Assembly (NCBI RefSeq): GCF_000327285.1
Contig: NZ_HE998567.1
Coordinates: 563,036 to 627,035 of the forward strand
Reading direction: 5' to 3'
From: Holdemania massiliensis AP2
GTDB taxonomy: Bacteria; Bacillota_I; Bacilli_A; Erysipelotrichales; Erysipelotrichaceae
DNA: 64,000 bases
Positions 1-64,000 of the stretch are shown here, one piece after another; position 1 is the stretch's first letter, and each line of letters begins with the position of its first letter. Position numbers and translations under genes: made by a program. The notes beneath the pieces are model-generated. The model was not told the origin of the DNA and made no database searches. It saw only the letters and a program-made list of their open reading frames with translations.

Positions 1-137
1 ATCCGATTGAAATGTTTACGCAATTAGCTGTTCAAACAGTACAGTTTATGATAGAATGTCAAAATCAAATAAGACTCAAAGAGTTTCGGATGTACGATTC
101 AGTTTGGGTTACACTAGAAAAGAAAGGAGTGAGGGTT

Positions 138-809
138 ATGGATTGGATTCTCTATTTAGCAGCGATCTTTTTAGTGATGTTTTCACAAATAAAAGTTCAG
201 GGTGCTTATACCCGTTATCGGCAGGTCATGACGCTGCGTGGATATACCGGGGCTCAGGTGGCCCGGCGAATTCTCGATGATCATGGACTGCAGGAGGTGC
301 GGATTGAGCCGGCCCAGGGCGGAGCCCTTTCTGATCACTATGATCCCAAAGCCAATGTTGTCCGCCTGTCTCAGGATATCTATGCCAATTCCAGCATTGC
401 CTCCGTTGCCGTTGCCGCTCATGAATGTGGTCATGCGATTCAGCATGCTGAAAATTACGGCTTTATCACGCTGCGCAATTCAATTCTGCCGTTTGCGATG
501 GTTTCCAGTCAGCTTTCCTGGGTGGTCTTAATCCTTGGCTTGTTGTTTAGTTCCACCGGGCTTTTCTACACAGGCATCGTGATGTTAAGCTGTGTTGCGA
601 TTTTTCAGCTGGTAACTTTGCCTGTGGAACTGGATGCCTCCAAGCGTGCTATGGCATTGGTGTTTGAGGAAGGCTTTGTCGTTCAGGAAGAACGCAAAGA
701 TATTAAAGCCATGCTGAGCGCCGCGGCTTTCACCTATATCGCATCATTGATCTCCTCGGTGCTGCAGATTCTGCGGCTGCTTCTGATCTTTAACCGCAAT
801 CGTGACTAG
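138..809 (+). CDS. Neutral zinc metallopeptidase, YugP family
   Basis: Predicted membrane-bound zinc peptidase of the YugP / Zn_peptidase_2 type, 223 aa, usual length for the family. The zinc-binding HECGH sits at residues 95-99. One hydrophobic segment is at the N-terminus (3-20), a pair lies around 125-160, and another is near the C-terminus, so the active site probably lies next to the membrane. The ATG at 138 is chosen because AAAGGAGTG lies just upstream; the same frame is open to position 12 but the extra residues are not family-like. Substrate is unknown; the family has no well-defined physiological target. It is followed by a terminator and is probably a single-gene unit. Confidence 0.85.
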   Translation: MDWILYLAAIFLVMFSQIKVQGAYTRYRQVMTLRGYTGAQVARRILDDHGLQEVRIEPAQGGALSDHYDPKANVVRLSQDIYANSSIASVAVAAHECGHAIQHAENYGFITLRNSILPFAMVSSQLSWVVLILGLLFSSTGLFYTGIVMLSCVAIFQLVTLPVELDASKRAMALVFEEGFVVQEERKDIKAMLSAAAFTYIASLISSVLQILRLLLIFNRNRD

Positions 810-824
810 ATAGAAATGCTCCTC

Positions 825-856
825 AGTCTCCGGATTTACTGCCGGAGGCTTTTTGT
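825..856 (+). terminator. Rho-independent terminator after the YugP-like gene
   Basis: Nine-pair stem (825-833 with 842-850, one G-T wobble) and an 8-base loop, followed by TTTTGTTTT. It separates the metallopeptidase from the SIS gene. Confidence 0.8.
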
Positions 857-898
857 TTTCAGCCGGCATGTTATAATAAACAAAAGGAGGCACGAATT

Positions 899-1648
899 AT
901 GAAAGTTTGGCAGCAGTATCTGGAAGAAGAAATTAGGGCTTTGCGTCAAATTGAGAGCACGCAGCAGGAGGCTATCGAAAGCGCTGCACGAATTTTGGCG
1001 GACTGTACGAAGAAAGAAGGAATCATCCGTGTTTTCGGATGTGGTCATTCTCATCTGATCGCCGATGATGTTTTTTATCGTTCTGCAACTTTAGGGAATG
1101 TCCAGGCTGTATTGGAAGAAGCGGTGACCGGGAATACGCAGATTACAAAGTCAGGGTTTCTGGAAAAGATGGAAGGGTATGCAGAAAAGATCATTGATTA
1201 CTACCGCTTCGAACCCAACGATGTAGTAATCTGCATTTCCAACTCAGGCAACAACGCGGTTACGTTGGAATTCGCAAAGATCTGTCAGGAACGGGGTTTT
1301 CCTGTCATTGTTTTGACGAATACAGAATACTCGGCAACCTTAAAACCGCGGCATTCCAGCGGCAAGCATCTGATGGATTTCGGTGATGTTGTCATCTCCA
1401 ACTGTTCGGCCATCGGCGATGCTGCCGTGGCAATTGAAGGTCTGCCAATGAAGGTTGGATCTACCTCTTCCATTCCGTTCATTTTTCTGATCAATGCGAT
1501 TCTAGCAGAAGCTGTTGATCTTTGCGTGAAAGAAGGCTTTATTCCGGATGTTTATTATAATGGATCACTGCGTGTAAACAATCCAGCCTTGGGTGAACAT
1601 AATTTTGCGATCATTGATAAATACTTCTATCGAATGCGTAATTTATAA
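899..1648 (+). CDS. SIS-domain phosphosugar-binding protein (UPF0309-like)
   Basis: A 249-aa protein of the sugar isomerase (SIS) fold, related to the UPF0309/COG4821 group. Visible SIS features are GCGHS (47-51) after the first strand and ISNSG (113-117), a typical phosphosugar-binding loop. It should bind a phosphorylated amino sugar or ketose in the cytoplasm; whether it isomerises or only senses is not evident. The start has a perfect AAAGGAGG eight bases upstream. No sugar-catabolic partner is adjacent, so the substrate cannot be inferred from context. Confidence 0.8.
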   Translation: MKVWQQYLEEEIRALRQIESTQQEAIESAARILADCTKKEGIIRVFGCGHSHLIADDVFYRSATLGNVQAVLEEAVTGNTQITKSGFLEKMEGYAEKIIDYYRFEPNDVVICISNSGNNAVTLEFAKICQERGFPVIVLTNTEYSATLKPRHSSGKHLMDFGDVVISNCSAIGDAAVAIEGLPMKVGSTSSIPFIFLINAILAEAVDLCVKEGFIPDVYYNGSLRVNNPALGEHNFAIIDKYFYRMRNL

Positions 1649-1711
1649 GTTCTGATTACGACACATTTTGAAATCTGACCAAAAAAAGACAATGTTGGAA
1701 TTCCATTGCCA

Positions 1712-1720
1712 TGATATAAT
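1712..1720 (+). promoter_or_regulatory. Extended -10 promoter for the 82-aa protein gene
   Basis: TGATATAAT at 1712-1720 is a full extended -10 element; no convincing -35 is visible. It lies about 45 bases before the start codon at 1766. Confidence 0.55.
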
Positions 1721-1765
1721 AGAGTTAAGAAATCAAATGAAAGTGTCGTTAAGAGAGGAAATGTT

Positions 1766-2014
1766 ATGAAAAAAGCGTTGAAGATTATGGGTGTTGTTGC
1801 TTTGACAGGCGCGGGAATCTATGCGTGCAACTACTACAAGCAATACAGAAGATTTAAAAAAATGGAAGAGCGAATTGAAAATTTACCGCTACACAAGCTC
1901 CAGGAAGCCGTCAAAGAAAGACATCCGAATCCTAATACCGTCGTTGTGGAAGTTTCAAAGAGGGCAGGGTTGTGGCAGAAATTCATCGCTTGTCTTCATG
2001 TTTTATCAGCTTGA
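1766..2014 (+). CDS. Small membrane-anchored protein, unknown function
   Basis: 82 aa with an N-terminal hydrophobic segment (about 5-22) followed by a charged, helical, cytoplasmic-looking tail rich in Lys/Arg/Glu. I do not recognise a family. It has its own promoter, a good GAGAGGAAA ribosome site and a perfect terminator, so it looks like a genuine monocistronic gene. The cysteine at residue 21 is not in a convincing lipobox. Confidence 0.6.
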   Translation: MKKALKIMGVVALTGAGIYACNYYKQYRRFKKMEERIENLPLHKLQEAVKERHPNPNTVVVEVSKRAGLWQKFIACLHVLSA

Positions 2015-2029
2015 AATCTATGAAAGGTT

Positions 2030-2063
2030 AACAAAAAGTCCAATCAAACTTGGACTTTTTGTT
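2030..2063 (+). terminator. Strong terminator after the small membrane protein
   Basis: Perfect 14-base inverted repeat (2030-2043 with 2050-2063) with a 6-base loop; the right arm contains a run of five T. Confidence 0.85.
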
Positions 2064-2128
2064 GTATCCTAAGTTAAATTCAATAAGTTCAATAAATAAC
2101 AAGACGCCGGAAGAAGGGAAGTGCTGCA

Positions 2129-2593
2129 ATGAAAGTGGAAGACCTATTCGTTTGTTTATTAAGGAAAATGGAAGCCTGGATCTTATCTGATATCCCTTTA
2201 AGCTTCTCCTGTATTTCATCACTTCTGTTGATTTTTGTTATGCCTGGACCGACGTATTTACTGCTTCATCATCCCGAATGGCTGTTTCAATGGCATGATC
2301 TTGATATTCTTGCTTTTTCAGTAGGCTTTGTTCTTTTGGACTTTTGCCTGGGCATCATTGTTGTCCAGCGTTCCATGTCCACAACATCATTGATGGTATG
2401 TTGCCGGATGGTGGGCTTTGAGGTGTTGTTTTCAAAGTTCATTGGATTAGCCTTGCTGGAAATCTTTCCGCAGGCCGATCATTTCTTATTTTGGTTGACC
2501 GTGCTTATGGGAAGCCTGATTCTGATCTATATGCTTGCCGTCATCAGCCGATTCACTGCGAGCGAAGCTCAGGGATATAATTCTCATCCATAA
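2129..2593 (+). CDS. Hypothetical polytopic membrane protein
   Basis: 154 aa, with about three to four hydrophobic helices (roughly 22-47, 58-80, 92-112, 120-142). GAAGGGA lies about ten bases before the ATG. I do not recognise a family. It stands alone between the terminator at 2063 and the convergent deoB. The 292 bases that follow (2594-2885) contain no gene I can support, only the hairpin at 2802-2843. Confidence 0.5.
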   Translation: MKVEDLFVCLLRKMEAWILSDIPLSFSCISSLLLIFVMPGPTYLLLHHPEWLFQWHDLDILAFSVGFVLLDFCLGIIVVQRSMSTTSLMVCCRMVGFEVLFSKFIGLALLEIFPQADHFLFWLTVLMGSLILIYMLAVISRFTASEAQGYNSHP

Positions 2594-2801
2594 CTTCGCA
2601 TAATGTATCTTATCCAATATTTTTGTTTCGTTATGAAGAAGAATGCAAAACTGCCGATATCACTTTTATCACTGAGAATGTCATTCATCCTTATTTTATC
2701 TGTTTCATGATTGAAAAACTGCCCGAATCATTTTGAGAAACGCTTTTTATATACCGAAAATATGGCGTTGCTTCTTAGCCTTGATCCTGCTCTATAGAAA
2801 A

Positions 2802-2843
2802 GGATGAAATAACAGATCATAAGCTAGGTCTGTTCGTTCATCC
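2802..2843 (-). terminator. Likely terminator of the xerD-deoB operon
   Basis: Interrupted inverted repeat: 2802-2808 pairs with 2837-2843 and 2812-2816 with 2829-2833. Read on the minus strand it is followed by TTTTCTATA. It lies about 45 bases beyond the deoB stop. Confidence 0.5.
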
Positions 2844-2885
2844 TTCTTTCCTTGTTTCGTTGATAAATATCAAGCGGGCTGGATG

Positions 2886-4067
2886 CTATTTCAGGAATTT
2901 TAAATAAGACGTTCCATAAGCCGGCATCGTAACTTCAAAGTTATCCGCGACCGTTGCTCCCAGATTCGCAAATGTATTGGCCAGCGGCAGCAAACCAGAG
3001 CCCTGATGAGATGGCGAATAAAGGATCAGCGGCACCATTTCACGGGTATGATCCGTTCCGGTATGACAAGGATCATTACCATGATCGGCTGTGATGATGA
3101 CTAAATCGTCTTCGCGCAGCTGACTTAAAAAGTTTTGCAGCAGCTGATCATAATCTTCCAATTCCTGTGCATAGCCCTGCGGATTGCGGCGATGCCCCCA
3201 CTTGGCGTCAAAATCAACAAGATTGACAAAACACAGACCGGTAAAATCCTTCTGCGTTAATTCAAGGGTCTGTTCCATACCGTGGTGGCTGCTTGTAGAT
3301 TTGTAGGCCTCACTCACCCCTTCGCCGTCAAAGATATCTTTGATCTTGCCGACACTGATCACATCGAAGCCTTGATCTTTTAATTCATTGAGGACCGTTC
3401 GGCCGAAGGGTTTCAGAGCCAGATCATGACGGTTGCTGGTGCGCGTAAAATGACCTTTACCTTCACCGACAAAAGGACGGGCAATTACACGTCCAACCTT
3501 CCATTCATCCCGCATGGTGAGTTCACGGGCGATCTCACAGCAGCGATACAGCTCCTCCAAACCAAATATTTCTTCATGAGCCGCAATCTGCAGTACTGAA
3601 TCCGCAGATGTGTAGACGATCAACTCTTTGGTTTTCATATGATGCTCGCCCAGCTCATCCAAAATTTCCGTACCGCTGGCAGACTTGTTTCCGACAATCT
3701 TATAGCCGGTGCGTTTCTCCAGTTCGTCGATCAACTCCTGCGGAAATCCGGTTTCCGTGAAGGTCTGAAAAGGTTTATCAATGTAAAGCCCCATCATTTC
3801 CCAATGGCCCGTCATTGTATCCTTGCCGACGGAAGCTTCCAGCATCTTTGTGTAATACCCCTGCGGATCGCGCTGGGGCTCAACGCCAAGGATAGGATGC
3901 AGATTGCCATAGCCGAGTTTTTCCATAGCTGGCATCGTTAATCCGCCTACCGTCTTCGCAATGTGCCCGATCGTATCCGCGCCCCGGTCGCCGTAACGTT
4001 CCGCATCCGGCATTTCACCGCATCCGACGGAATCCATAACAATAGTAAAAATTCGCTTATATTTCAT
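2886..4067 (-). CDS. deoB: Phosphopentomutase
   Basis: Interconverts ribose 1-phosphate (or deoxyribose 1-phosphate) and the 5-phosphate in nucleoside salvage. 393 aa, the normal length. It belongs to the alkaline phosphatase superfamily: metal ligand Asp12 (in MDSVGCG), the phosphate-accepting Thr84 ([10 protein letters not shown]) and the metal-binding ADHGND and TDHTRE motifs near the C-terminus are all present. The start overlaps the 3' end of xerD by 11 bases, so the two are co-transcribed and probably translationally coupled. A xerD-deoB pair is also known in Bacillus. Confidence 0.96.
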
Positions 4068-4974
4068 GGTTGTTTTCTCCTTCTTCTTGATCCATTAATT
4101 TTCCAAGCCCTTCATCATAAGCCGTCCGCAGCCGATGCCTGTCGATATGCGTGTAAATCTGCGTCGTTGCGATATCGGAATGCCCTAACAGCTCCTGAAC
4201 ACTGCGCAGATCGGCTCCGCCTTCCAACATATGCGTGGCATACGTATGGCGTAGTTTATGCGGTGTGATCGGCTTTTGAATACCAGCCTGGATACATACT
4301 GATTTTATCATACTTTCAATTGAAGCAGTAGTTGTTTTCTTTCCCAGTCGGGTAATGAACAGCCAGGAGGTAGGTTTTTTCTGATACAGCGGCCGGACTG
4401 TGTCGACATATTCACGCACGATCCGCATCGTCTGCCGCGGCATCGGAACTAAGCGTTCTTTATTGCCTTTCCCCCATACCCGAAGCATGCCCAGTTCTAG
4501 ATCTATCTGATTCATCGTCAGCTCCGCACATTCACTGACACGCAGCCCGCAGCCGTAGAGCAGCTCCGCAATCGCATGCCAGCGAATATCCTCAGGGCTT
4601 TGGCCAAACTGAGCCATCATCTTTTCAATCTCCTGTTTCGTGCAGTACACCGGCAGCGCCTGGGTTTTCTGCAGGTGTTCCAGATATTCAGCCGGATCCG
4701 GCTGATCAAAACGAAATGCCAAAAACTGATGAAAGCTGCGGATTGCGGTGATCGCATGATTGACTGAGGCTGAAGCATGTTCGCGGGACAAGACCCGGAC
4801 ATACTCTTCCAGCATTCCGGATTCAATCTCATCGATTTGAACTAACTCTTTTTGCTTCAGAAACTGAAGATACCGGCTGAGTTCATGCTGGTAACCCGAA
4901 ATTGTTTTTTCAGATTTCGGAAACTGAATTGTGATGTAAATCAGATATTGCTGGAAGGCTTCTTCTAACGTCAT
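4057..4974 (-). CDS. xerD: Site-specific tyrosine recombinase XerD
   Basis: Chromosome-dimer resolution recombinase, 305 aa. N-terminal SAM-like core-binding domain (about 1-95) and C-terminal catalytic domain. The catalytic set is complete: Arg145 (GCGLRVSE), Lys172 or Lys169, His239 and Arg242 (HKLRHT), His265 (LGHSD) and nucleophile Tyr274. AGGGAGA precedes the start. Position next to deoB and near a spoIIM homologue, as in Bacillus, argues for the housekeeping XerD rather than a mobile-element integrase. Confidence 0.92.
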
Positions 4975-4996
4975 ATTCTCCCTGCTTTCCAGCTTT

Positions 4997-5005
4997 ATTA
5001 TACCA
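4997..5005 (-). promoter_or_regulatory. Extended -10 promoter for xerD-deoB
   Basis: On the minus strand TGGTATAAT lies about 25 bases before the xerD start codon. No good -35 is seen; it would fall in the 3' end of the spoIIM-like gene. Confidence 0.6.
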
Positions 5006-5008
5006 GAG

Positions 5009-5629
5009 TTATTCCATCATGGCGAAAATTTCCATCAGCCGGATGACCAAGGTTGACTTAATCCAGGCGGAAAAGAAGATCAACAGTAACGAAACGATTA
5101 AAACGTTGAGCCGGCTGTTAATCAGATGAATGAGCGAAAAATCACTGCGGCTGTAGCCCAGACAGCGTTGGATCAGAGCATAGGAAATCTCCGTGCTGAT
5201 CACAGAGACTAAAAACAAGGCGATTAAATCGAACAGAATCTGCGGAATCAGCGTCAGCAGGATGCCCAACACCCCTTTCAGCTGATATGTCAGGACATAC
5301 AAAACACACGAAAAGCCGATCTGCACGCCTTTGGTGAAAACGACAAAGCCGATTAATGGAATACCCGCTAAGGAAAAGCCGAGGAAAAAGACCGCCAGCA
5401 TAAATAAAATATTCGTAACAAACTGACTCGTAAAAAAAGACTGCGGTTCTACACTGGTGATGACGGTCGTTAATAAGTAAGAAGACAGCCGCTCCACATC
5501 CGCGCTGCTGATCCAGCGTGAAAGCAGAACACCGGTGATCATACCAAAAATCAATAAAATAAGCAGAAAATTGATGGAGTTCTTATGCTTATCTGAGAAG
5601 TTTTTTAACTGGGGTTTAATTGTTTTCAT
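5009..5629 (-). CDS. spoIIM: Stage II sporulation protein M-like membrane protein
   Basis: 206 aa with about five hydrophobic helices (roughly 18-37, 70-98, 100-140, 125-150, 172-195), matching the SpoIIM family. In Bacillus SpoIIM works with SpoIID and SpoIIP in septal peptidoglycan remodelling during engulfment. The site GGAGGG precedes the ATG. It is placed directly upstream of xerD, as in Bacillus-type genomes. The start is preceded by a sigma-E-like -10 element (5647-5654), consistent with mother-cell expression. Confidence 0.82.
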   Translation of the reverse strand: MKTIKPQLKNFSDKHKNSINFLLILLIFGMITGVLLSRWISSADVERLSSYLLTTVITSVEPQSFFTSQFVTNILFMLAVFFLGFSLAGIPLIGFVVFTKGVQIGFSCVLYVLTYQLKGVLGILLTLIPQILFDLIALFLVSVISTEISYALIQRCLGYSRSDFSLIHLINSRLNVLIVSLLLIFFSAWIKSTLVIRLMEIFAMME

Positions 5630-5646
5630 GATTCCCTCCTGGTATC

Positions 5647-5654
5647 AATGTATG
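5647..5654 (-). promoter_or_regulatory. Candidate sigma-E -10 element upstream of spoIIM
   Basis: CATACATT on the minus strand, 18 bases before the start codon, fits the Bacillus sigma-E -10 consensus CATACANT. The -35 region is not convincing. Confidence 0.35.
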
Positions 5655-5674
5655 ACGGCCAGCAGAGATTAGAC

Positions 5675-6871
5675 TTATTTCCTGCGCTTGTCCGCAGTTT
5701 GGTTTTTAACCAGAGAAGCCGCAGTTGTCAGCTTGCCGCCCAGACTGAGCTGGCGGTTCAGCTGACTGATCAGATCCAGGGTTTCACAGGCAGGATCGAC
5801 AAGCGGCGCATCAAACAAATTCATTTGAATTTTCTGGTCATGAATGCTGCTTAAGGAACCGACACCAATGCCTAAATGCCGCATCGGCTGATCTTCATAG
5901 TTTTCATCAAACAGCTCCATTGCCAGCTCAAACAGATCTTCACTGCGGTAAATTGGATGATCCAGCTTGCGCGAGCGGACATTGGTATTAAAATCGAAAT
6001 AGCGTATGGAAATGGAAATGATCGTTCCCATCTTATCTTCTTCAATCATCCGCTCACTGAGCTTATCTGCCAGTCTGCGAAACAGCGCCCGTACTTCTTC
6101 TTCCGTAGAAAAGTCGTAGTTGAGCGTCGTTGACTGACTCATAGACTTGATTTCCGCATCGCTGATGATCTCACGATCATCCTCGCCGTTGGCCCGCTGG
6201 ATGTAGGTTGCCGTATTCTTACCCAACAGCGGACGTAAGATCTCCGGATCCTTGACATTCGCCAGATCCCCAATTGTTTTAATCCCCAAAGCTTTCATCT
6301 GCGGCGCCGTTTTCTTTCCAATTCCGCGCATCTCCTCGATCGGCAGCGGCCACAGCTTGACCGGCACTTCCTGCTTTCTTAAAACAGTGATGCCCATCGG
6401 TTTTTTCATATCGCTGGCCATTTTAGCCAGAAATTTATTTGGGGCCACACCGATCGAGCATTTTAAATGCAGATCGCTGAAAAGCTCCTGCTGCAGCTGC
6501 CAGGCCAGATCCAGCGGTCGGGAAAAGCGATGAATCGCAGTGCTCATATCAGCATAACATTCGTCAATACTGGCTTGTTCAACCTGATCGGTATATTTCT
6601 TCACATAACTGATGAATTGTTCGGAAAGCTGCTGGTAATAGCCATGATGACCTTTGACGACGACTAATTGTGGGCAGAGCTTCAGCGCTTCTTTGATCGG
6701 CATTGCTGAATGGACGCCAAACTGTCGGGCTTCATAGGAGGCGGTAGAGACGACGCTGCGCTTGCTCATGCCGCTGACAACGACAGGCTTGCCCTGAAGA
6801 GTAGGATCCAGTAGAATTTCAGCGCTGGCAAAAAAAGCATTCAGATCAATATGATAGATCACTCGTCCCAT
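5675..6871 (-). CDS. dinB: DNA polymerase IV (Y-family translesion polymerase)
   Basis: Error-prone lesion-bypass polymerase, 398 aa. Palm acidic residues are Asp9 (HIDLNAFFASAE, with Phe14 as the likely steric gate) and Asp103-Glu104 (SIDECYADMS). The helix-hairpin-helix region and the little-finger domain follow, and QMNLF near residues 349-353 is a typical beta-clamp-binding motif. I prefer the ATG at 6871 to the GTG at 6874 because GGGGAG is then six bases away. No LexA-type box is evident. Unlinked in function to its neighbours. Confidence 0.93.
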   Translation of the reverse strand: MGRVIYHIDLNAFFASAEILLDPTLQGKPVVVSGMSKRSVVSTASYEARQFGVHSAMPIKEALKLCPQLVVVKGHHGYYQQLSEQFISYVKKYTDQVEQASIDECYADMSTAIHRFSRPLDLAWQLQQELFSDLHLKCSIGVAPNKFLAKMASDMKKPMGITVLRKQEVPVKLWPLPIEEMRGIGKKTAPQMKALGIKTIGDLANVKDPEILRPLLGKNTATYIQRANGEDDREIISDAEIKSMSQSTTLNYDFSTEEEVRALFRRLADKLSERMIEEDKMGTIISISIRYFDFNTNVRSRKLDHPIYRSEDLFELAMELFDENYEDQPMRHLGIGVGSLSSIHDQKIQMNLFDAPLVDPACETLDLISQLNRQLSLGGKLTTAASLVKNQTADKRRK

Positions 6872-7018
6872 CACGCTCTCCCCTTTCCTTATTCCTATCC
6901 TATTCCTGCTATAAATATCCGTCTGCGATCAAAAAAGACAATCTCTTTGCGGCAAACAAAAGCGAACTATCCAACAATTCAACTGTTCTTAATTATAGCA
7001 TGAACTTGAACATCTTTC

Positions 7019-7045
7019 ATCTTCCGTAAGAAAAAAACGGAAGAT
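7019..7045. other. Hairpin between dinB and spo0A
   Basis: Nine-base inverted repeat (7019-7027 with 7037-7045). The A/T run is in the loop rather than after the stem, so it is a poor intrinsic terminator, but its place just beyond the spo0A stop suggests transcript-end processing or stability. Confidence 0.4.
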
Positions 7046-7061
7046 TTCTCCTCCGCTTCCC

Positions 7062-7907
7062 TTAACCGATTTTCGTATAACTATTCGTATAACTATTGGA
7101 ATTGTTTTTGATGCGATGCTCTAAACGGAGTTTATCGGCAATCATTGCAATGAATTCCGAATTGGTCGGCTTTGCTTTTGAGGCGCTGATCGTGTAGGCA
7201 AAGATCTCATCAATGGCATCGATATTGCCGCGGTTCCAGGCGACTTCGATCGCGTGGCGAATGGCCCGTTCCACCCGTGAGCTGGTCGTCATATAGCGCC
7301 GGGCTATTTCCGGATAGAGAACCTTAGTAATCTGGCCGAGATAATCTACATTCAGATACGTTTCCAAAATTGCCGTCCGTAAATACATATAACCTTTGAT
7401 GTGTGCTGGAATGCCGATTTCATGGAGAATTTCGGTAATCTCCCGCTCCAGCTGCAGACGCATCATGCGTTCATCATCAGGATCTTCCTCAGATGGATTC
7501 TGAGCTGTTGTTGGAGCTGACACCTTATTTTTCTGATAGCTGCAAATTTGAACAATCTTATCGCTGAGAGTCTTGGGTTCGACAGGTTTCATTAAGAAAT
7601 AATCCACCTGATATTTCTGCATTTCTGCTGCCATAAAATCGTTGATCAAGCTGGAAGTACAGATAATTTTCGGCACTTGAATTCCTTCTCGGCTCAATGT
7701 GCTGAGTACCTCCATGCCGTCCAGTTTCGGCATGATGCAGTCCAGGACTAAAACGTCCGGATGACTCATGCGGATCCGCTCCAGGCATTCTTGTCCATCT
7801 TTGCAGCTCGGTAAAAGCAGCCAATCGTTTTTCTTCCGCAGTTCTTGTTCCATTTGTTGTCTAATTTCGCTGCTGCTTTCACACAGCAGGATTCTGATCT
7901 GTTTCAT
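7062..7907 (-). CDS. spo0A: Sporulation master response regulator Spo0A
   Basis: Phosphorylation-controlled transcription factor that commits the cell to sporulation. Receiver domain 1-120 with phospho-acceptor Asp56 (VLVLDCIMP), switch residue Thr (CTSS) and Lys in LMKPVEP; a linker of about 20 residues; and the Spo0A C-terminal DNA-binding domain with the conserved recognition helix ([13 protein letters not shown]). 281 aa from the ATG at 7907, which follows AGGAGTG. Odd points: the acidic pair after strand 1 (Asp10-Asp11 in Bacillus) reads Glu10-Ser11, and the C-terminus ends in a repeated NSYT from a 12-bp tandem duplication (7074-7097). Sits directly downstream of spoIVB, as in Bacillus and Clostridium. 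Confidence 0.95.
7074..7097. repeat. 12-bp tandem repeat inside the 3' end of spo0A
   Basis: Two perfect head-to-tail copies of a 12-bp unit (7074-7085 and 7086-7097) that add one extra copy of the peptide NSYT to the Spo0A tail without shifting the frame. Confidence 0.9.
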
Positions 7908-7962
7908 TCTGTTCACTCCTCTGTTCGTTGTTTCCATTTTATGGAATTTCAATTGAAAAAGA

Positions 7963-7979
7963 AGTCGAAACGGGTCGAA
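7963..7979. promoter_or_regulatory. Pair of candidate 0A boxes upstream of spo0A
   Basis: AGTCGAA (7963-7969) and GGTCGAA (7973-7979) each match the Spo0A box TGTCGAA at six of seven bases and are exactly ten bases apart, on the same helix face. They lie 56-72 bases upstream of the spo0A start, a position suited to autoregulation. Confidence 0.45.
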
Positions 7980-8026
7980 GTCCACGGAAAAGTTTCTGCT
8001 TTTTTGCCTGTTTTTGAACTCAAGCG

Positions 8027-8055
8027 AAAAGAAATGCCTGAATTTCAGGCATTTC
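8027..8055 (-). terminator. Terminator after spoIVB
   Basis: 12-base perfect inverted repeat (8031-8042 with 8044-8055), which on the minus strand is followed by TTTTCG. It lies 16-40 bases beyond the spoIVB stop and separates spoIVB from spo0A. Confidence 0.7.
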
Positions 8056-8070
8056 CTTAGTTTCTGTCTG

Positions 8071-9075
8071 TTATTCGCTTTGAGCTTCCTGCAGCATCCA
8101 ATCAATATAGATGCCGTAACCACTTTCGGGCTGACTGGTAACCATGTGCGTTACCGCTCCGATCAGTTTTCCGTTTTGAAGAATTGGAGAGCCGCTCATT
8201 CCTTGAATAATACCGCCGGTTTGATTCAATAAAGCCGGATCCGTAACCTGAAAGCGTATTCCTTTTACGGCTTGTCCGTTTTGTTTTCGCACTTCTGTGA
8301 TTTGAATGGAATATCGTTGCGGGATTGTGCCCTGCACCACGGTATAAATTTCTGCCAGCCCTACCGTGGCTTCCTCGCGCGAGGCTACAGGCACGCTGAT
8401 AGAAGTGGAAGGATAGGTTTGGACTTTCCCATACAGACCATAAATCGTATTCTTGCTGACCGTCCCAATCGGAATTAAACTATCCGACTGGCAGATTTTT
8501 TCACCCGGATTGCCAGAACTGGAACGGCGAACCGAAACGACGGTAGCTTCGAAGATCTGTCCCATGGTGACGTCCGCAGGACGGCTTTGACCTTCTTCAG
8601 CGATTTCATGTCCCAATGCCGCAAAGGTTTGCGTTGCCGGATCATAGTAAGTCATGGTTCCGACGCCTTTAATCTTATCTTTGACGTACAATCCGGTCTT
8701 AAATACTTTCTCTGATGCCAAATAACAGACAAACAAAGAAGCAGCCTCACGCTGCCCGTTACGGATTACAGTGACAGGAACTTGATTTCTCTCTTTCTGC
8801 AGCGTTTTCAAATTGGCAAATAACTCTTCCAGAGAAGAAACCTGTCTGCCATTGGATTCAATAATCCGGTCCCCTACCTGTATCGTCCCTTCCTTCGCTG
8901 CGGACAACGTTTCCCCATTGACTTCAAAATCATACATTCCACTGACATAAACGCCTTCGTAATTGACTGTGATCGCAATTGTATCGCCGCCCAGAATCAC
9001 CGTTTTCTCCTGAGCTTGTATCGGCAACAGCGTTAACGTCAATAGGAAGGCCGTTAAACCCAAAAACCTTCTCAT
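8071..9075 (-). CDS. spoIVB: SpoIVB serine peptidase
   Basis: Forespore-secreted S55-family protease that in Bacillus cleaves SpoIVFA to trigger sigma-K processing. 334 aa, shorter than the Bacillus protein. N-terminal signal-anchor (about 3-22), PDZ domain (about 40-115), peptidase domain with likely triad His156 (AALGHE), Asp279 and Ser294 (GMSGSP). The ATG at 9075 follows GGAGGTGA; an in-frame upstream extension to 9144 lacks a ribosome site. A CATACTA sequence upstream fits a forespore (sigma-F/G) -10. Neighbours recN and spo0A are as in Bacillus. Confidence 0.92.
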
Positions 9076-9097
9076 GGCCTCACCTCCGCAGTACTGA

Positions 9098-9104
9098 TAG
9101 TATG
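9098..9104 (-). promoter_or_regulatory. Candidate forespore sigma (F/G) -10 for spoIVB
   Basis: CATACTA on the minus strand, 22 bases before the start codon, matches the sigma-G -10 pattern CATNNTA. CTATA lies 18 bases further upstream as a partial -35. Confidence 0.4.
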
Positions 9105-9233
9105 GCATTCCGCGGATTTCGTTATAGCCTGAAAATCTTACCAAAGCCTGAAAAGCAGGCTCTGATCCGGTTGTTTAGTTGATTTTGAAATGATGAAATT
9201 CACTCAGAAACTGACGTATCTTCCCCTGTGTTT

Positions 9234-9262
9234 GTGAAAAAGCACGGTCAGTTTGACCGTGC
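9234..9262 (-). terminator. Terminator overlapping the recN stop codon
   Basis: Nine-pair stem (9242-9250 with 9254-9262), 3-base loop, followed on the minus strand by TTTTTCAC. The recN stop codon (9248-9250) is inside the stem. Confidence 0.85.
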
Positions 9263-10918
9263 CTCATTCACTTTCATTTGATTGCGCTGGAATAATTCCT
9301 GGGCGGCCTGACGAGCGGTAAGCGACAATTCGCCCTGAGAAATCAGCGCCAGCTGATCAATGCGCTCATCCTCACTCAGCCGCTGAATTTGTGTCTCTGT
9401 AAAATCCTGTCCTTGGCGTTTAGTCACATGATAGTGTTGATCTGAGCACGCTGCAACCTGCGCCAGATGCGTTACGGAAAAAACCTGGGCATCATGGGCC
9501 AGCAGACTCATCTTCAAACCGATCGCCGTAGCCACCTGGCCGCTGACGCCGGTATCAATTTCATCAAAGATGACAGTCTGAATGCCTTCTAAACGCGTAA
9601 AGATCGTTTTCAACCCGAGCATTAACCGGCTTAGTTCCCCACCGCTGGCAACCTGGGTCAGCGAACGCACCGGTTCGCCTGGATTCATGGAAATCATAAA
9701 GTCTGCTTCATCCAGACCATGAATTGAAGGCTTGGCCTCTTTCAGATGCAGGACAAAGCGGGCATGCGGAAGCATCAGGTCATGCAAATGAATTTCGACT
9801 TCCTTCTGCAATGACAGAGCTTTCTGCTGCCGCACCTGACGCAGCTTCAAGGCGGTTGCTTCAAACTGTTGATAGGCTGACTGAACCTGCAGCTGCAGCT
9901 GCTGCAGATATTCCTGGCGATGCTCCTGCTGATCCAGCTGCTGCCGGAAGTTCGCTTCCTTTTCCAGAATTTCATCCAAACTGCGGCCGTATTTTCGTTT
10001 TAACCGGTTGATTTCAAACAGCCGGCTTTGGACTTCATTGATCTGTTCCTCACTGAACTCCAGGGATTCAAAGTAGCTTTGCAGCCGCTCTTTTAAATCC
10101 TGCAGTCCATAGTAATGCTCGTTAAGCGCCTCGCTGATTTCGGCCAGCTCCTTTTCTTCCGGAAAACCACCGGTCAGCCGTGCTGCCTCATAGAGCTGTG
10201 GTACAGCACTTTGTTCCCCATCGAGGATTTCGAGACTTTCCGCCACCCGCTGATAAATTTTTTCCCGGGCGGCAATGCGGTGCTCAATCGCTTCCAGTTC
10301 CTCGTCTTCCCCAGGTTTTAACTGAGCCTGTTCGATTTCATTAAGCTGAAAGCGAAGAAATTCCAAATCTTGTTCGGCTTTAGGACTGCGGGCTTCCTCC
10401 AGCTGATCCTTTAGCTGGTGATAGGTTTTAAATTGTTCTTTCACTGCAGCGATCAGTTCATCCTCATCCAGATATTGATCCAAAAGGTTCAGAAAAGAGC
10501 TGCGGTTTAACAAGTATTGCGTATCGTGCTGCGAATGAATGTCAATTTCATGCGATAACAAGTCACGGATTAAATTTGCTGTTGTCACCCGATGATTTAA
10601 CCGCATCTGACTTTTGCCTTCGGCACTGATTTCCCGGCTGATGACTACGTCTTCATCGCCGTCAAAACCTGTTTCCTGAAGCATCGTCAGCACCCGGGGA
10701 TTCTGGGTAAAATCAAAGACGCCTTCGATCAAAGCCTTTGCTTCCCCTTTTTTGACAAATCCTGCTTGGGCCCGCTGGCCGCAAAGCAAGCTGATTGCAT
10801 CGATCAAAATCGATTTGCCCGCGCCGGTTTCGCCTGTAAACACACTGAAGCCCGCATCAAAATCCAAATCGGCCTCATCAATAAGAATGAAGTTTTTGAC
10901 ATACAGATGTTTAAGCAT
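9248..10918 (-). CDS. recN: DNA repair protein RecN
   Basis: SMC-like ATPase acting early in double-strand-break repair. 556 aa, normal length. Walker A is GETGAGKS (29-36); a long Gln/Glu-rich coiled coil spans the middle; an ABC-type signature (ASGGELSR) and Walker B (VIFDEIDTGVSG) lie in the C-terminal third. AAGGAGG stands well placed before the ATG. It follows dxs with a 24-base gap; the tlyA and argR genes that separate dxs and recN in Bacillus are absent here. Confidence 0.96.
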   Translation of the reverse strand: MLKHLYVKNFILIDEADLDFDAGFSVFTGETGAGKSILIDAISLLCGQRAQAGFVKKGEAKALIEGVFDFTQNPRVLTMLQETGFDGDEDVVISREISAEGKSQMRLNHRVTTANLIRDLLSHEIDIHSQHDTQYLLNRSSFLNLLDQYLDEDELIAAVKEQFKTYHQLKDQLEEARSPKAEQDLEFLRFQLNEIEQAQLKPGEDEELEAIEHRIAAREKIYQRVAESLEILDGEQSAVPQLYEAARLTGGFPEEKELAEISEALNEHYYGLQDLKERLQSYFESLEFSEEQINEVQSRLFEINRLKRKYGRSLDEILEKEANFRQQLDQQEHRQEYLQQLQLQVQSAYQQFEATALKLRQVRQQKALSLQKEVEIHLHDLMLPHARFVLHLKEAKPSIHGLDEADFMISMNPGEPVRSLTQVASGGELSRLMLGLKTIFTRLEGIQTVIFDEIDTGVSGQVATAIGLKMSLLAHDAQVFSVTHLAQVAACSDQHYHVTKRQGQDFTETQIQRLSEDERIDQLALISQGELSLTARQAAQELFQRNQMKVNEARSN

Positions 10919-10942
10919 CAGCCTTCCTCCTTCCGGAATGAT

Positions 10943-12808
10943 TTATGACCCGCAATATTCTTTTATCACATCAAACAAGCTCAGGATATCAATGCCTTCC
11001 AGCCGCCGGATTTTATTTAAGGATCCCTGCGGAACATACGTGTCGCCAATCCCGACCCGACGGATTGTCAGGTCAGCCTGATGATCTGCCGCCCATTCCA
11101 GAATCGCGCTGGAAAGACCGCCGGCCAGCATGTCTGTTTCATAGACGATCACTGGTTTTCCCTCTTCAGCCAGCTGCATCAGCATCGCTTCATCCAAAGG
11201 CTTGAAGAAGCGGGCATTGACGACTTTGACAGGCAGTGAATTGGTTAAGACCTTGGAAACGACCTTATCGACATCCGACCCATAAGTCACAACGGTGCAG
11301 CAGTGATCCGGTTCCTCGTTCACGATGCTCCAGCTGCCGATCGGAATCGGTTCGGCTTGGGGCAATTCGTTATACAGCGCTGTGCCACGAGGATAGCGTA
11401 AGGCCATCGGATGGGATTGGGCAAATGCGGCAGCCATCAGCTGCTGAGCTTCTGCAGCATCCTTCGGCTGCGCCAGAATCAGATTCGGCAGTGACCGCAG
11501 GATCGCGATGTCGAAGACGCCGTGATGGGTGTCGCCATCCTCCCCTACTAAGCCAGCACGGTCAATGCCGATCACAACCGGCAAATCCATCCGGCAGATA
11601 TCATGATTAATCTGATCGTAACAACGCTGCAGAAAAGATGAATACAAGGAGATAAACGGCCGCTTGCCGCTGATCGCCAGGCCTGCACAGAAGGTCGCGG
11701 CGTGTTCTTCGGCAATGCCGCAGTCAAAAGAACGTTCCGGATAGACCGCAAAGAACTTCTCCAGCTTGCTGCCGGTAATCATCGCCGGGGTGACCGCAAC
11801 GATATCCTTGTTTTCTTTAGCCAGCCGAATCAATGTTTCGCTGATCACTGAAGACCAGGAAAGATAGCCGGCCGGGGTGGATGACAAAGGCTTTCCGGTC
11901 GCGGGATTAAACGGTCCGACGCCGTGCCATACACCTTCCTTGTCCTCCTCACAATAGGAATAGCCCTTTCCTTTTTTCGTCAGAACATGGACGACGACAG
12001 GCCCCTGATGCGATTTGGCAACGTTTAAAATCTGAATCAAACTCTTGATGTCATGACCATCGACCGGTCCTAAATATTCCAGACCGAATTCACCGAAAAC
12101 ACCTGTATCAATGACCCCTTTTTTCACAGCGTCTTTCATATTCTGCAGACCCGACAGAACAGCCTGACCGACATTGTTGCGGTTCAGCGCTGTCTTGAGA
12201 TCATTTTTGAATGTGTTATAAGGCTTGGAGGCCCGCAATTTGGCAAAATTTTGGGTTAAAACGCCGACATTTTCCGAAATCGACATGTTGTTATCATTAA
12301 AAATAATGATGATATTGCGCTGTTCGCTGCCAATTTGATTCAATGCCTCCAACGCCATCCCGCCGCCCAGAGCACCATCGCCGATCACCGGAACAATGTG
12401 ATATTGTTCATGGTTGAGATCCCGCGCAACGGCCATCCCCAAGGCTGCCGACAGCGAAGTTGAAGAATGGCCGGCTTCCCAGACGTCATGTTCGCTTTCC
12501 GTCCGCTTTTCAAAGCCGGACAGACCTTCATACTGCCGCAGCGAATCGAACCGGTTCGCCCGGCCGGTTAATATTTTGTGGGTATAACATTGATGTCCCA
12601 CGTCAAAAAAGATTTTATCCTGCGGCGAATCAAACACCTTATGCAGTGCGATGGTCAGCTCAACAACACCTAAATTGCTGGACAGATGTCCGCCGGTCTT
12701 GCTGACATGATCAATCAGAAACTCCCGAATCTGCTGCGCCAGGGCTTTCAGCTGCCGCTGATCCAGATCTTTCAGAAAGGAAGGATCCTGTATATCGGTT
12801 AAATCCAT
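10943..12808 (-). CDS. dxs: 1-deoxy-D-xylulose-5-phosphate synthase
   Basis: First enzyme of the MEP isoprenoid pathway: condenses pyruvate and glyceraldehyde 3-phosphate using thiamine diphosphate. 621 aa. Diagnostic segments are GHSSTS, the GDGALGGG...NDN cofactor site, and DRAGLVGEDGDTHHG in the pyrimidine-binding domain, with a transketolase C-terminal domain. I place the start at the ATG 12808 because AAGGAGG lies nine bases before it; a GTG at 12832 abuts the ispA stop but has no ribosome site. Encoded directly after ispA, so isoprenoid precursor and chain-elongation enzymes are co-expressed. Confidence 0.95.
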   Translation of the reverse strand: MDLTDIQDPSFLKDLDQRQLKALAQQIREFLIDHVSKTGGHLSSNLGVVELTIALHKVFDSPQDKIFFDVGHQCYTHKILTGRANRFDSLRQYEGLSGFEKRTESEHDVWEAGHSSTSLSAALGMAVARDLNHEQYHIVPVIGDGALGGGMALEALNQIGSEQRNIIIIFNDNNMSISENVGVLTQNFAKLRASKPYNTFKNDLKTALNRNNVGQAVLSGLQNMKDAVKKGVIDTGVFGEFGLEYLGPVDGHDIKSLIQILNVAKSHQGPVVVHVLTKKGKGYSYCEEDKEGVWHGVGPFNPATGKPLSSTPAGYLSWSSVISETLIRLAKENKDIVAVTPAMITGSKLEKFFAVYPERSFDCGIAEEHAATFCAGLAISGKRPFISLYSSFLQRCYDQINHDICRMDLPVVIGIDRAGLVGEDGDTHHGVFDIAILRSLPNLILAQPKDAAEAQQLMAAAFAQSHPMALRYPRGTALYNELPQAEPIPIGSWSIVNEEPDHCCTVVTYGSDVDKVVSKVLTNSLPVKVVNARFFKPLDEAMLMQLAEEGKPVIVYETDMLAGGLSSAILEWAADHQADLTIRRVGIGDTYVPQGSLNKIRRLEGIDILSLFDVIKEYCGS

Positions 12809-12832
12809 TTCCGCTAACCTCCTTATCTTCAC

Positions 12833-13675
12833 TTAATACTGCCGGAATTCCATTGCGTCCAGAATCGCGATCAGCTGCTGCGTGTTCATGTCCATCTGAC
12901 GAATCGCATCACGCGTCTGCCGATAGACTTCAGTCATCGCATCCTGCGCCTGGCCTAATCCCAATATTGTGACATAAGTCGATTTTTTATTGTCCAAGTC
13001 GCTGGCTGATTTGCCCAGCTCCTTGCTGCTTTTGGTAACATCCAGAATATCGTCCTGAATCTGAAAGGCCAGGCCCATTAAAGCGCCGATACGCCGCCAT
13101 TGCGAAATCGCAGCGTCCTGTCCGGCTAAAATAGCTCCCATGACCAAAGGCGCCGTAAACAGACAGCCGGTTTTATAAAGATGAACTTCCTTCAGCTGTT
13201 CCAGCGTCACCGCCGCACTGTTTTCTGCTTCCAAATCTTTAATCTGGCCGAGGATCATCCCTTCGGCACCGCCGGCAGAAGCTAATTCCTTTACGATTTT
13301 CAAGGTTTTCATAGGATCCGCGCTGCTTTCTGCGGCGAGTGCAAAAGCCTGCGTCAGTAAACCATCGCCCGCCAGGATAGCCGTGGCTTCATTAAACTGC
13401 TTATGGCAGGTCTTGCGGCCGCGGCGGTAATCATCGTTGTCCATTGCCGGCAGATCGTCATGGATCAGAGAATAGGTATGCATCATTTCCAAAGCTCCGG
13501 CAGCCATGAAACCATCCTTTGCAACTAAGCCATAACCTTCCATAACCGCAAACAACAGCTGTGGGCGCAGCCGCTTCCCCTTTCCCATCAGCGAATACTC
13601 CATCGCTTCGCTGACTTCAGAGTGTTTCAGCAGCCGGCACTGACGCTGCAGGAATTCTTCAAATTCATTCATCAT
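12833..13675 (-). CDS. ispA: Farnesyl/geranylgeranyl diphosphate synthase
   Basis: Trans-prenyltransferase joining IPP to allylic diphosphates. 280 aa. First aspartate-rich motif HDDLPAMDNDD (72-82) and second QIQDDILD are intact. ATGA overlap (13672-13675) with xseB means coupled translation. Gene order xseA-xseB-ispA-dxs is a widespread arrangement. Chain length (C15 or C20) cannot be settled from the motif alone. Confidence 0.92.
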   Translation of the reverse strand: MMNEFEEFLQRQCRLLKHSEVSEAMEYSLMGKGKRLRPQLLFAVMEGYGLVAKDGFMAAGALEMMHTYSLIHDDLPAMDNDDYRRGRKTCHKQFNEATAILAGDGLLTQAFALAAESSADPMKTLKIVKELASAGGAEGMILGQIKDLEAENSAAVTLEQLKEVHLYKTGCLFTAPLVMGAILAGQDAAISQWRRIGALMGLAFQIQDDILDVTKSSKELGKSASDLDNKKSTYVTILGLGQAQDAMTEVYRQTRDAIRQMDMNTQQLIAILDAMEFRQY

Positions 13676-13893
13676 TCGTTTTCACCCTGACCTTCCTTTG
13701 TCTGGTGGCGAAGCATCAGCTCCTGGACTTTATTTTCATAGCCCTGAAGCTGTGTATCTAGATCCTGAACTAAATTCAAGCCTTCCTCAAACAGTCCGAT
13801 CGCTTCTTCCAAAGCAATTTCATTTTTCTCGAGCAGCGATACGATTTGATCAAGCCGATCCATGGATTGTTCAAATGTGGGTTTCTCGCTCAT
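13672..13893 (-). CDS. xseB: Exodeoxyribonuclease VII small subunit
   Basis: 73 aa, all-helical small subunit of ExoVII. The family pattern FEQSMDRLDQIVSLLE and the Leu/Glu-rich second helix are clear. It overlaps xseA by four bases upstream and ispA by four bases downstream. It acts in a complex with XseA. Confidence 0.93.
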   Translation of the reverse strand: MSEKPTFEQSMDRLDQIVSLLEKNEIALEEAIGLFEEGLNLVQDLDTQLQGYENKVQELMLRHQTKEGQGENE

Positions 13894-15221
13894 GCCTGTT
13901 CCTCCTTTTCCTTAACGACAGCCGTGATCTGGCCGTCATGCAGACGAATCTGCATTTCTTCCTGAATTTTTACTTCCTGTACGGAACGAACCAAATGTCC
14001 GTTCTGCGCGATCAGGCCGTAGCCTCGCCCCAAAATTTTCAATGGAGAATAGGCATCCATCAGCCGGATCTTTTCTTTCAGCTGCTGCTGGCGAAGCATC
14101 AGCTGTTGTTTCTGATGGTGATTGAGATTCAGCCGCAGCTGTCCTAAACGCTGCTGCTGCAGATAGACATGCTTGGATGTCTGGTTCAGCAGAATCGCGC
14201 TGACCTGATCTAAGCGCGCCCGTTGGGTGCGCACGCGCTGACTGGTGTTCTGCAGTCTTGAAGTATTGTAATCCAAACGCATTTGAACCGGCTGAAGCAA
14301 AGTCATCGGATCTTGGAAAATCCGGCTTTCAGTCTGCTGCTCATAACGCTGCCGCTGCATCCGTAGTTTTTGATGAATCAAATAAATCAGCTGCTGACGT
14401 TGCCGCAGACAATATCCCTGGACTTCCGCCAGCTGCGGCGTTGCCATTTCGGCAGCCCCGGTTGGCGTAGGCGCCCGCCGATCGGCAACCAGATCGGCAA
14501 TCGTAACGTCGACTTCATGCCCTACACCGCAGATCACCGGCGTCTTTAGATTCGCCAGTGTTCGGGCTACGCACTCCTCATTGAATGACCATAGATCTTC
14601 GATGGATCCGCCCCCACGGGCTAATATCATAACATCAAAGTTCAGTGCATCCGCCTGTCTCAGCGCCGCGCAGATCTGAGCCGCTGCCCCTTCACCCTGA
14701 ACCAGTACCGGAATTTCGCTCACCTGAGCAACCGGCCAGCGCCGTGCCAGCGTCGTGATCACGTCCTGCCGGGCGGCCGTGTTTTTACCGGTAATGACAA
14801 CGATTCGCATCGGATAGACGGGAATCGGCTTTTTTCTGGCGGGATCAAACAATCCTTCGTTATGCAGCCGGCGTTTGAGTTCTTCAAATTTTAAATACAG
14901 ATCGCCTAAGCCGGTCGGCTTCATTGCCGTAACATAAAGCTGAAGCTGTCCGCTGGATTCAAAGATCGAGGTGTTGGCCTGGACTAGGACAGAGTCGCCC
15001 TCTTTCGGCTTGAATTGGCAGCGAACGGCGTTGGAAGCAAACATTACGCAGCTGATTCGGGACTTCTCATCTTTTAATGTAAAGTACCAATGTCCGCTGC
15101 GATGAGCCGTAAAATTGGATATTTCACCGGCAACGATCACCCTTTGGATCAAAGGATCCTGATCCAGTTTTCCTTTCAGGTAGCGGACAAGGGCGCTGAC
15201 GCTCAGCTGCCGGTTTCTCAT
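13890..15221 (-). CDS. xseA: Exodeoxyribonuclease VII large subunit
   Basis: Catalytic subunit of the single-strand-specific nuclease ExoVII. 443 aa. N-terminal OB fold (about 1-105) with the family stretch SGHWYFTLKD, followed by the catalytic core with ARGGGSIEDLWSFN, CGVGHEVD and the RAPTPTGAAE motif, then a long glutamine/arginine-rich coiled coil. Overlaps nusB by four bases (15218-15221) and xseB by four. In Bacillus folD lies between nusB and xseA; it is missing here. Confidence 0.95.
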   Translation of the reverse strand: MRNRQLSVSALVRYLKGKLDQDPLIQRVIVAGEISNFTAHRSGHWYFTLKDEKSRISCVMFASNAVRCQFKPKEGDSVLVQANTSIFESSGQLQLYVTAMKPTGLGDLYLKFEELKRRLHNEGLFDPARKKPIPVYPMRIVVITGKNTAARQDVITTLARRWPVAQVSEIPVLVQGEGAAAQICAALRQADALNFDVMILARGGGSIEDLWSFNEECVARTLANLKTPVICGVGHEVDVTIADLVADRRAPTPTGAAEMATPQLAEVQGYCLRQRQQLIYLIHQKLRMQRQRYEQQTESRIFQDPMTLLQPVQMRLDYNTSRLQNTSQRVRTQRARLDQVSAILLNQTSKHVYLQQQRLGQLRLNLNHHQKQQLMLRQQQLKEKIRLMDAYSPLKILGRGYGLIAQNGHLVRSVQEVKIQEEMQIRLHDGQITAVVKEKEEQA

Positions 15222-15595
15222 ATTCTGTCCAATACGCCGTTAATCAGTCGATACGCTTCATCATCGCAGTAATCTTTTGCTAACCGCACGGCTTCATCAA
15301 TAATAATCGCTGCCGAAGCTGTCTGATGATCCAATTCACTGCACGCTAAAAGCAGGATTGCCTGTTCGAGCACACCTAAGCGCTCAAAATTCCAGTCCTT
15401 TAAAGTCTCGTTAATGTATTGAATATATCGTTTTTCATTGTCCAAAGTATCCAGAATCAAAATATGGCCGAAATCGTCCAGCTCTTCTGGTTTCATTTCC
15501 ATCACTTCTTCAATGATTTCATCTATCGGTTTGTTCAACAGACGATGCTGATACAAACAGATCATCGCTTTTTCTCTACAACTATGTCGGTTCAT
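15218..15595 (-). CDS. nusB: Transcription antitermination factor NusB
   Basis: 125-aa helical protein that with NusE (S10) binds boxA in rRNA leaders. The N-terminal RREKAM-like stretch (HSCREKAMICLYQ) and the C-terminal IDEAVRLAKDY / FINGVLD-type signature (RLINGVLDRI) are present. GGAGGG lies seven bases before the ATG. First gene of the nusB-xseA-xseB-ispA-dxs block, in which all junctions overlap or nearly touch. Confidence 0.93.
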   Translation of the reverse strand: MNRHSCREKAMICLYQHRLLNKPIDEIIEEVMEMKPEELDDFGHILILDTLDNEKRYIQYINETLKDWNFERLGVLEQAILLLACSELDHQTASAAIIIDEAVRLAKDYCDDEAYRLINGVLDRI

Positions 15596-15736
15596 GTTAA
15601 CCCTCCGCTCATTGTATTATTTTAGCATGAAAAACGGTTTGGCGAAACTCTTTCTCATGCCTTTTTACGGACTTTTGATTTGCCTTTTTTTTAACATTCG
15701 TATAGAATGGAAAACAGAACAGAAAGAAGGATCGAT

Positions 15737-16294
15737 ATGCGTTCTGCCTCATTCCCCGCTCGGTTATGGGGACATTTCAAGACGATTACGCTGCATAAGC
15801 TGCGGGTCACGCGGCTGTGTTTTAAAATGGGATTAATCAAACAGGGGCTGCTCCATGATCTGTCCAAATACAGTCCGATCGAATTCTGGTCAGGCGTCCG
15901 TTATTTTCAAGGATACCGCTCACCCATTGACGCTGAAAAAGAAGCCAAGGGTTATTCTGAGGGCTGGCTGCATCACAAAGGACATAACAAGCATCATTGG
16001 GAGTATTGGATTGACCGAAACAAGCAATGCGCCGGGCTATTCTGCGTCGAAATGCCGAAGCGCTATGTCGCGGAGATGGTCTGCGATCGGATCGCGGCCT
16101 GTCAGACATATCAGAAAGAAAAATATACGGATGCTTCCGCAATCGAGTATTTCCAGCGTGGCAGTGATCGCCAGTTCATGCATCCAGAGACTGCCGCTTT
16201 GCTCCAAACATATTTAGAATGGGTAAGGGATGATGGGATTGATGCGGCTTTTAAAAAGATAAAACAAGACTGGCGTAGAACGAAATCTAACTAA
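15737..16294 (+). CDS. DUF5662 family protein
   Basis: 185 aa. Contains LLHDLSKYSPIEFW and a His-rich HHKGHNKHHWEYW, the characteristic pattern of the DUF5662 family, which looks like a metal-binding helical (HD-like) fold. The biochemical role is unknown. AGAAGG lies six bases before the ATG at 15737; the frame is open earlier (15707) but without a ribosome site. Divergent from nusB and followed by a terminator. Confidence 0.7.
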   Translation: MRSASFPARLWGHFKTITLHKLRVTRLCFKMGLIKQGLLHDLSKYSPIEFWSGVRYFQGYRSPIDAEKEAKGYSEGWLHHKGHNKHHWEYWIDRNKQCAGLFCVEMPKRYVAEMVCDRIAACQTYQKEKYTDASAIEYFQRGSDRQFMHPETAALLQTYLEWVRDDGIDAAFKKIKQDWRRTKSN

Positions 16295-16620
16295 ATAAAA
16301 GTTCTTACAAAGCTTGAGAGATTCCGATAAATCTTCGTGCCGTCAAATTGAGCAGTTCACCGCGGCTGCTTTTTTATTTACGCTCTCTAACACCCGATTT
16401 CTTTTTTCTTCCATCTTTCAGCTGTCAATCCTTACATAAAGCTGGCTGTCAAAAATTCCATTTTGAAGAGAAAAAAGATAATTCTAGCGCTGAAAAGAAA
16501 ACTTGTCGGTTCTCAATCTACGCTTTAAAATGACAAGTGGAAAAGCTCTGTTCTGCTGAAAGCATGAAATCCACTCCCTTTTCAATGGATTTTGGCCGAA
16601 CAGCTAGGATGAGGTCCTGT
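16295..16620 (+). other. 326-base intergenic region with one terminator
   Basis: Between the DUF5662 gene and the nuclease gene. Apart from the terminator at 16351-16376 I see no coding remnant or RNA. Frames upstream of 16621 are open back to a GTG at 16537 but lack a ribosome site and are not protein-like. Confidence 0.5.
16351..16376 (+). terminator. Terminator after the DUF5662 gene
   Basis: Five-pair stem (16351-16355 with 16366-16370) with GC-rich loop, followed by TTTTTATTTA. Confidence 0.5.
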
Positions 16621-18222
16621 ATGCGACATGTCGATTTAACCCAATTACCTCGGGACAAGCGTAATTATATTGCCTGGAATCAGGCCGCAGGTTTTCAGAT
16701 TCCGTTTATCTATGATCATCTTCGCGGTGAAATGACGATTCTCCAAGCGAACAAAGGAAAACATGGGGAAGCTATCCTGGAGATTGAATTTGAGAATCGA
16801 ATTATTCACTCGGTACCTGCCAGTTCTGTCAAAAATTGCATCCTGGGCCGGATTCTTCAAACCCGTTCTTTTGATTTCGTCACCGTTATCGGGCAGCAGT
16901 TTCAAGATGAGCGGCGCCATTATCAGATTGTTGGTCAGCGGCGCGGCGTTCTGAAATCCAACCCGCAGGCGACGCAGCGGGAAGTAGAAATTCTTTGTTT
17001 TTTGTGCGGGGCAAAAACATGGATGGCGGAAGAGCGGGTATTGCCGCCAAAGAACTGTGCATGCCGCCGATGCCGATATTCCCCATTGTCCGGAAGGCCT
17101 TCCATTGTCGAAACCGATCCCTGGATGATCCCGTTCTTTCCTGGTGGGATTGCGCAGGCCAGACAGTACACGCACGGTCAGAATCAGAAGCTTCGTTTTC
17201 GCTGTCCCTATTGCGGGAAAATAAGGGAAAAAGCGATCGCGATCTCAACTTTAAGCCGCACGCATTCGATCGGCTGTGCCTGTTGTTGGTCGGTTGGCCG
17301 TTCCTTTCCTCATCGGCTGATTAAATGTGTTTTGGACAGTCTTAAAGTCCCATATATTCAGGAAGCTTCAAGAAAAGATCTGCCTTGGGCTCAGACGTAT
17401 TCCTATGACTTTTATTTACCTGAGCTGAATGCGATCATTGAAGCCCATGGGAAGCAGCATTACGAAGAAGGAACAGGTTATTTTAAGAATGCGCTGAAAA
17501 AAAACAGAACGGCCGACCTCCATAAGAAGCAGCTGGCTTGTGATCATGGAATTCCGCCTTTCCGATACATTGAGATCAACTGCCGAAAGAGTGAAACAGA
17601 ATTCATAAAGAATAATCTTCTCCGCTCTCCCCTGCCTGCACTTCTGAACAGCGATCTGACGGAGCTTGATTGGCTGCAGATAACAAGAACTGCCTGGAAA
17701 TCAGAGAAATTAAGTATCCTTGCCTACAGTCTCGATAATCCAGACAAATCAGTGCGAAATATCGCAAAGCATTTCGGGGTTGGCCGGGATCTGGTCAAAG
17801 AGGTTCAAGTCAGCGCCGGCATTTACGATGCCGCCAAAGAGCGAAAGCTGGGTGTAAAGCGTCAGCAGGCATTCTACGCTGATCGAACAAAACTGCGGGA
17901 TGAAAAAATATGTCAGCTTAAACGCAGTCATCCCCAATTCTCTACGCAGGATATCGCTGAAAGGGTGGGGATGGAGCGGCATGCGGTATATCGGATTTTA
18001 CAGCAAAAGGGTCTCTATGACGATCAAACTGAGAAAGCAAATAAGCATTTAAAAATTTCTGCTTCCCGGAAAAGAATAAAAGACTCTGAGATTCGGCAGA
18101 TCTGCCAGCTCAAGCTCGATAATCCTGAGATTTCAGCACGTGAAGCAGGACGAATGACCGGTCATGGTCATAGTACGATTATGCGGATTTGGTCTGATAA
18201 CCAACTCATTAAGTGCCGATAA
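16621..18222 (+). CDS. Zinc-ribbon, Vsr-like nuclease and triple-HTH protein
   Basis: 533-aa multidomain protein. An N-terminal beta-rich region (about 1-115) has no assigned function. Next come two Cys clusters that look like zinc ribbons: C126/C129 with C146/C148/C151, and C195/C198 with C219/C221/C222. A Vsr/EDxHD-type restriction-like nuclease core follows: Asp263 (YSYDFYLPE), Glu274, His276, Lys278 and His280 (IIEAHGKQHYE), closing with a YIEINC strand. The C-terminus has three successive HTH-like units (about 365-400, 428-465, 490-531). The layout resembles phage and homing-type endonucleases of Bacillota. No terminase, integrase or host intron is nearby. Start chosen at 16621 because AGGATGAGG lies six bases before it. 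Function is inferred from fold only. Confidence 0.65.
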   Translation: MRHVDLTQLPRDKRNYIAWNQAAGFQIPFIYDHLRGEMTILQANKGKHGEAILEIEFENRIIHSVPASSVKNCILGRILQTRSFDFVTVIGQQFQDERRHYQIVGQRRGVLKSNPQATQREVEILCFLCGAKTWMAEERVLPPKNCACRRCRYSPLSGRPSIVETDPWMIPFFPGGIAQARQYTHGQNQKLRFRCPYCGKIREKAIAISTLSRTHSIGCACCWSVGRSFPHRLIKCVLDSLKVPYIQEASRKDLPWAQTYSYDFYLPELNAIIEAHGKQHYEEGTGYFKNALKKNRTADLHKKQLACDHGIPPFRYIEINCRKSETEFIKNNLLRSPLPALLNSDLTELDWLQITRTAWKSEKLSILAYSLDNPDKSVRNIAKHFGVGRDLVKEVQVSAGIYDAAKERKLGVKRQQAFYADRTKLRDEKICQLKRSHPQFSTQDIAERVGMERHAVYRILQQKGLYDDQTEKANKHLKISASRKRIKDSEIRQICQLKLDNPEISAREAGRMTGHGHSTIMRIWSDNQLIKCR

Positions 18223-18426
18223 CGATCCAATGATAGCGAAGTTGAATCAGACTCAGAAAACATCGCTCAGTGAGCAAAGTTCAGCACAAAACAGCGATTC
18301 TCTGCAATCTCATCATGATATTGAAAAAACGTCTCTGTGCTTTCGTCATCAGATAATCTGAAACAGAAGCAAGAAACGTTTGAATGTCGGTTTGATTTCA
18401 AAAGACAGATCCTGAATCACTCAAGA

Positions 18427-20532
18427 TCAGTTGTATGCCTGCAGGATGCGATCGAGTTCTTTCTGGGTAACCGGGATCGCGGAACCATGCCGGACATCTT
18501 CATTCGGCAAGGTGTATTCCCCTTCCGCAAGCCACTGAAAGTCTGCGGTTTCGCCAAGCTGAGAGAAGCGGGCAATATAGAAGCATTGATTCGGGTAATT
18601 GTCAACGTAGAGATAGTACACTCCCGGCTCATGCAGGGACGGCAGCGTAAACGGACCTTCAATATATTTGCGATTGTAGATAAACAGGTCGTCATAGCGG
18701 CGTGTAAAGCCCTGACTTAAATCCTGAGTGCTCGTATAGAAAATTGTCTGTGCGGCTTCGCGTTCATCTTTATAAAGCATCCAATATTGGCCATGCATGC
18801 GCAGAATCGTGCCGTCAATCACTTTGTAGCCCGGATTAAACAGCGCCATCGGATAAGTAAATGTCGCGAAATCCTGAGTCGTTACCGCAAACATCGAACC
18901 GCTCTTGGGATCCTGCGCATCGGAATAATAGATCACATAATCCCCTGTTTCAGGATCATACGTCATTTCTGGAGCCCAGGCCCGGCTTCCGGTACTGTAT
19001 AAGCCTTTGTCAAACCAGGCCACGCGATGCAGTCCATGATCGCTGAAATTCACCAAATCTTCGCTTTTCCAGACATAAATGGATGGATTGTCATAGCCTT
19101 CTGTCGCTAGAATAACAAACTTTCCTTCTTTGTCACGGCCGATAAACGGATCCCGCACACGTCCGGTTCCCAAATTGCTGGTTAAAATGGATTTTCCCTG
19201 ATTGAGGTCAGTCCAATGCAGACCGTCCTGACTGTAGGCAAACTTTCCGGTTTCCTTGCCGAGATCGCCATTAAAGTAGGACAGGATGTAGCCGGCATAA
19301 GCATCGAGGACAACCGCGTCCATCGTCAAAGTATCCTTGAGTTCTCCCTGCATCAGCGTCGCTTCCAGCTGTACAGGGACGCGTTCCTCTTCCGGATGGG
19401 TCTTGATCAGAACGTTCTTTTCTAAACGCAGATTACCGCTGATGACCTTCCATTCAATCTGGCTGCCATTTTCTGCGATCGTGGGCAGTGAGCTTCCAGC
19501 GTTCAATAGTGTTCCTAATGTAATCGGCAGCGCTTTGACATCACGCAGCAGCTTGGTCGCCGGTGTTTCAGCGCGGATTGTGATCAGATAATCGCGTTGG
19601 AATGAACGATTCTTGACTTTCGTTGTCAAGGTCAGCGTCACTTCCTGATCCCCTTGTTCAACCGTGGGTTTTGTGATCACTCCGGCATTGTTCTCCACCT
19701 TTAAAAACGTGGGATTGCTGCTCGTCCATTGCGCTTCATACTGACTGTCCACTTCCGGATACAGCGTTAAATTTTCCTGCAGATCTTCCGCATTGGGGAT
19801 GGTGATTTCACTGAGCAGAACTTCGGGGTAAAAGCGGTCGAATTCATCTTCAACCTCCGCTGCACTCAACGCTTTTTTACGGATTTGGAAGTCCTGAAAC
19901 TGTCCTTCCATACAATCGCCGTAAGCAATCGCATCCTTGCCGACAACCAGCCACGATTTTTCGATTTGATTGATTGAGGCTCCGATCTGACCGTTCATCG
20001 CTGGCTGTCCGTTAAGATAAACGGATACCTGAGTTGCTTGGAAGACTAGCACGACTTGGTTGTAGCGATGGGTGTTCAGGGTAAATTCACTGTTGGAAAT
20101 CAGCCATTGTTCCTGTCCTTCCGCCTTCATCTGCAAAGCCATCCCCTGCAGTGTACCCTCTTCCCGCGCGGTCAGATTGGTCAGCTTCATGATCTCCGCC
20201 TGATCATTGACGACGGAAATCAAAGGCAAATCCGGGACATTGGTTGCTGGTTTGATCCAGAAACTGATTGTTGCCGTATCACTGCCATTTAAGATCGTGC
20301 TTTCCATCGTATGTTCCGCATCATTCGTCAAAAGATAAGCATCCATCTTAATTCCTTCCCGCCATGTCCATTCCGGGGCTTTGGTGGAATTGTAATATTC
20401 GACTTCGGCCGTATCCACGGCCTGACTGGTGTCGGTAATGTGGGTGGTTTTTGTATTTTTTTGACAGCCGCCGAGCAGGCAAAGGCTCAGCAGTGAAAGA
20501 ATCATCTTATTGAGTACTGACAGAGAAATCAT
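18427..20532 (-). CDS. GH43-like lipoprotein with LamG and Ig-like domains
   Basis: 701-aa predicted surface lipoprotein; lipobox LLGGC with Cys23. A LamG/concanavalin-like domain spans about 60-230; immunoglobulin-like segments follow (about 240-410, including a WTSSNP-type Ig strand); the last 290 residues form a five-bladed-propeller glycosidase domain like GH43, with RDPF, VIDGT and IEGPF supplying the usual Asp, Asp and Glu. Likely an arabinan/xylan- or host-glycan-processing enzyme held on the membrane. SD and ATG (20532) are very close together (AAAGGA then ATG), so an internal start at 20505 remains possible, though it would lose the charged N-region. No transporter is beside it. Confidence 0.75.
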   Translation of the reverse strand: MISLSVLNKMILSLLSLCLLGGCQKNTKTTHITDTSQAVDTAEVEYYNSTKAPEWTWREGIKMDAYLLTNDAEHTMESTILNGSDTATISFWIKPATNVPDLPLISVVNDQAEIMKLTNLTAREEGTLQGMALQMKAEGQEQWLISNSEFTLNTHRYNQVVLVFQATQVSVYLNGQPAMNGQIGASINQIEKSWLVVGKDAIAYGDCMEGQFQDFQIRKKALSAAEVEDEFDRFYPEVLLSEITIPNAEDLQENLTLYPEVDSQYEAQWTSSNPTFLKVENNAGVITKPTVEQGDQEVTLTLTTKVKNRSFQRDYLITIRAETPATKLLRDVKALPITLGTLLNAGSSLPTIAENGSQIEWKVISGNLRLEKNVLIKTHPEEERVPVQLEATLMQGELKDTLTMDAVVLDAYAGYILSYFNGDLGKETGKFAYSQDGLHWTDLNQGKSILTSNLGTGRVRDPFIGRDKEGKFVILATEGYDNPSIYVWKSEDLVNFSDHGLHRVAWFDKGLYSTGSRAWAPEMTYDPETGDYVIYYSDAQDPKSGSMFAVTTQDFATFTYPMALFNPGYKVIDGTILRMHGQYWMLYKDEREAAQTIFYTSTQDLSQGFTRRYDDLFIYNRKYIEGPFTLPSLHEPGVYYLYVDNYPNQCFYIARFSQLGETADFQWLAEGEYTLPNEDVRHGSAIPVTQKELDRILQAYN

Positions 20533-20562
20533 TCCTTTCTTCTATTCTTTCTTCTTAGTATA

Positions 20563-20591
20563 CAAGAAAATAAGCATGAACACCATGCTTA
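20563..20591 (-). terminator. Terminator overlapping the amidohydrolase stop
   Basis: Eight-pair perfect stem (20571-20578 with 20584-20591), 5-base loop, then TTTTCTTGTA on the minus strand. The stop codon 20589-20591 is part of the stem. Confidence 0.75.
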
Positions 20592-21827
20592 CTTAAGGGT
20601 TTCGGCAACCAGTTTCTTCATTAACTGACGCTGTTTGGCAATGAGTTGAGTTTCATCAAGACCGCATAACTGTCTGTTTTTGACTTTCCAGTTCCCCGCA
20701 ACCATGACGTGTTCAATCCATTCTGATCGTCCGTCAAAGATCAAGTTCTGCAGGACATCGCTGAAATCGGACGTACTGATTAAAGGCTGAAAGTCAGGTT
20801 CATGAAGCCGCAGGAAGATCAGATCGGCCTGCATCCCGGGTTTCAAAATTCCCGTCTGCGGCCAGCCACTGCAGCGAGCACCCCATTCGGTTGCCATTTT
20901 CCAAACAGTTTGTGCAGGATTTGGGACATGTTGATCACGCAGAAGTAAATATTCCAATTTCATGACATCCATCATCTGCAGTCTTCCCCAATCGGTGCCA
21001 AGTCCGATTTCAATATCGTTATCGAGCATGATTTTTAACGGACTGACGCCATTCTGCGATTTTAGATTGGAGATGGGACAGTTGATCATTCGAACGTGGT
21101 TCTGTGCCGCCAGCTGAATCGCTTCTTCCGAGGCTTTGCAATTATGAATTAAAACGCTATGTTCGTCCAATAATCCCGCCTGGACATAAGCTTCGATGGT
21201 GTGCGCATAGTCCTTCGATTGAATTGTTTTTACGGCCAGTTCGGTTTCCATACAATGCGCCTTAAATAAAGCTGCAGGATAATTTCGTTTCCATGCTTGC
21301 GCCTGGGCGCAGGCTTCCACGGACCATCCGCTTTCTTCCGGCAAAGGCAAAGCGGTTCTCAATAAGGGCTGATCGTCTAACTGAGAAGGATTGTCAGCTT
21401 CCAAAGTTAAACGTATCCCGCTCAACTCCCCTGCCTTTTTCTTCGCTTTATAATCCTGTTGGAATAAGCGGCAGTCAAAAACGGTGGTTATCCCCTGTTT
21501 CAGCATGGAACTGTATTCATACAAAGACAGCGGGACGCGTTCTTCCTCAGTACATTGACCCAATGCTCTGATAAAACGTTGCTGAATCTGGCCCTGGGGT
21601 GAATCATTAAGCCATTGAGCCACTGGCATATCCATAAACAAACCGTGGGTGACTGTACTTGTACCATGAAAATGGGCGTTCACCATTCCAGGAAGCACCA
21701 GTAAATCATGGCAATCCAGTTCATCACCGCCATCATCAAAATCGACAATTTGATCGGAATGCAAAAAGAGATCTTGCTGAATCAGATGCGATTGTGAGTC
21801 AAGCTGCCAGACATTTTTTAATTTCAT
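20589..21827 (-). CDS. Metal-dependent amidohydrolase (TRZ/ATZ, SsnA-like)
   Basis: Cytosolic hydrolase of the amidohydrolase superfamily, 412 aa, probably a deaminase or chlorohydrolase-type enzyme. Metal-site markers: HxH at 52-54 (NAHFHG), the FKAHCMETE segment, His in LIHNCK and Asp in GLGTDW. Substrate not deducible; relatives act on guanine, S-adenosylhomocysteine or aminopyrimidines. Three in-frame ATGs are close together; I use the third (21827) because GAGG is then nine bases upstream. Own extended -10 promoter at 21859-21867. Confidence 0.8.
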   Translation of the reverse strand: MKLKNVWQLDSQSHLIQQDLFLHSDQIVDFDDGGDELDCHDLLVLPGMVNAHFHGTSTVTHGLFMDMPVAQWLNDSPQGQIQQRFIRALGQCTEEERVPLSLYEYSSMLKQGITTVFDCRLFQQDYKAKKKAGELSGIRLTLEADNPSQLDDQPLLRTALPLPEESGWSVEACAQAQAWKRNYPAALFKAHCMETELAVKTIQSKDYAHTIEAYVQAGLLDEHSVLIHNCKASEEAIQLAAQNHVRMINCPISNLKSQNGVSPLKIMLDNDIEIGLGTDWGRLQMMDVMKLEYLLLRDQHVPNPAQTVWKMATEWGARCSGWPQTGILKPGMQADLIFLRLHEPDFQPLISTSDFSDVLQNLIFDGRSEWIEHVMVAGNWKVKNRQLCGLDETQLIAKQRQLMKKLVAETLK

Positions 21828-21858
21828 TGTCATCTTCCTCATCTATTTCCTTAACCAA

Positions 21859-21867
21859 AGTATACCA
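21859..21867 (-). promoter_or_regulatory. Extended -10 promoter of the amidohydrolase gene
   Basis: TGGTATACT on the minus strand, 32-40 bases before the start codon. Confidence 0.5.
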
Positions 21868-21895
21868 TATTCTCCTGATTCTTGGCTTTGGATTA

Positions 21896-21927
21896 AAGTA
21901 AAAGATGAGTCAGCTTCAACTCATCTT
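21896..21927 (-). terminator. Terminator of the AbiE-like operon
   Basis: Nine-pair perfect stem (21902-21910 with 21919-21927), followed on the minus strand by TTTACTTTAA. Lies 55 bases beyond the toxin stop. Confidence 0.7.
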
Positions 21928-21982
21928 GATCTATCTGATTCTCTATATAACAGTCTCGTTATTTCACTTTCATATGTGAAAC

Positions 21983-22952
21983 TTAGCTACTTCTTATTAC
22001 TCTATTTAACTCAACTTCATATTCTTTTATTACACTTACGATTTTATCAAAGGATATTTTTTCACCAAATAACATATTCTTCATGCTATCGTAATCTTTA
22101 GAAAAGATTTCTAATCCATCAGCAGCAGGAATCAGCTTTAGATTTCCAGACATAATATCATCATACTTTGCCCAATTACTTGCATAAAATTTCTTTTTAA
22201 AATCAATCACCGATTTTAACAGATTTAAGTTCTCAAAACTTTTTTCTTTAATATCGGTCAATAACATTTTATATACATCATAGAAATGTCTAGAATATCT
22301 TGTCGGATAATTCCCATTGACTCTGTTCGTTTCTCGATGAAGTATTGTGATTTTTTCGTAAAATGTTCTTAAAGAGTCAACGGCTACGACTTCAATGTTT
22401 TCGTTAAATACATTAGAATACACTTCTTCAATATATGTTTGTATTCTCCTTTTGCTTGCAGGAATAGGCTCAGCTAAACTCCCAATTTCTAGCCTAATTA
22501 CTTGTAATACAGAGCTATTCTGATGGTTTTTAGGATAATCAAAGCAAATTGTCTGTTCATCAGTTTCATCAATATAAAAACGATAATTTCTGTCTTTTAA
22601 AATTTCTTTAAAATCTTTTTGAAGTGTCGGCAAAAATACGCCACGAAGAAAAACTTTCGTGTCATCATTTAACTTGTCATTGAATTTTAATTGCTTGGTA
22701 TTACTTCTATCTTCATAAGGCTCTAGACTACCATAGCCCATAACCTTCCAATCCAAAGCCAAATCTATATCTTCTGAAAACCTTTCTATCAACTTATATA
22801 CTTTCGATAGACTTGTACCGCCTTTGAAAATAATAGAGTCTTTATATTTAAAATCTTTAAACAAATACTTTAAAATAATACAAACCCATAAATGTGTTTT
22901 GAATAACTAATTCCAACTCTTCACTTGAAATTTGTAATAGTTTGCTCGTCAT
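21983..22952 (-). pseudogene. AbiEii-type nucleotidyltransferase toxin, frameshifted
   Basis: The main open stretch (22864 down to 21983, 293 codons beginning at a TTG) carries the AbiEii/AbiGii core: FKGGTSLSKVYK and RFSEDIDLALDW, the nucleotidyltransferase motif GS/T...DxD. It lacks the family's N-terminus. That N-terminus is in another frame: an ATG at 22952, overlapping the antitoxin end, opens MTSKLLQISSEELEL and runs 31 codons to a stop at 22857-22859. Removing one base at about 22868 fuses the frames and restores KYLFKDFKYKD, as relatives read. A short in-frame loss before NTFMG is also likely. So the toxin is probably inactive unless frameshifting or an N-terminally short form is functional, or the base is a sequence error. 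Confidence 0.7.
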
Positions 22953-23547
22953 TTTTCTTTTGTATCCTTTCTAAAACCTCTTGAATCCAAAAAGGTAATT
23001 TTAAAGTATCCTTTAACAAATCTTCACTAATATTTTTAGAAAAAATTGTAAATTTTTGAATATCATTATTGCTAATGTTATTTTTTCCAATCGCTTTAAT
23101 GGCTTGTATCAGAATAGATAATTCTTTTGAATAAGAGGTGATATTTCTATTTGTTGTGTGTTTAAAAATAATCTTCTTATTCCTATAAAGATATTCTCTG
23201 TACGGTCCATCAGAAATATAAACATATTCGTTAGGCACTTGTGTAGAAAGGCCTGTGTAATTCAAGGCTGTATCCCCGGTTGGCGATATTGTCCACGAAA
23301 ATTTATCTGCAATCTTATCGGCAACAGCGTTTGTATCTGGATAAGAATATTCATTTAAAATCTCACTAAACTTAGGCTTTGTATATAATCCATCAATAAG
23401 TCTAGTAATCTTACCTTCTTCATTTAAACGATATAAAATGGATTTGATTGTATTTTTTGTTCCCAATCTGTAAAAATCATGAATCGAATAAATTTTACCT
23501 TTATTTTCAGTCATAATGTTTTCTATTTGAGTGGAAATCGAATTCAT
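22921..23547 (-). CDS. AbiEi/DUF6088-type antitoxin
   Basis: 208-aa winged-helix antitoxin and likely autorepressor of a type IV toxin-antitoxin pair. N-terminal wHTH (about 1-65: KIYSIHDFYRLG...RLNEEGKI) and the family segment SPTGDTALNYTGLSTQVP with YISDG. AAGGAGG lies eight bases before the ATG at 23547; an earlier frame start at 23592 is disfavoured. The 3' end overlaps the toxin's original ATG by 32 bases. AT-rich codon use differs from flanking housekeeping genes, indicating acquisition. Confidence 0.85.
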   Translation of the reverse strand: MNSISTQIENIMTENKGKIYSIHDFYRLGTKNTIKSILYRLNEEGKITRLIDGLYTKPKFSEILNEYSYPDTNAVADKIADKFSWTISPTGDTALNYTGLSTQVPNEYVYISDGPYREYLYRNKKIIFKHTTNRNITSYSKELSILIQAIKAIGKNNISNNDIQKFTIFSKNISEDLLKDTLKLPFWIQEVLERIQKKNDEQTITNFK

Positions 23548-23622
23548 TTGCATCGCCTCCTTGCACCTATAATTATATACTTTTGGGTGCATACAGTCAA
23601 TTTAAAAGAAATGATTTTCTCT

Positions 23623-23770
23623 TTCAATCACGCTTGTCGAAGGAGCTGTTCCATCATTTTGGCTGCACCGTCTTCACGATGCGATAAAGCGTGATGACGA
23701 ACCATGGCTATGACTTCATCCGTCGCATTAGCAACCGCTACATTGTGATAAACAGCCTGAAGCATAGGCA
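23623..23770. repeat. 148-bp direct repeat, left copy (3' end of HAD gene)
   Basis: About 95 percent identical (8 differences) to 24119-24266, offset 496 bp. It encodes, on the minus strand, a copy of the last 46 residues of the HAD hydrolase (from PMLQAVYH to the stop). It is a gene remnant, not a gene: the short open frame 23825-23628 merely joins it to the ATPase fragment in a wrong frame. Confidence 0.9.
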
Positions 23771-23901
23771 TATTTAAATATCTCTTTAGTATGAATACTA
23801 TTAATAGCTTTTTCAAATTGATCACATAATTGAACTTCGTCTATGAACAAGTAATTATTTATTATTTCATCGTAATGTTCCAAATTGAAATCATGCAATA
23901 T
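23771..23901 (-). pseudogene. Fragment of an AAA ATPase (DUF4143/AAA_14 type)
   Basis: The minus strand encodes about 43 codons including NNYLFIDEVQLCDQFEKAI, the Walker B region typical of DUF4143-containing ATPases. The fragment stops exactly where the left 148-bp repeat begins and has no Walker A or C-terminal part. It is a recombination scar of an acquired gene. Confidence 0.65.
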
Positions 23902-23908
23902 CATCACT

Positions 23909-23944
23909 ATTGACCAAAATCAAAAAAATTCATTTTTGGTCAAT
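23909..23944. repeat. 11-bp inverted repeat in the island
   Basis: ATTGACCAAAA (23909-23919) and its complement (23934-23944) around a 14-base AT loop. No T-run follows on either strand, so it is not an obvious terminator; it could be an operator or an element end. Confidence 0.45.
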
Positions 23945-24035
23945 AGAATCGTTCTTAGAGGCAAAATTTTCTTATTTATTTAAACCGTATAGATAATATC
24001 TGCATCAAGGTGAAGCACAAACTAAAAATAGAGAA

Positions 24036-24083
24036 TATAAAAAGCACCTCACAAGCAATAGTAAGCCAGCAAAGAGGTGCTTT
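24036..24083 (-). terminator. Terminator of the HAD hydrolase gene
   Basis: Ten-pair stem (24041-24050 with 24074-24083) followed on the minus strand by TTTTATATTC; it lies about 40 bases beyond the HAD stop. Confidence 0.75.
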
Positions 24084-24118
24084 GTCCAACCTATCTTGAT
24101 CAGACAAACGTTTTTTGC

Positions 24119-24266
24119 TTCAATTAAGCTTGTCCAAGGAGCTGTTCCATCATCTTGGCTGCACCGTCTTCACGATGCGATAAAGCGTGATGACGAGCCA
24201 TGGCTAAGACTTCATCCGTCGCATTGGCAACCGCTACACTGTGATAAACAGCCTGAAGCATAGGCA
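24119..24266. repeat. 148-bp direct repeat, right copy (in the HAD gene)
   Basis: The intact copy, covering the last 47 codons of the HAD gene including the stop at 24124-24126. Partner of 23623-23770. Confidence 0.9.
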
Positions 24267-24960
24267 GATCATTGGCGTTATCCCCACAGGCTACGGCTTC
24301 TTCCGGCGTGCAGTTCAATTGCTGCATCACCCACCGCACAGCATCGCCCTTGTTTGCTAACGGATGCAGAATCTCCAAATTTGAAGGATGTGAAGATGTT
24401 AATGAAATTCCCTTCTCCTGCGATAATAGATCGATCAGAGCCTGCTTCTTCTCTGGAAAATCCCGGCTTGTAATGAAATGAATTTTGGCAATCTGAGCAT
24501 CTGGCAAAGTATCCAGGAAATCCTTACCCGATTCCCAAATTCGATTCTTTAAAATGTTCTCTAAATAAGATCCGGCAATTTTCAGCGCCTTTCGATCATC
24601 CAAAATCGCCAGATGACTATGCAGATGTCCTTCAATCAAACAACTCCAGTGTGGATTCATTGGTTCTGCCAAGGTCAACAACGCTTTAGCTTTGGAAGCG
24701 GGAAGCGTATTGGAAACTAACGTTTCTCCAGTCTGATTATCAACGATCAGTCCGCCATTAGCCGTTACGATCCAATGAATTTTCTTTTGTTGGCGCAGCC
24801 ATTGAGGAATCTCACTTAACGGCCGGGAGCTGCATGGAACAAACTCCACACCGCTCTCTAAAATCCGGCTCAGGATTTCTTTTGTTGACTCAGAAAGCTC
24901 AAAATGTTCGTTTAACAAAGTGAAGTCTAAATCTGTTACAATTAAGCGAATTGAATTCAT
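24124..24960 (-). CDS. Cof-type HAD-superfamily sugar phosphatase
   Basis: 278-aa cytosolic phosphatase of HAD subfamily IIB. Motif I is DLDFTLL (nucleophile Asp9, acid/base Asp11; Phe where most have Gly), motif II falls in PCSSRP, motif III Lys in ANKGDAV, and motif IV is GDNANDLPML. The cap domain fills the middle. Start ATG 24960 follows AAAGGAGAA; the upstream open frame to 25035 is not used. Substrate probably a sugar phosphate or FMN-like compound. The last 47 codons are duplicated in the adjacent island. Confidence 0.88.
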   Translation of the reverse strand: MNSIRLIVTDLDFTLLNEHFELSESTKEILSRILESGVEFVPCSSRPLSEIPQWLRQQKKIHWIVTANGGLIVDNQTGETLVSNTLPASKAKALLTLAEPMNPHWSCLIEGHLHSHLAILDDRKALKIAGSYLENILKNRIWESGKDFLDTLPDAQIAKIHFITSRDFPEKKQALIDLLSQEKGISLTSSHPSNLEILHPLANKGDAVRWVMQQLNCTPEEAVACGDNANDLPMLQAVYHSVAVANATDEVLAMARHHALSHREDGAAKMMEQLLGQA

Positions 24961-24984
24961 AAGTTCTCCTTTATATTTTTTCAT

Positions 24985-24998
24985 AAACTGCGCAGTTT
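24985..24998. promoter_or_regulatory. Perfect 14-bp palindrome upstream of the HAD gene
   Basis: AAACTGCGCAGTTT, 25 bases upstream of the HAD start codon, in the position of a repressor operator. The regulator is unknown. Confidence 0.35.
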
Positions 24999-25078
24999 TT
25001 AAACTAAAATTAATGATATAAGAAAATGCAGACAATAAGCTAAATTATCTGCATCAATAAGATGAAAAGTTAAAAACC

Positions 25079-26386
25079 CTATTCCCACTCTATTGTCGCG
25101 CAAGGTTTCGGTGACAAATCATAACAAACCCGATTCACGTTGGCAACTTCATTCAGGATACGATCCGTAATCCTGCTCAGCACCGCCCAATCGATTTGTT
25201 CAATCGAAGCCGTCATCGCATCAATCGTATTGACAGCCCGAATAATCACCGGATATTCAAAACAGCGCGCGTTGTTCTTAACACCAACAGACTTGAAATC
25301 AGGGACAATCGTGAAATATTGCCAGACTTTCTTATCTAAAGCCGCTTTGGCAAACTCTTCACGCAAAATCGCATCAGATTCCCGCACCGCTTCCAGCCGT
25401 TCTCTTGTAATCGCGCCTAAGCAGCGAACACCCAATCCCGGTCCTGGGAACGGCTGACGGAAGACCATCTCATACGGCAAGCCTAATTCCAGGCCGCATG
25501 CCCGGACTTCATCTTTAAACAGATAAGTCAAAGGCTCAACCAGCTCAAAGTTCATGTCTTCCGGCAAACCTCCGACGTTATGATGCGATTTGACAACCTT
25601 TGCCGTTTTGGTTCCTGATTCCACGATATCCGGATAGATCGTTCCCTGCGCCAGGAAATCAATGCCTTCCAGCTTCCGTGCTTCTTCTTCAAATACACGG
25701 ATAAATTCCGCACCGATAATCTTCCGCTTCTGTTCCGGATCGGCAACGCCTTCCAGCTTCGTTAAGAACCGCTCGCTGGCATCCACATAAATCAGGTTGG
25801 CCTCCATCTGATGACGGAACACATCAATAACGCTCTCCGATTCCCCTTTGCGCATCAAGCCATGATTGACATGCACGCAGACCAGCTGCTTGCCAATCGC
25901 CTTGATCAACAAGGCTGCTACAACCGAAGAATCGACCCCGCCTGACAAGGCTAACAAAACTTTGCGGTCGCCTACCTGGCGGCGGATCAATTCAATCTGA
26001 TCGGCGATGAAGTTTTTCATATTCCAATTCGCTTCAGCGTGGCATTTTTCAAACAAGAATGTCTTTACAATTTCCTTCATTTCCGCTTCATCCGCTGGCC
26101 ATTGCGCGAGGCTGTCCGCACACTTCGTTTTCGCATAATCGACGGCCAAGACAGGAACTTGCGCCGCATAGACATGATCGCCGACTTCAATCGCCTTTCC
26201 GTCTACGATGTTCAGCGGACCGCCGTTTAAAATGATGCCTTTGACGTTATCCAGCTTCGCTAATTCTTCCTTGGTGATGTCGTGCGGCTTGATCTCACTG
26301 TATACACCTAAATCACGGATCATCCGCGCCAGCACGGTATTTTCATCGCTGCCTAAATCTAAGATTAAAATCATATCCTGTTTCAT
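25079..26386 (-). CDS. guaA: GMP synthase with truncated, nucleophile-less amidotransferase domain
   Basis: Converts XMP to GMP. 435 aa against about 510-525 normally. The ATP-pyrophosphatase domain is intact (SGGVDSS at 148-154) as is the C-terminal dimerisation domain ending PCATIEWE. The class I glutaminase domain is not: it starts like one (LILDLGSDEN, LNGGPLN) but where the nucleophile elbow GICYGMQ should be it reads AVDYAKT, with Asp83 in place of Cys, and then jumps straight to the linker, omitting about 75 residues with the catalytic His and Glu. GGAGG precedes the ATG and the frame is unbroken, so this is not a random frameshift. It must use free ammonia or a separate glutaminase. 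Downstream of guaB. Confidence 0.92.
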   Translation of the reverse strand: MKQDMILILDLGSDENTVLARMIRDLGVYSEIKPHDITKEELAKLDNVKGIILNGGPLNIVDGKAIEVGDHVYAAQVPVLAVDYAKTKCADSLAQWPADEAEMKEIVKTFLFEKCHAEANWNMKNFIADQIELIRRQVGDRKVLLALSGGVDSSVVAALLIKAIGKQLVCVHVNHGLMRKGESESVIDVFRHQMEANLIYVDASERFLTKLEGVADPEQKRKIIGAEFIRVFEEEARKLEGIDFLAQGTIYPDIVESGTKTAKVVKSHHNVGGLPEDMNFELVEPLTYLFKDEVRACGLELGLPYEMVFRQPFPGPGLGVRCLGAITRERLEAVRESDAILREEFAKAALDKKVWQYFTIVPDFKSVGVKNNARCFEYPVIIRAVNTIDAMTASIEQIDWAVLSRITDRILNEVANVNRVCYDLSPKPCATIEWE

Positions 26387-26425
26387 TGCTCTTCCTCCTT
26401 CAAATTGTCATGCTCGCTGCTTTCT

Positions 26426-26463
26426 TTCAGAAAAAGACCGGAGTTCGCTTATCCGATCTTTTT
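26426..26463 (-). terminator. Terminator or attenuator between guaB and guaA
   Basis: Eleven-base arms (26431-26441 with 26453-26463, one mismatch) bounded by A and T runs, so it can act in either direction. It lies between guaB and the guaA ribosome site and may reduce guaA read-through. Confidence 0.65.
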
Positions 26464-26482
26464 ACAGGGTCAAGGGAAAAAT

Positions 26483-27985
26483 TTATTTCATTGAGCTTTT
26501 GTCTTTAACGATGACGTCATGCGCTCCACCTTCAACAATCGAGGTTGCGGAAACTAACGTCAGCCGGGCATTCTGCTGCAGCTCAGGGATGGAAAGCGCA
26601 CCGCAGTTGCACATCGTCGATTTCACCTTATACAATGTCAAGGTGACGTTTTCCTTCAGCGTCCCCGCATAAGGAACATAGGAATCAACGCCTTCTTCAA
26701 AGCTGAGCTTCTGCGCGCCGCCCAGATCATAACGCTGCCAGTTGCGGGCACGGTTGCTGCCTTCGCCCCAATACTCTTTGACATACGTGCCGTTGACCAT
26801 CAATTTGGTTGTCGGCGATTCTTCAAACCGGCTGAAGTAGCGGCCAAGCATGACAAAGTCTGCGCCCATCGCCAACGCTAGGGTAATATGATAATCGTAA
26901 ACGATACCGCCGTCAGAACAGATTGGAATGTAGATGCCTGTTTCTTCAAAGTATTCATCACGAGCTTTGGCAACCTCGATTACCGCTGTCGCCTGTCCGC
27001 GGCCAATGCCTTTGGTTTCACGCGTAATGCAGATGGAACCGCCGCCAATTCCCACTTTAATGAAATCCGCCCCGCTTTCCGCCAGGAAGCGGAATCCTTC
27101 ACGGTCCACAACATTGCCGGCTCCCACTTTTACGCTGTCACCATATTTCGCACGAATCCATGAAATTGTACGCTTCTGCCATTCGCTGAAGCCTTCCGAG
27201 GAATCAATGCACAGTACATCTACGCCCGCTTCAACCAAAGCTGGAACGCGTTCCGCATAATCGCGGGTGTTGATGCCGGCGCCGACGATGTAACGCTTGT
27301 GACAATCCAGCAGTTCATCCGGATTTTCCTTATGCGTAGCATAATCCTTACGGAAAACCAGATATAAAAGATGCTGGTTCTCATCAATAATCGGCAGCTG
27401 GTTCAGTTTGTGTTCCCAAATCAAATCATTGCAGTCCGACAAGGTATCGCTCTCATGCCCCACGATCAGCTTGTCGTAAGGCGTCATGAATTCCGCAACC
27501 TTGGTTTCCGGAGCCATGCGGGATACACGGTAGTCACGGCTGGTCACCATTCCAACCAACCGGCCATTTGCGGTTCCGTCCTCGGTTACCGGCATCGTGG
27601 AATGTCCTGTTTCCTCGACCAGTTCGAGTACCTGAGCCAATGTCATATCCGGTGTAATGTTGGAATCGCTGACAACGAAGCCGGCTTTGTGATTCTTGAC
27701 GCGGGCCACCATCGCCGCCTGACTTTCAATCGACTGTGAACCAAAGATGAACGAAACGCCGCCTTCCTTAGCCAAAGCAACGGCCATCCGGTCATCGGAA
27801 ACTGCCTGCATGATCGCGCTGACCATCGGAATGTTCATTTCAATCGCAGGTTTTTCGCCTTTTTTGTATTTCACTAATGGTGTCTTTAAACTGACTGACG
27901 TTGGAACGCACTCGCTGGAAGAATAGCCTGGAACTAACAGATATTCGCTGAACGTATGAGACGGTTGATCATAGTAATATGCCAT
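26483..27985 (-). CDS. guaB: IMP dehydrogenase, Tritrichomonas-like type
   Basis: Oxidises IMP to XMP, the step before GuaA. 500 aa. Catalytic Cys319 in [12 protein letters not shown], flap Arg-Tyr in NWQRYDLGG, and two CBS domains inserted at about 100-220. The segments [13 protein letters not shown] and MCNCGAL and the overall co-linearity (same Cys number) match the IMPDH of the protist Tritrichomonas foetus, not the Bacillus GuaB pattern; I rely on remembered family sequence for this. Start ATG 27985 follows AAGGAG; the longer open frame to 28042 would begin inside the promoter. Promoter at 28020-28048. Confidence 0.94.
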
Positions 27986-28019
27986 AATTTCGCTCCTTTT
28001 CCCTTTTGTATTATCCATG

Positions 28020-28048
28020 ATTATAATGAAATTATGCCCCAAAGTAAA
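28020..28048 (-). promoter_or_regulatory. guaB promoter
   Basis: On the minus strand TTTACT (28043-28048), a 17-base spacer, then TATAAT (28020-28025). No purine riboswitch fits in the 30-odd bases between this and the ribosome site. Confidence 0.65.
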
Positions 28049-28087
28049 GGATTAAATGAACCGTTTTGAAAATTTTTACAATTCTTA

Positions 28088-28126
28088 CGAGAAAAGGCGG
28101 TTTTCCGGTAAAGGAAAGTCCGCCTT
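28088..28126 (-). terminator. Terminator of the glycine cleavage operon
   Basis: Seven-pair stem (28094-28100 with 28120-28126) followed on the minus strand by TTCTCG, just after the lpdA stop. Confidence 0.7.
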
Positions 28127-28129
28127 CAC

Positions 28130-29479
28130 TTAACGTAAACGAGAGTATAAGGTATGGATTGCGTGCTGATCCACATCCATCAGTGCTTCATGCAGCGCTT
28201 CGCTCCAGGTCGGATGCGCTACAATGACCCGCTGGCAGTCATCCACCGTTAAATGCAGACTGACAGCCTGAGCGATCGTGCCAATCCAATCGCTGGCATG
28301 CGCCCCGACGATGATTCCGCCTAATATCTGTCTTGTCGCGGCATCCGCAATCAGTTTGACAAAACCGCGCGGGGCTTGTTCGATCATTGATTTGGCATTG
28401 CCCAGCGTACTGGTCTTGCCAATAAGGATTTCTCTTCCCTGCGCCTGTGCTTCTTCCTCGGACAATCCGACCCAGGCTGCTTCCGGATGGGTATACAGAC
28501 AGGAAGGAATGCACGTCAGATCAAACTGCGGCTTCCGCCCCAGCATCGCATCCACAGCATTGATAGCCTGAGCACTGGCCAGATGTGCCAGCTGAATCTG
28601 ACTGGCCACATCGCCGGCGGCATAAATCGTTGGAATTGAGGTCTTTCCGCAGGCATCGGTTACCAAGCGGCCGCGCTCCTGTAACAGTTCTAGATCACAG
28701 TCACACAGCACCGGTTTACGTCCGGTTGCGGCGATGATCCATTCACCCTGAGCTGTCTGCGGTTTCTCTTTTTCGAGATAGTCCACCTCCGACGCCCGAA
28801 TCTGCGTGATGGAAACATCGCAATGAATCTGGGCCCCTCGCCGTTTCAGGATCATCTGCAGGTTCTGCGCGATTTCCCGATCCGCCTGAATCAACGGCCG
28901 TGGTGCCGCTTCTAAAAGCGTTACAGCCACGCCAAGATCCAATAACAGATCCGCAAACTCCAGACCAATCACCCCGGCGCCAATGATGACAGCCTGTTTA
29001 GGTAAAGGTCTGTCCCAGGCCAGCACCTGATCCGAGGTCATCGCGTGTTCGATTCCTGGAATCGGCGGAACAGAGGCTTTCGAGCCGGTTGCGATTAAAA
29101 TGTGCTCGGCCTCGATTGTTTCGTCGTTGACACATACGGTCTGCGCGTCAATGATTCTAGCTTCGCCTGTGATATATTGAATTTGATTGCCTTTGATCAA
29201 CTGAGCAATCCCCTTCTGCAGTTTGGCAACGGTTTCTTCCTTTTGCCTGCGCAGTTGGTCGCTGTCAAAGTCAAAAGCCGCGTACTGCGCCGCTGTATGC
29301 AGCTGATGGGCTTGGTATAACAAACTTTTAGTTGGAATGCAGCCGCGGTTCAGACACGTGCCGCCAACCTGATCTTTTTCAATTAAAACAACCTGCATCC
29401 CGCATTGCGCCGCGTGAATGGCCGCTTCATAGCCGGCTGGACCGGCGCCGAGAATTACAAGTTCAGTTTTGATTACCAT
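28130..29479 (-). CDS. lpdA: Dihydrolipoyl dehydrogenase (glycine cleavage L protein)
   Basis: FAD flavoenzyme that reoxidises the dihydrolipoyl arm of GcvH with NAD+. 449 aa. FAD site GAGPAG (11-16), redox pair Cys42/Cys47 (GGTCLNRGC), NAD site GAGVIG and C-terminal His-Glu in AHPTWSEALHE. Start ATG 29479 follows CAGGAG and overlaps lplA by seven bases; a longer frame to 29596 lies wholly inside lplA and is rejected. Last gene of the gcv operon, so it serves glycine cleavage rather than a 2-oxoacid dehydrogenase. Confidence 0.94.
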   Translation of the reverse strand: MVIKTELVILGAGPAGYEAAIHAAQCGMQVVLIEKDQVGGTCLNRGCIPTKSLLYQAHQLHTAAQYAAFDFDSDQLRRQKEETVAKLQKGIAQLIKGNQIQYITGEARIIDAQTVCVNDETIEAEHILIATGSKASVPPIPGIEHAMTSDQVLAWDRPLPKQAVIIGAGVIGLEFADLLLDLGVAVTLLEAAPRPLIQADREIAQNLQMILKRRGAQIHCDVSITQIRASEVDYLEKEKPQTAQGEWIIAATGRKPVLCDCDLELLQERGRLVTDACGKTSIPTIYAAGDVASQIQLAHLASAQAINAVDAMLGRKPQFDLTCIPSCLYTHPEAAWVGLSEEEAQAQGREILIGKTSTLGNAKSMIEQAPRGFVKLIADAATRQILGGIIVGAHASDWIGTIAQAVSLHLTVDDCQRVIVAHPTWSEALHEALMDVDQHAIHTLYSRLR

Positions 29480-30465
29480 GTAGACTCCTGCCCTTCTATT
29501 TCTTGACTGATCCATGCGATGCACTCTGGGATCAGCGGATGTTCTGCGGCGGCCCTTAAGGCGCACGAATGCAGCGCCTCTGGAATCAGCGGACAATCCT
29601 GAAGCAGCTCTTGCAAGGTGCTGATCGCCGCTTCATCCATCGCATCGCTGTACAGCCGGCAGGCTGTAATCCGCTGCGGCTGCAGCTGCAGCTGAACCTG
29701 AATCTCGCCCCATCCAAAGCGTTTCTCAAGGCACAGATCAGCCTGGAATTTATCTGGAAGCAGCCATGCTTCACTTTGATATTCGTTAGCCAGCTGCCGG
29801 ATTTCCGTTAGTTGCTGCGCTGTCCATGACCAAGGCGTCCCCGGCTGACCATAAACCTGCTGCATCGCTTCCCGCAGCGCTGTTTTAAGCTTGTCAATCG
29901 TGATGTCCGGAGCACATTCTTTCAAATTGATGATTCGCCGGCGCACTGAATCAACGCCATTGCCTTTTAGTTTTGCCTGGGAAACCCGCAGATATCGGCC
30001 TACCTTTTCACCATCGGTATCCACCAGCAGCGTTCCATGGTGGAAGCTGCCGTAAGGACCATGATAAAAGGCATTGCCGGAGAACTTGCGCCCTTCCACC
30101 GTCAGATCATTGCGGCCGGAGAACTGCGCGTTAATCCCGAATTGCCGCACCGCCTGCAGAAGCACAGAGCATTGTTTATGCAGATCAAATTGATCGGAGG
30201 GCATCAGGATTGTGAAATTCAGATTTCCCAGATCATGGTACACCGCTCCGCCCCCGGAACAGCGCCGGGCCAGCAATCCACCATCCTGCCGCAGCGCCGC
30301 TAGCCGGCACTCCTTTAACGGATTCTGATTTTTGCCGATCACGACGGTATGTTCGTTCTGCCACAAGTACAGGATAAGCTGTCCTTCAAGATGATCGCAA
30401 AGCCATTTTTCCATCGCTAAATTAAAGTAAGGGTCAAAAGTCTGACCCTCTGCAAAATACAACAT
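29473..30465 (-). CDS. lplA: Lipoate-protein ligase A
   Basis: Activates lipoate with ATP and attaches it to the GcvH lysine. 330 aa with both the ligase domain and the C-terminal accessory domain. RRCSGGGAVYHDLGNLN is the family signature and the lysine of GRKFSGNA is the lipoyl-AMP-binding residue. It starts three bases after the gcvPB stop, with no strong ribosome site of its own, so it is likely translated by coupling. Confidence 0.92.
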   Translation of the reverse strand: MLYFAEGQTFDPYFNLAMEKWLCDHLEGQLILYLWQNEHTVVIGKNQNPLKECRLAALRQDGGLLARRCSGGGAVYHDLGNLNFTILMPSDQFDLHKQCSVLLQAVRQFGINAQFSGRNDLTVEGRKFSGNAFYHGPYGSFHHGTLLVDTDGEKVGRYLRVSQAKLKGNGVDSVRRRIINLKECAPDITIDKLKTALREAMQQVYGQPGTPWSWTAQQLTEIRQLANEYQSEAWLLPDKFQADLCLEKRFGWGEIQVQLQLQPQRITACRLYSDAMDEAAISTLQELLQDCPLIPEALHSCALRAAAEHPLIPECIAWISQEIEGQESTW

Positions 30466-30468
30466 CGT

Positions 30469-31899
30469 TTATCCGTTTTCCTTCTGCCAGCGCAGGATTG
30501 GATGCCGAGCTGCCTGAACTTCATCAATGCGGCCAATCGGCGTCATCTGCGGACAAGCATGCAAAGCCTGGGGATCCTGAGATGCAAGATCGAGCAGTTC
30601 GTTTAAGACGCGCACCGCTTCATCCAGCACCGCCTTCGGTTCGGTTTCCGTCGGCTCGACCATCAAGGCTTCCTCGACGATCAATGGGAAATACATCGTC
30701 GGCGGATGAATGCCGCGGTCGATCATACCTTTGGAGATATCCATGGCATTGATCCCCAGCTGCTGATGCTGGCGCTTCAACGTCATGACAAATTCATGCA
30801 TGCATGGCTGATCCACCGCCATATCGTAGCGCCGGCTCAGTTCATGTTCAAGATAGCGGGCGTTGAGCACAGCCACCTGACTGGTTTTGCGCAGGCCTTC
30901 TTTGCCTAAGATCATGACATACGTCAAAGCGCGGACCATCACGCCGAAATTGCCATAAAACATCTTCATTCGGCCAAGACTCTCCGGACAATTCTCATGA
31001 ATCTGACCGTTTTCAATCCGCGGTGCAGGCAAATAGTCAATCAGATGCTTTTTGACGCCGATCGGCCCGCTTCCCGGTCCGCCGCCGCCATGCGGCGTAG
31101 AGAATGTTTTATGCAGGTTCAGATGAACGACATCAAAGCCCATGTCGCCAGGACGAGCAATTCCCATGATCGCATTCAGATTGGCGCCGTCATAATAAAC
31201 TAAGCCGCCAGCATCATGAATGATTTGGGTAATTTCCAGAATATCTTTTTCAAACAGACCCAGGGTATTCGGATTGGTCAGCATCAGCGCCGCCGTCGTT
31301 TCATCGGCCATCGCCCGCAAGGCTTCCACATCGACATTGCCCTGTGCGTTGCTTGGAATCTGCTTCACCGTGAAGCCGGCCATAACCGCGCTGGCCGGAT
31401 TGGTTCCATGAGCCGAATCCGGAACGAACACAACTGTCCGCTGATCTTCATGATGACGTTTTAAATAGTTGCGGATTGTCATTAATCCGCTGAATTCACC
31501 ATGCGCCCCCGCCGCCGGCTGGAAACAGAAAGCATCCATACCGGTGATTTGGTTCAGATAGTGTTCCAACGTTTCCATTACTTCCAGACAGCCCTGTACA
31601 TCTTCTTGAGGCGCCAGCGGATGGATTGCCGTAAAGCCTTCCAGATTCGCCGCCTCCTCGTTGACCTTTGGATTGTACTTCATCGTACAGGAGCCTAACG
31701 GGTAAAAGAGATGATCTACACCTTTCACGCGCAGGGAACATTCGGTATAGTGGCGCACAACTTCCAACTCGCTGACCGAAGGCAGCTGCGGCTTCTCTGT
31801 GCGAAGCGGAGTATTTAACGTGTAGGCAGGGACCTGCAGCTGCGGCAGCGCAACGCCGCGATGACCTTGACCCCCGCGTTCAAAAATCAGCTGACTCAT
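30469..31899 (-). CDS. gcvPB: Glycine dehydrogenase (decarboxylating) subunit 2
   Basis: Second half of the split P protein, 476 aa. The PLP-binding lysine is in LNLHKTFSTPHGGGGPG. It decarboxylates glycine and transfers aminomethyl to GcvH. Overlaps gcvPA by four bases. Confidence 0.95.
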   Translation of the reverse strand: MSQLIFERGGQGHRGVALPQLQVPAYTLNTPLRTEKPQLPSVSELEVVRHYTECSLRVKGVDHLFYPLGSCTMKYNPKVNEEAANLEGFTAIHPLAPQEDVQGCLEVMETLEHYLNQITGMDAFCFQPAAGAHGEFSGLMTIRNYLKRHHEDQRTVVFVPDSAHGTNPASAVMAGFTVKQIPSNAQGNVDVEALRAMADETTAALMLTNPNTLGLFEKDILEITQIIHDAGGLVYYDGANLNAIMGIARPGDMGFDVVHLNLHKTFSTPHGGGGPGSGPIGVKKHLIDYLPAPRIENGQIHENCPESLGRMKMFYGNFGVMVRALTYVMILGKEGLRKTSQVAVLNARYLEHELSRRYDMAVDQPCMHEFVMTLKRQHQQLGINAMDISKGMIDRGIHPPTMYFPLIVEEALMVEPTETEPKAVLDEAVRVLNELLDLASQDPQALHACPQMTPIGRIDEVQAARHPILRWQKENG

Positions 31900-33218
31900 G
31901 CGGCCACCTCCCCGATCAGTTCAACCAGATGATCCATATTCTCCTTGTTGTTCACTTCGGTCGCGCACCACAGAATTTCATGATCATTCAAAGGCAGACC
32001 GCCCAAGATATCATGATCTTCCAGATGCTTTAACAAAACGCGGCTTGGCACGTCGCTGACCGTAACAAATTCATGAAAGAACTCGCCGGTATATTTTAAT
32101 TTCAGCGCGGTTTTCTGACACAGCTGTTCAGCCAAATAGTGAGCGTTGCTGATGCAGTGCGTTGCGACCTGTTCAATGCCTTCGGTTCCCATCGCGCTGC
32201 AGTAAATCGCCGCTCTTAAAGCGCACAGCGCCTGATTGGAACAGATGGAGCTGCTGGCTTTTTCCCGCCGGATATGCTGCTCGCGGGCCTGCAGCGTCAG
32301 AACATAGGCACGCCGGCCTTGATGATCGGTACTCTGACCGACAATTCGGCCCGGCAGCTTGCGCATCAGCGATGAAACGCTGGCCATAAAGCCCAGGTAT
32401 GGGCCGCCGAAATTCAGCGGCATGCCCAACGGCTGACCTTCACCGACCGCAATCACGGCGCCGACTTCCTTGGCCGACGGCAACAGCGCCGCGGCAATTG
32501 GATTGATGTGCAGAATGCCTTTGACTTTCTTTTCAGCTGCCGCCGCAAACAGTGTCTGGGCATCTTCGATTAAGCCGAAATAGTTTGGCTGCTGCAAAAG
32601 CAGACAGGCCGTATCCTCACTCAAGGCTTCCCGCAGCACAGCCTCTTCCAAAACACCGTTTGGACAGTCCAGCACGGCGATTTCCATGCCGTACGCTTCG
32701 CCATAGGTGCGGATGACCTGCAGAATCTGCGGGTGGACGGAAGAAGGAACCAGCACGCGGCGGTGCTTCGGATCCCGGCACATTAACAGCGCCTCAGCCG
32801 CGGCTGTCGCTCCGTCATACACACTGGCATTGCTGACATCCATGCCGGTCAGCTCACAGATCATCGTCTGATATTCAAAAATGGACTGAAGCAGACCCTG
32901 GCTCATTTCCGCCTGATATGGCGTATAGGCCGTTAAAAATTCACTGCGCCCCGCTAAGGCATGGACAAGACTGGGGATGTAATGCCGATAGGCTCCGGCG
33001 CCGCGGTACAGATCTTCATAGATCCGATTATGGGAGGCCATCTTTTTGATCTTGGCCAGTGCCTCAAATTCGCTCATGCCGGACGGCAGATCCCAGCCAT
33101 CTTCCTGTAACAGAACCGCCGGCGTCAGATGATCGGTTAATTCATCTAAATCTTTCAGCCCCAGAGAATCCAGCATCGCCTGCAGTTCTTCGGGACTGGA
33201 TGCAATGTAATCGCTCAT
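31896..33218 (-). CDS. gcvPA: Glycine dehydrogenase (decarboxylating) subunit 1
   Basis: First half of the split P protein, 440 aa, fold-type I PLP enzyme fold without the PLP lysine, forming a heterodimer pair with GcvPB. HYIPSLVHALAGRSEFLTAYTPYQAE-type region is typical. It starts three bases beyond the gcvH stop. Confidence 0.95.
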   Translation of the reverse strand: MSDYIASSPEELQAMLDSLGLKDLDELTDHLTPAVLLQEDGWDLPSGMSEFEALAKIKKMASHNRIYEDLYRGAGAYRHYIPSLVHALAGRSEFLTAYTPYQAEMSQGLLQSIFEYQTMICELTGMDVSNASVYDGATAAAEALLMCRDPKHRRVLVPSSVHPQILQVIRTYGEAYGMEIAVLDCPNGVLEEAVLREALSEDTACLLLQQPNYFGLIEDAQTLFAAAAEKKVKGILHINPIAAALLPSAKEVGAVIAVGEGQPLGMPLNFGGPYLGFMASVSSLMRKLPGRIVGQSTDHQGRRAYVLTLQAREQHIRREKASSSICSNQALCALRAAIYCSAMGTEGIEQVATHCISNAHYLAEQLCQKTALKLKYTGEFFHEFVTVSDVPSRVLLKHLEDHDILGGLPLNDHEILWCATEVNNKENMDHLVELIGEVAA

Positions 33219-33221
33219 GGG

Positions 33222-33605
33222 CTACTCCAGCGTCGTCAGGTATTCGCTGTAAGCTTCCGGACTTAGCAGGTCTTCCAGACCCGCGACGTTTTCCAGCACG
33301 CAGATCCAATTGCCGTAGCAGTCTTCATTCAGCTTTTCCGGTGCATCGATCAGTTCCTCATTGATTTCCTTGATCGTTCCGGCGACCGGCGAATAAATTT
33401 CACTGACAGCCTTGACGGATTCAACATCGGCTAACGCCCCTTCTGCTTCGACTTCCTCGCCGGCGGGATGCATGTCGACAAACACGATATCGCCCAAGCT
33501 GTCCTGGGCATAGTCGGAAATACCGATGCGGGCGGTGCCGTCAGGCAGCGTTTCAACCCATTCATGAGACTTGCTGTAAAGTAAACCTTCTTTTACGACT
33601 GACAT
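33222..33605 (-). CDS. gcvH: Glycine cleavage system H protein
   Basis: 127-aa lipoyl carrier protein. Lipoylated lysine is Lys65 (ADVESVKAVSE). HEWVE near the N-terminus and the C-terminal Asp/Glu-rich ending are typical. Good AGGAGG site before the ATG. Between GcvT and GcvP in the operon. Confidence 0.96.
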   Translation of the reverse strand: MSVVKEGLLYSKSHEWVETLPDGTARIGISDYAQDSLGDIVFVDMHPAGEEVEAEGALADVESVKAVSEIYSPVAGTIKEINEELIDAPEKLNEDCYGNWICVLENVAGLEDLLSPEAYSEYLTTLE

Positions 33606-33640
33606 GTTGTATGTCCTCCTTCATTTTTTATTTATCGTCC

Positions 33641-33678
33641 CAGCCGCGAATTGAATTCAATCCTCATTGAAGCGGCTG
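33641..33678. other. Intercistronic hairpin between gcvT and gcvH
   Basis: Seven-base GC-rich arms (33641-33647 with 33672-33678) in the 94-base gap. No T-run, so probably an mRNA-stability or partial-attenuation element. Confidence 0.4.
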
Positions 33679-33699
33679 CAGGTTTTTGATTGCGGTGAT

Positions 33700-34782
33700 T
33701 TATTTTCGCTTATAAAACGGCATCGCGCAGATCACGGCTTTCATGCTGCGTGCACCATGCACGACTTCGACTTCCAAGCCTTCCTGGACATGATCGACAT
33801 CGACATAGGCCATCGCAATCGCTTTGCCCAGCGTCGGCGCCATCGTGCCGCTGGTAATGTGACCGATCACAGCTCCGTCTTTTTGCACTTCATAGTGCTC
33901 ACGGGCAATGCCTCGATCCAACAGCTGCAGACCGATCCGGGCTTTGGTCAGCCCCTTTTCCTGCATTCCCTGCTTGCCGATGAAATCCGCTTTGTCCAGC
34001 TTAACGGCAAAGTTCAGTCCGGCTTCCAACGGTGTTGTTTCGCTGCCCAGCTCATGCCCATACAGCGGCATAGCCGCTTCTAAGCGCAGCGTATCGCGCG
34101 CTCCTAAACCGCACGGAATCAAGCCGAACGGCTCACCCACTGCCATGATCGCTTCTGTAATCGCCAGCGCATCTTCATTCTGCATGTAAATTTCCACGCC
34201 GTCCTCACCGGTATATCCGTTGCGGGAAATCAGACATTTCTTCCCCGCCAGTTCAATTTGATCGGTGAACCAGTACGACTTCGCCGGCAAGGCCGACAGA
34301 TCGGCGAGCTTGCCTAAGATTTCAATCGCTTTGGGTCCCTGCAAAGCAACCTGCGAGATCAAAGACGAAACATTGCGCAGCTTCACGTCGTGGTGACAGT
34401 TCTGGTTGAACCATTCCCAATCCTTCTGCTTGTTGGAAGCATTGACAACACATAAAAAATGCTCGTCGTCAAAGCGGTAGACGATCAAGTCGTCCACGGT
34501 TCCGCCATCCGCATAACACAGACAACTGTAACGCATCTGGCCATGTTTCAGATTGGCGATCTTGTTGGTCAGCAGATGATCAAGATAAGCGGCGGCTTCC
34601 GGTCCTTCGACAAGAAATTCGCCCATGTGCGAAACGTCGAACAGTCCGGCTTGTTCGCGCACAGCCTGATGCTCCTTGATGATGCCGGTGGGATACTGGA
34701 CGGGCAGCCAGGTGTCGGCAAATTCGACAAGTTTGCCTTGGTGCTTCTGATGAAAGTCGTATAACGATGTTTTTTCTGTCAT
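33700..34782 (-). CDS. gcvT: Glycine cleavage T protein (aminomethyltransferase)
   Basis: Transfers the methylene group from aminomethyl-GcvH to tetrahydrofolate, releasing ammonia. 360 aa, usual length. GLFDVSHMGE and the RNGYTGEDGVEI segment are diagnostic. First gene of gcvT-gcvH-gcvPA-gcvPB-lplA-lpdA. The 108 bases upstream, to feoB, are too short and lack the paired fold of a glycine riboswitch; control may instead be through the cre-like site at 34836-34849. Confidence 0.95.
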   Translation of the reverse strand: MTEKTSLYDFHQKHQGKLVEFADTWLPVQYPTGIIKEHQAVREQAGLFDVSHMGEFLVEGPEAAAYLDHLLTNKIANLKHGQMRYSCLCYADGGTVDDLIVYRFDDEHFLCVVNASNKQKDWEWFNQNCHHDVKLRNVSSLISQVALQGPKAIEILGKLADLSALPAKSYWFTDQIELAGKKCLISRNGYTGEDGVEIYMQNEDALAITEAIMAVGEPFGLIPCGLGARDTLRLEAAMPLYGHELGSETTPLEAGLNFAVKLDKADFIGKQGMQEKGLTKARIGLQLLDRGIAREHYEVQKDGAVIGHITSGTMAPTLGKAIAMAYVDVDHVQEGLEVEVVHGARSMKAVICAMPFYKRK

Positions 34783-34822
34783 CCTCGGTTTCCTTTCCTT
34801 TTCAGGTTCCTCTTGTAGTTTT

Positions 34823-34849
34823 ATTATAGCGAATATGAAAGCGCTTTTC
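34823..34849 (-). promoter_or_regulatory. gcv operon promoter -10 with overlapping cre-like site
   Basis: TATAAT on the minus strand at 34823-34828. TGAAAGCGCTTTTC (34836-34849) matches the CcpA cre consensus TGWAARCGYTWNCW at 12 of 14 positions and covers the spacer and -35, as expected for carbon catabolite repression. Confidence 0.5.
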
Positions 34850-34890
34850 TACATAGTTCTGCACTTCACAAGACAACTCTGTTCTTTTTC

Positions 34891-36915
34891 CTATCGAATC
34901 ATCGACAGCCAATACAAAAGCCGTCCCAGCTGAAACAAAATCAGACTCATCCCATACGGCAAAAGCACCATGATCGCGATCGACTTCAGCATCAGTTTCG
35001 TTCCATACTCCTGGCGCAGTGCATTGAGCGTCATGATGCAGGGAATCGAAAACAGACAGTAAACAAGAAAACTATAGGCCCGCAGTTTTCCCAACGGATC
35101 GTCAAACAGCCTGCCGATCTCACTGATGAGTCCGGCATCCTGCCCTTCCTGACTGAAATCAGCCAGATGCACCACGCTGTTTTTTACAGCCTCCCCCAGT
35201 CCCAGTACGAGATTTTTTGATTCCTGGGCGAAATCCAGCGGTGCCTCGACCTTGTCCCGCAGCACTGAAGCCAGAAAGCCAACGACCGTTTCCTTGGCGG
35301 CAATGGAGCCCGGCAGACTGGCCACCAGCGGCCACTGCGTGCCAAAACCCAGCGGCTGGTAGATCACAGAGGCCGCTTTGCCAAACTGAGCGGCATAGGA
35401 GGTCGTAATTTCACCGCTTGGAAAATAAGTCAGTCCCCACAGCACCGTCATGGCTAGCATCACGACCGTCATCGCCTTGCGGGTATAATTCTTGACTTCC
35501 TGCCTGACCTTGTTGAACACCACTTTTAAAGAAGGTCGGCGATAAACCGGAAGCTCCAGCACCATCCATGGCTGCCGACGCTGCTCTGGTAAAGACAAAA
35601 TCAGGGATAACACCAGCGCACTGACCAGACTCAAGCCGTACAGTGTAAACACGATCACCCCGCCCTGGCCGGGAAAAAACGCGGCCGCAAACAACAGATA
35701 GATCGGTAGCCGTGCGCCGCAGCTGATTAACGGGACGACCAGCGCCGTGCGCCGGCGGCTGCTTTCTTCTTCAATAACACGGGTAGCCATGACCGCCGGA
35801 ACATTGCAGCCTAAGCCTAAAAGCAAAGAAACAAACGCCTTGCCGCTGCAGCCAAACGGCCGCATCAGCCGATCCATCAGGAAAGCGATCCGCGCCATAT
35901 AGCCGCTTTCTTCCAGCAGCCCGAGAAAGAAATAGAGAAAGGCCATGAGCGGCAGAAAGCTGAGTACGCTGCCGATCCCCGCCAAGAGTCCATCGCACAC
36001 CAGCGAGCGCAGCCATGCCGGCACTCCAGCTAGCAAAAGCTGACAGCCATGCTGCATCCAGAGCGTCAGCTGGTTCAGCCAGCCGACATACGGCGAGCTT
36101 CCGTTATAGATCAGCATCAGCATCGCAAAACTCATCGCCAATAACAGCGGCAGCCCCCAAATCCGATGCAGCAGCACGGCATCGATCCGCCTGGTTTTTA
36201 ACAGCCGGCGCTGCGGATCCTGACGAACATGACTCATCAGACTGTCAATCGCCTGATACAGCGCCTGATGCATCGCCTGCGGCTGGGCCTCGCACAGCTG
36301 CATGTAGGCTTGCTTCTGCAACGCAAGCGAAGAAGCAAACGGCTGAGCCAGCTGCAGTGTATTGACCTGTCTGACCCACGCTTCTTCCAGCGGTTGGGTT
36401 AACAGCGGCCGATATCCCGAAAACGGTTCTTTCAGCATGGCTAAGATCGTTTCCTTCACCTGGCCCACAGCCTGCTTATCAAATGCGCTGACGCACAGGA
36501 TCGGACAGGCCAGACGCCGGCTGAGTTTGACAGCGTCGATTTCAATCCCATTCTTCAGCACTTCATCGTAAAAGTTAAAAATCAGAATCATCGGAATCTG
36601 AAGCATTCTTAATTTTAAGGTCAGACGCAGTGCCCGCTGTAAATGCGTCGCATCCAGAACGTTGATCAGACAGTCGACCGGCTGCGATTCCAGAAAATCC
36701 TGCGTGATCTGTTCCTCATTGTTGGTTTTCTGCAAATCATAAATCCCCGGCAGATCGATCAGTGTCAGTTTTTCCGATCCCCATTGAACCTGAGCCTGTT
36801 TGCGCTCGACCGTGACGCCCGGCCAGTTGCCAACCTCAAACCCAGCATCGGACAGTGCGTTGATCCAGGCTGTTTTCCCGGCATTGGGATTGCCGACAAA
36901 CGCCGCGGTCTTCAT
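34891..36915 (-). CDS. feoB: Ferrous iron transporter FeoB
   Basis: Membrane Fe2+ permease with an N-terminal G domain. 674 aa. G1 is GNPNAGKT (8-15), followed by G3 DLPG and an NxxD G4 (NFYD), a helical regulator domain (about 165-245), then two Gate/Nucleoside-recognition permease halves. Overlaps feoA by four bases. Slightly shorter than the E. coli protein, within the family's range. Confidence 0.95.
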   Translation of the reverse strand: MKTAAFVGNPNAGKTAWINALSDAGFEVGNWPGVTVERKQAQVQWGSEKLTLIDLPGIYDLQKTNNEEQITQDFLESQPVDCLINVLDATHLQRALRLTLKLRMLQIPMILIFNFYDEVLKNGIEIDAVKLSRRLACPILCVSAFDKQAVGQVKETILAMLKEPFSGYRPLLTQPLEEAWVRQVNTLQLAQPFASSLALQKQAYMQLCEAQPQAMHQALYQAIDSLMSHVRQDPQRRLLKTRRIDAVLLHRIWGLPLLLAMSFAMLMLIYNGSSPYVGWLNQLTLWMQHGCQLLLAGVPAWLRSLVCDGLLAGIGSVLSFLPLMAFLYFFLGLLEESGYMARIAFLMDRLMRPFGCSGKAFVSLLLGLGCNVPAVMATRVIEEESSRRRTALVVPLISCGARLPIYLLFAAAFFPGQGGVIVFTLYGLSLVSALVLSLILSLPEQRRQPWMVLELPVYRRPSLKVVFNKVRQEVKNYTRKAMTVVMLAMTVLWGLTYFPSGEITTSYAAQFGKAASVIYQPLGFGTQWPLVASLPGSIAAKETVVGFLASVLRDKVEAPLDFAQESKNLVLGLGEAVKNSVVHLADFSQEGQDAGLISEIGRLFDDPLGKLRAYSFLVYCLFSIPCIMTLNALRQEYGTKLMLKSIAIMVLLPYGMSLILFQLGRLLYWLSMIR

Positions 36916-37145
36916 GGGTTGGTGATCAAAGCGACTTCAATCTGTGCAGCATCGGGACGGCGCAGAGCGATCAGACTGCCGCCGACACTGTACTCGATCG
37001 GATCCAGCAGCGGCGCTGTCCGGACGCATTCAATTTCTTCCCCAACCCGCAAACCAAGTGCTTCTAAGCGGATCACTACCGCCTGTGACAAAGTCATCGA
37101 AGTGATCAAGGCCCGCCTGCCTGGCGTTAATTGTGTTAGTTTCAT
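36912..37145 (-). CDS. feoA: Ferrous iron transport protein FeoA
   Basis: 77-aa SH3-like cytosolic partner of FeoB. Pattern RALITSMTLSQAVVIRLEALGLRVGEEI is typical. ATG 37145 follows AGGAGAG; the open frame continues to 37262 but crosses the divergent proS promoter. Divergent from proS. Confidence 0.88.
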   Translation of the reverse strand: MKLTQLTPGRRALITSMTLSQAVVIRLEALGLRVGEEIECVRTAPLLDPIEYSVGGSLIALRRPDAAQIEVALITNP

Positions 37146-37240
37146 CGCTTGCTCTCCTTTCTTTATTAGACTATGCTTGCAAAAAGCCCTTCCTTCCGCG
37201 CAAATTTCGACATTCCCCAGCTGGTATAACGGACAGATTG

Positions 37241-37249
37241 TGGTATAAT
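37241..37249 (+). promoter_or_regulatory. Extended -10 promoter of proS
   Basis: TGGTATAAT at 37241-37249, 38 bases before the start codon. No T-box leader can fit. Confidence 0.65.
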
Positions 37250-37286
37250 CAAAAAGGTTCATTTTGAAGAATAGGAGAGAAGTGTT

Positions 37287-38993
37287 ATGAGATTAAGTCA
37301 AAGTTTCTTTGCGACTCTGCGGGAGAACGTAAAGGATGAAGATTCCGTCAGCGGTAATCTGCTGGTTCGTGCGGGCATGATCAAAAAAAGCTCGGCAGGA
37401 GTCTATATGTACCTTCCCCTTGGGTATAAAGTACTGAAGAAAATTGAAAACATCGTGCGGGAAGAAATGGAACGGGCAGGAAGTCAGGAGCTCTTGATGC
37501 CGGCGCTGATTCCGGAAGAAGTCTATGTCGCCTCCGGGCGGCGGGACAACTTTGGTTCCAGCATGTTTTCGCTCAAGGACCGCTTCAACAAAAGCTATGT
37601 TCTCGGCCCAACCCATGAAGAACTGTTTGCGGTGGCCGCAGGCATGAAAATTCGTTCCTATAAAGACATGCCGTTCAATTTATATCAGTTTCAGACCAAA
37701 TACCGCGATGAAGCCCGTCCGCGCTACGGTTTGATCCGAGTGCGTGAGTTCATCATGAAGGATGCTTATTCCTTTGATAAGGATGAAGCGGGAATGGACG
37801 TCGCGTATCAGAAGATGTTTGACGGATACAAACGGGCGTTTGACCGGATGCACATGGATTACAAGATTGTCCGCGCGGATACCGGCGTCATGGGCGGCTT
37901 ATTGTCCGAGGAATTCCAGGCGGTAACGGAAATCGGTGAAGATGTTCTGGTGCTGTGTGATCAATGCAGCTTTGCCTCCAATCTGGAAGTGGCTTCCTGC
38001 AAAGACGAGGGTCTTGACAGTGATGAAGCGCACTTGCCGAAAGAATTAGTGGAAACGCCGAACGCCCGGACGATTGAAGAAGTGACGGAATTTCTGCAGC
38101 AGGATGCCCAGCGGTTCGTCAAGACCTTGATTTACAACATTGACGGCAAACCAGTGGCGGTCATGGTCCGCGGGGATCGAGAAGTCAATGAAACCAAGGT
38201 ATTGAAATTGGTCGGCGGTTTGGAAATCGCTCTGGCTGAGCCGGAAATGGTCATGCAGGCAACGGAAGCCAAGGTAGGATTTGCCGGCCCGATCGGTCTG
38301 CATTGTCCGTTAGTGATGGATGTTGAGGTTTCACACATGGCTAACTTCATCACCGGCGCCAACAAGACGGGTTATCACTATATTCATGTGAATCAGGAAG
38401 ACTTCAAAGCGGATTATACCGCGGATGTCCGGCAGATCATGGAAGGCGATACCTGCCCGGTTTGCGGCGGCAAGATCGTATTTAAAAAAGGCATTGAGAT
38501 CGGCAATACCTTCAAGTTGGGAACAAAATATGCTCAGGCGATGAATTTGGAATATCTGGATCAGGAAAACAAGCTGAATCCGGTCTGGATGGGATCGTAT
38601 GGCATCGGCATCGGCCGCTGTATGGCAGCGCTGGCGGAACAGCACAGTGATGAACACGGCTTATGCTGGCCGATCAACATTGCCCCATATCCAGTAGCGA
38701 TCGTCATCATCTCCAAGAAGGATGAACAGCAGGTGGCCGCGGCTGAACAATTGTATGCCCAGCTGCAGGCGGCCGGAGTTGAGGTCATGCTCGATGATCG
38801 TGACGAACGTCCAGGCGTCAAGTTTAAGGACATGGATCTGATCGGAACCCCGATCCGGCTGACTGTCGGCAAGAAAATCGGTGAAGGTCTCGTTGAGATG
38901 AAGCTGCGCACAGCGGAAAAAGCAAACGACGTTAAAGTCGATGAAGTTGTCAGCCAAGTTCTCGAATTGATCCGCTGCGGTCAAACCCGATAA
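37287..38993 (+). CDS. proS: Prolyl-tRNA synthetase, bacterial type
   Basis: Charges tRNA-Pro; 568 aa. Class II core with motif 1 region (LMPALIPEE), motif 2 (FRDEARPRYGLIRVREF-like; FQTKYRDEARP) and motif 3 (GIGIGRCMAAL), an inserted Ala-tRNA-Pro editing (INS) domain at about 230-390, and a C-terminal anticodon-binding domain. TAGGAGAGAAG precedes the ATG. Followed by a bidirectional terminator. Confidence 0.97.
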   Translation: MRLSQSFFATLRENVKDEDSVSGNLLVRAGMIKKSSAGVYMYLPLGYKVLKKIENIVREEMERAGSQELLMPALIPEEVYVASGRRDNFGSSMFSLKDRFNKSYVLGPTHEELFAVAAGMKIRSYKDMPFNLYQFQTKYRDEARPRYGLIRVREFIMKDAYSFDKDEAGMDVAYQKMFDGYKRAFDRMHMDYKIVRADTGVMGGLLSEEFQAVTEIGEDVLVLCDQCSFASNLEVASCKDEGLDSDEAHLPKELVETPNARTIEEVTEFLQQDAQRFVKTLIYNIDGKPVAVMVRGDREVNETKVLKLVGGLEIALAEPEMVMQATEAKVGFAGPIGLHCPLVMDVEVSHMANFITGANKTGYHYIHVNQEDFKADYTADVRQIMEGDTCPVCGGKIVFKKGIEIGNTFKLGTKYAQAMNLEYLDQENKLNPVWMGSYGIGIGRCMAALAEQHSDEHGLCWPINIAPYPVAIVIISKKDEQQVAAAEQLYAQLQAAGVEVMLDDRDERPGVKFKDMDLIGTPIRLTVGKKIGEGLVEMKLRTAEKANDVKVDEVVSQVLELIRCGQTR

Positions 38994-38997
38994 AACG

Positions 38998-39043
38998 CAA
39001 AAAGAGTGACCCTGAAATAGAATCAGGAATCACTCTTTTTTAT
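38998..39043. terminator. Bidirectional terminator between proS and the receiver-like gene
   Basis: Stem 39001-39009 with 39030-39038, with an inner CCTGA/TCAGG pair, bounded by an A run on the left and a T run on the right. It serves the two convergent genes and overlaps the 3' end of the minus-strand gene. Confidence 0.8.
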
Positions 39044-39379
39044 TTGAATTGTATGGGGTTCAATAACAATCGGCACAGACGGCAGCTTCCAGGTTAACAG
39101 GCTGAGCATATTGGCCCTTCCATAGTGATTATCCGTATGCAGAACGATCTGCTTCAGATCAACAGCCTGAGGTTGTTGAACAAGCCACAGACAGAAGTCA
39201 TAGCCGGTTTGCGGTGTCCCAAGATCATAATCCAAGGACACAAGATCATAGGTGTTTTCCGAAAAGAACTGCTGGGCCTGCGATACTGTTTTCGCAAGGG
39301 CGAACTTGCAGTTTTTCAGCGAAGAGGCATACTGCGGCAGACGCAGATCATCCAGATACAGACATCGTTGTTTTGTCAT
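39023..39379 (-). CDS. Cyclic-phosphate-processing receiver-domain-like protein
   Basis: 118-aa stand-alone receiver-like domain of the cREC-REC type. CLYLDDLRLP at the N-terminus (Asp10, Asp11), VSLDYDLG (Asp50, Asp52) and VLHTDNHYGRANM match that family, proposed to act on cyclic nucleotide signals or RNA ends. It is not an ordinary two-component regulator: no DNA-binding domain or kinase is present. ATG 39379 has AGGGGA upstream. Confidence 0.65.
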   Translation of the reverse strand: MTKQRCLYLDDLRLPQYASSLKNCKFALAKTVSQAQQFFSENTYDLVSLDYDLGTPQTGYDFCLWLVQQPQAVDLKQIVLHTDNHYGRANMLSLLTWKLPSVPIVIEPHTIQIKKSDS

Positions 39380-39450
39380 CGTTTCCCCTCTTCTTTCCCC
39401 TTTCACCAGACAATCTTACAAAACTGTGAGAATTTTGTCACGTCGATCCA

Positions 39451-39459
39451 TGGTAGAAT
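39451..39459 (+). promoter_or_regulatory. Extended -10 promoter for the 35-codon ORF
   Basis: TGGTAGAAT at 39451-39459, with TTGTCA at 39435-39440 too close for a normal -35 (13-base spacer by hexamer). Confidence 0.4.
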
Positions 39460-39503
39460 CCTGAGGATCGGCATAGAATAAAGTCAAAGGAGGAACATCA
39501 TCC

Positions 39504-39611
39504 ATGAAAACATTCCTGGAAGTCATTACCGCGCTTTTCAGCAGTCTTCTGTTCTTCCGCCGGAAGACCTCGTTCCGTATCGGTCAGGTTCCAAAGCGAA
39601 GCCAGCTGTGA
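39504..39611 (+). CDS. Candidate 35-aa small protein
   Basis: Begins MKTFLEVITALFSSLLFF and ends with a basic tail. An exact AAAGGAGG ribosome site lies 10 bases before the ATG and an extended -10 lies upstream, so transcription and translation both look real. The N-terminal half is hydrophobic, long enough for one membrane helix; the tail has five or more Arg/Lys. No family recognised. Its stop is next to the 3' end of the convergent GNAT gene. Confidence 0.5.
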   Translation: MKTFLEVITALFSSLLFFRRKTSFRIGQVPKRSQL

Positions 39612-39612
39612 T

Positions 39613-40353
39613 TTACGATCCGCGATAAACCAGAACGCTTTGATCTTCGTAGTCGAAGCGTTTTTCGATTTGAAAATGCAGGCTTTCCAATAAATTCTGA
39701 CACGCCTTATTTTCCATAGCCACATACGCCTGCAGGGTTGAAGCACGCAGCCGATCGTGTGCATACACCTTGGCCCAGCTTAACAATTCCCGGCCATAAC
39801 CGCAATGCCAGAACGGCTCATCTAAAAACAGCGTCACATCCCGCACAGTCTCACAGTCGCTTTGCTTTAAAGCCAGAACCCCAACGGCCTGCAAGGTTTG
39901 CTTTGATCTCACAAGCCAGGCCTGGTTGATTCCTGAAGTCAGCTGTAAGATCAGATCGACCGCTTCTTGATAGGACTTCAGCGTATCAAACCGCATATAC
40001 TTTGCGACCGCGTCTTTGCCCGCGATGTTCAGCACATCTTGCGCATCTTTAACGGTCAGCGGTCTCAATTCCAGTCTTTCACTGTAACAACTCGTGATTT
40101 TTTCGATGCGATAGACGTTGATCGTCTCCACATCCGGACAGCAGAACACGGCACGATTTTCTGAATTTCCGGGGATCTGTCCTCCATAACGCAGGATATC
40201 GACATACGGAAAGGCGACATGCATCGCCATCGGACACAGCTGTCCCCGTTCACTATCAAAGTCGTAGCAGTCCCCAATCCGATGTCCTCGATGGCATCCC
40301 ATTGGGCCTTTGCGGTCAATCAGCGTGATGATAATCTCGGCCCGCGAGCTCAT
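39613..40353 (-). CDS. TIGR04076-GNAT acetyltransferase fusion
   Basis: 246 aa in two parts. Residues 1-85 match TIGR04076 (LIDRKGPMGCHRGHRIGD, CPMAMHVAFPYVDILRYGG, CCPDVE), a small Cys-containing domain of unknown role usually found alone. Residues 92-246 are a RimJ/RimL-like GNAT N-acetyltransferase (LRPLTVKDAQ, acetyl-CoA loop around GYGREL). The start overlaps the end of the pyridoxal kinase gene by four bases. Substrate unknown. Confidence 0.75.
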   Translation of the reverse strand: MSSRAEIIITLIDRKGPMGCHRGHRIGDCYDFDSERGQLCPMAMHVAFPYVDILRYGGQIPGNSENRAVFCCPDVETINVYRIEKITSCYSERLELRPLTVKDAQDVLNIAGKDAVAKYMRFDTLKSYQEAVDLILQLTSGINQAWLVRSKQTLQAVGVLALKQSDCETVRDVTLFLDEPFWHCGYGRELLSWAKVYAHDRLRASTLQAYVAMENKACQNLLESLHFQIEKRFDYEDQSVLVYRGS

Positions 40354-41177
40354 GCCTTGGCCGCCTGACTTTCAGCAATTGCCGCTTCCACCCGCAGTCC
40401 GCGAAACAGATCTGCGTTATTTTGATTTGCCTGAATCAGCTGCTCGACCTCATGCATCGCTTTCTGACAGGCCTGTTCCAACGTTTTCTGATGCAAGAGC
40501 TCCCCAGCCAGCACCGCTGAGAATACATCTCCGGTGCCGGGGATCCGTACATCAATCATCTCATACGGCAGATCAAAGCGGACGCCCTGATGATCCCGGC
40601 CGCACACATAATGTCCGCCGTCTTCCGTCAGAACAACGCTGGTTATCACGGCAGCACCGCAGCCCAGTTCCAAGAGTTCATCCAGCAGCTGTTCCTTTTG
40701 CGATGGCGTTACTTCTACACCCCAATCCGAATGTCCGCACAGCAAAGCGGCTTCGGTCAGATTGGGTACGATGAGGTCTGCACAAGAGGCAAGCTGCCGG
40801 CGTAGTTCAACAGCTGCAGGGTCGACGCCAGGATACAGATGCCCTTCATCGCCTAAAATCGGATCGACAATTTTTATCGCTTCCGTCTGACTAGCAAACA
40901 ACCGCTTGATTAGATCCACCTGCTTTTCAGAAACCAAAAAGCCTGTGCAGATGCAGTCAAAGTGAAAGTTAAGAGCCTGCCAAGCATCCAGTGTCTTTAC
41001 CATGAAGTCGGTCGTGTCGTGAATATCAAAAATACCGTAATCCAGCGTATTGGAGACCAGGGCTGTCGGCAGATTATGTACGATATGTCCCTGCGCTGAC
41101 AACAGCGGAATCATCACAGACAAAGCCACCTTGCCTACACCGCACAAATCATTGACTAGTAAGATTTCTTTTTCCAT
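40350..41177 (-). CDS. Pyridoxal/pyridoxamine kinase
   Basis: 275-aa ribokinase-fold kinase of the PdxY/PdxK type, phosphorylating B6 vitamers in salvage of PLP, the cofactor of GcvP and others. N-terminal VNDLCGVGKVALSVMIP and the catalytic GTGDVFSAVLAGE (anion hole and base Asp) are clear. Ends in a four-base overlap with the GNAT fusion gene; begins 26 bases after the NUDIX gene, so the three likely form one operon. Confidence 0.85.
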   Translation of the reverse strand: MEKEILLVNDLCGVGKVALSVMIPLLSAQGHIVHNLPTALVSNTLDYGIFDIHDTTDFMVKTLDAWQALNFHFDCICTGFLVSEKQVDLIKRLFASQTEAIKIVDPILGDEGHLYPGVDPAAVELRRQLASCADLIVPNLTEAALLCGHSDWGVEVTPSQKEQLLDELLELGCGAAVITSVVLTEDGGHYVCGRDHQGVRFDLPYEMIDVRIPGTGDVFSAVLAGELLHQKTLEQACQKAMHEVEQLIQANQNNADLFRGLRVEAAIAESQAAKA

Positions 41178-41202
41178 TCTCTTTCCCTCTCTTGTATTTT
41201 TC

Positions 41203-41712
41203 TTATTCTATCCTATCTTGGAATCCGCCTGGGGTCAATTCATTTTCTGTGATCAGCGTCAGCTGTGACGGCAAATCCGGCAGTGCCTTTTGAATAAACC
41301 GCGGGAACAAATTGATTTCCTGGATCTGGGAAAAAGGGATCCACTCAAAAGTATGCGTCCGTTTTCCTTCTTCAACTGAAAAGGTCTGATCTTGAATCAA
41401 CCGTTCTGAATTGTTCGGATTCACTAAAAAATACAGGCAGAGTTCATGGAATTTTTCCTGGCTGGATGATTCCATGAAAAAGCTTTGACAAAGCCACAGT
41501 GGCCGGAGAATCTCAGCTTCTATCTTCAATTCCTCTTTCAGCTCCCGCTGCAGCGCGGCTTCCGCCGTTTCTTGAAATTGAATCCGCCCGCCTGGCAGAT
41601 AGGCATACGGCATTGCCTCATCACGCATAATCAATAGTGCTTCTTGATGAATCATCACTGCGCACACCCGGATATTGAAGCGGCCTAAGTCAGTTCTAAA
41701 TGTCAGATCCAT
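41203..41712 (-). CDS. NUDIX hydrolase
   Basis: 169 aa. NUDIX box G-x5-E-x7-REL-x-EE is present (GRIQFQETAEAALQRELKEE); the final Gly of the box is Lys. Hydrolyses a nucleoside diphosphate derivative, unidentified. Promoter TGGTATAAT on the minus strand at 41742-41750, with AAGGGAGAG as ribosome site. First gene of the operon with the pyridoxal kinase and GNAT fusion. Confidence 0.87.
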   Translation of the reverse strand: MDLTFRTDLGRFNIRVCAVMIHQEALLIMRDEAMPYAYLPGGRIQFQETAEAALQRELKEELKIEAEILRPLWLCQSFFMESSSQEKFHELCLYFLVNPNNSERLIQDQTFSVEEGKRTHTFEWIPFSQIQEINLFPRFIQKALPDLPSQLTLITENELTPGGFQDRIE

Positions 41713-41741
41713 ATCACACTCTCCCTTAGATTCACAGCAAT

Positions 41742-41750
41742 ATTATACCA
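41742..41750 (-). promoter_or_regulatory. Extended -10 promoter of the NUDIX operon
   Basis: TGGTATAAT on the minus strand, 30-38 bases before the NUDIX start codon. Confidence 0.55.
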
Positions 41751-41824
41751 TGTTTAGCAGTACAACCGTCTGTTTCTATCACATGGATCCCAGAGTTAAA
41801 AAGCAATAATTTTCTAACTTCAAT

Positions 41825-42021
41825 CTAAAAAAACTTATTTTTCTGTTTGTCGATATCGCTTAGAATGGGTATTTTTATATAATTCGTTTTATCCGCTTGA
41901 TTTTCTAAGTGATCCATTGTAGCTTTATCTTCTTTCAGATTAAAACGAAATGCAAACGATTTATAAAACTTTTTCTTATATTTGCTGTCATAAGCAGCCT
42001 GATTAAATGACTTTTTTCCAT
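41825..42021 (-). pseudogene. Arc-like small DNA-binding protein, frameshifted
   Basis: The minus strand encodes KKSFNQAAYDSKYKKKFY and continues for about 60 codons to a TAG at 41825, with ADKTNYIK near the end, resembling the short Arc/ribbon-helix-helix proteins common in Bacillota and mobile elements. No in-frame start exists; the ATG at 42021 (MEK...) falls out of frame at a run of six A. Adding one A restores MEKKSFNQAAYDSK. Either a pseudogene or a homopolymer sequence error. Confidence 0.5.
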
Positions 42022-42049
42022 TGTTTTTTATCTTCTTTTTGCATATAAT
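42021..42049 (+). promoter_or_regulatory. Strong promoter facing the small basic peptide gene
   Basis: TTGTTT (42021-42026), a 17-base spacer and TATAAT (42044-42049) on the plus strand. Transcription from about 42056 would run antisense through the whole peptide gene at 42071-42220. The plus-strand open frame here (42021-42338) starts inside the promoter and is not treated as a gene. Confidence 0.6.
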
Positions 42050-42070
42050 AGAGATGGGAAAGAGAAAGGC

Positions 42071-42220
42071 TCAAAATAAGCCAATCTCTTTAAGAAAAGG
42101 AAGAATCACACCGATTAAACTAATAATTGCCGTTATTAGTTTAATGATTTCAATAACCAGACTAATTTGTTCTTGGCTATTGGGTGTGGTTCTTTTTTTC
42201 TTGCCCTTGGACTTTCCCAT
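42071..42220 (-). CDS. 49-aa basic/hydrophobic peptide, possible type I toxin
   Basis: N-terminal MGKSKGKKKRTTPNSQEQ is strongly basic, followed by a hydrophobic helix (about residues 19-44) and a short end. AAAGGA lies about nine bases before the ATG at 42220. The stop codon falls in a small hairpin (GGCT/AGCC) followed by T-rich sequence on the minus strand. Size, one membrane helix and a convergent promoter resemble type I toxin genes, but charge order is opposite to most (basic end first). No named family recognised; a bacteriocin-like or structural role is possible. Confidence 0.5.
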   Translation of the reverse strand: MGKSKGKKKRTTPNSQEQISLVIEIIKLITAIISLIGVILPFLKEIGLF

Positions 42221-42249
42221 CTCTTTACATCCTTTCCTCGGGCAACTCA

Positions 42250-42278
42250 AGTTTAACATGGGCAAGTCTATAACTCAA
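42250..42278 (-). promoter_or_regulatory. Candidate promoter of the 49-aa peptide gene
   Basis: On the minus strand TTGAGT (42273-42278), 17-base spacer, TAAACT (42250-42255); each hexamer matches four of six. ACTCAAGT (42245-42252) and ACTTGAGT (42293-42300) form an inverted repeat around it. Confidence 0.35.
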
Positions 42279-42361
42279 TATTGTTTTAACTTACTTGAGT
42301 TTAAAAAACAGGATATAATCCTGCTGCCTAAACCTTAACTTCCAGAAATTGAATCCCTAGA

Positions 42362-42426
42362 ATAGAAAACAAGGATCGACAAACTTTGTGGTTCCCCTCA
42401 ACAGAAACTGATTCGTCTGATCCTTG
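42362..42426 (-). terminator. Terminator of the importer-phosphodiesterase operon
   Basis: Eight-base perfect arms (42370-42377 with 42419-42426) around a long loop that can pair further, followed on the minus strand by TTTTCTATTC. Confidence 0.55.
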
Positions 42427-42466
42427 CTTATTTTTCATCCTATTTCATTTTTTCTGATTGGACAAC

Positions 42467-43738
42467 CTAACGCACGACATCCAGCGGACATCCGTCAATA
42501 TTCTCCATGGTAATTCCATAGATCTTCATGATCGTCGGCGCTTCATCAACAAGCTTGGCGCCGCTGATCTGCGTGCCCATTTTGATATCCGGACCGCTTA
42601 AGATAAACGGCGGTTTATCACCTTTGGTCGGCAGATGTCCATGGGTGGCCACGGAAAATTTATAGTCGGAGTTATCGACAGATTCAATGAGTTCCCCCTT
42701 CAGATTTTTACCGAAGGAAACGGTAGTTGCGGCTTCGATGACAAACTGGAAATCCCCCTGCATATGCCACTGAGCCAAGGCTTCCTCGGCTGTCCAGATC
42801 TTTTCAATTTCCTGCGGATACTGCTGCTGAATTTCCGCCAGAATGGAAGCTGCGGTTTGTAAATCCATTCCCGGACCGACATGAATGTGGGCGGAGAAAG
42901 CACACGATTGGGCGTAAAGCCGCCAGCCTGTGATTTTCCCCTGATCATCGACATCGATCAGTCCCCGGTCATAAAACAGCTTGTTCAGATTAAACAAATG
43001 TGAAACATTGATCTGCCCGTGATCACCGAGAATGACGATATTGGTCTTGTCCAGTAAGTTCTGACTCTTCAGGGCTGTGATCAGCGTTCCGATTTTCGTA
43101 TCGACAAACCGCAGTGCTTCGTTGACTTTTTCAGCCTTTACGCCGTTTTGATGGCGCTGATGATCCACGTAGGAAAAATGAATGAACATCAAATCCGGCT
43201 GGAACATTTCGATGATCTGAGCCCCGCAGTGTTCGGCATAGTTGTCAAATTCCGGTGTCAGCATCCATTTCAGGCGGTGCTTGTTGCGTTCAAAGATTTC
43301 CTTCACCGCCGGACTGTTCGCCTGCGTGCAGATTTCAGTCGGATCATCCTGGATCGTCGGTGCCCAGATTTCCGCGATATTGTAATCCGCCGGTGCCCCG
43401 GCCATGACCGGCCAGGTTACAGTGGCCGTGCTTAAGTCCGCAGCTTTGGCATAGTCCAGCATCGTCTTGACCTGAATATCGCTGTACCACCAATTCCACT
43501 GCGGTTTTGGAACATTCACCTGCAGATGTTCGTTATGCACGATCTGATGCTTATCCGGATAACAGCCAGTCATGATTGAAACATGGCAGGGATAGGTCAG
43601 CGTCGGATAGATGCATTCGATATCACGAACCTGCGCGGCGCCTTTAACAATCGGTCCCAAATTCGGCAGCGTTTCCATGAATGGAATATCGTCGCTGATC
43701 AAGGCGTCAATTGAAATCACCAGTGTCTTTTTATTCAT
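42467..43738 (-). CDS. Nucleotide pyrophosphatase/phosphodiesterase-family enzyme
   Basis: 423-aa member of the alkaline phosphatase superfamily, NPP branch. Nucleophile Thr48 in YPTLTYPCH, metal ligands Asp11, Asp/His in YVDHQRH, GDHGQ and a late His in THGHLP. There is no signal peptide, so it is cytosolic, unlike most NPPs. Being the last gene of a Ugp-type importer operon, it probably cleaves an imported phosphodiester such as a glycerophosphodiester; this is inference. Overlaps the preceding gene by eight bases. Confidence 0.82.
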   Translation of the reverse strand: MNKKTLVISIDALISDDIPFMETLPNLGPIVKGAAQVRDIECIYPTLTYPCHVSIMTGCYPDKHQIVHNEHLQVNVPKPQWNWWYSDIQVKTMLDYAKAADLSTATVTWPVMAGAPADYNIAEIWAPTIQDDPTEICTQANSPAVKEIFERNKHRLKWMLTPEFDNYAEHCGAQIIEMFQPDLMFIHFSYVDHQRHQNGVKAEKVNEALRFVDTKIGTLITALKSQNLLDKTNIVILGDHGQINVSHLFNLNKLFYDRGLIDVDDQGKITGWRLYAQSCAFSAHIHVGPGMDLQTAASILAEIQQQYPQEIEKIWTAEEALAQWHMQGDFQFVIEAATTVSFGKNLKGELIESVDNSDYKFSVATHGHLPTKGDKPPFILSGPDIKMGTQISGAKLVDEAPTIMKIYGITMENIDGCPLDVVR

Positions 43739-44297
43739 GCGTTCCCTCCTGTTTTTCCGCCATCATCGCCCGCAGCTGCTGCTTCCACGTATTTTCTTCC
43801 ACCTGCACCTCTGGAATTACCTTGCTGGCTTCATCGAGAAAATGCAGATATCCCCGCCCCATCGCACGGCCTTTTTCCGTATGCATATCATAGACAAAAT
43901 CCGGCAGCTCAATGCATTGCGGATCGTTTTCCAGCTTTCGCTTGATCAGACTTTTCAGATTGCAGGAATCGCGGTTTTTATCACACAGGCATAAATAGCG
44001 GACAGCGTGCACCGTAAACATCCAGCGATCCGATTCGCCATATTCAAAATCCTTGCGGAAATGATCGAGACTGTCAATCACCGGCGCGGCCTGCGGCTGA
44101 CCCATGCCGATATCCTCGACACAGATGGCTTTCAGCCGCTTCCACACAAAGTCCTCCAGGGCTTCGCTGCTGAGGCAGCATTCCATCGCCACAGTCGCCG
44201 CCGCTTCCGTTTCAGCCCGGCGAATCAATTTCTGCATAGCCGAGATCAGCTCCTCTGCTGCATATCCATGTTTGGTTTTTAATCCTTTCAGATTCAT
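43731..44297 (-). CDS. Orphan helical protein resembling the RarA/MgsA C-terminal domain
   Basis: 188 aa, all-helical. TKHGYAAEELISAMQKLIRR...VWKRLKAICVEDIGMGQP resembles the C-terminal helical region of the AAA+ replication protein RarA/MgsA (SALHKSIRGS...SEDIGLADP), but there is no ATPase domain in this frame or nearby. Ends overlapping the phosphodiesterase and begins 68 bases after the substrate-binding lipoprotein, hence in the importer operon. Function unknown. Confidence 0.55.
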   Translation of the reverse strand: MNLKGLKTKHGYAAEELISAMQKLIRRAETEAAATVAMECCLSSEALEDFVWKRLKAICVEDIGMGQPQAAPVIDSLDHFRKDFEYGESDRWMFTVHAVRYLCLCDKNRDSCNLKSLIKRKLENDPQCIELPDFVYDMHTEKGRAMGRGYLHFLDEASKVIPEVQVEENTWKQQLRAMMAEKQEGTHE

Positions 44298-44364
44298 GGC
44301 TTCCGCCTCCTTTCATCAAAGAAAAGGGAAGAGAAGTCTTTTTCGCTCCCCTTCCCGATTGTGG

Positions 44365-45702
44365 TTATTTTAAGCTGTTCAGGCAAGCTTCAATCGCTGC
44401 TGCCGGATCTTTGAAGTTCACCAGAACTTCATCCATCATCGTCTTCACGGCTTCATAGACAGCGCTGGATGTGTAATCATCCGTCGAGAACGCTGGCAGG
44501 AAGAAATACGCATCCGACTGCGCCGGACCGGAAATCTTTGTGTCGTTGGTTCCCGCTTCGACAAACGCTTTATACTCAGCATCATCGACAACGCTCTGAC
44601 GAATCGGCAGATAACCGGTGTTCAGCGTCATCGGCAGATTGGATTCCTTGCTGGACATGAATTTGATGAATTCATAAGCCGCATAGCTCTGTTCTGCATT
44701 GCCGGACTGATTTAAAGCAGCCAAGACATAGCCGTTGGAAATGACCTGCTTGTTAGCGGCATCCGCCTGCGGAATCGCGGCAGAAGCCCAGACAACCTGC
44801 TCCGGATCCGCAATCTTGCTGGAAATGTACTGGCTTTCAACTGTTCTGCCGATATACATCGGAACAATGCCGTTGGCAAACGGACCAGAGAAGAACATAT
44901 CTTCACCCGCCAAACGGAAGTTGCCGTTCTGAATGTTTTCCTGCATGTAGGTCAGCGCTTTTACGGCAGCTTCGCTGTTGAACAACAGTTCGCCTTCCAC
45001 ATTGGTATAATCGCCGCCAAACTGCTTGGTCAGCGTAATAAACATATCCGCCGGATAGTCTGTTCCAAATGCCGGTTTGCCCGTGATCGCCTGAATCTTC
45101 GCCGACGTTTCAGCCAGCTCATCCCAGGTCGTCGGAACCGTCAATCCGTTGTCGTCAAAGAACTTCTGGTTGTAGTACAGCACTTCCGTATACATTGTAA
45201 ACGGCAGAGAATAGGTTCCCGACACCGAATAATTCGCACCGAAAGTTCTGAAGGACTCATAGATATCCTGATAATCACTCATGCCGACAGCCGCGTCGCT
45301 GATATACGGCGCCAGATCCACAACCGCCTCGGAAGCAAGCAGATCTTCAACATACGTCTGTTGAGACAGAATGACAGCCGGGGCATTCTTCGCTTTGACA
45401 GCGCCGACAACCTTGTTGTTGACTTCCGCGCTGGAGCCCTGGTTGATCGCCGTAACGGTAATGCCTTTTTCCTTGCCGACCGTGCTGTTGAATTCCTCAA
45501 CGCGCTGGTTGACGATCTCCTCCTGGATGTTGGTGCAGTTGTGCCAGAATTCGATGCTGATCGGATTAGTAATCTCTGTGACGAGCGCGGTCGGTTCCTG
45601 GCCGCCGTTTTCCGGTTCATCGGCCTTGCCGTTGTTGGACGAGCAAGCGCCTAAACCGAGAATCATCATCAGAGAAAGAATGCTGATTAAGCCTTTTTTC
45701 AT
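44365..45702 (-). CDS. ABC importer substrate-binding lipoprotein (UgpB-like)
   Basis: 445-aa extracellular solute-binding protein, family 1. Signal peptide with lipobox LGLGAC (Cys20), then a Ser/Asn/Glu-rich linker and the mature domain starting ISIEFWHN. Fits UgpB/carbohydrate-binding proteins. Ligand could be a glycerophosphodiester or an oligosaccharide; the downstream phosphodiesterase favours the former. Third to fourth gene of the operon after the permeases. Confidence 0.85.
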   Translation of the reverse strand: MKKGLISILSLMMILGLGACSSNNGKADEPENGGQEPTALVTEITNPISIEFWHNCTNIQEEIVNQRVEEFNSTVGKEKGITVTAINQGSSAEVNNKVVGAVKAKNAPAVILSQQTYVEDLLASEAVVDLAPYISDAAVGMSDYQDIYESFRTFGANYSVSGTYSLPFTMYTEVLYYNQKFFDDNGLTVPTTWDELAETSAKIQAITGKPAFGTDYPADMFITLTKQFGGDYTNVEGELLFNSEAAVKALTYMQENIQNGNFRLAGEDMFFSGPFANGIVPMYIGRTVESQYISSKIADPEQVVWASAAIPQADAANKQVISNGYVLAALNQSGNAEQSYAAYEFIKFMSSKESNLPMTLNTGYLPIRQSVVDDAEYKAFVEAGTNDTKISGPAQSDAYFFLPAFSTDDYTSSAVYEAVKTMMDEVLVNFKDPAAAIEACLNSLK

Positions 45703-45749
45703 AGTTTCTTTCCTCTCTTTACTTTTTATATCAAAGGGACAGCGTCAAG

Positions 45750-46589
45750 CTACCCTTTAATACCTCCGCGGGCTACGCCGTTAATAATCTGTTTTCTAAA
45801 AATCAGATAGAAGACAACCATCGGCAGAATAACGACACAGGCGCCGGCCATCTGCAGGTTGACAAACGACGAAGCGTCATTGTTGAAGTACATCAAGCCG
45901 GTAGTCAGCACACGCTTGCTTGGACTGTTGGTGACCATCAACGGCCACAGGAAGGAATTCCAGGTCGTGATGAAATGCAGAATCGAGATCGTCGCAATCG
46001 CATTCTTGCTCATCGGCACCATCACCTTCCACAGATAACGCCAATCGCTGCAGCCGTCAATCTTAGCCGCCTTGTATAAGATCGGCGGCACCTGCATGAA
46101 ATATTCCCTCAGCATGTAAATATAGAAGCCGCTGGCCAGCGTCGGAATAATGATGCCCTGGTAAGTATCCAGCCAGCCTAAATGCGAAACGGTCACATAA
46201 TTCTGAATAATCAGCAGCTCCGTCGGTACCATCATCGTTGACAGAAACAGCCAAAACCAAAACTTTTTGCCTTTAAACTCCAGCACCGAAAAGGCAAAGG
46301 AGGCCAGCACCGTGACCACAACTGCCAGCAGCGTGGAAATCGTGGCAATGATGACGGTATTGATGAAATACTGACCAAACGGCGCCGTGTCAAACACAGT
46401 CTTGAAATTGACTGCCATCCATTCCTTTGGGAACCAGATCGGCGGAATCCGAATCGATTCATCCAGCGTTTTAAACGCGGTTAAGATCATCCAGATGAAA
46501 GGGAACAGCATCGTAATCGCTCCAGCGATCAAAAAGGTATATTTCAGCACCTTGGCGATCAAGGCCGGCAGCTTGTTTTTCTTTTTCAT
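45750..46589 (-). CDS. ABC importer permease (UgpE/MalG type)
   Basis: 279 aa, six membrane helices. The EAA loop that contacts the ATPase is YKAAKIDGCSDWRYLWKVMVP. Pairs with the 306-aa permease encoded just upstream (15-base gap). Confidence 0.88.
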   Translation of the reverse strand: MKKKNKLPALIAKVLKYTFLIAGAITMLFPFIWMILTAFKTLDESIRIPPIWFPKEWMAVNFKTVFDTAPFGQYFINTVIIATISTLLAVVVTVLASFAFSVLEFKGKKFWFWLFLSTMMVPTELLIIQNYVTVSHLGWLDTYQGIIIPTLASGFYIYMLREYFMQVPPILYKAAKIDGCSDWRYLWKVMVPMSKNAIATISILHFITTWNSFLWPLMVTNSPSKRVLTTGLMYFNNDASSFVNLQMAGACVVILPMVVFYLIFRKQIINGVARGGIKG

Positions 46590-46603
46590 TTCGCTTCCCC
46601 TTT

Positions 46604-47524
46604 CTAGTTATAATGGATAAACCGCTTGGAGACTTTGTTCTGGATCATCGTTACAACAGTGATAATGATGAACAGGATAATCGCGGCAGCCGAGGCATAA
46701 TGCACCTGATTGCGGTTATAGAACATATCGTAGATGTAGTAAACCACGGTGATGGCGCTGTTGGCTGGTCCCGCCTGTCCGGAAAACAGGGAGAAAATCT
46801 CATTGTACAGCTTAAAGGCATAAATGACCGAAACCATGATAACCATCCACAGCGTCGGCGAAAGCAGCGGCAGCGTAACATGAAAGAATGTCCGCAGCTT
46901 GCTTGCCCCGTCAATTCTTGCGGCTTGGTAATATTGTTCGTCGATCTTCTGAAGACCGGCCAGAAACAGCACGATCTTAAACGCCAGACCGCTCCAGATA
47001 TAAAAGATCGTCACCGCCCAGATTGCCAGTTTGGGATCCGACAGCCATTTCATCGCCGGGATGCCAAACAGTGTCAAAAAGTAATTGATATAGCCGTATT
47101 CCGAATGGAACAGCCAGCGGAAGACAATGCCGATCGCAATGATTGAGGTCACATACGGCAGAAAGTAAACCGTCTGAAAGACACCTTTAAACTTCACTTT
47201 GGAGTTGATCAATACCGCGATCACCAATGCGATGATCAACGATATCGGCAGACCCACGCCAAAGATGATCAGCGTGTTTTTTAACGCCAGCTGAAACGAC
47301 GGATCCAGCAATACATGTTCAAAAGCTTTGAAGCCGAACCCCTTGCCAACCTCTGTCAGATAATTGTATTTCGTATAGAAACCCATCCGAAAGACCTTGA
47401 ACAGCGGATACAGAACAAAGACAAGCATCACCAGAATGGCCGGCGATAAATACAGATAAGCTTTGTAACGCTCATAAAATTGCTTGAATTTCGAGCGTTT
47501 TCGCACCGATGGAACCTTACTCAT
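46604..47524 (-). CDS. ABC importer permease (UgpA/MalF type)
   Basis: 306 aa, six membrane helices after a basic N-terminus. EAA loop: YYQAARIDGASKLRTFFHVT. Overlaps the ATPase gene by eight bases. Confidence 0.88.
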   Translation of the reverse strand: MSKVPSVRKRSKFKQFYERYKAYLYLSPAILVMLVFVLYPLFKVFRMGFYTKYNYLTEVGKGFGFKAFEHVLLDPSFQLALKNTLIIFGVGLPISLIIALVIAVLINSKVKFKGVFQTVYFLPYVTSIIAIGIVFRWLFHSEYGYINYFLTLFGIPAMKWLSDPKLAIWAVTIFYIWSGLAFKIVLFLAGLQKIDEQYYQAARIDGASKLRTFFHVTLPLLSPTLWMVIMVSVIYAFKLYNEIFSLFSGQAGPANSAITVVYYIYDMFYNRNQVHYASAAAIILFIIITVVTMIQNKVSKRFIHYN

Positions 47525-48569
47525 AGTTAAATTCCTTATTCAGCCGCTTTCCGGTTTCCTTGTCAAACAGATAGATACGCTGACCTTTGATCGCCAAGGA
47601 AAGCGGAGCCCCGGCCTGAACAAGATGCACGCTGTCGATCAAAGCATGCACCGGCGTATCATTCAGCTTGAAGGTAATCAACTGATCCCGGCCGCGGATT
47701 TCCACGGATTCCACCAGGACTGTCATTTCCTTGCCCAGCGTAAAGGATTCCGGCCGAACGCCTGCCAGAACAGGACCGCTGACGTCTTCCTGAACAGCAT
47801 ACTGCGTTTCATTGAATAAAATCTTTCCGTCTTCGGCGTTCACTTCCACAAAATTCATCGGCGGATTTCCCAAGAATCCGGCCACAAACTGATTGACGGG
47901 TTCCAGATACATCCGCTGCGGGAAACATTGCTGCTGAATCACACCTTTTTTCATCAGCACGATCTCATCGGTGATGCTCATGGCCTCTTCCTGATCATGC
48001 GTAACAAAGATCGTCGTTACCCCGGTTTCTTTCTGAATCCGACGAATTTCTTCCCGCATTTCCAAACGCAGCCGGGCATCCAAATTGGACAACGGTTCAT
48101 CCAGCAGTAAAACTTTCGGCTGTTTGACCAATGCCCGCGCAATCGCTACGCGCTGCTGCTGACCGCCGGAAAGCTGAGAGGGTTTACGCTTAAGCAGATC
48201 ATCGACCTTCACCAGCTTCGCCATTTCCATGCACCGCGCCAAAGCTTCCTCTTTTTTGACTTTGGCATTGACCAATGGAAACATAATATTCTGCTGTACC
48301 GTCATGTGCGGATAAAGCGCATAGTTCTGAAAAACCAGGCCGATTCCGCGTTCTTCCGCAGGAACATCTGTAACATCTTCCCCATCAAAATAAATCTTCC
48401 CGGACGTCGGTTGTTCCAATCCTGAAATCATATACAGGGTTGTCGATTTCCCGCAGCCGGATGGTCCTAACAGCCCGGTTAAGGCTCCGTCTTTAATCGT
48501 TAAATTGACATGATCAACCGCAACGGTCTGACCAAAATCTTTCACCAGATCGACTAATTGGACTTGCAT
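47517..48569 (-). CDS. ABC importer ATPase (UgpC/MsmX type)
   Basis: 350 aa. Walker A GPSGCGKST, Q-loop, signature LSGGQQQR, Walker B VLLLDEPLSNLD, switch His in FVTHD, and a C-terminal TOBE regulatory domain (about 235-350). First gene of the operon: ATPase, permease A, permease E, binding protein, orphan helical protein, phosphodiesterase. CAGGAGGGG precedes the ATG and a clear promoter lies at 48616-48644. Confidence 0.92.
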   Translation of the reverse strand: MQVQLVDLVKDFGQTVAVDHVNLTIKDGALTGLLGPSGCGKSTTLYMISGLEQPTSGKIYFDGEDVTDVPAEERGIGLVFQNYALYPHMTVQQNIMFPLVNAKVKKEEALARCMEMAKLVKVDDLLKRKPSQLSGGQQQRVAIARALVKQPKVLLLDEPLSNLDARLRLEMREEIRRIQKETGVTTIFVTHDQEEAMSITDEIVLMKKGVIQQQCFPQRMYLEPVNQFVAGFLGNPPMNFVEVNAEDGKILFNETQYAVQEDVSGPVLAGVRPESFTLGKEMTVLVESVEIRGRDQLITFKLNDTPVHALIDSVHLVQAGAPLSLAIKGQRIYLFDKETGKRLNKEFNYE

Positions 48570-48615
48570 GTTTCCCCTCCTGAATTAATCTATTTTTATT
48601 GTTTACATCATGAAC

Positions 48616-48644
48616 ATTATAAAGCATTTTATCGGATGCGTAAA
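48616..48644 (-). promoter_or_regulatory. Promoter of the Ugp-type importer operon
   Basis: On the minus strand TTTACG (48639-48644), 17-base spacer, TATAAT (48616-48621). Confidence 0.65.
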
Positions 48645-48686
48645 GAAATCAGAAAAGCTTTCCCTGTTAAATTTTGATAAAAAAAG

Positions 48687-48721
48687 TAAAAAATCCTGGC
48701 TCGCTTTTAAACAAACCAGGA
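48687..48721 (-). terminator. Terminator of the transketolase operon
   Basis: Six-pair stem (48694-48699 with 48716-48721) followed on the minus strand by TTTTTTAC and more T, just after the gene's stop. Confidence 0.75.
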
Positions 48722-48728
48722 CTTGTTT

Positions 48729-49658
48729 CTATTTTAAATTGTTGACAACGGCTTCAACGATGGCATCGCTGTCCATTTTGTATTTATGCAGCAGTTCTGC
48801 CGGTTTTCCGCTTTCACCATAAACATCCCGCTGTCCTACACGAACAAGCTTGCGCGGACATTGTTCACTCAGAACTTCCGCAACCGCACTGCCTAAACCC
48901 CCAATAATGCTGTGCTCTTCACAGGTAACGATCAGCTTCGCTTTTTCCGCATAGCGAACGATCGTTTCAGCATCAATTGGCTTAATCGTATGAATATTGA
49001 TCAAAGTCGGTGTAATGCCCTGAGCTTTCAGGCTCTCACAGGCTTTCATGGCTTCCTGAACTTCCAGACCGGTCGCCAGAATGACGACATCCCGTCCTTC
49101 CTGCAATACGTCCGCTTTCCCAATTTCAAAATGATAGTTTTCATCATGAATCACTTCCACGGCACTGCGGCCTAACCGCACAAAGCAAGGCCCCTCAATC
49201 GCGGCCACCGCTTTGACAGCCGCTTCTGCTTCCACGGCATCGCACGGACAGATGACCTTCATGCCCGGAATACCGCGCATTAAGGCAAGATCTTCAAACG
49301 TCTGATGCGACGCGCCGTCTTCGCCAACTGAAATTCCTGCGTGCGAAGCACAGATCTTCACGTTCAGCTGCGGATAACCGATGCTGTTGCGGATTTGTTC
49401 ATAAGCCCGGCCGACCGCAAACATCGCAAAACTGCTGGCAAATACCGTGTTGCCGCAGGCCGCTAAACCTGCAGCGACTGACATCATATTGCCTTCCGCA
49501 ATACCCATGTTGCAATGACGCTCTGGTGCTACTTTCTTAGCCATGCCGGATTTCGTCGATCCGCTGAGATCGGCATCGAGCACGACGATATTTTCATTTT
49601 CACTGACCAGCTCCGCCAGTGCTTTTCCATAAGCTTCCCGAGTTGCAATCTTAGCCAT
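48729..49658 (-). CDS. Transketolase, C-terminal subunit
   Basis: 309 aa: pyrimidine-binding domain and C-terminal transketolase domain. HCNMGIAEGNMMSVAAGLA carries the catalytic Glu, and the SFAMFAVGRAYEQIRN region is typical. Works as a heterotetramer with the N-terminal subunit in the pentose phosphate pathway. Overlaps it by eight bases. Confidence 0.92.
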   Translation of the reverse strand: MAKIATREAYGKALAELVSENENIVVLDADLSGSTKSGMAKKVAPERHCNMGIAEGNMMSVAAGLAACGNTVFASSFAMFAVGRAYEQIRNSIGYPQLNVKICASHAGISVGEDGASHQTFEDLALMRGIPGMKVICPCDAVEAEAAVKAVAAIEGPCFVRLGRSAVEVIHDENYHFEIGKADVLQEGRDVVILATGLEVQEAMKACESLKAQGITPTLINIHTIKPIDAETIVRYAEKAKLIVTCEEHSIIGGLGSAVAEVLSEQCPRKLVRVGQRDVYGESGKPAELLHKYKMDSDAIVEAVVNNLK

Positions 49659-50472
49659 TGATCTGTTCCTCCAATTCCTTAATCGCAGCTTCTGCCTCTT
49701 CCGGCTTTGGCGCTACACCATGCCAGTTTGCCTTATTTTCCATGAAGGAAACCCCTTTGCCTTTTACTGTATTGGCCAAGATTAAAGTTGGTTTGCCCTT
49801 GCATTCTCTGGCTGCTGTATAAGCGGCTTCAAGCTGATCGTAGTCATGTCCGTCGACTTCGATGACATTCCAGCCAAAAGCTTTAAATTTTGTATCAAAA
49901 GGAGTTGGATTCATGACGTCGGTAATCTTACCGTCAATCTGTAATCCGTTGAAGTCCAAAATCGCAACAAGATTGTCTAATTTGTAGTGGGCTGCGGCCA
50001 TCGCTGCTTCCCAGATCTGGCCTTCTTCACTTTCGCCATCTCCCACCAAGGCATAAACACGGAAATCCTGATGATGGATTTTATAGGACATCGCCATGCC
50101 GACTGCGCAAGATAACCCCTGTCCCAACGATCCTGTTGACATGTCCACCCCTTTGATGCTCATGTTCGGATGTCCCTGGATCTCAGAATCGATCTTTCTA
50201 AAGGTCATCAGATCTTCCTGTGAAATAAACCCTTTTTCCTTTAAAACAGAATAGAGAACCGGAGAAGCATGTCCTTTGGACAAAACAAATTTATCGCGGC
50301 AGACATCGTTGACATTTTCCTCGTTAATCTTCATTTCATTAAAATACAGAGAAACCAGAATTTCTACTGCCGACAAGGATCCGCCTGGATGGCCCGACTG
50401 TGCTGCACAGGTCATGCGAACAATATTTTTGCGCACTTCCGCAGCAATCTTCTTCATTTCAGTTTGATTCAT
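49651..50472 (-). CDS. Transketolase, N-terminal subunit
   Basis: 273 aa: thiamine-diphosphate-binding half. SGHPGGSLSAVEILVSL, KGHASPVLYSVL and GDGESEEGQIWEA are diagnostic. The ATG at 50472 is preferred to the GTG at 50481, since AAAGGAG would then be eight bases away. Split transketolases are frequent in anaerobic Bacillota. Confidence 0.92.
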   Translation of the reverse strand: MNQTEMKKIAAEVRKNIVRMTCAAQSGHPGGSLSAVEILVSLYFNEMKINEENVNDVCRDKFVLSKGHASPVLYSVLKEKGFISQEDLMTFRKIDSEIQGHPNMSIKGVDMSTGSLGQGLSCAVGMAMSYKIHHQDFRVYALVGDGESEEGQIWEAAMAAAHYKLDNLVAILDFNGLQIDGKITDVMNPTPFDTKFKAFGWNVIEVDGHDYDQLEAAYTAARECKGKPTLILANTVKGKGVSFMENKANWHGVAPKPEEAEAAIKELEEQING

Positions 50473-50726
50473 TTCCTTCACTCCTTTTAGCCTTCCCTAT
50501 TCTATCATTATTGGTACGGATTGTAAAAAAGAAAACAGGAAATTTTCACAAAATAAAAAAATCACAGGCAACCTCTGTAACGCAATCAGACGATTTGATA
50601 TCTTTTTGTAAGTTTATCCAAATTTCCAGTCAAAAACCTAGATCATCAAATATCACACTTGTATCAATTTAAAAAGATTCTGATATAATTATTCAGCTCT
50701 AGAAGATAGCGATTTTAACTGAGTGA

Positions 50727-51398
50727 CTATTGATTACTTTTTGAAACGTATAAAGATTGGTTAAAAATTAAATGATAAAGATAACCTGCTCCAAATACAC
50801 CCAACTTTTTCGGACCACTAACCTTTCCTTCCAATTCTATCGCTTTTTCAAATGCCAGTTCCACGGTAGCTTTCGTAATCGACTTCTCTTTCCGGCTCAC
50901 AAAGAGTTCTCCGCTTTTTATACAGTATGTAAACTTCAATCCCTTTGCAGTATAAAACGGGTAATCTTCAAAAGTGATCAGCGCATTCCATAAGTTCTCT
51001 ACTGTCATGTTTTCACATAGCACTTTACCTACCTTCTCCCTCTTGCGATATTTTCTGATCCGCTGTGCAGTCATAGAAATCTCATTTGCTTTATGAACCA
51101 TTTTACTGTGGGGAAGATAAGAATGAACAGAGGCTCTCGACAGACCCGTAAGCAACATGATTTCTTCTACTGACTTACCCTTCTTATAGTATTCATTCAC
51201 CTTGTCTGCAATCTCTGATTCATACACCCCAGCTGTAATCAGAAGTTTTCGAACTTTTATCGGATTAAGTCCCAATTCATCCGCAATAATGCTAAGCGAT
51301 GGATCCGGTTGAGAGGCACCATAGATAGAAACCACGGTGTCTAAAAGCTCCTGCATCACTTTCGCTGGATCATAGTTTCTCTCTTTTGATCTTGCCAA
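50727..51398 (-). CDS. Helix-turn-helix protein of unknown function
   Basis: About 223 aa. N-terminal half has two HTH-like segments: SIIADELGLNPIKVRKLLIT and EIMLLTGLSRASVHSYLP, followed by a domain with YPFYTAKGLKFTYCIKSGELF and a C-terminal GPKKLGVFGAGYLY. Looks like a family of stand-alone DNA-binding proteins common in Clostridia-like genomes; target unknown. The start is uncertain: AGAGGTGA favours a TTG at 51398, while the GTG at 51407 lies inside that ribosome site. Lies at the downstream end of the polysaccharide locus and shares its AT-rich composition. Confidence 0.6.
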   Translation of the reverse strand: MARSKERNYDPAKVMQELLDTVVSIYGASQPDPSLSIIADELGLNPIKVRKLLITAGVYESEIADKVNEYYKKGKSVEEIMLLTGLSRASVHSYLPHSKMVHKANEISMTAQRIRKYRKREKVGKVLCENMTVENLWNALITFEDYPFYTAKGLKFTYCIKSGELFVSRKEKSITKATVELAFEKAIELEGKVSGPKKLGVFGAGYLYHLIFNQSLYVSKSNQ

Positions 51399-51444
51399 TA
51401 GATTCACCTCTATTTACGTTTCAATCTATATGATAATAAGCTTC

Positions 51445-51466
51445 ACAGGAGCATTTCCACTCCTGT
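51445..51466. other. Hairpin in the leader of the HTH gene
   Basis: Perfect ACAGGAG/CTCCTGT arms with an 8-base loop in the 224-base gap between the HTH gene and capF. No T-run in either direction; could be an operator or leader structure. Confidence 0.35.
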
Positions 51467-51622
51467 AAAACTACATCCTTTTTGCCACTTTTTTATTGAA
51501 ACTATTTATCTTTGCAAGTATAACACATCAGCTCTTGGCTTTTTATAATCTGCCTCTTCTGTATATTCTGTTTAAAAACCTATTTTTTACTATTTCTCTC
51601 AAAAGCTATCACAAACAGATTA

Positions 51623-52816
51623 TCACACAGCCTCAAAAAATGTATCCGGTCTATTCGGATTGAAAATCTCATTGCAGGTCATCACCGTTACAAGATTTTC
51701 TGTCTCACTGAGATTGATAATATTATGTGTCCACCCAGGAATCATATGAACCGCTTCAATCTTGTCGCCGCTCACCTCAAATTCCACGGTCTCGCCTGTA
51801 TTAATATTGCGTTCCTGAATCAGCCCGTGTCCAGCCACCACAATAAACAATTCCCATTTACTGTTGTGCCAGTGTTGACCTTTGGTAATTCCAGGACGGC
51901 TGATGTTAATAGATACTTGTCCGCAGTCCACGGTATGGATAAGCTCAGTGAAAGAACCGCGATCATCTACATTCATCTTCAAAGCATATTTGAACTTATC
52001 GGTTGGCAGATACGTGAGATAAAGACTGTAGAGCTTCTTTGCGAAAGAACCTTCGGGCATCTTGGGCATCATAAGTGTGGTCGGTTGCTCTTTAAACTGT
52101 TGCAGCAAGTCCACAATTTCTCCAAGCGTCACCTTGTGCGTTACAGGAACACAGCAATATCTTCCCCCTTCCTGCAAAACTGTCTCCACGCCATCAAACT
52201 CACAATGGACTTCTTTACCTTCCAGAAGGTCAAACATCCCTTCAACAAGATCATCAATATAAAGCAGTTCCAATTCGGTGTTTCTGTCGTTAACCGTAAA
52301 CTCCTCATCATTGGCTACTGCCCAACAAAAAGTAGACACTGCAGAATTATACCTAGGTTTGGAATGTCCCATTAAGTTTGGAAAACGATAGACCGCTACC
52401 TTTGCACCAGTTTCCTTAGCGTAATCGAAGAATAGTTTCTCGCCTGCTTTCTTACTTCTTCCATATTCGTTATCATAACGACCGACACAAGTTGCCTGAA
52501 TAGAGGAAGATAACATAATCGTTGCCTTGTTCTTATACTTTTTGAGAGTGTTGAGCAGATCGGATGCAAAGCCAAAGTTTCCTTTCATAAAATCTTCCGG
52601 ATTCTCTGGACGATTTACACCTGCCAGATTAAAGACAAAATCAGCTTTCTGACAGTATGTAATAAGTTCCTCAGCAGTGGAATTGATATCATACTCATAG
52701 ATTTCCTCAATTTTGATTTTGGAACGTGTCTTGTTTTTACCGTCTCTGTTATTTTTGAGATTGTTTACAAGGGCGGTTCCCACCATGCCCTTGGATCCTG
52801 TTACTAAGATATTCAT
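51623..52816 (-). CDS. capF: CapF-like UDP-sugar reductase with cupin domain
   Basis: 397 aa. NAD(P) Rossmann reductase part (about 1-270, GSKGMVGTA at 7-15) fused to a C-terminal cupin (about 280-397, with HWHNSKWELF), the two-domain layout of CapF. Reduces UDP-2-acetamido-2,6-dideoxy-L-lyxo-hexos-4-ulose to the L-talo sugar on the way to UDP-N-acetyl-L-fucosamine. ATG 52816 follows GGGGGAAA. Acts after CapE and before CapG, both encoded immediately upstream. Confidence 0.88.
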   Translation of the reverse strand: MNILVTGSKGMVGTALVNNLKNNRDGKNKTRSKIKIEEIYEYDINSTAEELITYCQKADFVFNLAGVNRPENPEDFMKGNFGFASDLLNTLKKYKNKATIMLSSSIQATCVGRYDNEYGRSKKAGEKLFFDYAKETGAKVAVYRFPNLMGHSKPRYNSAVSTFCWAVANDEEFTVNDRNTELELLYIDDLVEGMFDLLEGKEVHCEFDGVETVLQEGGRYCCVPVTHKVTLGEIVDLLQQFKEQPTTLMMPKMPEGSFAKKLYSLYLTYLPTDKFKYALKMNVDDRGSFTELIHTVDCGQVSINISRPGITKGQHWHNSKWELFIVVAGHGLIQERNINTGETVEFEVSGDKIEAVHMIPGWTHNIINLSETENLVTVMTCNEIFNPNRPDTFFEAV

Positions 52817-52866
52817 CTTGGTTTCCCCCATCTTTGTTTTTTGGCAATATACTGACAATATTTTAA

Positions 52867-54042
52867 TTACACGTCTTTTCTCCAAACCATCTTATTAACT
52901 ATCCCGACATAGCTCTGAATGATTTTAACTACCTTGGAACTCACGTTTTCTTCAATATAGTCTGGCACAGGAATACCATAATCACCCGCTTTATTCATCT
53001 CCACTGCCGTGTCCACAGACTGCAAAAGCCCTTTCTCATCAATCCCAGAAAGAATAAAACAGGCCTTGTCCAATGCCTCAGGACGCTCTGTAGATGTACG
53101 AATACATACAGCTGGGAATGGATGACCGATACTGGTGAAGAAAGAACTTTCCTCAGGCAGTGTTCCGCTGTCAGATACGACTGCGAAAGCATTCATCTGC
53201 AAACAGTTATAGTCATGGAAGCCGAGAGGTTCATGTTGAATTACACGTCTGTCCAACTGGAAGCATGACGCCTCTAAACGCATACGACTGCGCGGATGAC
53301 ATGAATACAGGATTGGCATATCGTACTTTTCCGCCATTTTATTAATTGCATTGAAAAGACTAAAGAAATTTTTCTCCGTATCAATGTTCTCCTCACGGTG
53401 AGCAGACAAGAGAATATACTTGCCCTTTTCAAGGCCAAGATGATTATGGATATCTGATGCTTCTATCTCTGCCAGATTGTTATGAAGTACTTCTGCCATA
53501 GGAGAGCCTGTAACATATGTTCTTTCTTTTGGAAGTCCACACTCAGCAAGATAACGACGTGCATGCTCGGAGTAATCCATATTCACATCAGAGATAATGT
53601 CTACAATTCTACGATTCGTTTCTTCTGGAAGACATTCGTCTTTACAACGGTTTCCAGCTTCCATGTGGAAGATCGGAATATGCAATCGCTTAGCACCGAT
53701 GACAGATAAACAGCTGTTTGTATCTCCAAGCACCAATACTGCGTCGGGCTTGATTGCCACCATCAGCTTGTAACTTTGAGCAATGATGTTGCCACAAGTT
53801 TCTCCTAAATCCTCACCTACAGCATTCAAATACACATCAGGATCAGCAAGCTTGAGATCCTTGAAGAACACACCGTTGAGGTTGTAGTCGTAGTTCTGGC
53901 CAGTATGCGCAAGAATTGTATCAAAATATGTACGACATTTATTGATTACTGCGGATAAGCGGATAATTTCAGGACGTGTGCCAACGATGATCAGCAGTTT
54001 TAGTTTACCGTTGTTTTTCCAATTTATATTGGTATAGTTCAT
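52867..54042 (-). CDS. capG: UDP-N-acetylglucosamine 2-epimerase family (CapG-like)
   Basis: 391 aa, non-hydrolysing UDP-HexNAc 2-epimerase fold: VGTRPEIIRL, HTGQNYD, GDTNSC, HMEAGNR, SAHREEN and SDSGTLPEES. Within a capE-capF pair it is expected to be CapG, epimerising the talose intermediate to UDP-L-FucNAc, though UDP-ManNAc formation cannot be excluded on sequence alone. Confidence 0.88.
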   Translation of the reverse strand: MNYTNINWKNNGKLKLLIIVGTRPEIIRLSAVINKCRTYFDTILAHTGQNYDYNLNGVFFKDLKLADPDVYLNAVGEDLGETCGNIIAQSYKLMVAIKPDAVLVLGDTNSCLSVIGAKRLHIPIFHMEAGNRCKDECLPEETNRRIVDIISDVNMDYSEHARRYLAECGLPKERTYVTGSPMAEVLHNNLAEIEASDIHNHLGLEKGKYILLSAHREENIDTEKNFFSLFNAINKMAEKYDMPILYSCHPRSRMRLEASCFQLDRRVIQHEPLGFHDYNCLQMNAFAVVSDSGTLPEESSFFTSIGHPFPAVCIRTSTERPEALDKACFILSGIDEKGLLQSVDTAVEMNKAGDYGIPVPDYIEENVSSKVVKIIQSYVGIVNKMVWRKDV

Positions 54043-54069
54043 ACTGTTTTCTCTCCCCCTACGGTCTTA

Positions 54070-55107
54070 CTATGCATCTTTTGCAAGTTCTTCCTGAATA
54101 TATGCAAGTGAAGCAATCTTCGCCTTGGTTTCTTCCACAGTGAGATGCTTTGTGTTGTTAGAGTTAAATTCACTCAGCTTTGCTCTTTCTACATTACCCT
54201 TCGTAAAATACTTATCATAATTTAGACCTCGCTTATCACATGGTACACGATAGAAGTTCCCCATGTCAATCGCATGAGCACATTCCTCATTTGTCAGAAG
54301 CGTTTCATACATTTTCTCACCATGACGTATTCCAATAACCTTAATATCCTCTTTTTTACCACCAAACAGTTCGCACACCGCTTCTGCCTGGGTCTGAATG
54401 GTACAAGCGGGCGCTTTCTGAACGAGAATATCCCCAGCCTCACCATGCTCAAAGGCGAAAAGAACAAGGTCAACTGCTTCATCAAGAGACATAATAAAAC
54501 GGGTCATGGTTGGCTCAGTCAGTGTAATTGGATTGCCATTTCTAATTTGGTCAATCCACAGTGGGATGACAGAACCACGAGAACACATTACGTTACCGTA
54601 GCGGGTGCAACAGATCTTTGTGGTAGAGCTGGTACGTGCTTTCGCCACAATGACCTTTTCCATCATAGCTTTAGAAGTACCCATAGCATTTACGGGATAT
54701 GCTGCCTTATCAGTAGAAAGACAAACAACATTCTTAACACCTGCTTCGATGGCTGCAGTCAGAACATTCTCAGTTCCGATCACATTCGTCTTAACTGCCT
54801 CAATCGGAAAAAACTCGCAGGATGGAACCTGTTTCAGCGCTGCTGCGTGGAATATGTAGTCAACGCCATGCATAGCGTTCTTAACTGATGCAATGTCTCG
54901 AACATCACCAATGTAGAAGCTGATCTTATCAGCCACCTCCGGCATTTTAGCCTGGAAGTCGTGGCGCATATCATCTTGTTTCTTCTCGTCACGGGAAAAG
55001 ATGCGGATTTCTCCGATGTCTGTCTTAAGAAAGCGGTTGAGTACCGCATTGCCAAAGGATCCCGTACCTCCAGTGATTAATAGGGTTTTATTTGTAAATA
55101 AGGTCAT
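54070..55107 (-). CDS. capE: CapE-like UDP-GlcNAc 4,6-dehydratase/5-epimerase
   Basis: 345-aa short-chain dehydrogenase of the FlaA1/CapE type. NAD-binding GGTGSFG (13-19). The active site has Met142 and Lys146 (NAMGTSK), MxxxK replacing the usual YxxxK, as known for CapE. First step from UDP-GlcNAc to UDP-L-FucNAc. Followed by capG with a 27-base gap. Confidence 0.9.
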   Translation of the reverse strand: MTLFTNKTLLITGGTGSFGNAVLNRFLKTDIGEIRIFSRDEKKQDDMRHDFQAKMPEVADKISFYIGDVRDIASVKNAMHGVDYIFHAAALKQVPSCEFFPIEAVKTNVIGTENVLTAAIEAGVKNVVCLSTDKAAYPVNAMGTSKAMMEKVIVAKARTSSTTKICCTRYGNVMCSRGSVIPLWIDQIRNGNPITLTEPTMTRFIMSLDEAVDLVLFAFEHGEAGDILVQKAPACTIQTQAEAVCELFGGKKEDIKVIGIRHGEKMYETLLTNEECAHAIDMGNFYRVPCDKRGLNYDKYFTKGNVERAKLSEFNSNNTKHLTVEETKAKIASLAYIQEELAKDA

Positions 55108-55169
55108 CTTGATCTATTACCTCCACATTTACTTAGCCTTAAACTTTTCTGCACTAATGATTTACTTAA

Positions 55170-56984
55170 TTAGTCAATAACACCATACATCTTTTCATAT
55201 CTTTCCAAGCACCACTCAGCCAGTTTCTTAGACTGTTTAAAGAAGAACAACATCCAGTCGCGACTGCTTTCATTAATGCTTTCCTTATATAGTGCCCAGC
55301 CGACATAGTACCAATTATGAATCGCAGAATACGCCATCCAGTGGATATGCTCTTTTTCTGTTGCGGGACGACCAAAGTACGCCTCAAGAATATCCATAAT
55401 CTTAGGCTCATCCACTTCGTATTCAAGTCCAGCAATAACACGGCCAAAATCGTATCCTGGGTCATTGTACCCAGCAAACTCCCAGTCTATGATATCAAGT
55501 GTGGTATCTGTACGAAGAACATTATCAATATTGATATCATTGTGGCACATAGTATGCTGAATTCCATCTAAATCTGCATACTTCTGCAACTTGCGCATCA
55601 TTGTCCATTCTTTCTCGAACACCTTGAAAAGATCCCCCTTCATCTTTGATGCTTCTTTGAAGAGACGTTCGCACTGATAGATAGGGTCGTAATCATATTC
55701 TTCTGCATTCGGTAAATCAACACCAACATCGTGGAAAGCTTTTATTTTTTTTGCCACAGCCTTCATTAGTTCTACATCTTCATAGTACACACCGTGAAGA
55801 TCATGACAATTTTCACGAAACTTAGAAATTTTCACACCAGACTCATCAATGTACACATAGGTATCATCAGCGTGTGCTTTTGCTGCCAACTTTTGAGCCA
55901 AGCATTCATTTTTACGATAGATAAAAAACTGACTGCTATCACCCGGATACCGGAAAATATAGCGTTCACCACGAATCACAAAGGTAAACAGAATGTTAGT
56001 CAATCCTTTTTGCAGAATAATAATATCGCTGATCTCATCTTCCTTGCAATTTAGCACTTCACAAATCTTCTGATTAATCCGTCCACTAACATTCCCAAGG
56101 AACAATCCTTCAATGTTCTGAATTTCTTGAATTGAGTCAAACTCATACAAGAAGTCAGCGGAATATTCACGTACATACATATCAAAATCATCTGCATGAC
56201 GACTGATGAACTCTTCCCAGAACAGTGCAGATACACGGAAATCATCGATTTCGTCATTCATGTATTTTACTAATTTACGGCTCAGCTCTTTGTCTATGTA
56301 TGCATGACCGTAAATACATTCACCACTCTTCGCTCCGCTGTACACATTTAAGATTCTACCAGAAGAATTCTTGCGAACAAGAAGTTCATTATGTGCGTTT
56401 TCTTTGTATACAGTTGCATGGAAAGAATTATATTCATACTGAGAGAAAGGGTTTTCCTCAAAGTAATTATCGCAGTTCAAAATATAAGTGCTTCCAAGAT
56501 GCTTCCTTGCTATATATAGCGAATAGATATTATTCTTCTTCAGATCGGGGTTGATTTCAAGGTTCACGCCCCACTTGTCCTGCAAAAAGAAATACAATTC
56601 TTGCTTGTATGCAATTACAACAGTAATATTCTGAATACCAGCTTCACGTAATTGACGAATCTGACGTTCAATCAATGTCTCACCGTTCTTCATGAACAAT
56701 CCCTTAGGCATAGAATATACTGACTTTGCTGAAATATCCGAGCCGCCAGCAGCAAGAATTACTGCATTCACAACTTTAAGAGTAGAGATTTCATCCAAGC
56801 CATTTTGTGTTACTTTATCATTTGCAATGAAGCCTTTCTTTTCCAACCTTGCCTTCAAATCAGAAACTTCTTCTACAGACTTAAACACATAATAGTGCTT
56901 ATTCTCGTAGATTTTCTCTGCTGTAGTGATATCTGCACTTTTCATCATCGTGCGGATCACTTCAAACTCTTTATAACTGATCAT
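55170..56984 (-). CDS. Bifunctional phosphocholine cytidylyltransferase-choline kinase (LicC-LicA fusion)
   Basis: 604 aa in three parts. Residues 1-65: winged-helix-like segment. About 70-300: nucleotidyltransferase (AVILAAGG, MPKGLFMKNGETLIERQI, LNCDNYF) like LicC. About 315-604: choline/aminoglycoside kinase fold like LicA, with the Brenner motif HNDINIDNVL (481-490) and IIDWEFAGYNDPGYDFG. Together they would make CDP-choline from choline for LicD. AAAGGAGAA precedes the ATG. The LicD gene lies about 1.5 kb upstream in the same direction. Confidence 0.85.
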   Translation of the reverse strand: MISYKEFEVIRTMMKSADITTAEKIYENKHYYVFKSVEEVSDLKARLEKKGFIANDKVTQNGLDEISTLKVVNAVILAAGGSDISAKSVYSMPKGLFMKNGETLIERQIRQLREAGIQNITVVIAYKQELYFFLQDKWGVNLEINPDLKKNNIYSLYIARKHLGSTYILNCDNYFEENPFSQYEYNSFHATVYKENAHNELLVRKNSSGRILNVYSGAKSGECIYGHAYIDKELSRKLVKYMNDEIDDFRVSALFWEEFISRHADDFDMYVREYSADFLYEFDSIQEIQNIEGLFLGNVSGRINQKICEVLNCKEDEISDIIILQKGLTNILFTFVIRGERYIFRYPGDSSQFFIYRKNECLAQKLAAKAHADDTYVYIDESGVKISKFRENCHDLHGVYYEDVELMKAVAKKIKAFHDVGVDLPNAEEYDYDPIYQCERLFKEASKMKGDLFKVFEKEWTMMRKLQKYADLDGIQHTMCHNDINIDNVLRTDTTLDIIDWEFAGYNDPGYDFGRVIAGLEYEVDEPKIMDILEAYFGRPATEKEHIHWMAYSAIHNWYYVGWALYKESINESSRDWMLFFFKQSKKLAEWCLERYEKMYGVID

Positions 56985-57698
56985 TTTACGTTCTCCTTTT
57001 AAAATTATTTTCTGATTTCTTTATTTTTAATTGTTGTACGATTAAATAAACTGCAAAGAATTTAAGATCCTCTTGTGATGTTATCTTAAAATCATTTTCA
57101 ATTCTTTAAAATACAATAGATTTACTAAATCCATACATGAGTAATATCGGTTTCTAATGGGTCGATCATATTCTAATTTCACCTGACATTAAAGTGACTA
57201 AGGAATATACAATCAAATCATCAAAGCCTCATATAATACCAACTAATAGGAATTTTATTCGTTATGTACTCACTCGCACACAATAAACACGAGTTCGCCA
57301 GAATTGTATCCCCTTTTACTTAGCAAACTCTTATTTAATCTGAAATAAAATCATTATCCAAAAATTATGCTATAATCATATGAATCAAAACAATGTCATC
57401 GGATGAGTAGATTACTCGCAACGCGCAAATATCATTTTGTTCTGAGGCAAAAATATTATTACGTCTATATCTATTTATTTTAACTTATCGTTTTTTATGT
57501 TACATCTATCTAACAGAGCCAAATGACATTTCACAAAAACAATTATGCTTTTAAAACTTTTCCTATATGTGCAGAATAATTATTTTACACTGTATCTCAT
57601 TAAACCGTTTAGAACACTTGCAACTTTCAAATAGACAATCTCCTAAACAACTTAGTTCTACCTTTTATTTTCAAATCACATTCGAGGCCATAGAAAAA
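56985..57698. other. 714-base AT-rich gap in the polysaccharide locus
   Basis: Apart from the cytidylyltransferase remnant at 56986-57105, I see no coding remnant I can support here. TGCTATAAT at 57368-57376 is an extended -10 on the plus strand, and TTGTTT with CATAAT eighteen bases on (around 57365-57394) is a weak minus-strand promoter that could drive licCA. Confidence 0.4.
56986..57105 (-). pseudogene. Remnant of a second IspD/TarI-like cytidylyltransferase
   Basis: A 39-codon stretch reading RIENDFKITSQEDLKFFAVY and ending just before the licCA start matches the C-terminal end of the cytidylyltransferase encoded at 57699 (NIKITTREDLDIFEGYLLLQ). A stop precedes it and the rest of the gene is gone. 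Confidence 0.5.
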
Positions 57699-58418
57699 TT
57701 ACTGCTGACCTTTTCTCTTTTCTTGTAATAGTAAGTATCCCTCAAAAATATCTAAATCTTCTCTAGTTGTAATTTTGATATTCATCGAGTTACTCTTGGA
57801 AAACCACAGACGTTTGCCAAGAGCCATGTACAAAGAAGTAGTGTGTGGTTCCAAAGTATCGATAATGCCTTGCTTAATTGCAGTTTCATATGCTTCACAC
57901 AATTCGCCGTACTTAAATGTCCACGGGTTACTAAAGCCTTTGATTGTTTCTCGGATCAAATTCTTAGTTGTACTATATTCATCATCTTTAATGCAAGTAC
58001 ATAAATTAATATCCTCCGAGGAAATCGCATTTCCATGTTCTTCGCATACTTTAATGCTATCGTCTATAACATCTTGAGTAGTCATAGGAGAAACACCAAA
58101 GCTGATGACAACGATGTCATTGAAGTTAATCTTATCTTTGAGGTGGAATACACCGTTCATTGTTGATTCTTGGAAAGTTGAACCACCAACAGTTGTCCAC
58201 TTCAACTTGCTAATTCCGTAAATGGCAGCAATGCAAGTAACTTCTTCTACCCAATCTTTATGGCATACAACCTCAATCGCATTAATCTTGTCGTTATTTT
58301 GAAAAATCTCAAGTGTATAGGCAAGGATTGGTTTGCCCATCACCTTTATAAATTGCTTGGGAATATCTGCTCCGACACGATTGCCGGTTCCTCCTGCAAG
58401 AATAATTGCTATATTCAC
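57699..58418 (-). CDS. IspD/TarI-family cytidylyltransferase
   Basis: 239 aa. LAGGTGNRVG (7-16) and PKQF (20-23) mark the CTP site. By neighbours (CDP-glycerol-type phosphotransferase, LicD) it likely makes a CDP-polyol such as CDP-ribitol rather than the MEP-pathway product. The DAxRP-type metal/phosphate motif of IspD/TarI is replaced by FGVSP, so the substrate may differ. Sits directly after the licD gene. Confidence 0.75.
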   Translation of the reverse strand: MNIAIILAGGTGNRVGADIPKQFIKVMGKPILAYTLEIFQNNDKINAIEVVCHKDWVEEVTCIAAIYGISKLKWTTVGGSTFQESTMNGVFHLKDKINFNDIVVISFGVSPMTTQDVIDDSIKVCEEHGNAISSEDINLCTCIKDDEYSTTKNLIRETIKGFSNPWTFKYGELCEAYETAIKQGIIDTLEPHTTSLYMALGKRLWFSKSNSMNIKITTREDLDIFEGYLLLQEKRKGQQ

Positions 58419-58457
58419 TGTTTCAACATCCTTTCACCTTACTGGATTGCATTACTA

Positions 58458-59315
58458 TCATGTATTGGATATAAAGTTCTCATCTTTCAAATAATACGCG
58501 TTGATATAATGATGTCCAATCTGTTGTTCTTTAGGAGGCGGGGTCATATAGTCTCCATAGACAGTGCTTAAAAATTTGTCATACTGCTTAATGGCTTTAA
58601 ACAATTTCCCTTCAAATTCTACTTCTATAAATTCCGAAAACATATCGCTAGCCATGATCTCTTTTTTGCCATATGCAAATGCCCCGCTGGTTTCGCCAGA
58701 ATAGACTTTAGACGCAATCGGATATCTTGCCTGTCGCTTCTCCGTATAAGACAGCAGCTTATTGATGTTGACCAGCTTACCTAAGACATAGAAACCGAAC
58801 CTGACGATATCGTAATAACCCTTGAACCGCGTTCTGGTTTTAAAAAAGTGATCCCAGTTTGCTGCATTTGCCAAACTGAGAAGGAATACCGTTCCATACA
58901 TATTGCGAATGGCCTGGCTAAAGGTATTGCCCAGACCGTCAACAGCAAGAATATCCACAAATAACCCCATCTTCCCTCGCCATTTCCATAATGGCTCATC
59001 TGGAATTACTGTGCTTGCGTTGCAAACACGGGTATATAGGAACGGCCACTTAGGGTCCATTCGATGGGAGATAATATAAAAAGGTGTTTCATGCTCCTGG
59101 CAATATTGGAGAAACCGCTCATAATCATCCCGGGGCATAATCAGGTCAATATCATCATCCCAGGGAATAAATCCTTTGTGACGAATGGCACCCAGTAGCG
59201 TACCATAGGCAAGGGAATAGTTGATGCCTTCTTGTCTGCAGATTTCATCAATCTGGCATAGGACATTGTATTCAACTTGCTTTATTTCATCCAGCGTAAG
59301 TTTTTTCATTCTCAT
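58458..59315 (-). CDS. licD: LicD-family phosphocholine transferase
   Basis: 285 aa. The LicD signature is complete: LAYGTLLGAIRHKGFIPWDDDIDL (metal-binding DDDID at 53-57). LicD proteins transfer phosphocholine, or a related phospho-group, from a CDP donor to a surface glycan; the LicC-LicA fusion in the same locus supplies CDP-choline. AGGGAAAA precedes the ATG. Confidence 0.87.
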   Translation of the reverse strand: MRMKKLTLDEIKQVEYNVLCQIDEICRQEGINYSLAYGTLLGAIRHKGFIPWDDDIDLIMPRDDYERFLQYCQEHETPFYIISHRMDPKWPFLYTRVCNASTVIPDEPLWKWRGKMGLFVDILAVDGLGNTFSQAIRNMYGTVFLLSLANAANWDHFFKTRTRFKGYYDIVRFGFYVLGKLVNINKLLSYTEKRQARYPIASKVYSGETSGAFAYGKKEIMASDMFSEFIEVEFEGKLFKAIKQYDKFLSTVYGDYMTPPPKEQQIGHHYINAYYLKDENFISNT

Positions 59316-59356
59316 TTTTCCCTATCTCCCTTTCTTATATAGAATAACCTTACATT

Positions 59357-60805
59357 CTAATCCTTTTTCACCAAACGCATAAACGCATTGTAATTTAAAA
59401 TAATACCAATAACGATTACTGATGCAATCCCAATTCGAATTAACAGATGATTGTAAAAAAAGGTAATGGTGAGTGATAATGCTATGAGTAAGATCGAAAT
59501 AACACATATTATTTTACCGTTATAGATACAGGCACCAAATTCCTTGAAACAAATATTCCGGTAAATTAAATAGTGGAAGAAAGTATAAAGAATGTAACAA
59601 ATTAAGGTCGCATACGCTGCTGCCAAATATCCAAAAATTCTAATAAAGACATAGTTCAGTATCGCACATAGAACACCACTTATGGCTGTTGCAAGCATAA
59701 TGCGACTGGTCTGCTCATAATAATACTCAAAATAAATAAAGAATGTATAAACCAGCATAAAATATGTACACATCACAATTGGGGGAATCACCCAAATAGC
59801 ATCATGATACGCTGAGGGTGCAAAGACACTCACGATCTCCGGTGCAAAAGAAATTAAAATAAGGCAGAAAGCTGCCATCAAGGCGATGGGAATCGTAACA
59901 AACTGACCCAGCTCCACAGTTTTTCTTTCCTTAAGCTTTTGGTAGGTCCATGGTGCCATGGTATAGTCCAAAGCTGTAACTAGAAGTGTCAACACCCAGC
60001 CAACAGAGTTTCCAATACTATATATACCCGCTTCATAGTTGCCCACCATTCGCTTGATCATCAACTGGGAAGAACTGAGTAATATCCGCTGAAAAAAATA
60101 GTGGGGGATTAAAGGTAAAACAAATCGCAATGCGTATTTCCAGTATTTTTTATCGTAAAAGCATTTTCCATCCCAAAAACACTTGATATAAAGATATGTA
60201 TAGGAAATCACTTCAACAAGTACAAGAGAAAGAACCCGGCTATACACCTTATTTTGCGGCCATAATAAGATTGCTATTATACCAACTATCGGCTTTGCCA
60301 AGGAAGTTGCCAGCGTAAGCTGAACAAGCTTCACATATCGGTATTCCGTTCTTTGTAGCATTGACCAGAAGCCGAACGCAGTAACGGACAATACTCCCGG
60401 AAAAACTGACAGAATTAGGATAGATGGTAATCCAATTAAGGAATTTATCCATTTGTGGTTGAACAAATAAAAAATGAAACTAATAATAGCCGTTGTAGTT
60501 GCCAATCCCTGCAGTGACGATGTAAACCGGTTTCTTTCCGCAGAGTCTTCAATTTGTATCACTTTTTTTTGATACACAGAACTAGCCAAACCAAGTGTTA
60601 TCAAAATTGACATCAAGTCTGAAACAGATAAATATGTACTGACAACTCCATATTCCGATGGCAACATTAGGCGTGTAAAAATTGGAGTCGTTAAGACGCT
60701 AATGCCTTTTTGCAAAAAAGTGCATGCAAAAAACCAAATACTTGCCTTCAGAATAGTAGATAGGGCATTATACTTCTCTTTTATAATCAAAAAAAAATTC
60801 TTCAT
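59357..60805 (-). CDS. Wzx-type oligosaccharide flippase
   Basis: Polytopic membrane protein (about 14 helices) of the polysaccharide-transport/MATE-like family. KASIWFFACTFLQKGISV and TPIFTRLMLPSEYG at the N-terminus are characteristic. Flips undecaprenyl-linked repeat units across the membrane. AGGAAATAAT favours the ATG at 60805; an ATG at 60844 with an ATGA overlap with the upstream gene is the alternative. Confidence 0.88.
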   Translation of the reverse strand: MKNFFLIIKEKYNALSTILKASIWFFACTFLQKGISVLTTPIFTRLMLPSEYGVVSTYLSVSDLMSILITLGLASSVYQKKVIQIEDSAERNRFTSSLQGLATTTAIISFIFYLFNHKWINSLIGLPSILILSVFPGVLSVTAFGFWSMLQRTEYRYVKLVQLTLATSLAKPIVGIIAILLWPQNKVYSRVLSLVLVEVISYTYLYIKCFWDGKCFYDKKYWKYALRFVLPLIPHYFFQRILLSSSQLMIKRMVGNYEAGIYSIGNSVGWVLTLLVTALDYTMAPWTYQKLKERKTVELGQFVTIPIALMAAFCLILISFAPEIVSVFAPSAYHDAIWVIPPIVMCTYFMLVYTFFIYFEYYYEQTSRIMLATAISGVLCAILNYVFIRIFGYLAAAYATLICYILYTFFHYLIYRNICFKEFGACIYNGKIICVISILLIALSLTITFFYNHLLIRIGIASVIVIGIILNYNAFMRLVKKD

Positions 60806-60840
60806 ATTATTTCCTGTCTTCCTAAATGTCATCCGTTCAT

Positions 60841-62001
60841 TCATCTTTTACCTGAATAAATCACTTCAAAGATTCGATTTACGACCTGTTCACTGGCATG
60901 TCCGCCTTCGTAGATGCCGCATCTATCATGAAAAAACGCTTTATTATCTTTTTTATACTTTTCATCATCAAAAGACAACACATTGTCAATCAGCTGATCT
61001 TCATCTTGTGCAAAAGGAAACGGTAATTCCTCAAAATCAAAGCGAGCCCCCCTATCCTCTGCATACGCATCCATATCCTTTGCAAAAACAAAACCCGGCT
61101 TTCCATTTTTTGAAAACTCTGTAATTGTTGAAGAATAGTCTGTGATAATGCAATCTGAAATCAACATTAGCTCCTGCATATCTGGATAACTTGTCCCATT
61201 GAACACTTTTTCTCCCTTTATCAATTTATCTCCAAATTTAGCAATATTCGGATGGAGACGGATAATACCATACCACTGCCCAGAAAATCTCGTAGAAAAT
61301 GCATCCAGGAGCCTGCTCCAGTCGATTTGAAACATCGATAGACAATTATCCTTTTCTCCGACACGAAAAGTAGGTGCATACATCACTACTCCTGCATCTT
61401 TAGAAATTCCAATACTTTCCTTAATCTGATTCTTAAGATTTTGATTGTTTTCATAAAGAATATCTTCCCGTGGCAAACCGCAGCGCATGATTTCTCCAGA
61501 ATACCAAAATATCTGCCGGTAATCTCTCTCATCAAACTTACTGGAGGCAAGAAACAAGTCTGCCATTCTTGAATCTCTCTTCGCAGCAGAAACATAGGTA
61601 TTGCACAATGCTTTTTCTGCATCTTTCTCAACCTTTTTTAAACCAATGGATCCATGCCATGTCATGATGTAGTATTGATCTTTCTTCTTTCGAACATATC
61701 CGGGCTTTCTGCAATTATCCACCCATACTTTAGCAGTACACAGTTCATATACAAAAGCTAGCGAAGCATATTTCACCGCACGAATTCCATCTGGTATTGA
61801 TTCTCTTTCACTTCGATACAGCCAAACCAAATCTAAATTCAAATTTTTTTGCTCTAATATCTTTTCTGCTATATATTTGCAGTTCCCCCCATATCCTTTT
61901 CCTCGAAAATTACAAAAGACAATTTTATTTTGTTTGATTGGGCATAACCTGAAGAAATAAAACAAAATAACCATAATTACATGTTTTATATTTTCTATCA
62001 T
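60841..62001 (-). CDS. CDP-glycerol glycerophosphotransferase family protein
   Basis: 386 aa of the TagB/TagF type. TWHGSIGLKK, RLHPN and TDYSSTITEF are the conserved catalytic blocks. Transfers a polyol phosphate (glycerol- or ribitol-P) to the growing repeat unit, presumably with CDP-polyol from the cytidylyltransferase at 57699. A short N-terminal hydrophobic helix may anchor it. Confidence 0.87.
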   Translation of the reverse strand: MIENIKHVIMVILFYFFRLCPIKQNKIVFCNFRGKGYGGNCKYIAEKILEQKNLNLDLVWLYRSERESIPDGIRAVKYASLAFVYELCTAKVWVDNCRKPGYVRKKKDQYYIMTWHGSIGLKKVEKDAEKALCNTYVSAAKRDSRMADLFLASSKFDERDYRQIFWYSGEIMRCGLPREDILYENNQNLKNQIKESIGISKDAGVVMYAPTFRVGEKDNCLSMFQIDWSRLLDAFSTRFSGQWYGIIRLHPNIAKFGDKLIKGEKVFNGTSYPDMQELMLISDCIITDYSSTITEFSKNGKPGFVFAKDMDAYAEDRGARFDFEELPFPFAQDEDQLIDNVLSFDDEKYKKDNKAFFHDRCGIYEGGHASEQVVNRIFEVIYSGKR

Positions 62002-62023
62002 ATTTTACCATTCCTTGCTTAAT

Positions 62024-63274
62024 TTACAGAAACAAAAGCCTAATTATATCTTTAATTGCAACCAAAACAGGATTCATACAAAGTGCCCCAAAGACAAGTT
62101 CACCCCAATCACACTTAATAAATTCTATTACCCATAACGCAAGGCAAATGGGAGTTAGGATATATACAATCTTACTTAAACGATATGGGAATGTACCGTG
62201 CTTAGCATAAATAGACACAAACACACCGCCGCCTAATGCAAGAAAAGCAGATGCAAACCTCCAATATTCTGGCATGGGCATTGGTGCGCAGGCAATTGTC
62301 AGCACACCAATATAAAACACAAATTCTGTATATTTCTTTCTGCTGCTATTTAGATACTCTTGATCTTGCTTGCACAAACGTTTCTGATAAATATATATTG
62401 CTAGACAGAGAATCACTGCCATTGTAATATACACAGCCTTTGCCAAGCGATGTGATCCGCTATTTGCAACAGCAATTGCCCATTCAGAATTATGATTCCG
62501 ATAGAACCAATATGCTTTATAAAGCATATTCCTCACTATGGACAGAATCAAGTTACCAGAGGACGCCCAAGAAGCCGTTACTTTATAAAGAATATCTGTT
62601 ATAGGCATGATTAGAGATGCCACTAAAATTGATACCACTTTATAATTTCCCGGCAATAAGAGTACCAAGCGCAAAAGTATCATCACAATAGAAGATTGGT
62701 GGAGCGTTATTGGCATGAGATATAGTAAAAACGTTTTCCAATCATGCTTACCTTGATAGAGATCCCGAAATATAGCCAATCCGATCAAGCAAAATGCTAA
62801 CACATTTCGAACGTTATTCGTGATTGCATAATAGTTCATCGTAAGAAGTGCAAATATAATATAGCTGAGGACATTTTTGGGAGAAATACTCTCTTTTTCC
62901 GCCATATAGCATGTGATGTAGAAGCAAATAAAATATACAAAAAAAACAGACACTGCTGGGATTAGGTGAACATCTCCAGACTTACCACCTAACCAGAGCA
63001 ATAAATTCATTACAAATATCTCGGTCTGTCCATTTACCGATGAGAATAAAGCTTCCCTAAAAGACATATCTGCAAGCTGTTCAGCCCACTCAAAGTAACG
63101 AATGATATCAGGTTCATTTTTTACCGGCGTATAGCTATAAGCAACCATTGATAGAAATACTGCTATGATGAAAATATAGATTCTCCAATTTTTAAAGTTA
63201 TGCTTAATACCATAAAATGATATTGGCAATGCAATAGCAGGGAGTAGTAACCCAAATGCCCAAAAACTAATCAC
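62024..63274 (-). CDS. EpsG/Wzy-like polysaccharide polymerase
   Basis: 416 aa, about 11 membrane helices. PDIIRYFEWAEQL in the first large loop and LTMNYYAITNNVRNVLAFCL match the EpsG family of repeat-unit polymerases. It would link flipped repeat units outside the membrane. Overlaps the glycosyltransferase gene by eight bases. Confidence 0.78.
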   Translation of the reverse strand: MISFWAFGLLLPAIALPISFYGIKHNFKNWRIYIFIIAVFLSMVAYSYTPVKNEPDIIRYFEWAEQLADMSFREALFSSVNGQTEIFVMNLLLWLGGKSGDVHLIPAVSVFFVYFICFYITCYMAEKESISPKNVLSYIIFALLTMNYYAITNNVRNVLAFCLIGLAIFRDLYQGKHDWKTFLLYLMPITLHQSSIVMILLRLVLLLPGNYKVVSILVASLIMPITDILYKVTASWASSGNLILSIVRNMLYKAYWFYRNHNSEWAIAVANSGSHRLAKAVYITMAVILCLAIYIYQKRLCKQDQEYLNSSRKKYTEFVFYIGVLTIACAPMPMPEYWRFASAFLALGGGVFVSIYAKHGTFPYRLSKIVYILTPICLALWVIEFIKCDWGELVFGALCMNPVLVAIKDIIRLLFL

Positions 63275-64000
63275 GAAATTCTCCTCTATCCTTAATTCTC
63301 ATAACAAATCGAAATAACCCTGGTGAAGCACACAAGAGTAAGCTGCAAATTTTAAACGTTACACTCAAATTTCCATCCAACATGCTATACAATCTGTCTC
63401 TTATAAATCGTTTACGATAAAGCATAAAAACCTTGGAATATTCTTCGTTAGTAAGACTTTGTTTTCGTAGAATTTGTACCACTTGTCCATCATATAGATT
63501 AAAAATCAACCGTTTATACTCCGGATACTTCTTCAGAATATACTCGGAGATAGTATCGCAAATGGTAAAACATTGCAGATGTTTTTCATTTAATTTGGAT
63601 TTTAAGATACTGCCGGATCGCTGTATATAATAGTAATTTTCCGCATAACCTGCCAAAACCACCTTATCGCATTCTCCGATATATAAATAAGTTGTCGCTA
63701 AATCTTCAAAATAACCAGAAGGAAACGGGAATTTTTGCAGCGTGTCACGACGCATCAATTTTGCCCAGCTACAATGACCACTTTTTCCATAAAAGTAAAT
63801 ATCTGCAAAAGCCTCTTTAGATGTTCTACAAACTTCATCAGTAGAGAAAACACTTAAAATTTTGCCCGATTCATCCATACTGATCGCACCGCATGAAACC
63901 ATGTCTGCGTCATACTTTTTCTGCAGTTGCACCATATCACGAACATAGTTTGGACCAACATAATCATCAGAATCAACAAAAACGATCCATTCGCCATTGG
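63267..64000 (-). CDS. Family 2 glycosyltransferase, partial
   Basis: The frame stays open to the right edge of the window, so the N-terminus is missing. The visible part starts NGEWIVFVDSDDYVGPNYV, the GT-A DXD region (DSDD), and runs 222 further codons with a C-terminal helical region typical of capsule GT2 enzymes. An internal ATG at 63935 is not the start. Confidence 0.85.
   Translation of the reverse strand, partial: NGEWIVFVDSDDYVGPNYVRDMVQLQKKYDADMVSCGAISMDESGKILSVFSTDEVCRTSKEAFADIYFYGKSGHCSWAKLMRRDTLQKFPFPSGYFEDLATTYLYIGECDKVVLAGYAENYYYIQRSGSILKSKLNEKHLQCFTICDTISEYILKKYPEYKRLIFNLYDGQVVQILRKQSLTNEEYSKVFMLYRKRFIRDRLYSMLDGNLSVTFKICSLLLCASPGLFRFVMRIKDRGEFRD

Follow-up and report, generated by a model that had tools for sequence, protein, structure and literature searches.

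The gene at positions 16621 to 18222 (+) of the window, the 64 000 nucleotide stretch of the Holdemania massiliensis AP2 chromosome analysed here, encodes a 533 aa zinc-ribbon/Vsr-fold protein with three HTH units. The product is probably a site-specific endonuclease of the free-standing homing kind found in phages (PHROGs family phrog_4538, with an EDxHD/Vsr-fold core). The gene probably reached its present position, flanked by a DUF5662 gene and a GH43-type gene, in a common ancestor of the three carrier species, with vertical descent from then on. The evidence points to a phage gene that was once mobile and is now passed on vertically. The comparisons below show the family and fold of the product, the conservation of its catalytic residues, the single locus with its empty counterpart, and purifying selection.

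The ORF consists of 533 codons and starts with ATG. A mechanically called ORF opens earlier, with GTG 16537 as its first codon; the orthologues, however, begin at the equivalent of ATG 16621. A ribosome-binding site, GAGGT (16611..16615, +), was read from the sequence 5 nt 5' of this ATG, and GAGGTGAT precedes the equivalent ATG in the sister-species nuclease genes. The promoter-like match TTGTCG-17-TAAAAT (16503..16531, +) found by consensus scan is weak, because the scan gave a number of sites no higher than that in shuffled sequences.

No model in Pfam or NCBIfam reached its cut-off with the 533 aa protein, for which only sub-threshold HTH matches were recovered, and a phmmer search against PDB sequences returned no useful match. 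Among the PHROGs profiles, phrog_4538 matched with E 1.8e-52 (protein residues 3-498 against positions 21-424 of 447), and the zinc/core part was matched by phrog_9084 (homing endonuclease, E 7.6e-27) and phrog_559 (HNH endonuclease by name, E 7e-21). The protein, which an earlier note made from the letters of this DNA had treated as an isolated oddity, is instead a full-length member of the phage family phrog_4538, with the same N-terminal/zinc/nuclease layout. Using tblastn, relatives were found in 214 phage records, mostly those of staphylococcal and enterococcal phages and several of them annotated as homing endonucleases; no relative was found in the plasmids searched. Overall identity of the Holdemania protein to the phage relatives is 21-31 %. 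Members of the family match DUF4379 treble clef, Zn ribbon, DUF559, NUMOD1 and I-HmuI-NUMOD-like models, and such a mix of nuclease and NUMOD modules is typical of homing endonucleases. The relationship to homing endonucleases that the note had suggested is borne out by the phrog_4538 match, the tblastn relatives and the structural matches to viral proteins described below.

The relatives in phages occupy positions expected of homing genes. One (L010) lies 5' of a tape-measure-like gene, that of Stau2 sits between the portal and prohead protease genes, and those of IME1348_01 and of the Staphylococcus cohnii and Staphylococcus arlettae prophages are located after the lysin gene. A survey (PMC10448857) describes homing genes near essential phage genes, and also interrupting tape-measure genes. 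A block of 1.58 kb bearing the gene is 98.4 % identical between the prophages of S. cohnii and S. arlettae, within flanks that are ~55-87 % identical, a signature of its recent transfer on its own. A phylum-wide profile search recovered mostly partial matches to the zinc region and one strong match (E 9e-118), in genome G405 (L055, G405:C28), on a contig that resembles a prophage, where the ORFs to either side look like phage structural genes; this close family member looks like a prophage gene. A further relative, in Lachnospiraceae NE2001 (L007, 5923-7459), has the same zinc-ribbon/core/HTH order as the Holdemania protein, but differs in being split by a frame change within the zinc region, in an E-x-D-G variant of the core and, as judged by eye, in a NUMOD1-like end and an HTH-like tail of two units. 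Around it lie transposase-like ORFs and duplicated sugar-nucleotide genes. Outside Holdemania the family tree is poorly resolved, so the phage donor cannot be named.

The protein opens with a beta region of ~115 residues, which the earlier note had not listed, and continues with two Cys clusters, the nuclease core and three C-terminal HTH units. The phage proteins of phrog_4538, and the Staphylococcus and Enterococcus phage proteins annotated as homing endonucleases, also have N-terminal beta, two Cys clusters, a Vsr-fold core with D-ExHGKQHYEE and HTH, in the same order. They differ in being encoded by phages, and most of those read terminate in one HTH plus a NUMOD-like tail; the Holdemania gene occupies a bacterial chromosomal locus, and its product has three HTH units and, in place of the first Glu of the catalytic signature, His. 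In the predicted model, residues 26-144 (16696..17052, +) form one or more SH3/Tudor-like barrels, with weak Tudor/chromo-barrel structure matches (Z 5.6-5.8) for residues 85-144; barrels of this type are common to the phage family members. Two zinc-ribbon-like Cys clusters had been noticed at the outset, and both are present, at C126-C151 and C195-C221. The first (C126/C129 ... C146/C148/C151; 16996..17073, +), in which the second pair is C146 or C148 together with C151, may form a zinc ribbon, to judge from the sequence. The second (C195/C198 ... C219/C221; 17203..17286, +), near-invariant in the family alignment, is a putative zinc ribbon or treble clef; its residues C195, C219 and C221 rank with the best conserved in the family, and relatives match the treble clef and Zn-ribbon models named above.

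The nuclease core, residues 228-343 (17302..17649, +), was delimited by structure matches and invariant residues and contains the sequence YDFYLP...EAHGKQHYEE, with D263 (codon at 17407), E274 (17440), H280 (17458) and D299 (17515). In an alignment of 18 relatives, D263, E274, G277, D299 and K302 are invariant and H280 is nearly so. An AlphaFold2 model built from 18 aligned family members had a mean pLDDT of 82, with most of the core at ~88-96. With VIA-align 2, the best matches of the model included two Vsr structures, 1cw0 (Z 9.4, 124 residues, rmsd 5.4) and 1vsr (Z 8.9, 106 residues, rmsd 2.9), as well as the I-Bth0305I homing-endonuclease catalytic domain (3r3p, Z 9.0, 96 of 97 residues, rmsd 3.5, 21 % identity). 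Two mitoribosomal chains, 9g6k and 9i05, score equally high over the core region, so the fold by itself does not give the function. With Foldseek, predicted structures of phage proteins in the viral library, several of them named homing endonuclease, matched with E values down to 2e-18, and Vsr only with E 0.3. A profile search with the core gave 3hrl at E 0.07 and 3r3p at E 0.4, both weak. The case for the fold is therefore made by VIA-align of the predicted model together with the viral-library matches; the core folded alone from a single sequence had a pLDDT of 31 and was excluded from the fold evidence. As modelled, the core is a Vsr-fold nuclease. This agrees with what the earlier note had proposed, in that the predicted model matches both Vsr and 3r3p, with the qualification that the fold was recovered by structure alignment, the profile comparison being weak.

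The shared fold raises the possibility of a Vsr-type mismatch-repair endonuclease, for which the matches to 1cw0 and 1vsr speak. We consider this most improbable, as by sequence the protein is nearest to families of phage homing endonucleases, which have extra zinc and HTH domains that Vsr lacks, and no methylase, cytosine methylases included, was seen alongside when the ORFs from 5000 to 32000 were read. The Holdemania protein differs from Vsr in its sequence family and its extra DNA-binding domains, and no methylase partner was seen. I-Bth0305I, the prototype of the EDxHD group, has the same catalytic-domain fold, and is encoded by a group I intron that lies in a phage gene (recA), a location not demanded of free-standing members. 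Its core is C-terminal (3r3p residues 167-263), whereas the core of the Holdemania protein is followed by the three HTH units and its gene has no intron match.

The name EDxHD stands for the signature residues E, D, H and D. The core had been described as EDxHD-like, and this holds for D263, H280 and the second Asp, D299, but not for the first Glu. The column aligned to the Glu of TPER in 3r3p contains Glu in most phage members (YPEK) and His231 in all three Holdemania proteins. It also varies in some phage members, where it is H, N or V; His is found in L013 and Asn in L012 and in the Lachnospiraceae relative. The substitution, together with three HTH units that resemble those of a DNA-binding protein, would suit a regulator that is catalytically dead but retains the nuclease fold. 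This is unlikely, given that D263, E274, H280, D299 and K302 are all kept in the three Holdemania species, that some phage relatives lack the first Glu too, and that the core has evolved no faster than the other domains.

The HTH units, located by repeat alignment and in the model, comprise residues 351-399 (17671..17817, +), 419-462 (17875..18006, +) and 487-526 (18079..18198, +). The second matches HTH_23 with E 1e-4, just short of the family cut-off. Pairwise alignment scores were 61, 46 and 60, relative to shuffle means of ~21-22, and none of 1000 shuffles reached the observed score for any pair. Each repeat contains a helical HTH triplet in the predicted model, and the three units, which the note had proposed, are by sequence comparison mutually homologous. 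Its view that the tandem tail is unusual needs to be divided: an HTH tail is usual in the phrog_4538 family, but the extension to three units was seen only in Holdemania.

The nuclease gene is found at one chromosomal site, between the DUF5662 and GH43-type genes, in all three carrier species (H. massiliensis AP2, Holdemania filiformis and Holdemania sp. Marseille-P2844). Its neighbours are nusB, xseA, DUF5662, GH43 and amidohydrolase genes, and no phage genes adjoin it, although closeness to phage genes is usual, if not strictly a defining feature, for the phrog_4538 family. No second copy was found in the genome from which the window comes, and the gene was absent from 93 other relatives searched. 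A natural empty site, which the earlier note had thought worth seeking in sister genomes, is present in a fourth congener (G001), where the same DUF5662 and GH43 genes lie end to end with 27 bp, including a hairpin, between their stop codons and no nuclease gene. The 27 bp spacer replaces the segment 16295..18426 (+) of the window, the edges of this insertion being approximate. As the empty and occupied sites are compared between species (G001 versus the three carriers), the empty site could be due to loss of the gene in G001. In that genome, which lacks the nuclease, an open frame of 495 codons (L059, G001:C59 1157-1678) encodes zinc-cluster units that are relatives of the family's zinc region. 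In Marseille-P2844, a transposase-like ORF, ISL3-like by eye and partly masked (L003 7972-9486), lies directly 3' of the nuclease gene, and is missing in H. filiformis.

Between Marseille-P2844 and H. filiformis (L003 and L004), the DNA identity of the nuclease gene is 95.5 %, within the range for seven neighbouring genes (93.9-99.2 %), and the gene has therefore diverged with the chromosome, with no recent re-import. In the family tree the three Holdemania proteins group together in a single, fully supported clade, the branch of which is long (1.7 changes per site), and protein identity over the deepest split is 69 %. NG86 counts were used for dN/dS because YN00 failed or was saturated for the deep pair, and gave an omega of ~0.12. 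The pN/pS ratio is 0.13 for the whole gene (Fisher p 7e-18) and 0.09-0.15 for single domains, and every domain of the nuclease is under purifying selection.

No group I intron was found in 13000-22000 using Rfam which, together with the ordinary neighbours, agrees with the earlier observation that there are no phage genes or intron nearby. No PADLOC family rose above noise, the best match (E 8e-4) covering 44 residues of the HTH region with a model named homing endonuclease. An AbiEi/AbiEii type IV toxin-antitoxin (abortive infection) pair is located 4 kb from the nuclease gene, at 21983-23592 (-), and is well matched in PADLOC (AbiEii E 3e-79, AbiEi E 2e-57). Relatives of AbiEii in two sister species are 47 % identical and on other contigs, so the AbiE spot beside the amidohydrolase gene looks variable; for the same reason the pair was rejected as a partner of the nuclease.

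These data bear on a host nuclease that was domesticated, having lost its mobility, and now cuts incoming phage or plasmid DNA or acts in genome maintenance. The single locus in three species, the 69 % protein identity over the deepest split, the strong purifying selection across all domains, the extended HTH tail and the genome without a second copy would each fit. Set against them are the PADLOC result, the lack of any conserved partner gene, methylase or immunity gene among those seen and the location of the sister-species AbiE relatives on other contigs; moreover, purifying selection over the same span is also to be expected if a homing gene is re-fixed from time to time. We regard domestication as a tentative alternative, and a domesticated defence role, which the note had raised, as possible, since a defence protein need not have a PADLOC model. 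The related case of a phage homing endonuclease immobilised at one site, its tail rebuilt from three HTH units and its activity used by the host, for example to cut invading DNA at a fixed sequence, is somewhat doubtful.

On the preferred reading, that of a site-specific endonuclease of phage homing origin, the protein would cleave DNA at a target and either still home or serve the host. A long DNA site would be read by the three HTH units together with the N-terminal barrels and the zinc ribbons, and the Vsr-type core (D263, E274, H280 and D299) would cut it with a metal ion; metal-dependent hydrolysis by EDxHD enzymes has been reviewed (PMC3943268). In a cell receiving or carrying the empty allele, the break would then be repaired with the occupied allele as template, and the gene thereby copied in. 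A target at the empty DUF5662-GH43 junction would make the Holdemania gene a resident homing gene; otherwise, it may serve the host. The Holdemania gene is thus either a resident selfish gene that rarely homes or a domesticated host tool. The low identity to phage relatives, the long Holdemania branch and His231 in place of the first Glu count against the preferred reading.

No paper linking Holdemania with homing endonucleases was found in the literature library searched. The kind of enzyme is already known; its less usual features are the tail of three HTH units and the fact that, outside phage DNA, it is inherited stably and vertically. A fold and a likely activity can also be suggested for phrog_4538, the function of which is listed as unknown in PHROGs. 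One nuclease family appears to have taken up two ways of life, as a mobile gene in phages and as an apparently stationary one in a bacterial lineage, and four genomes of one genus with one empty site make the question of when a homing gene becomes a host gene testable.
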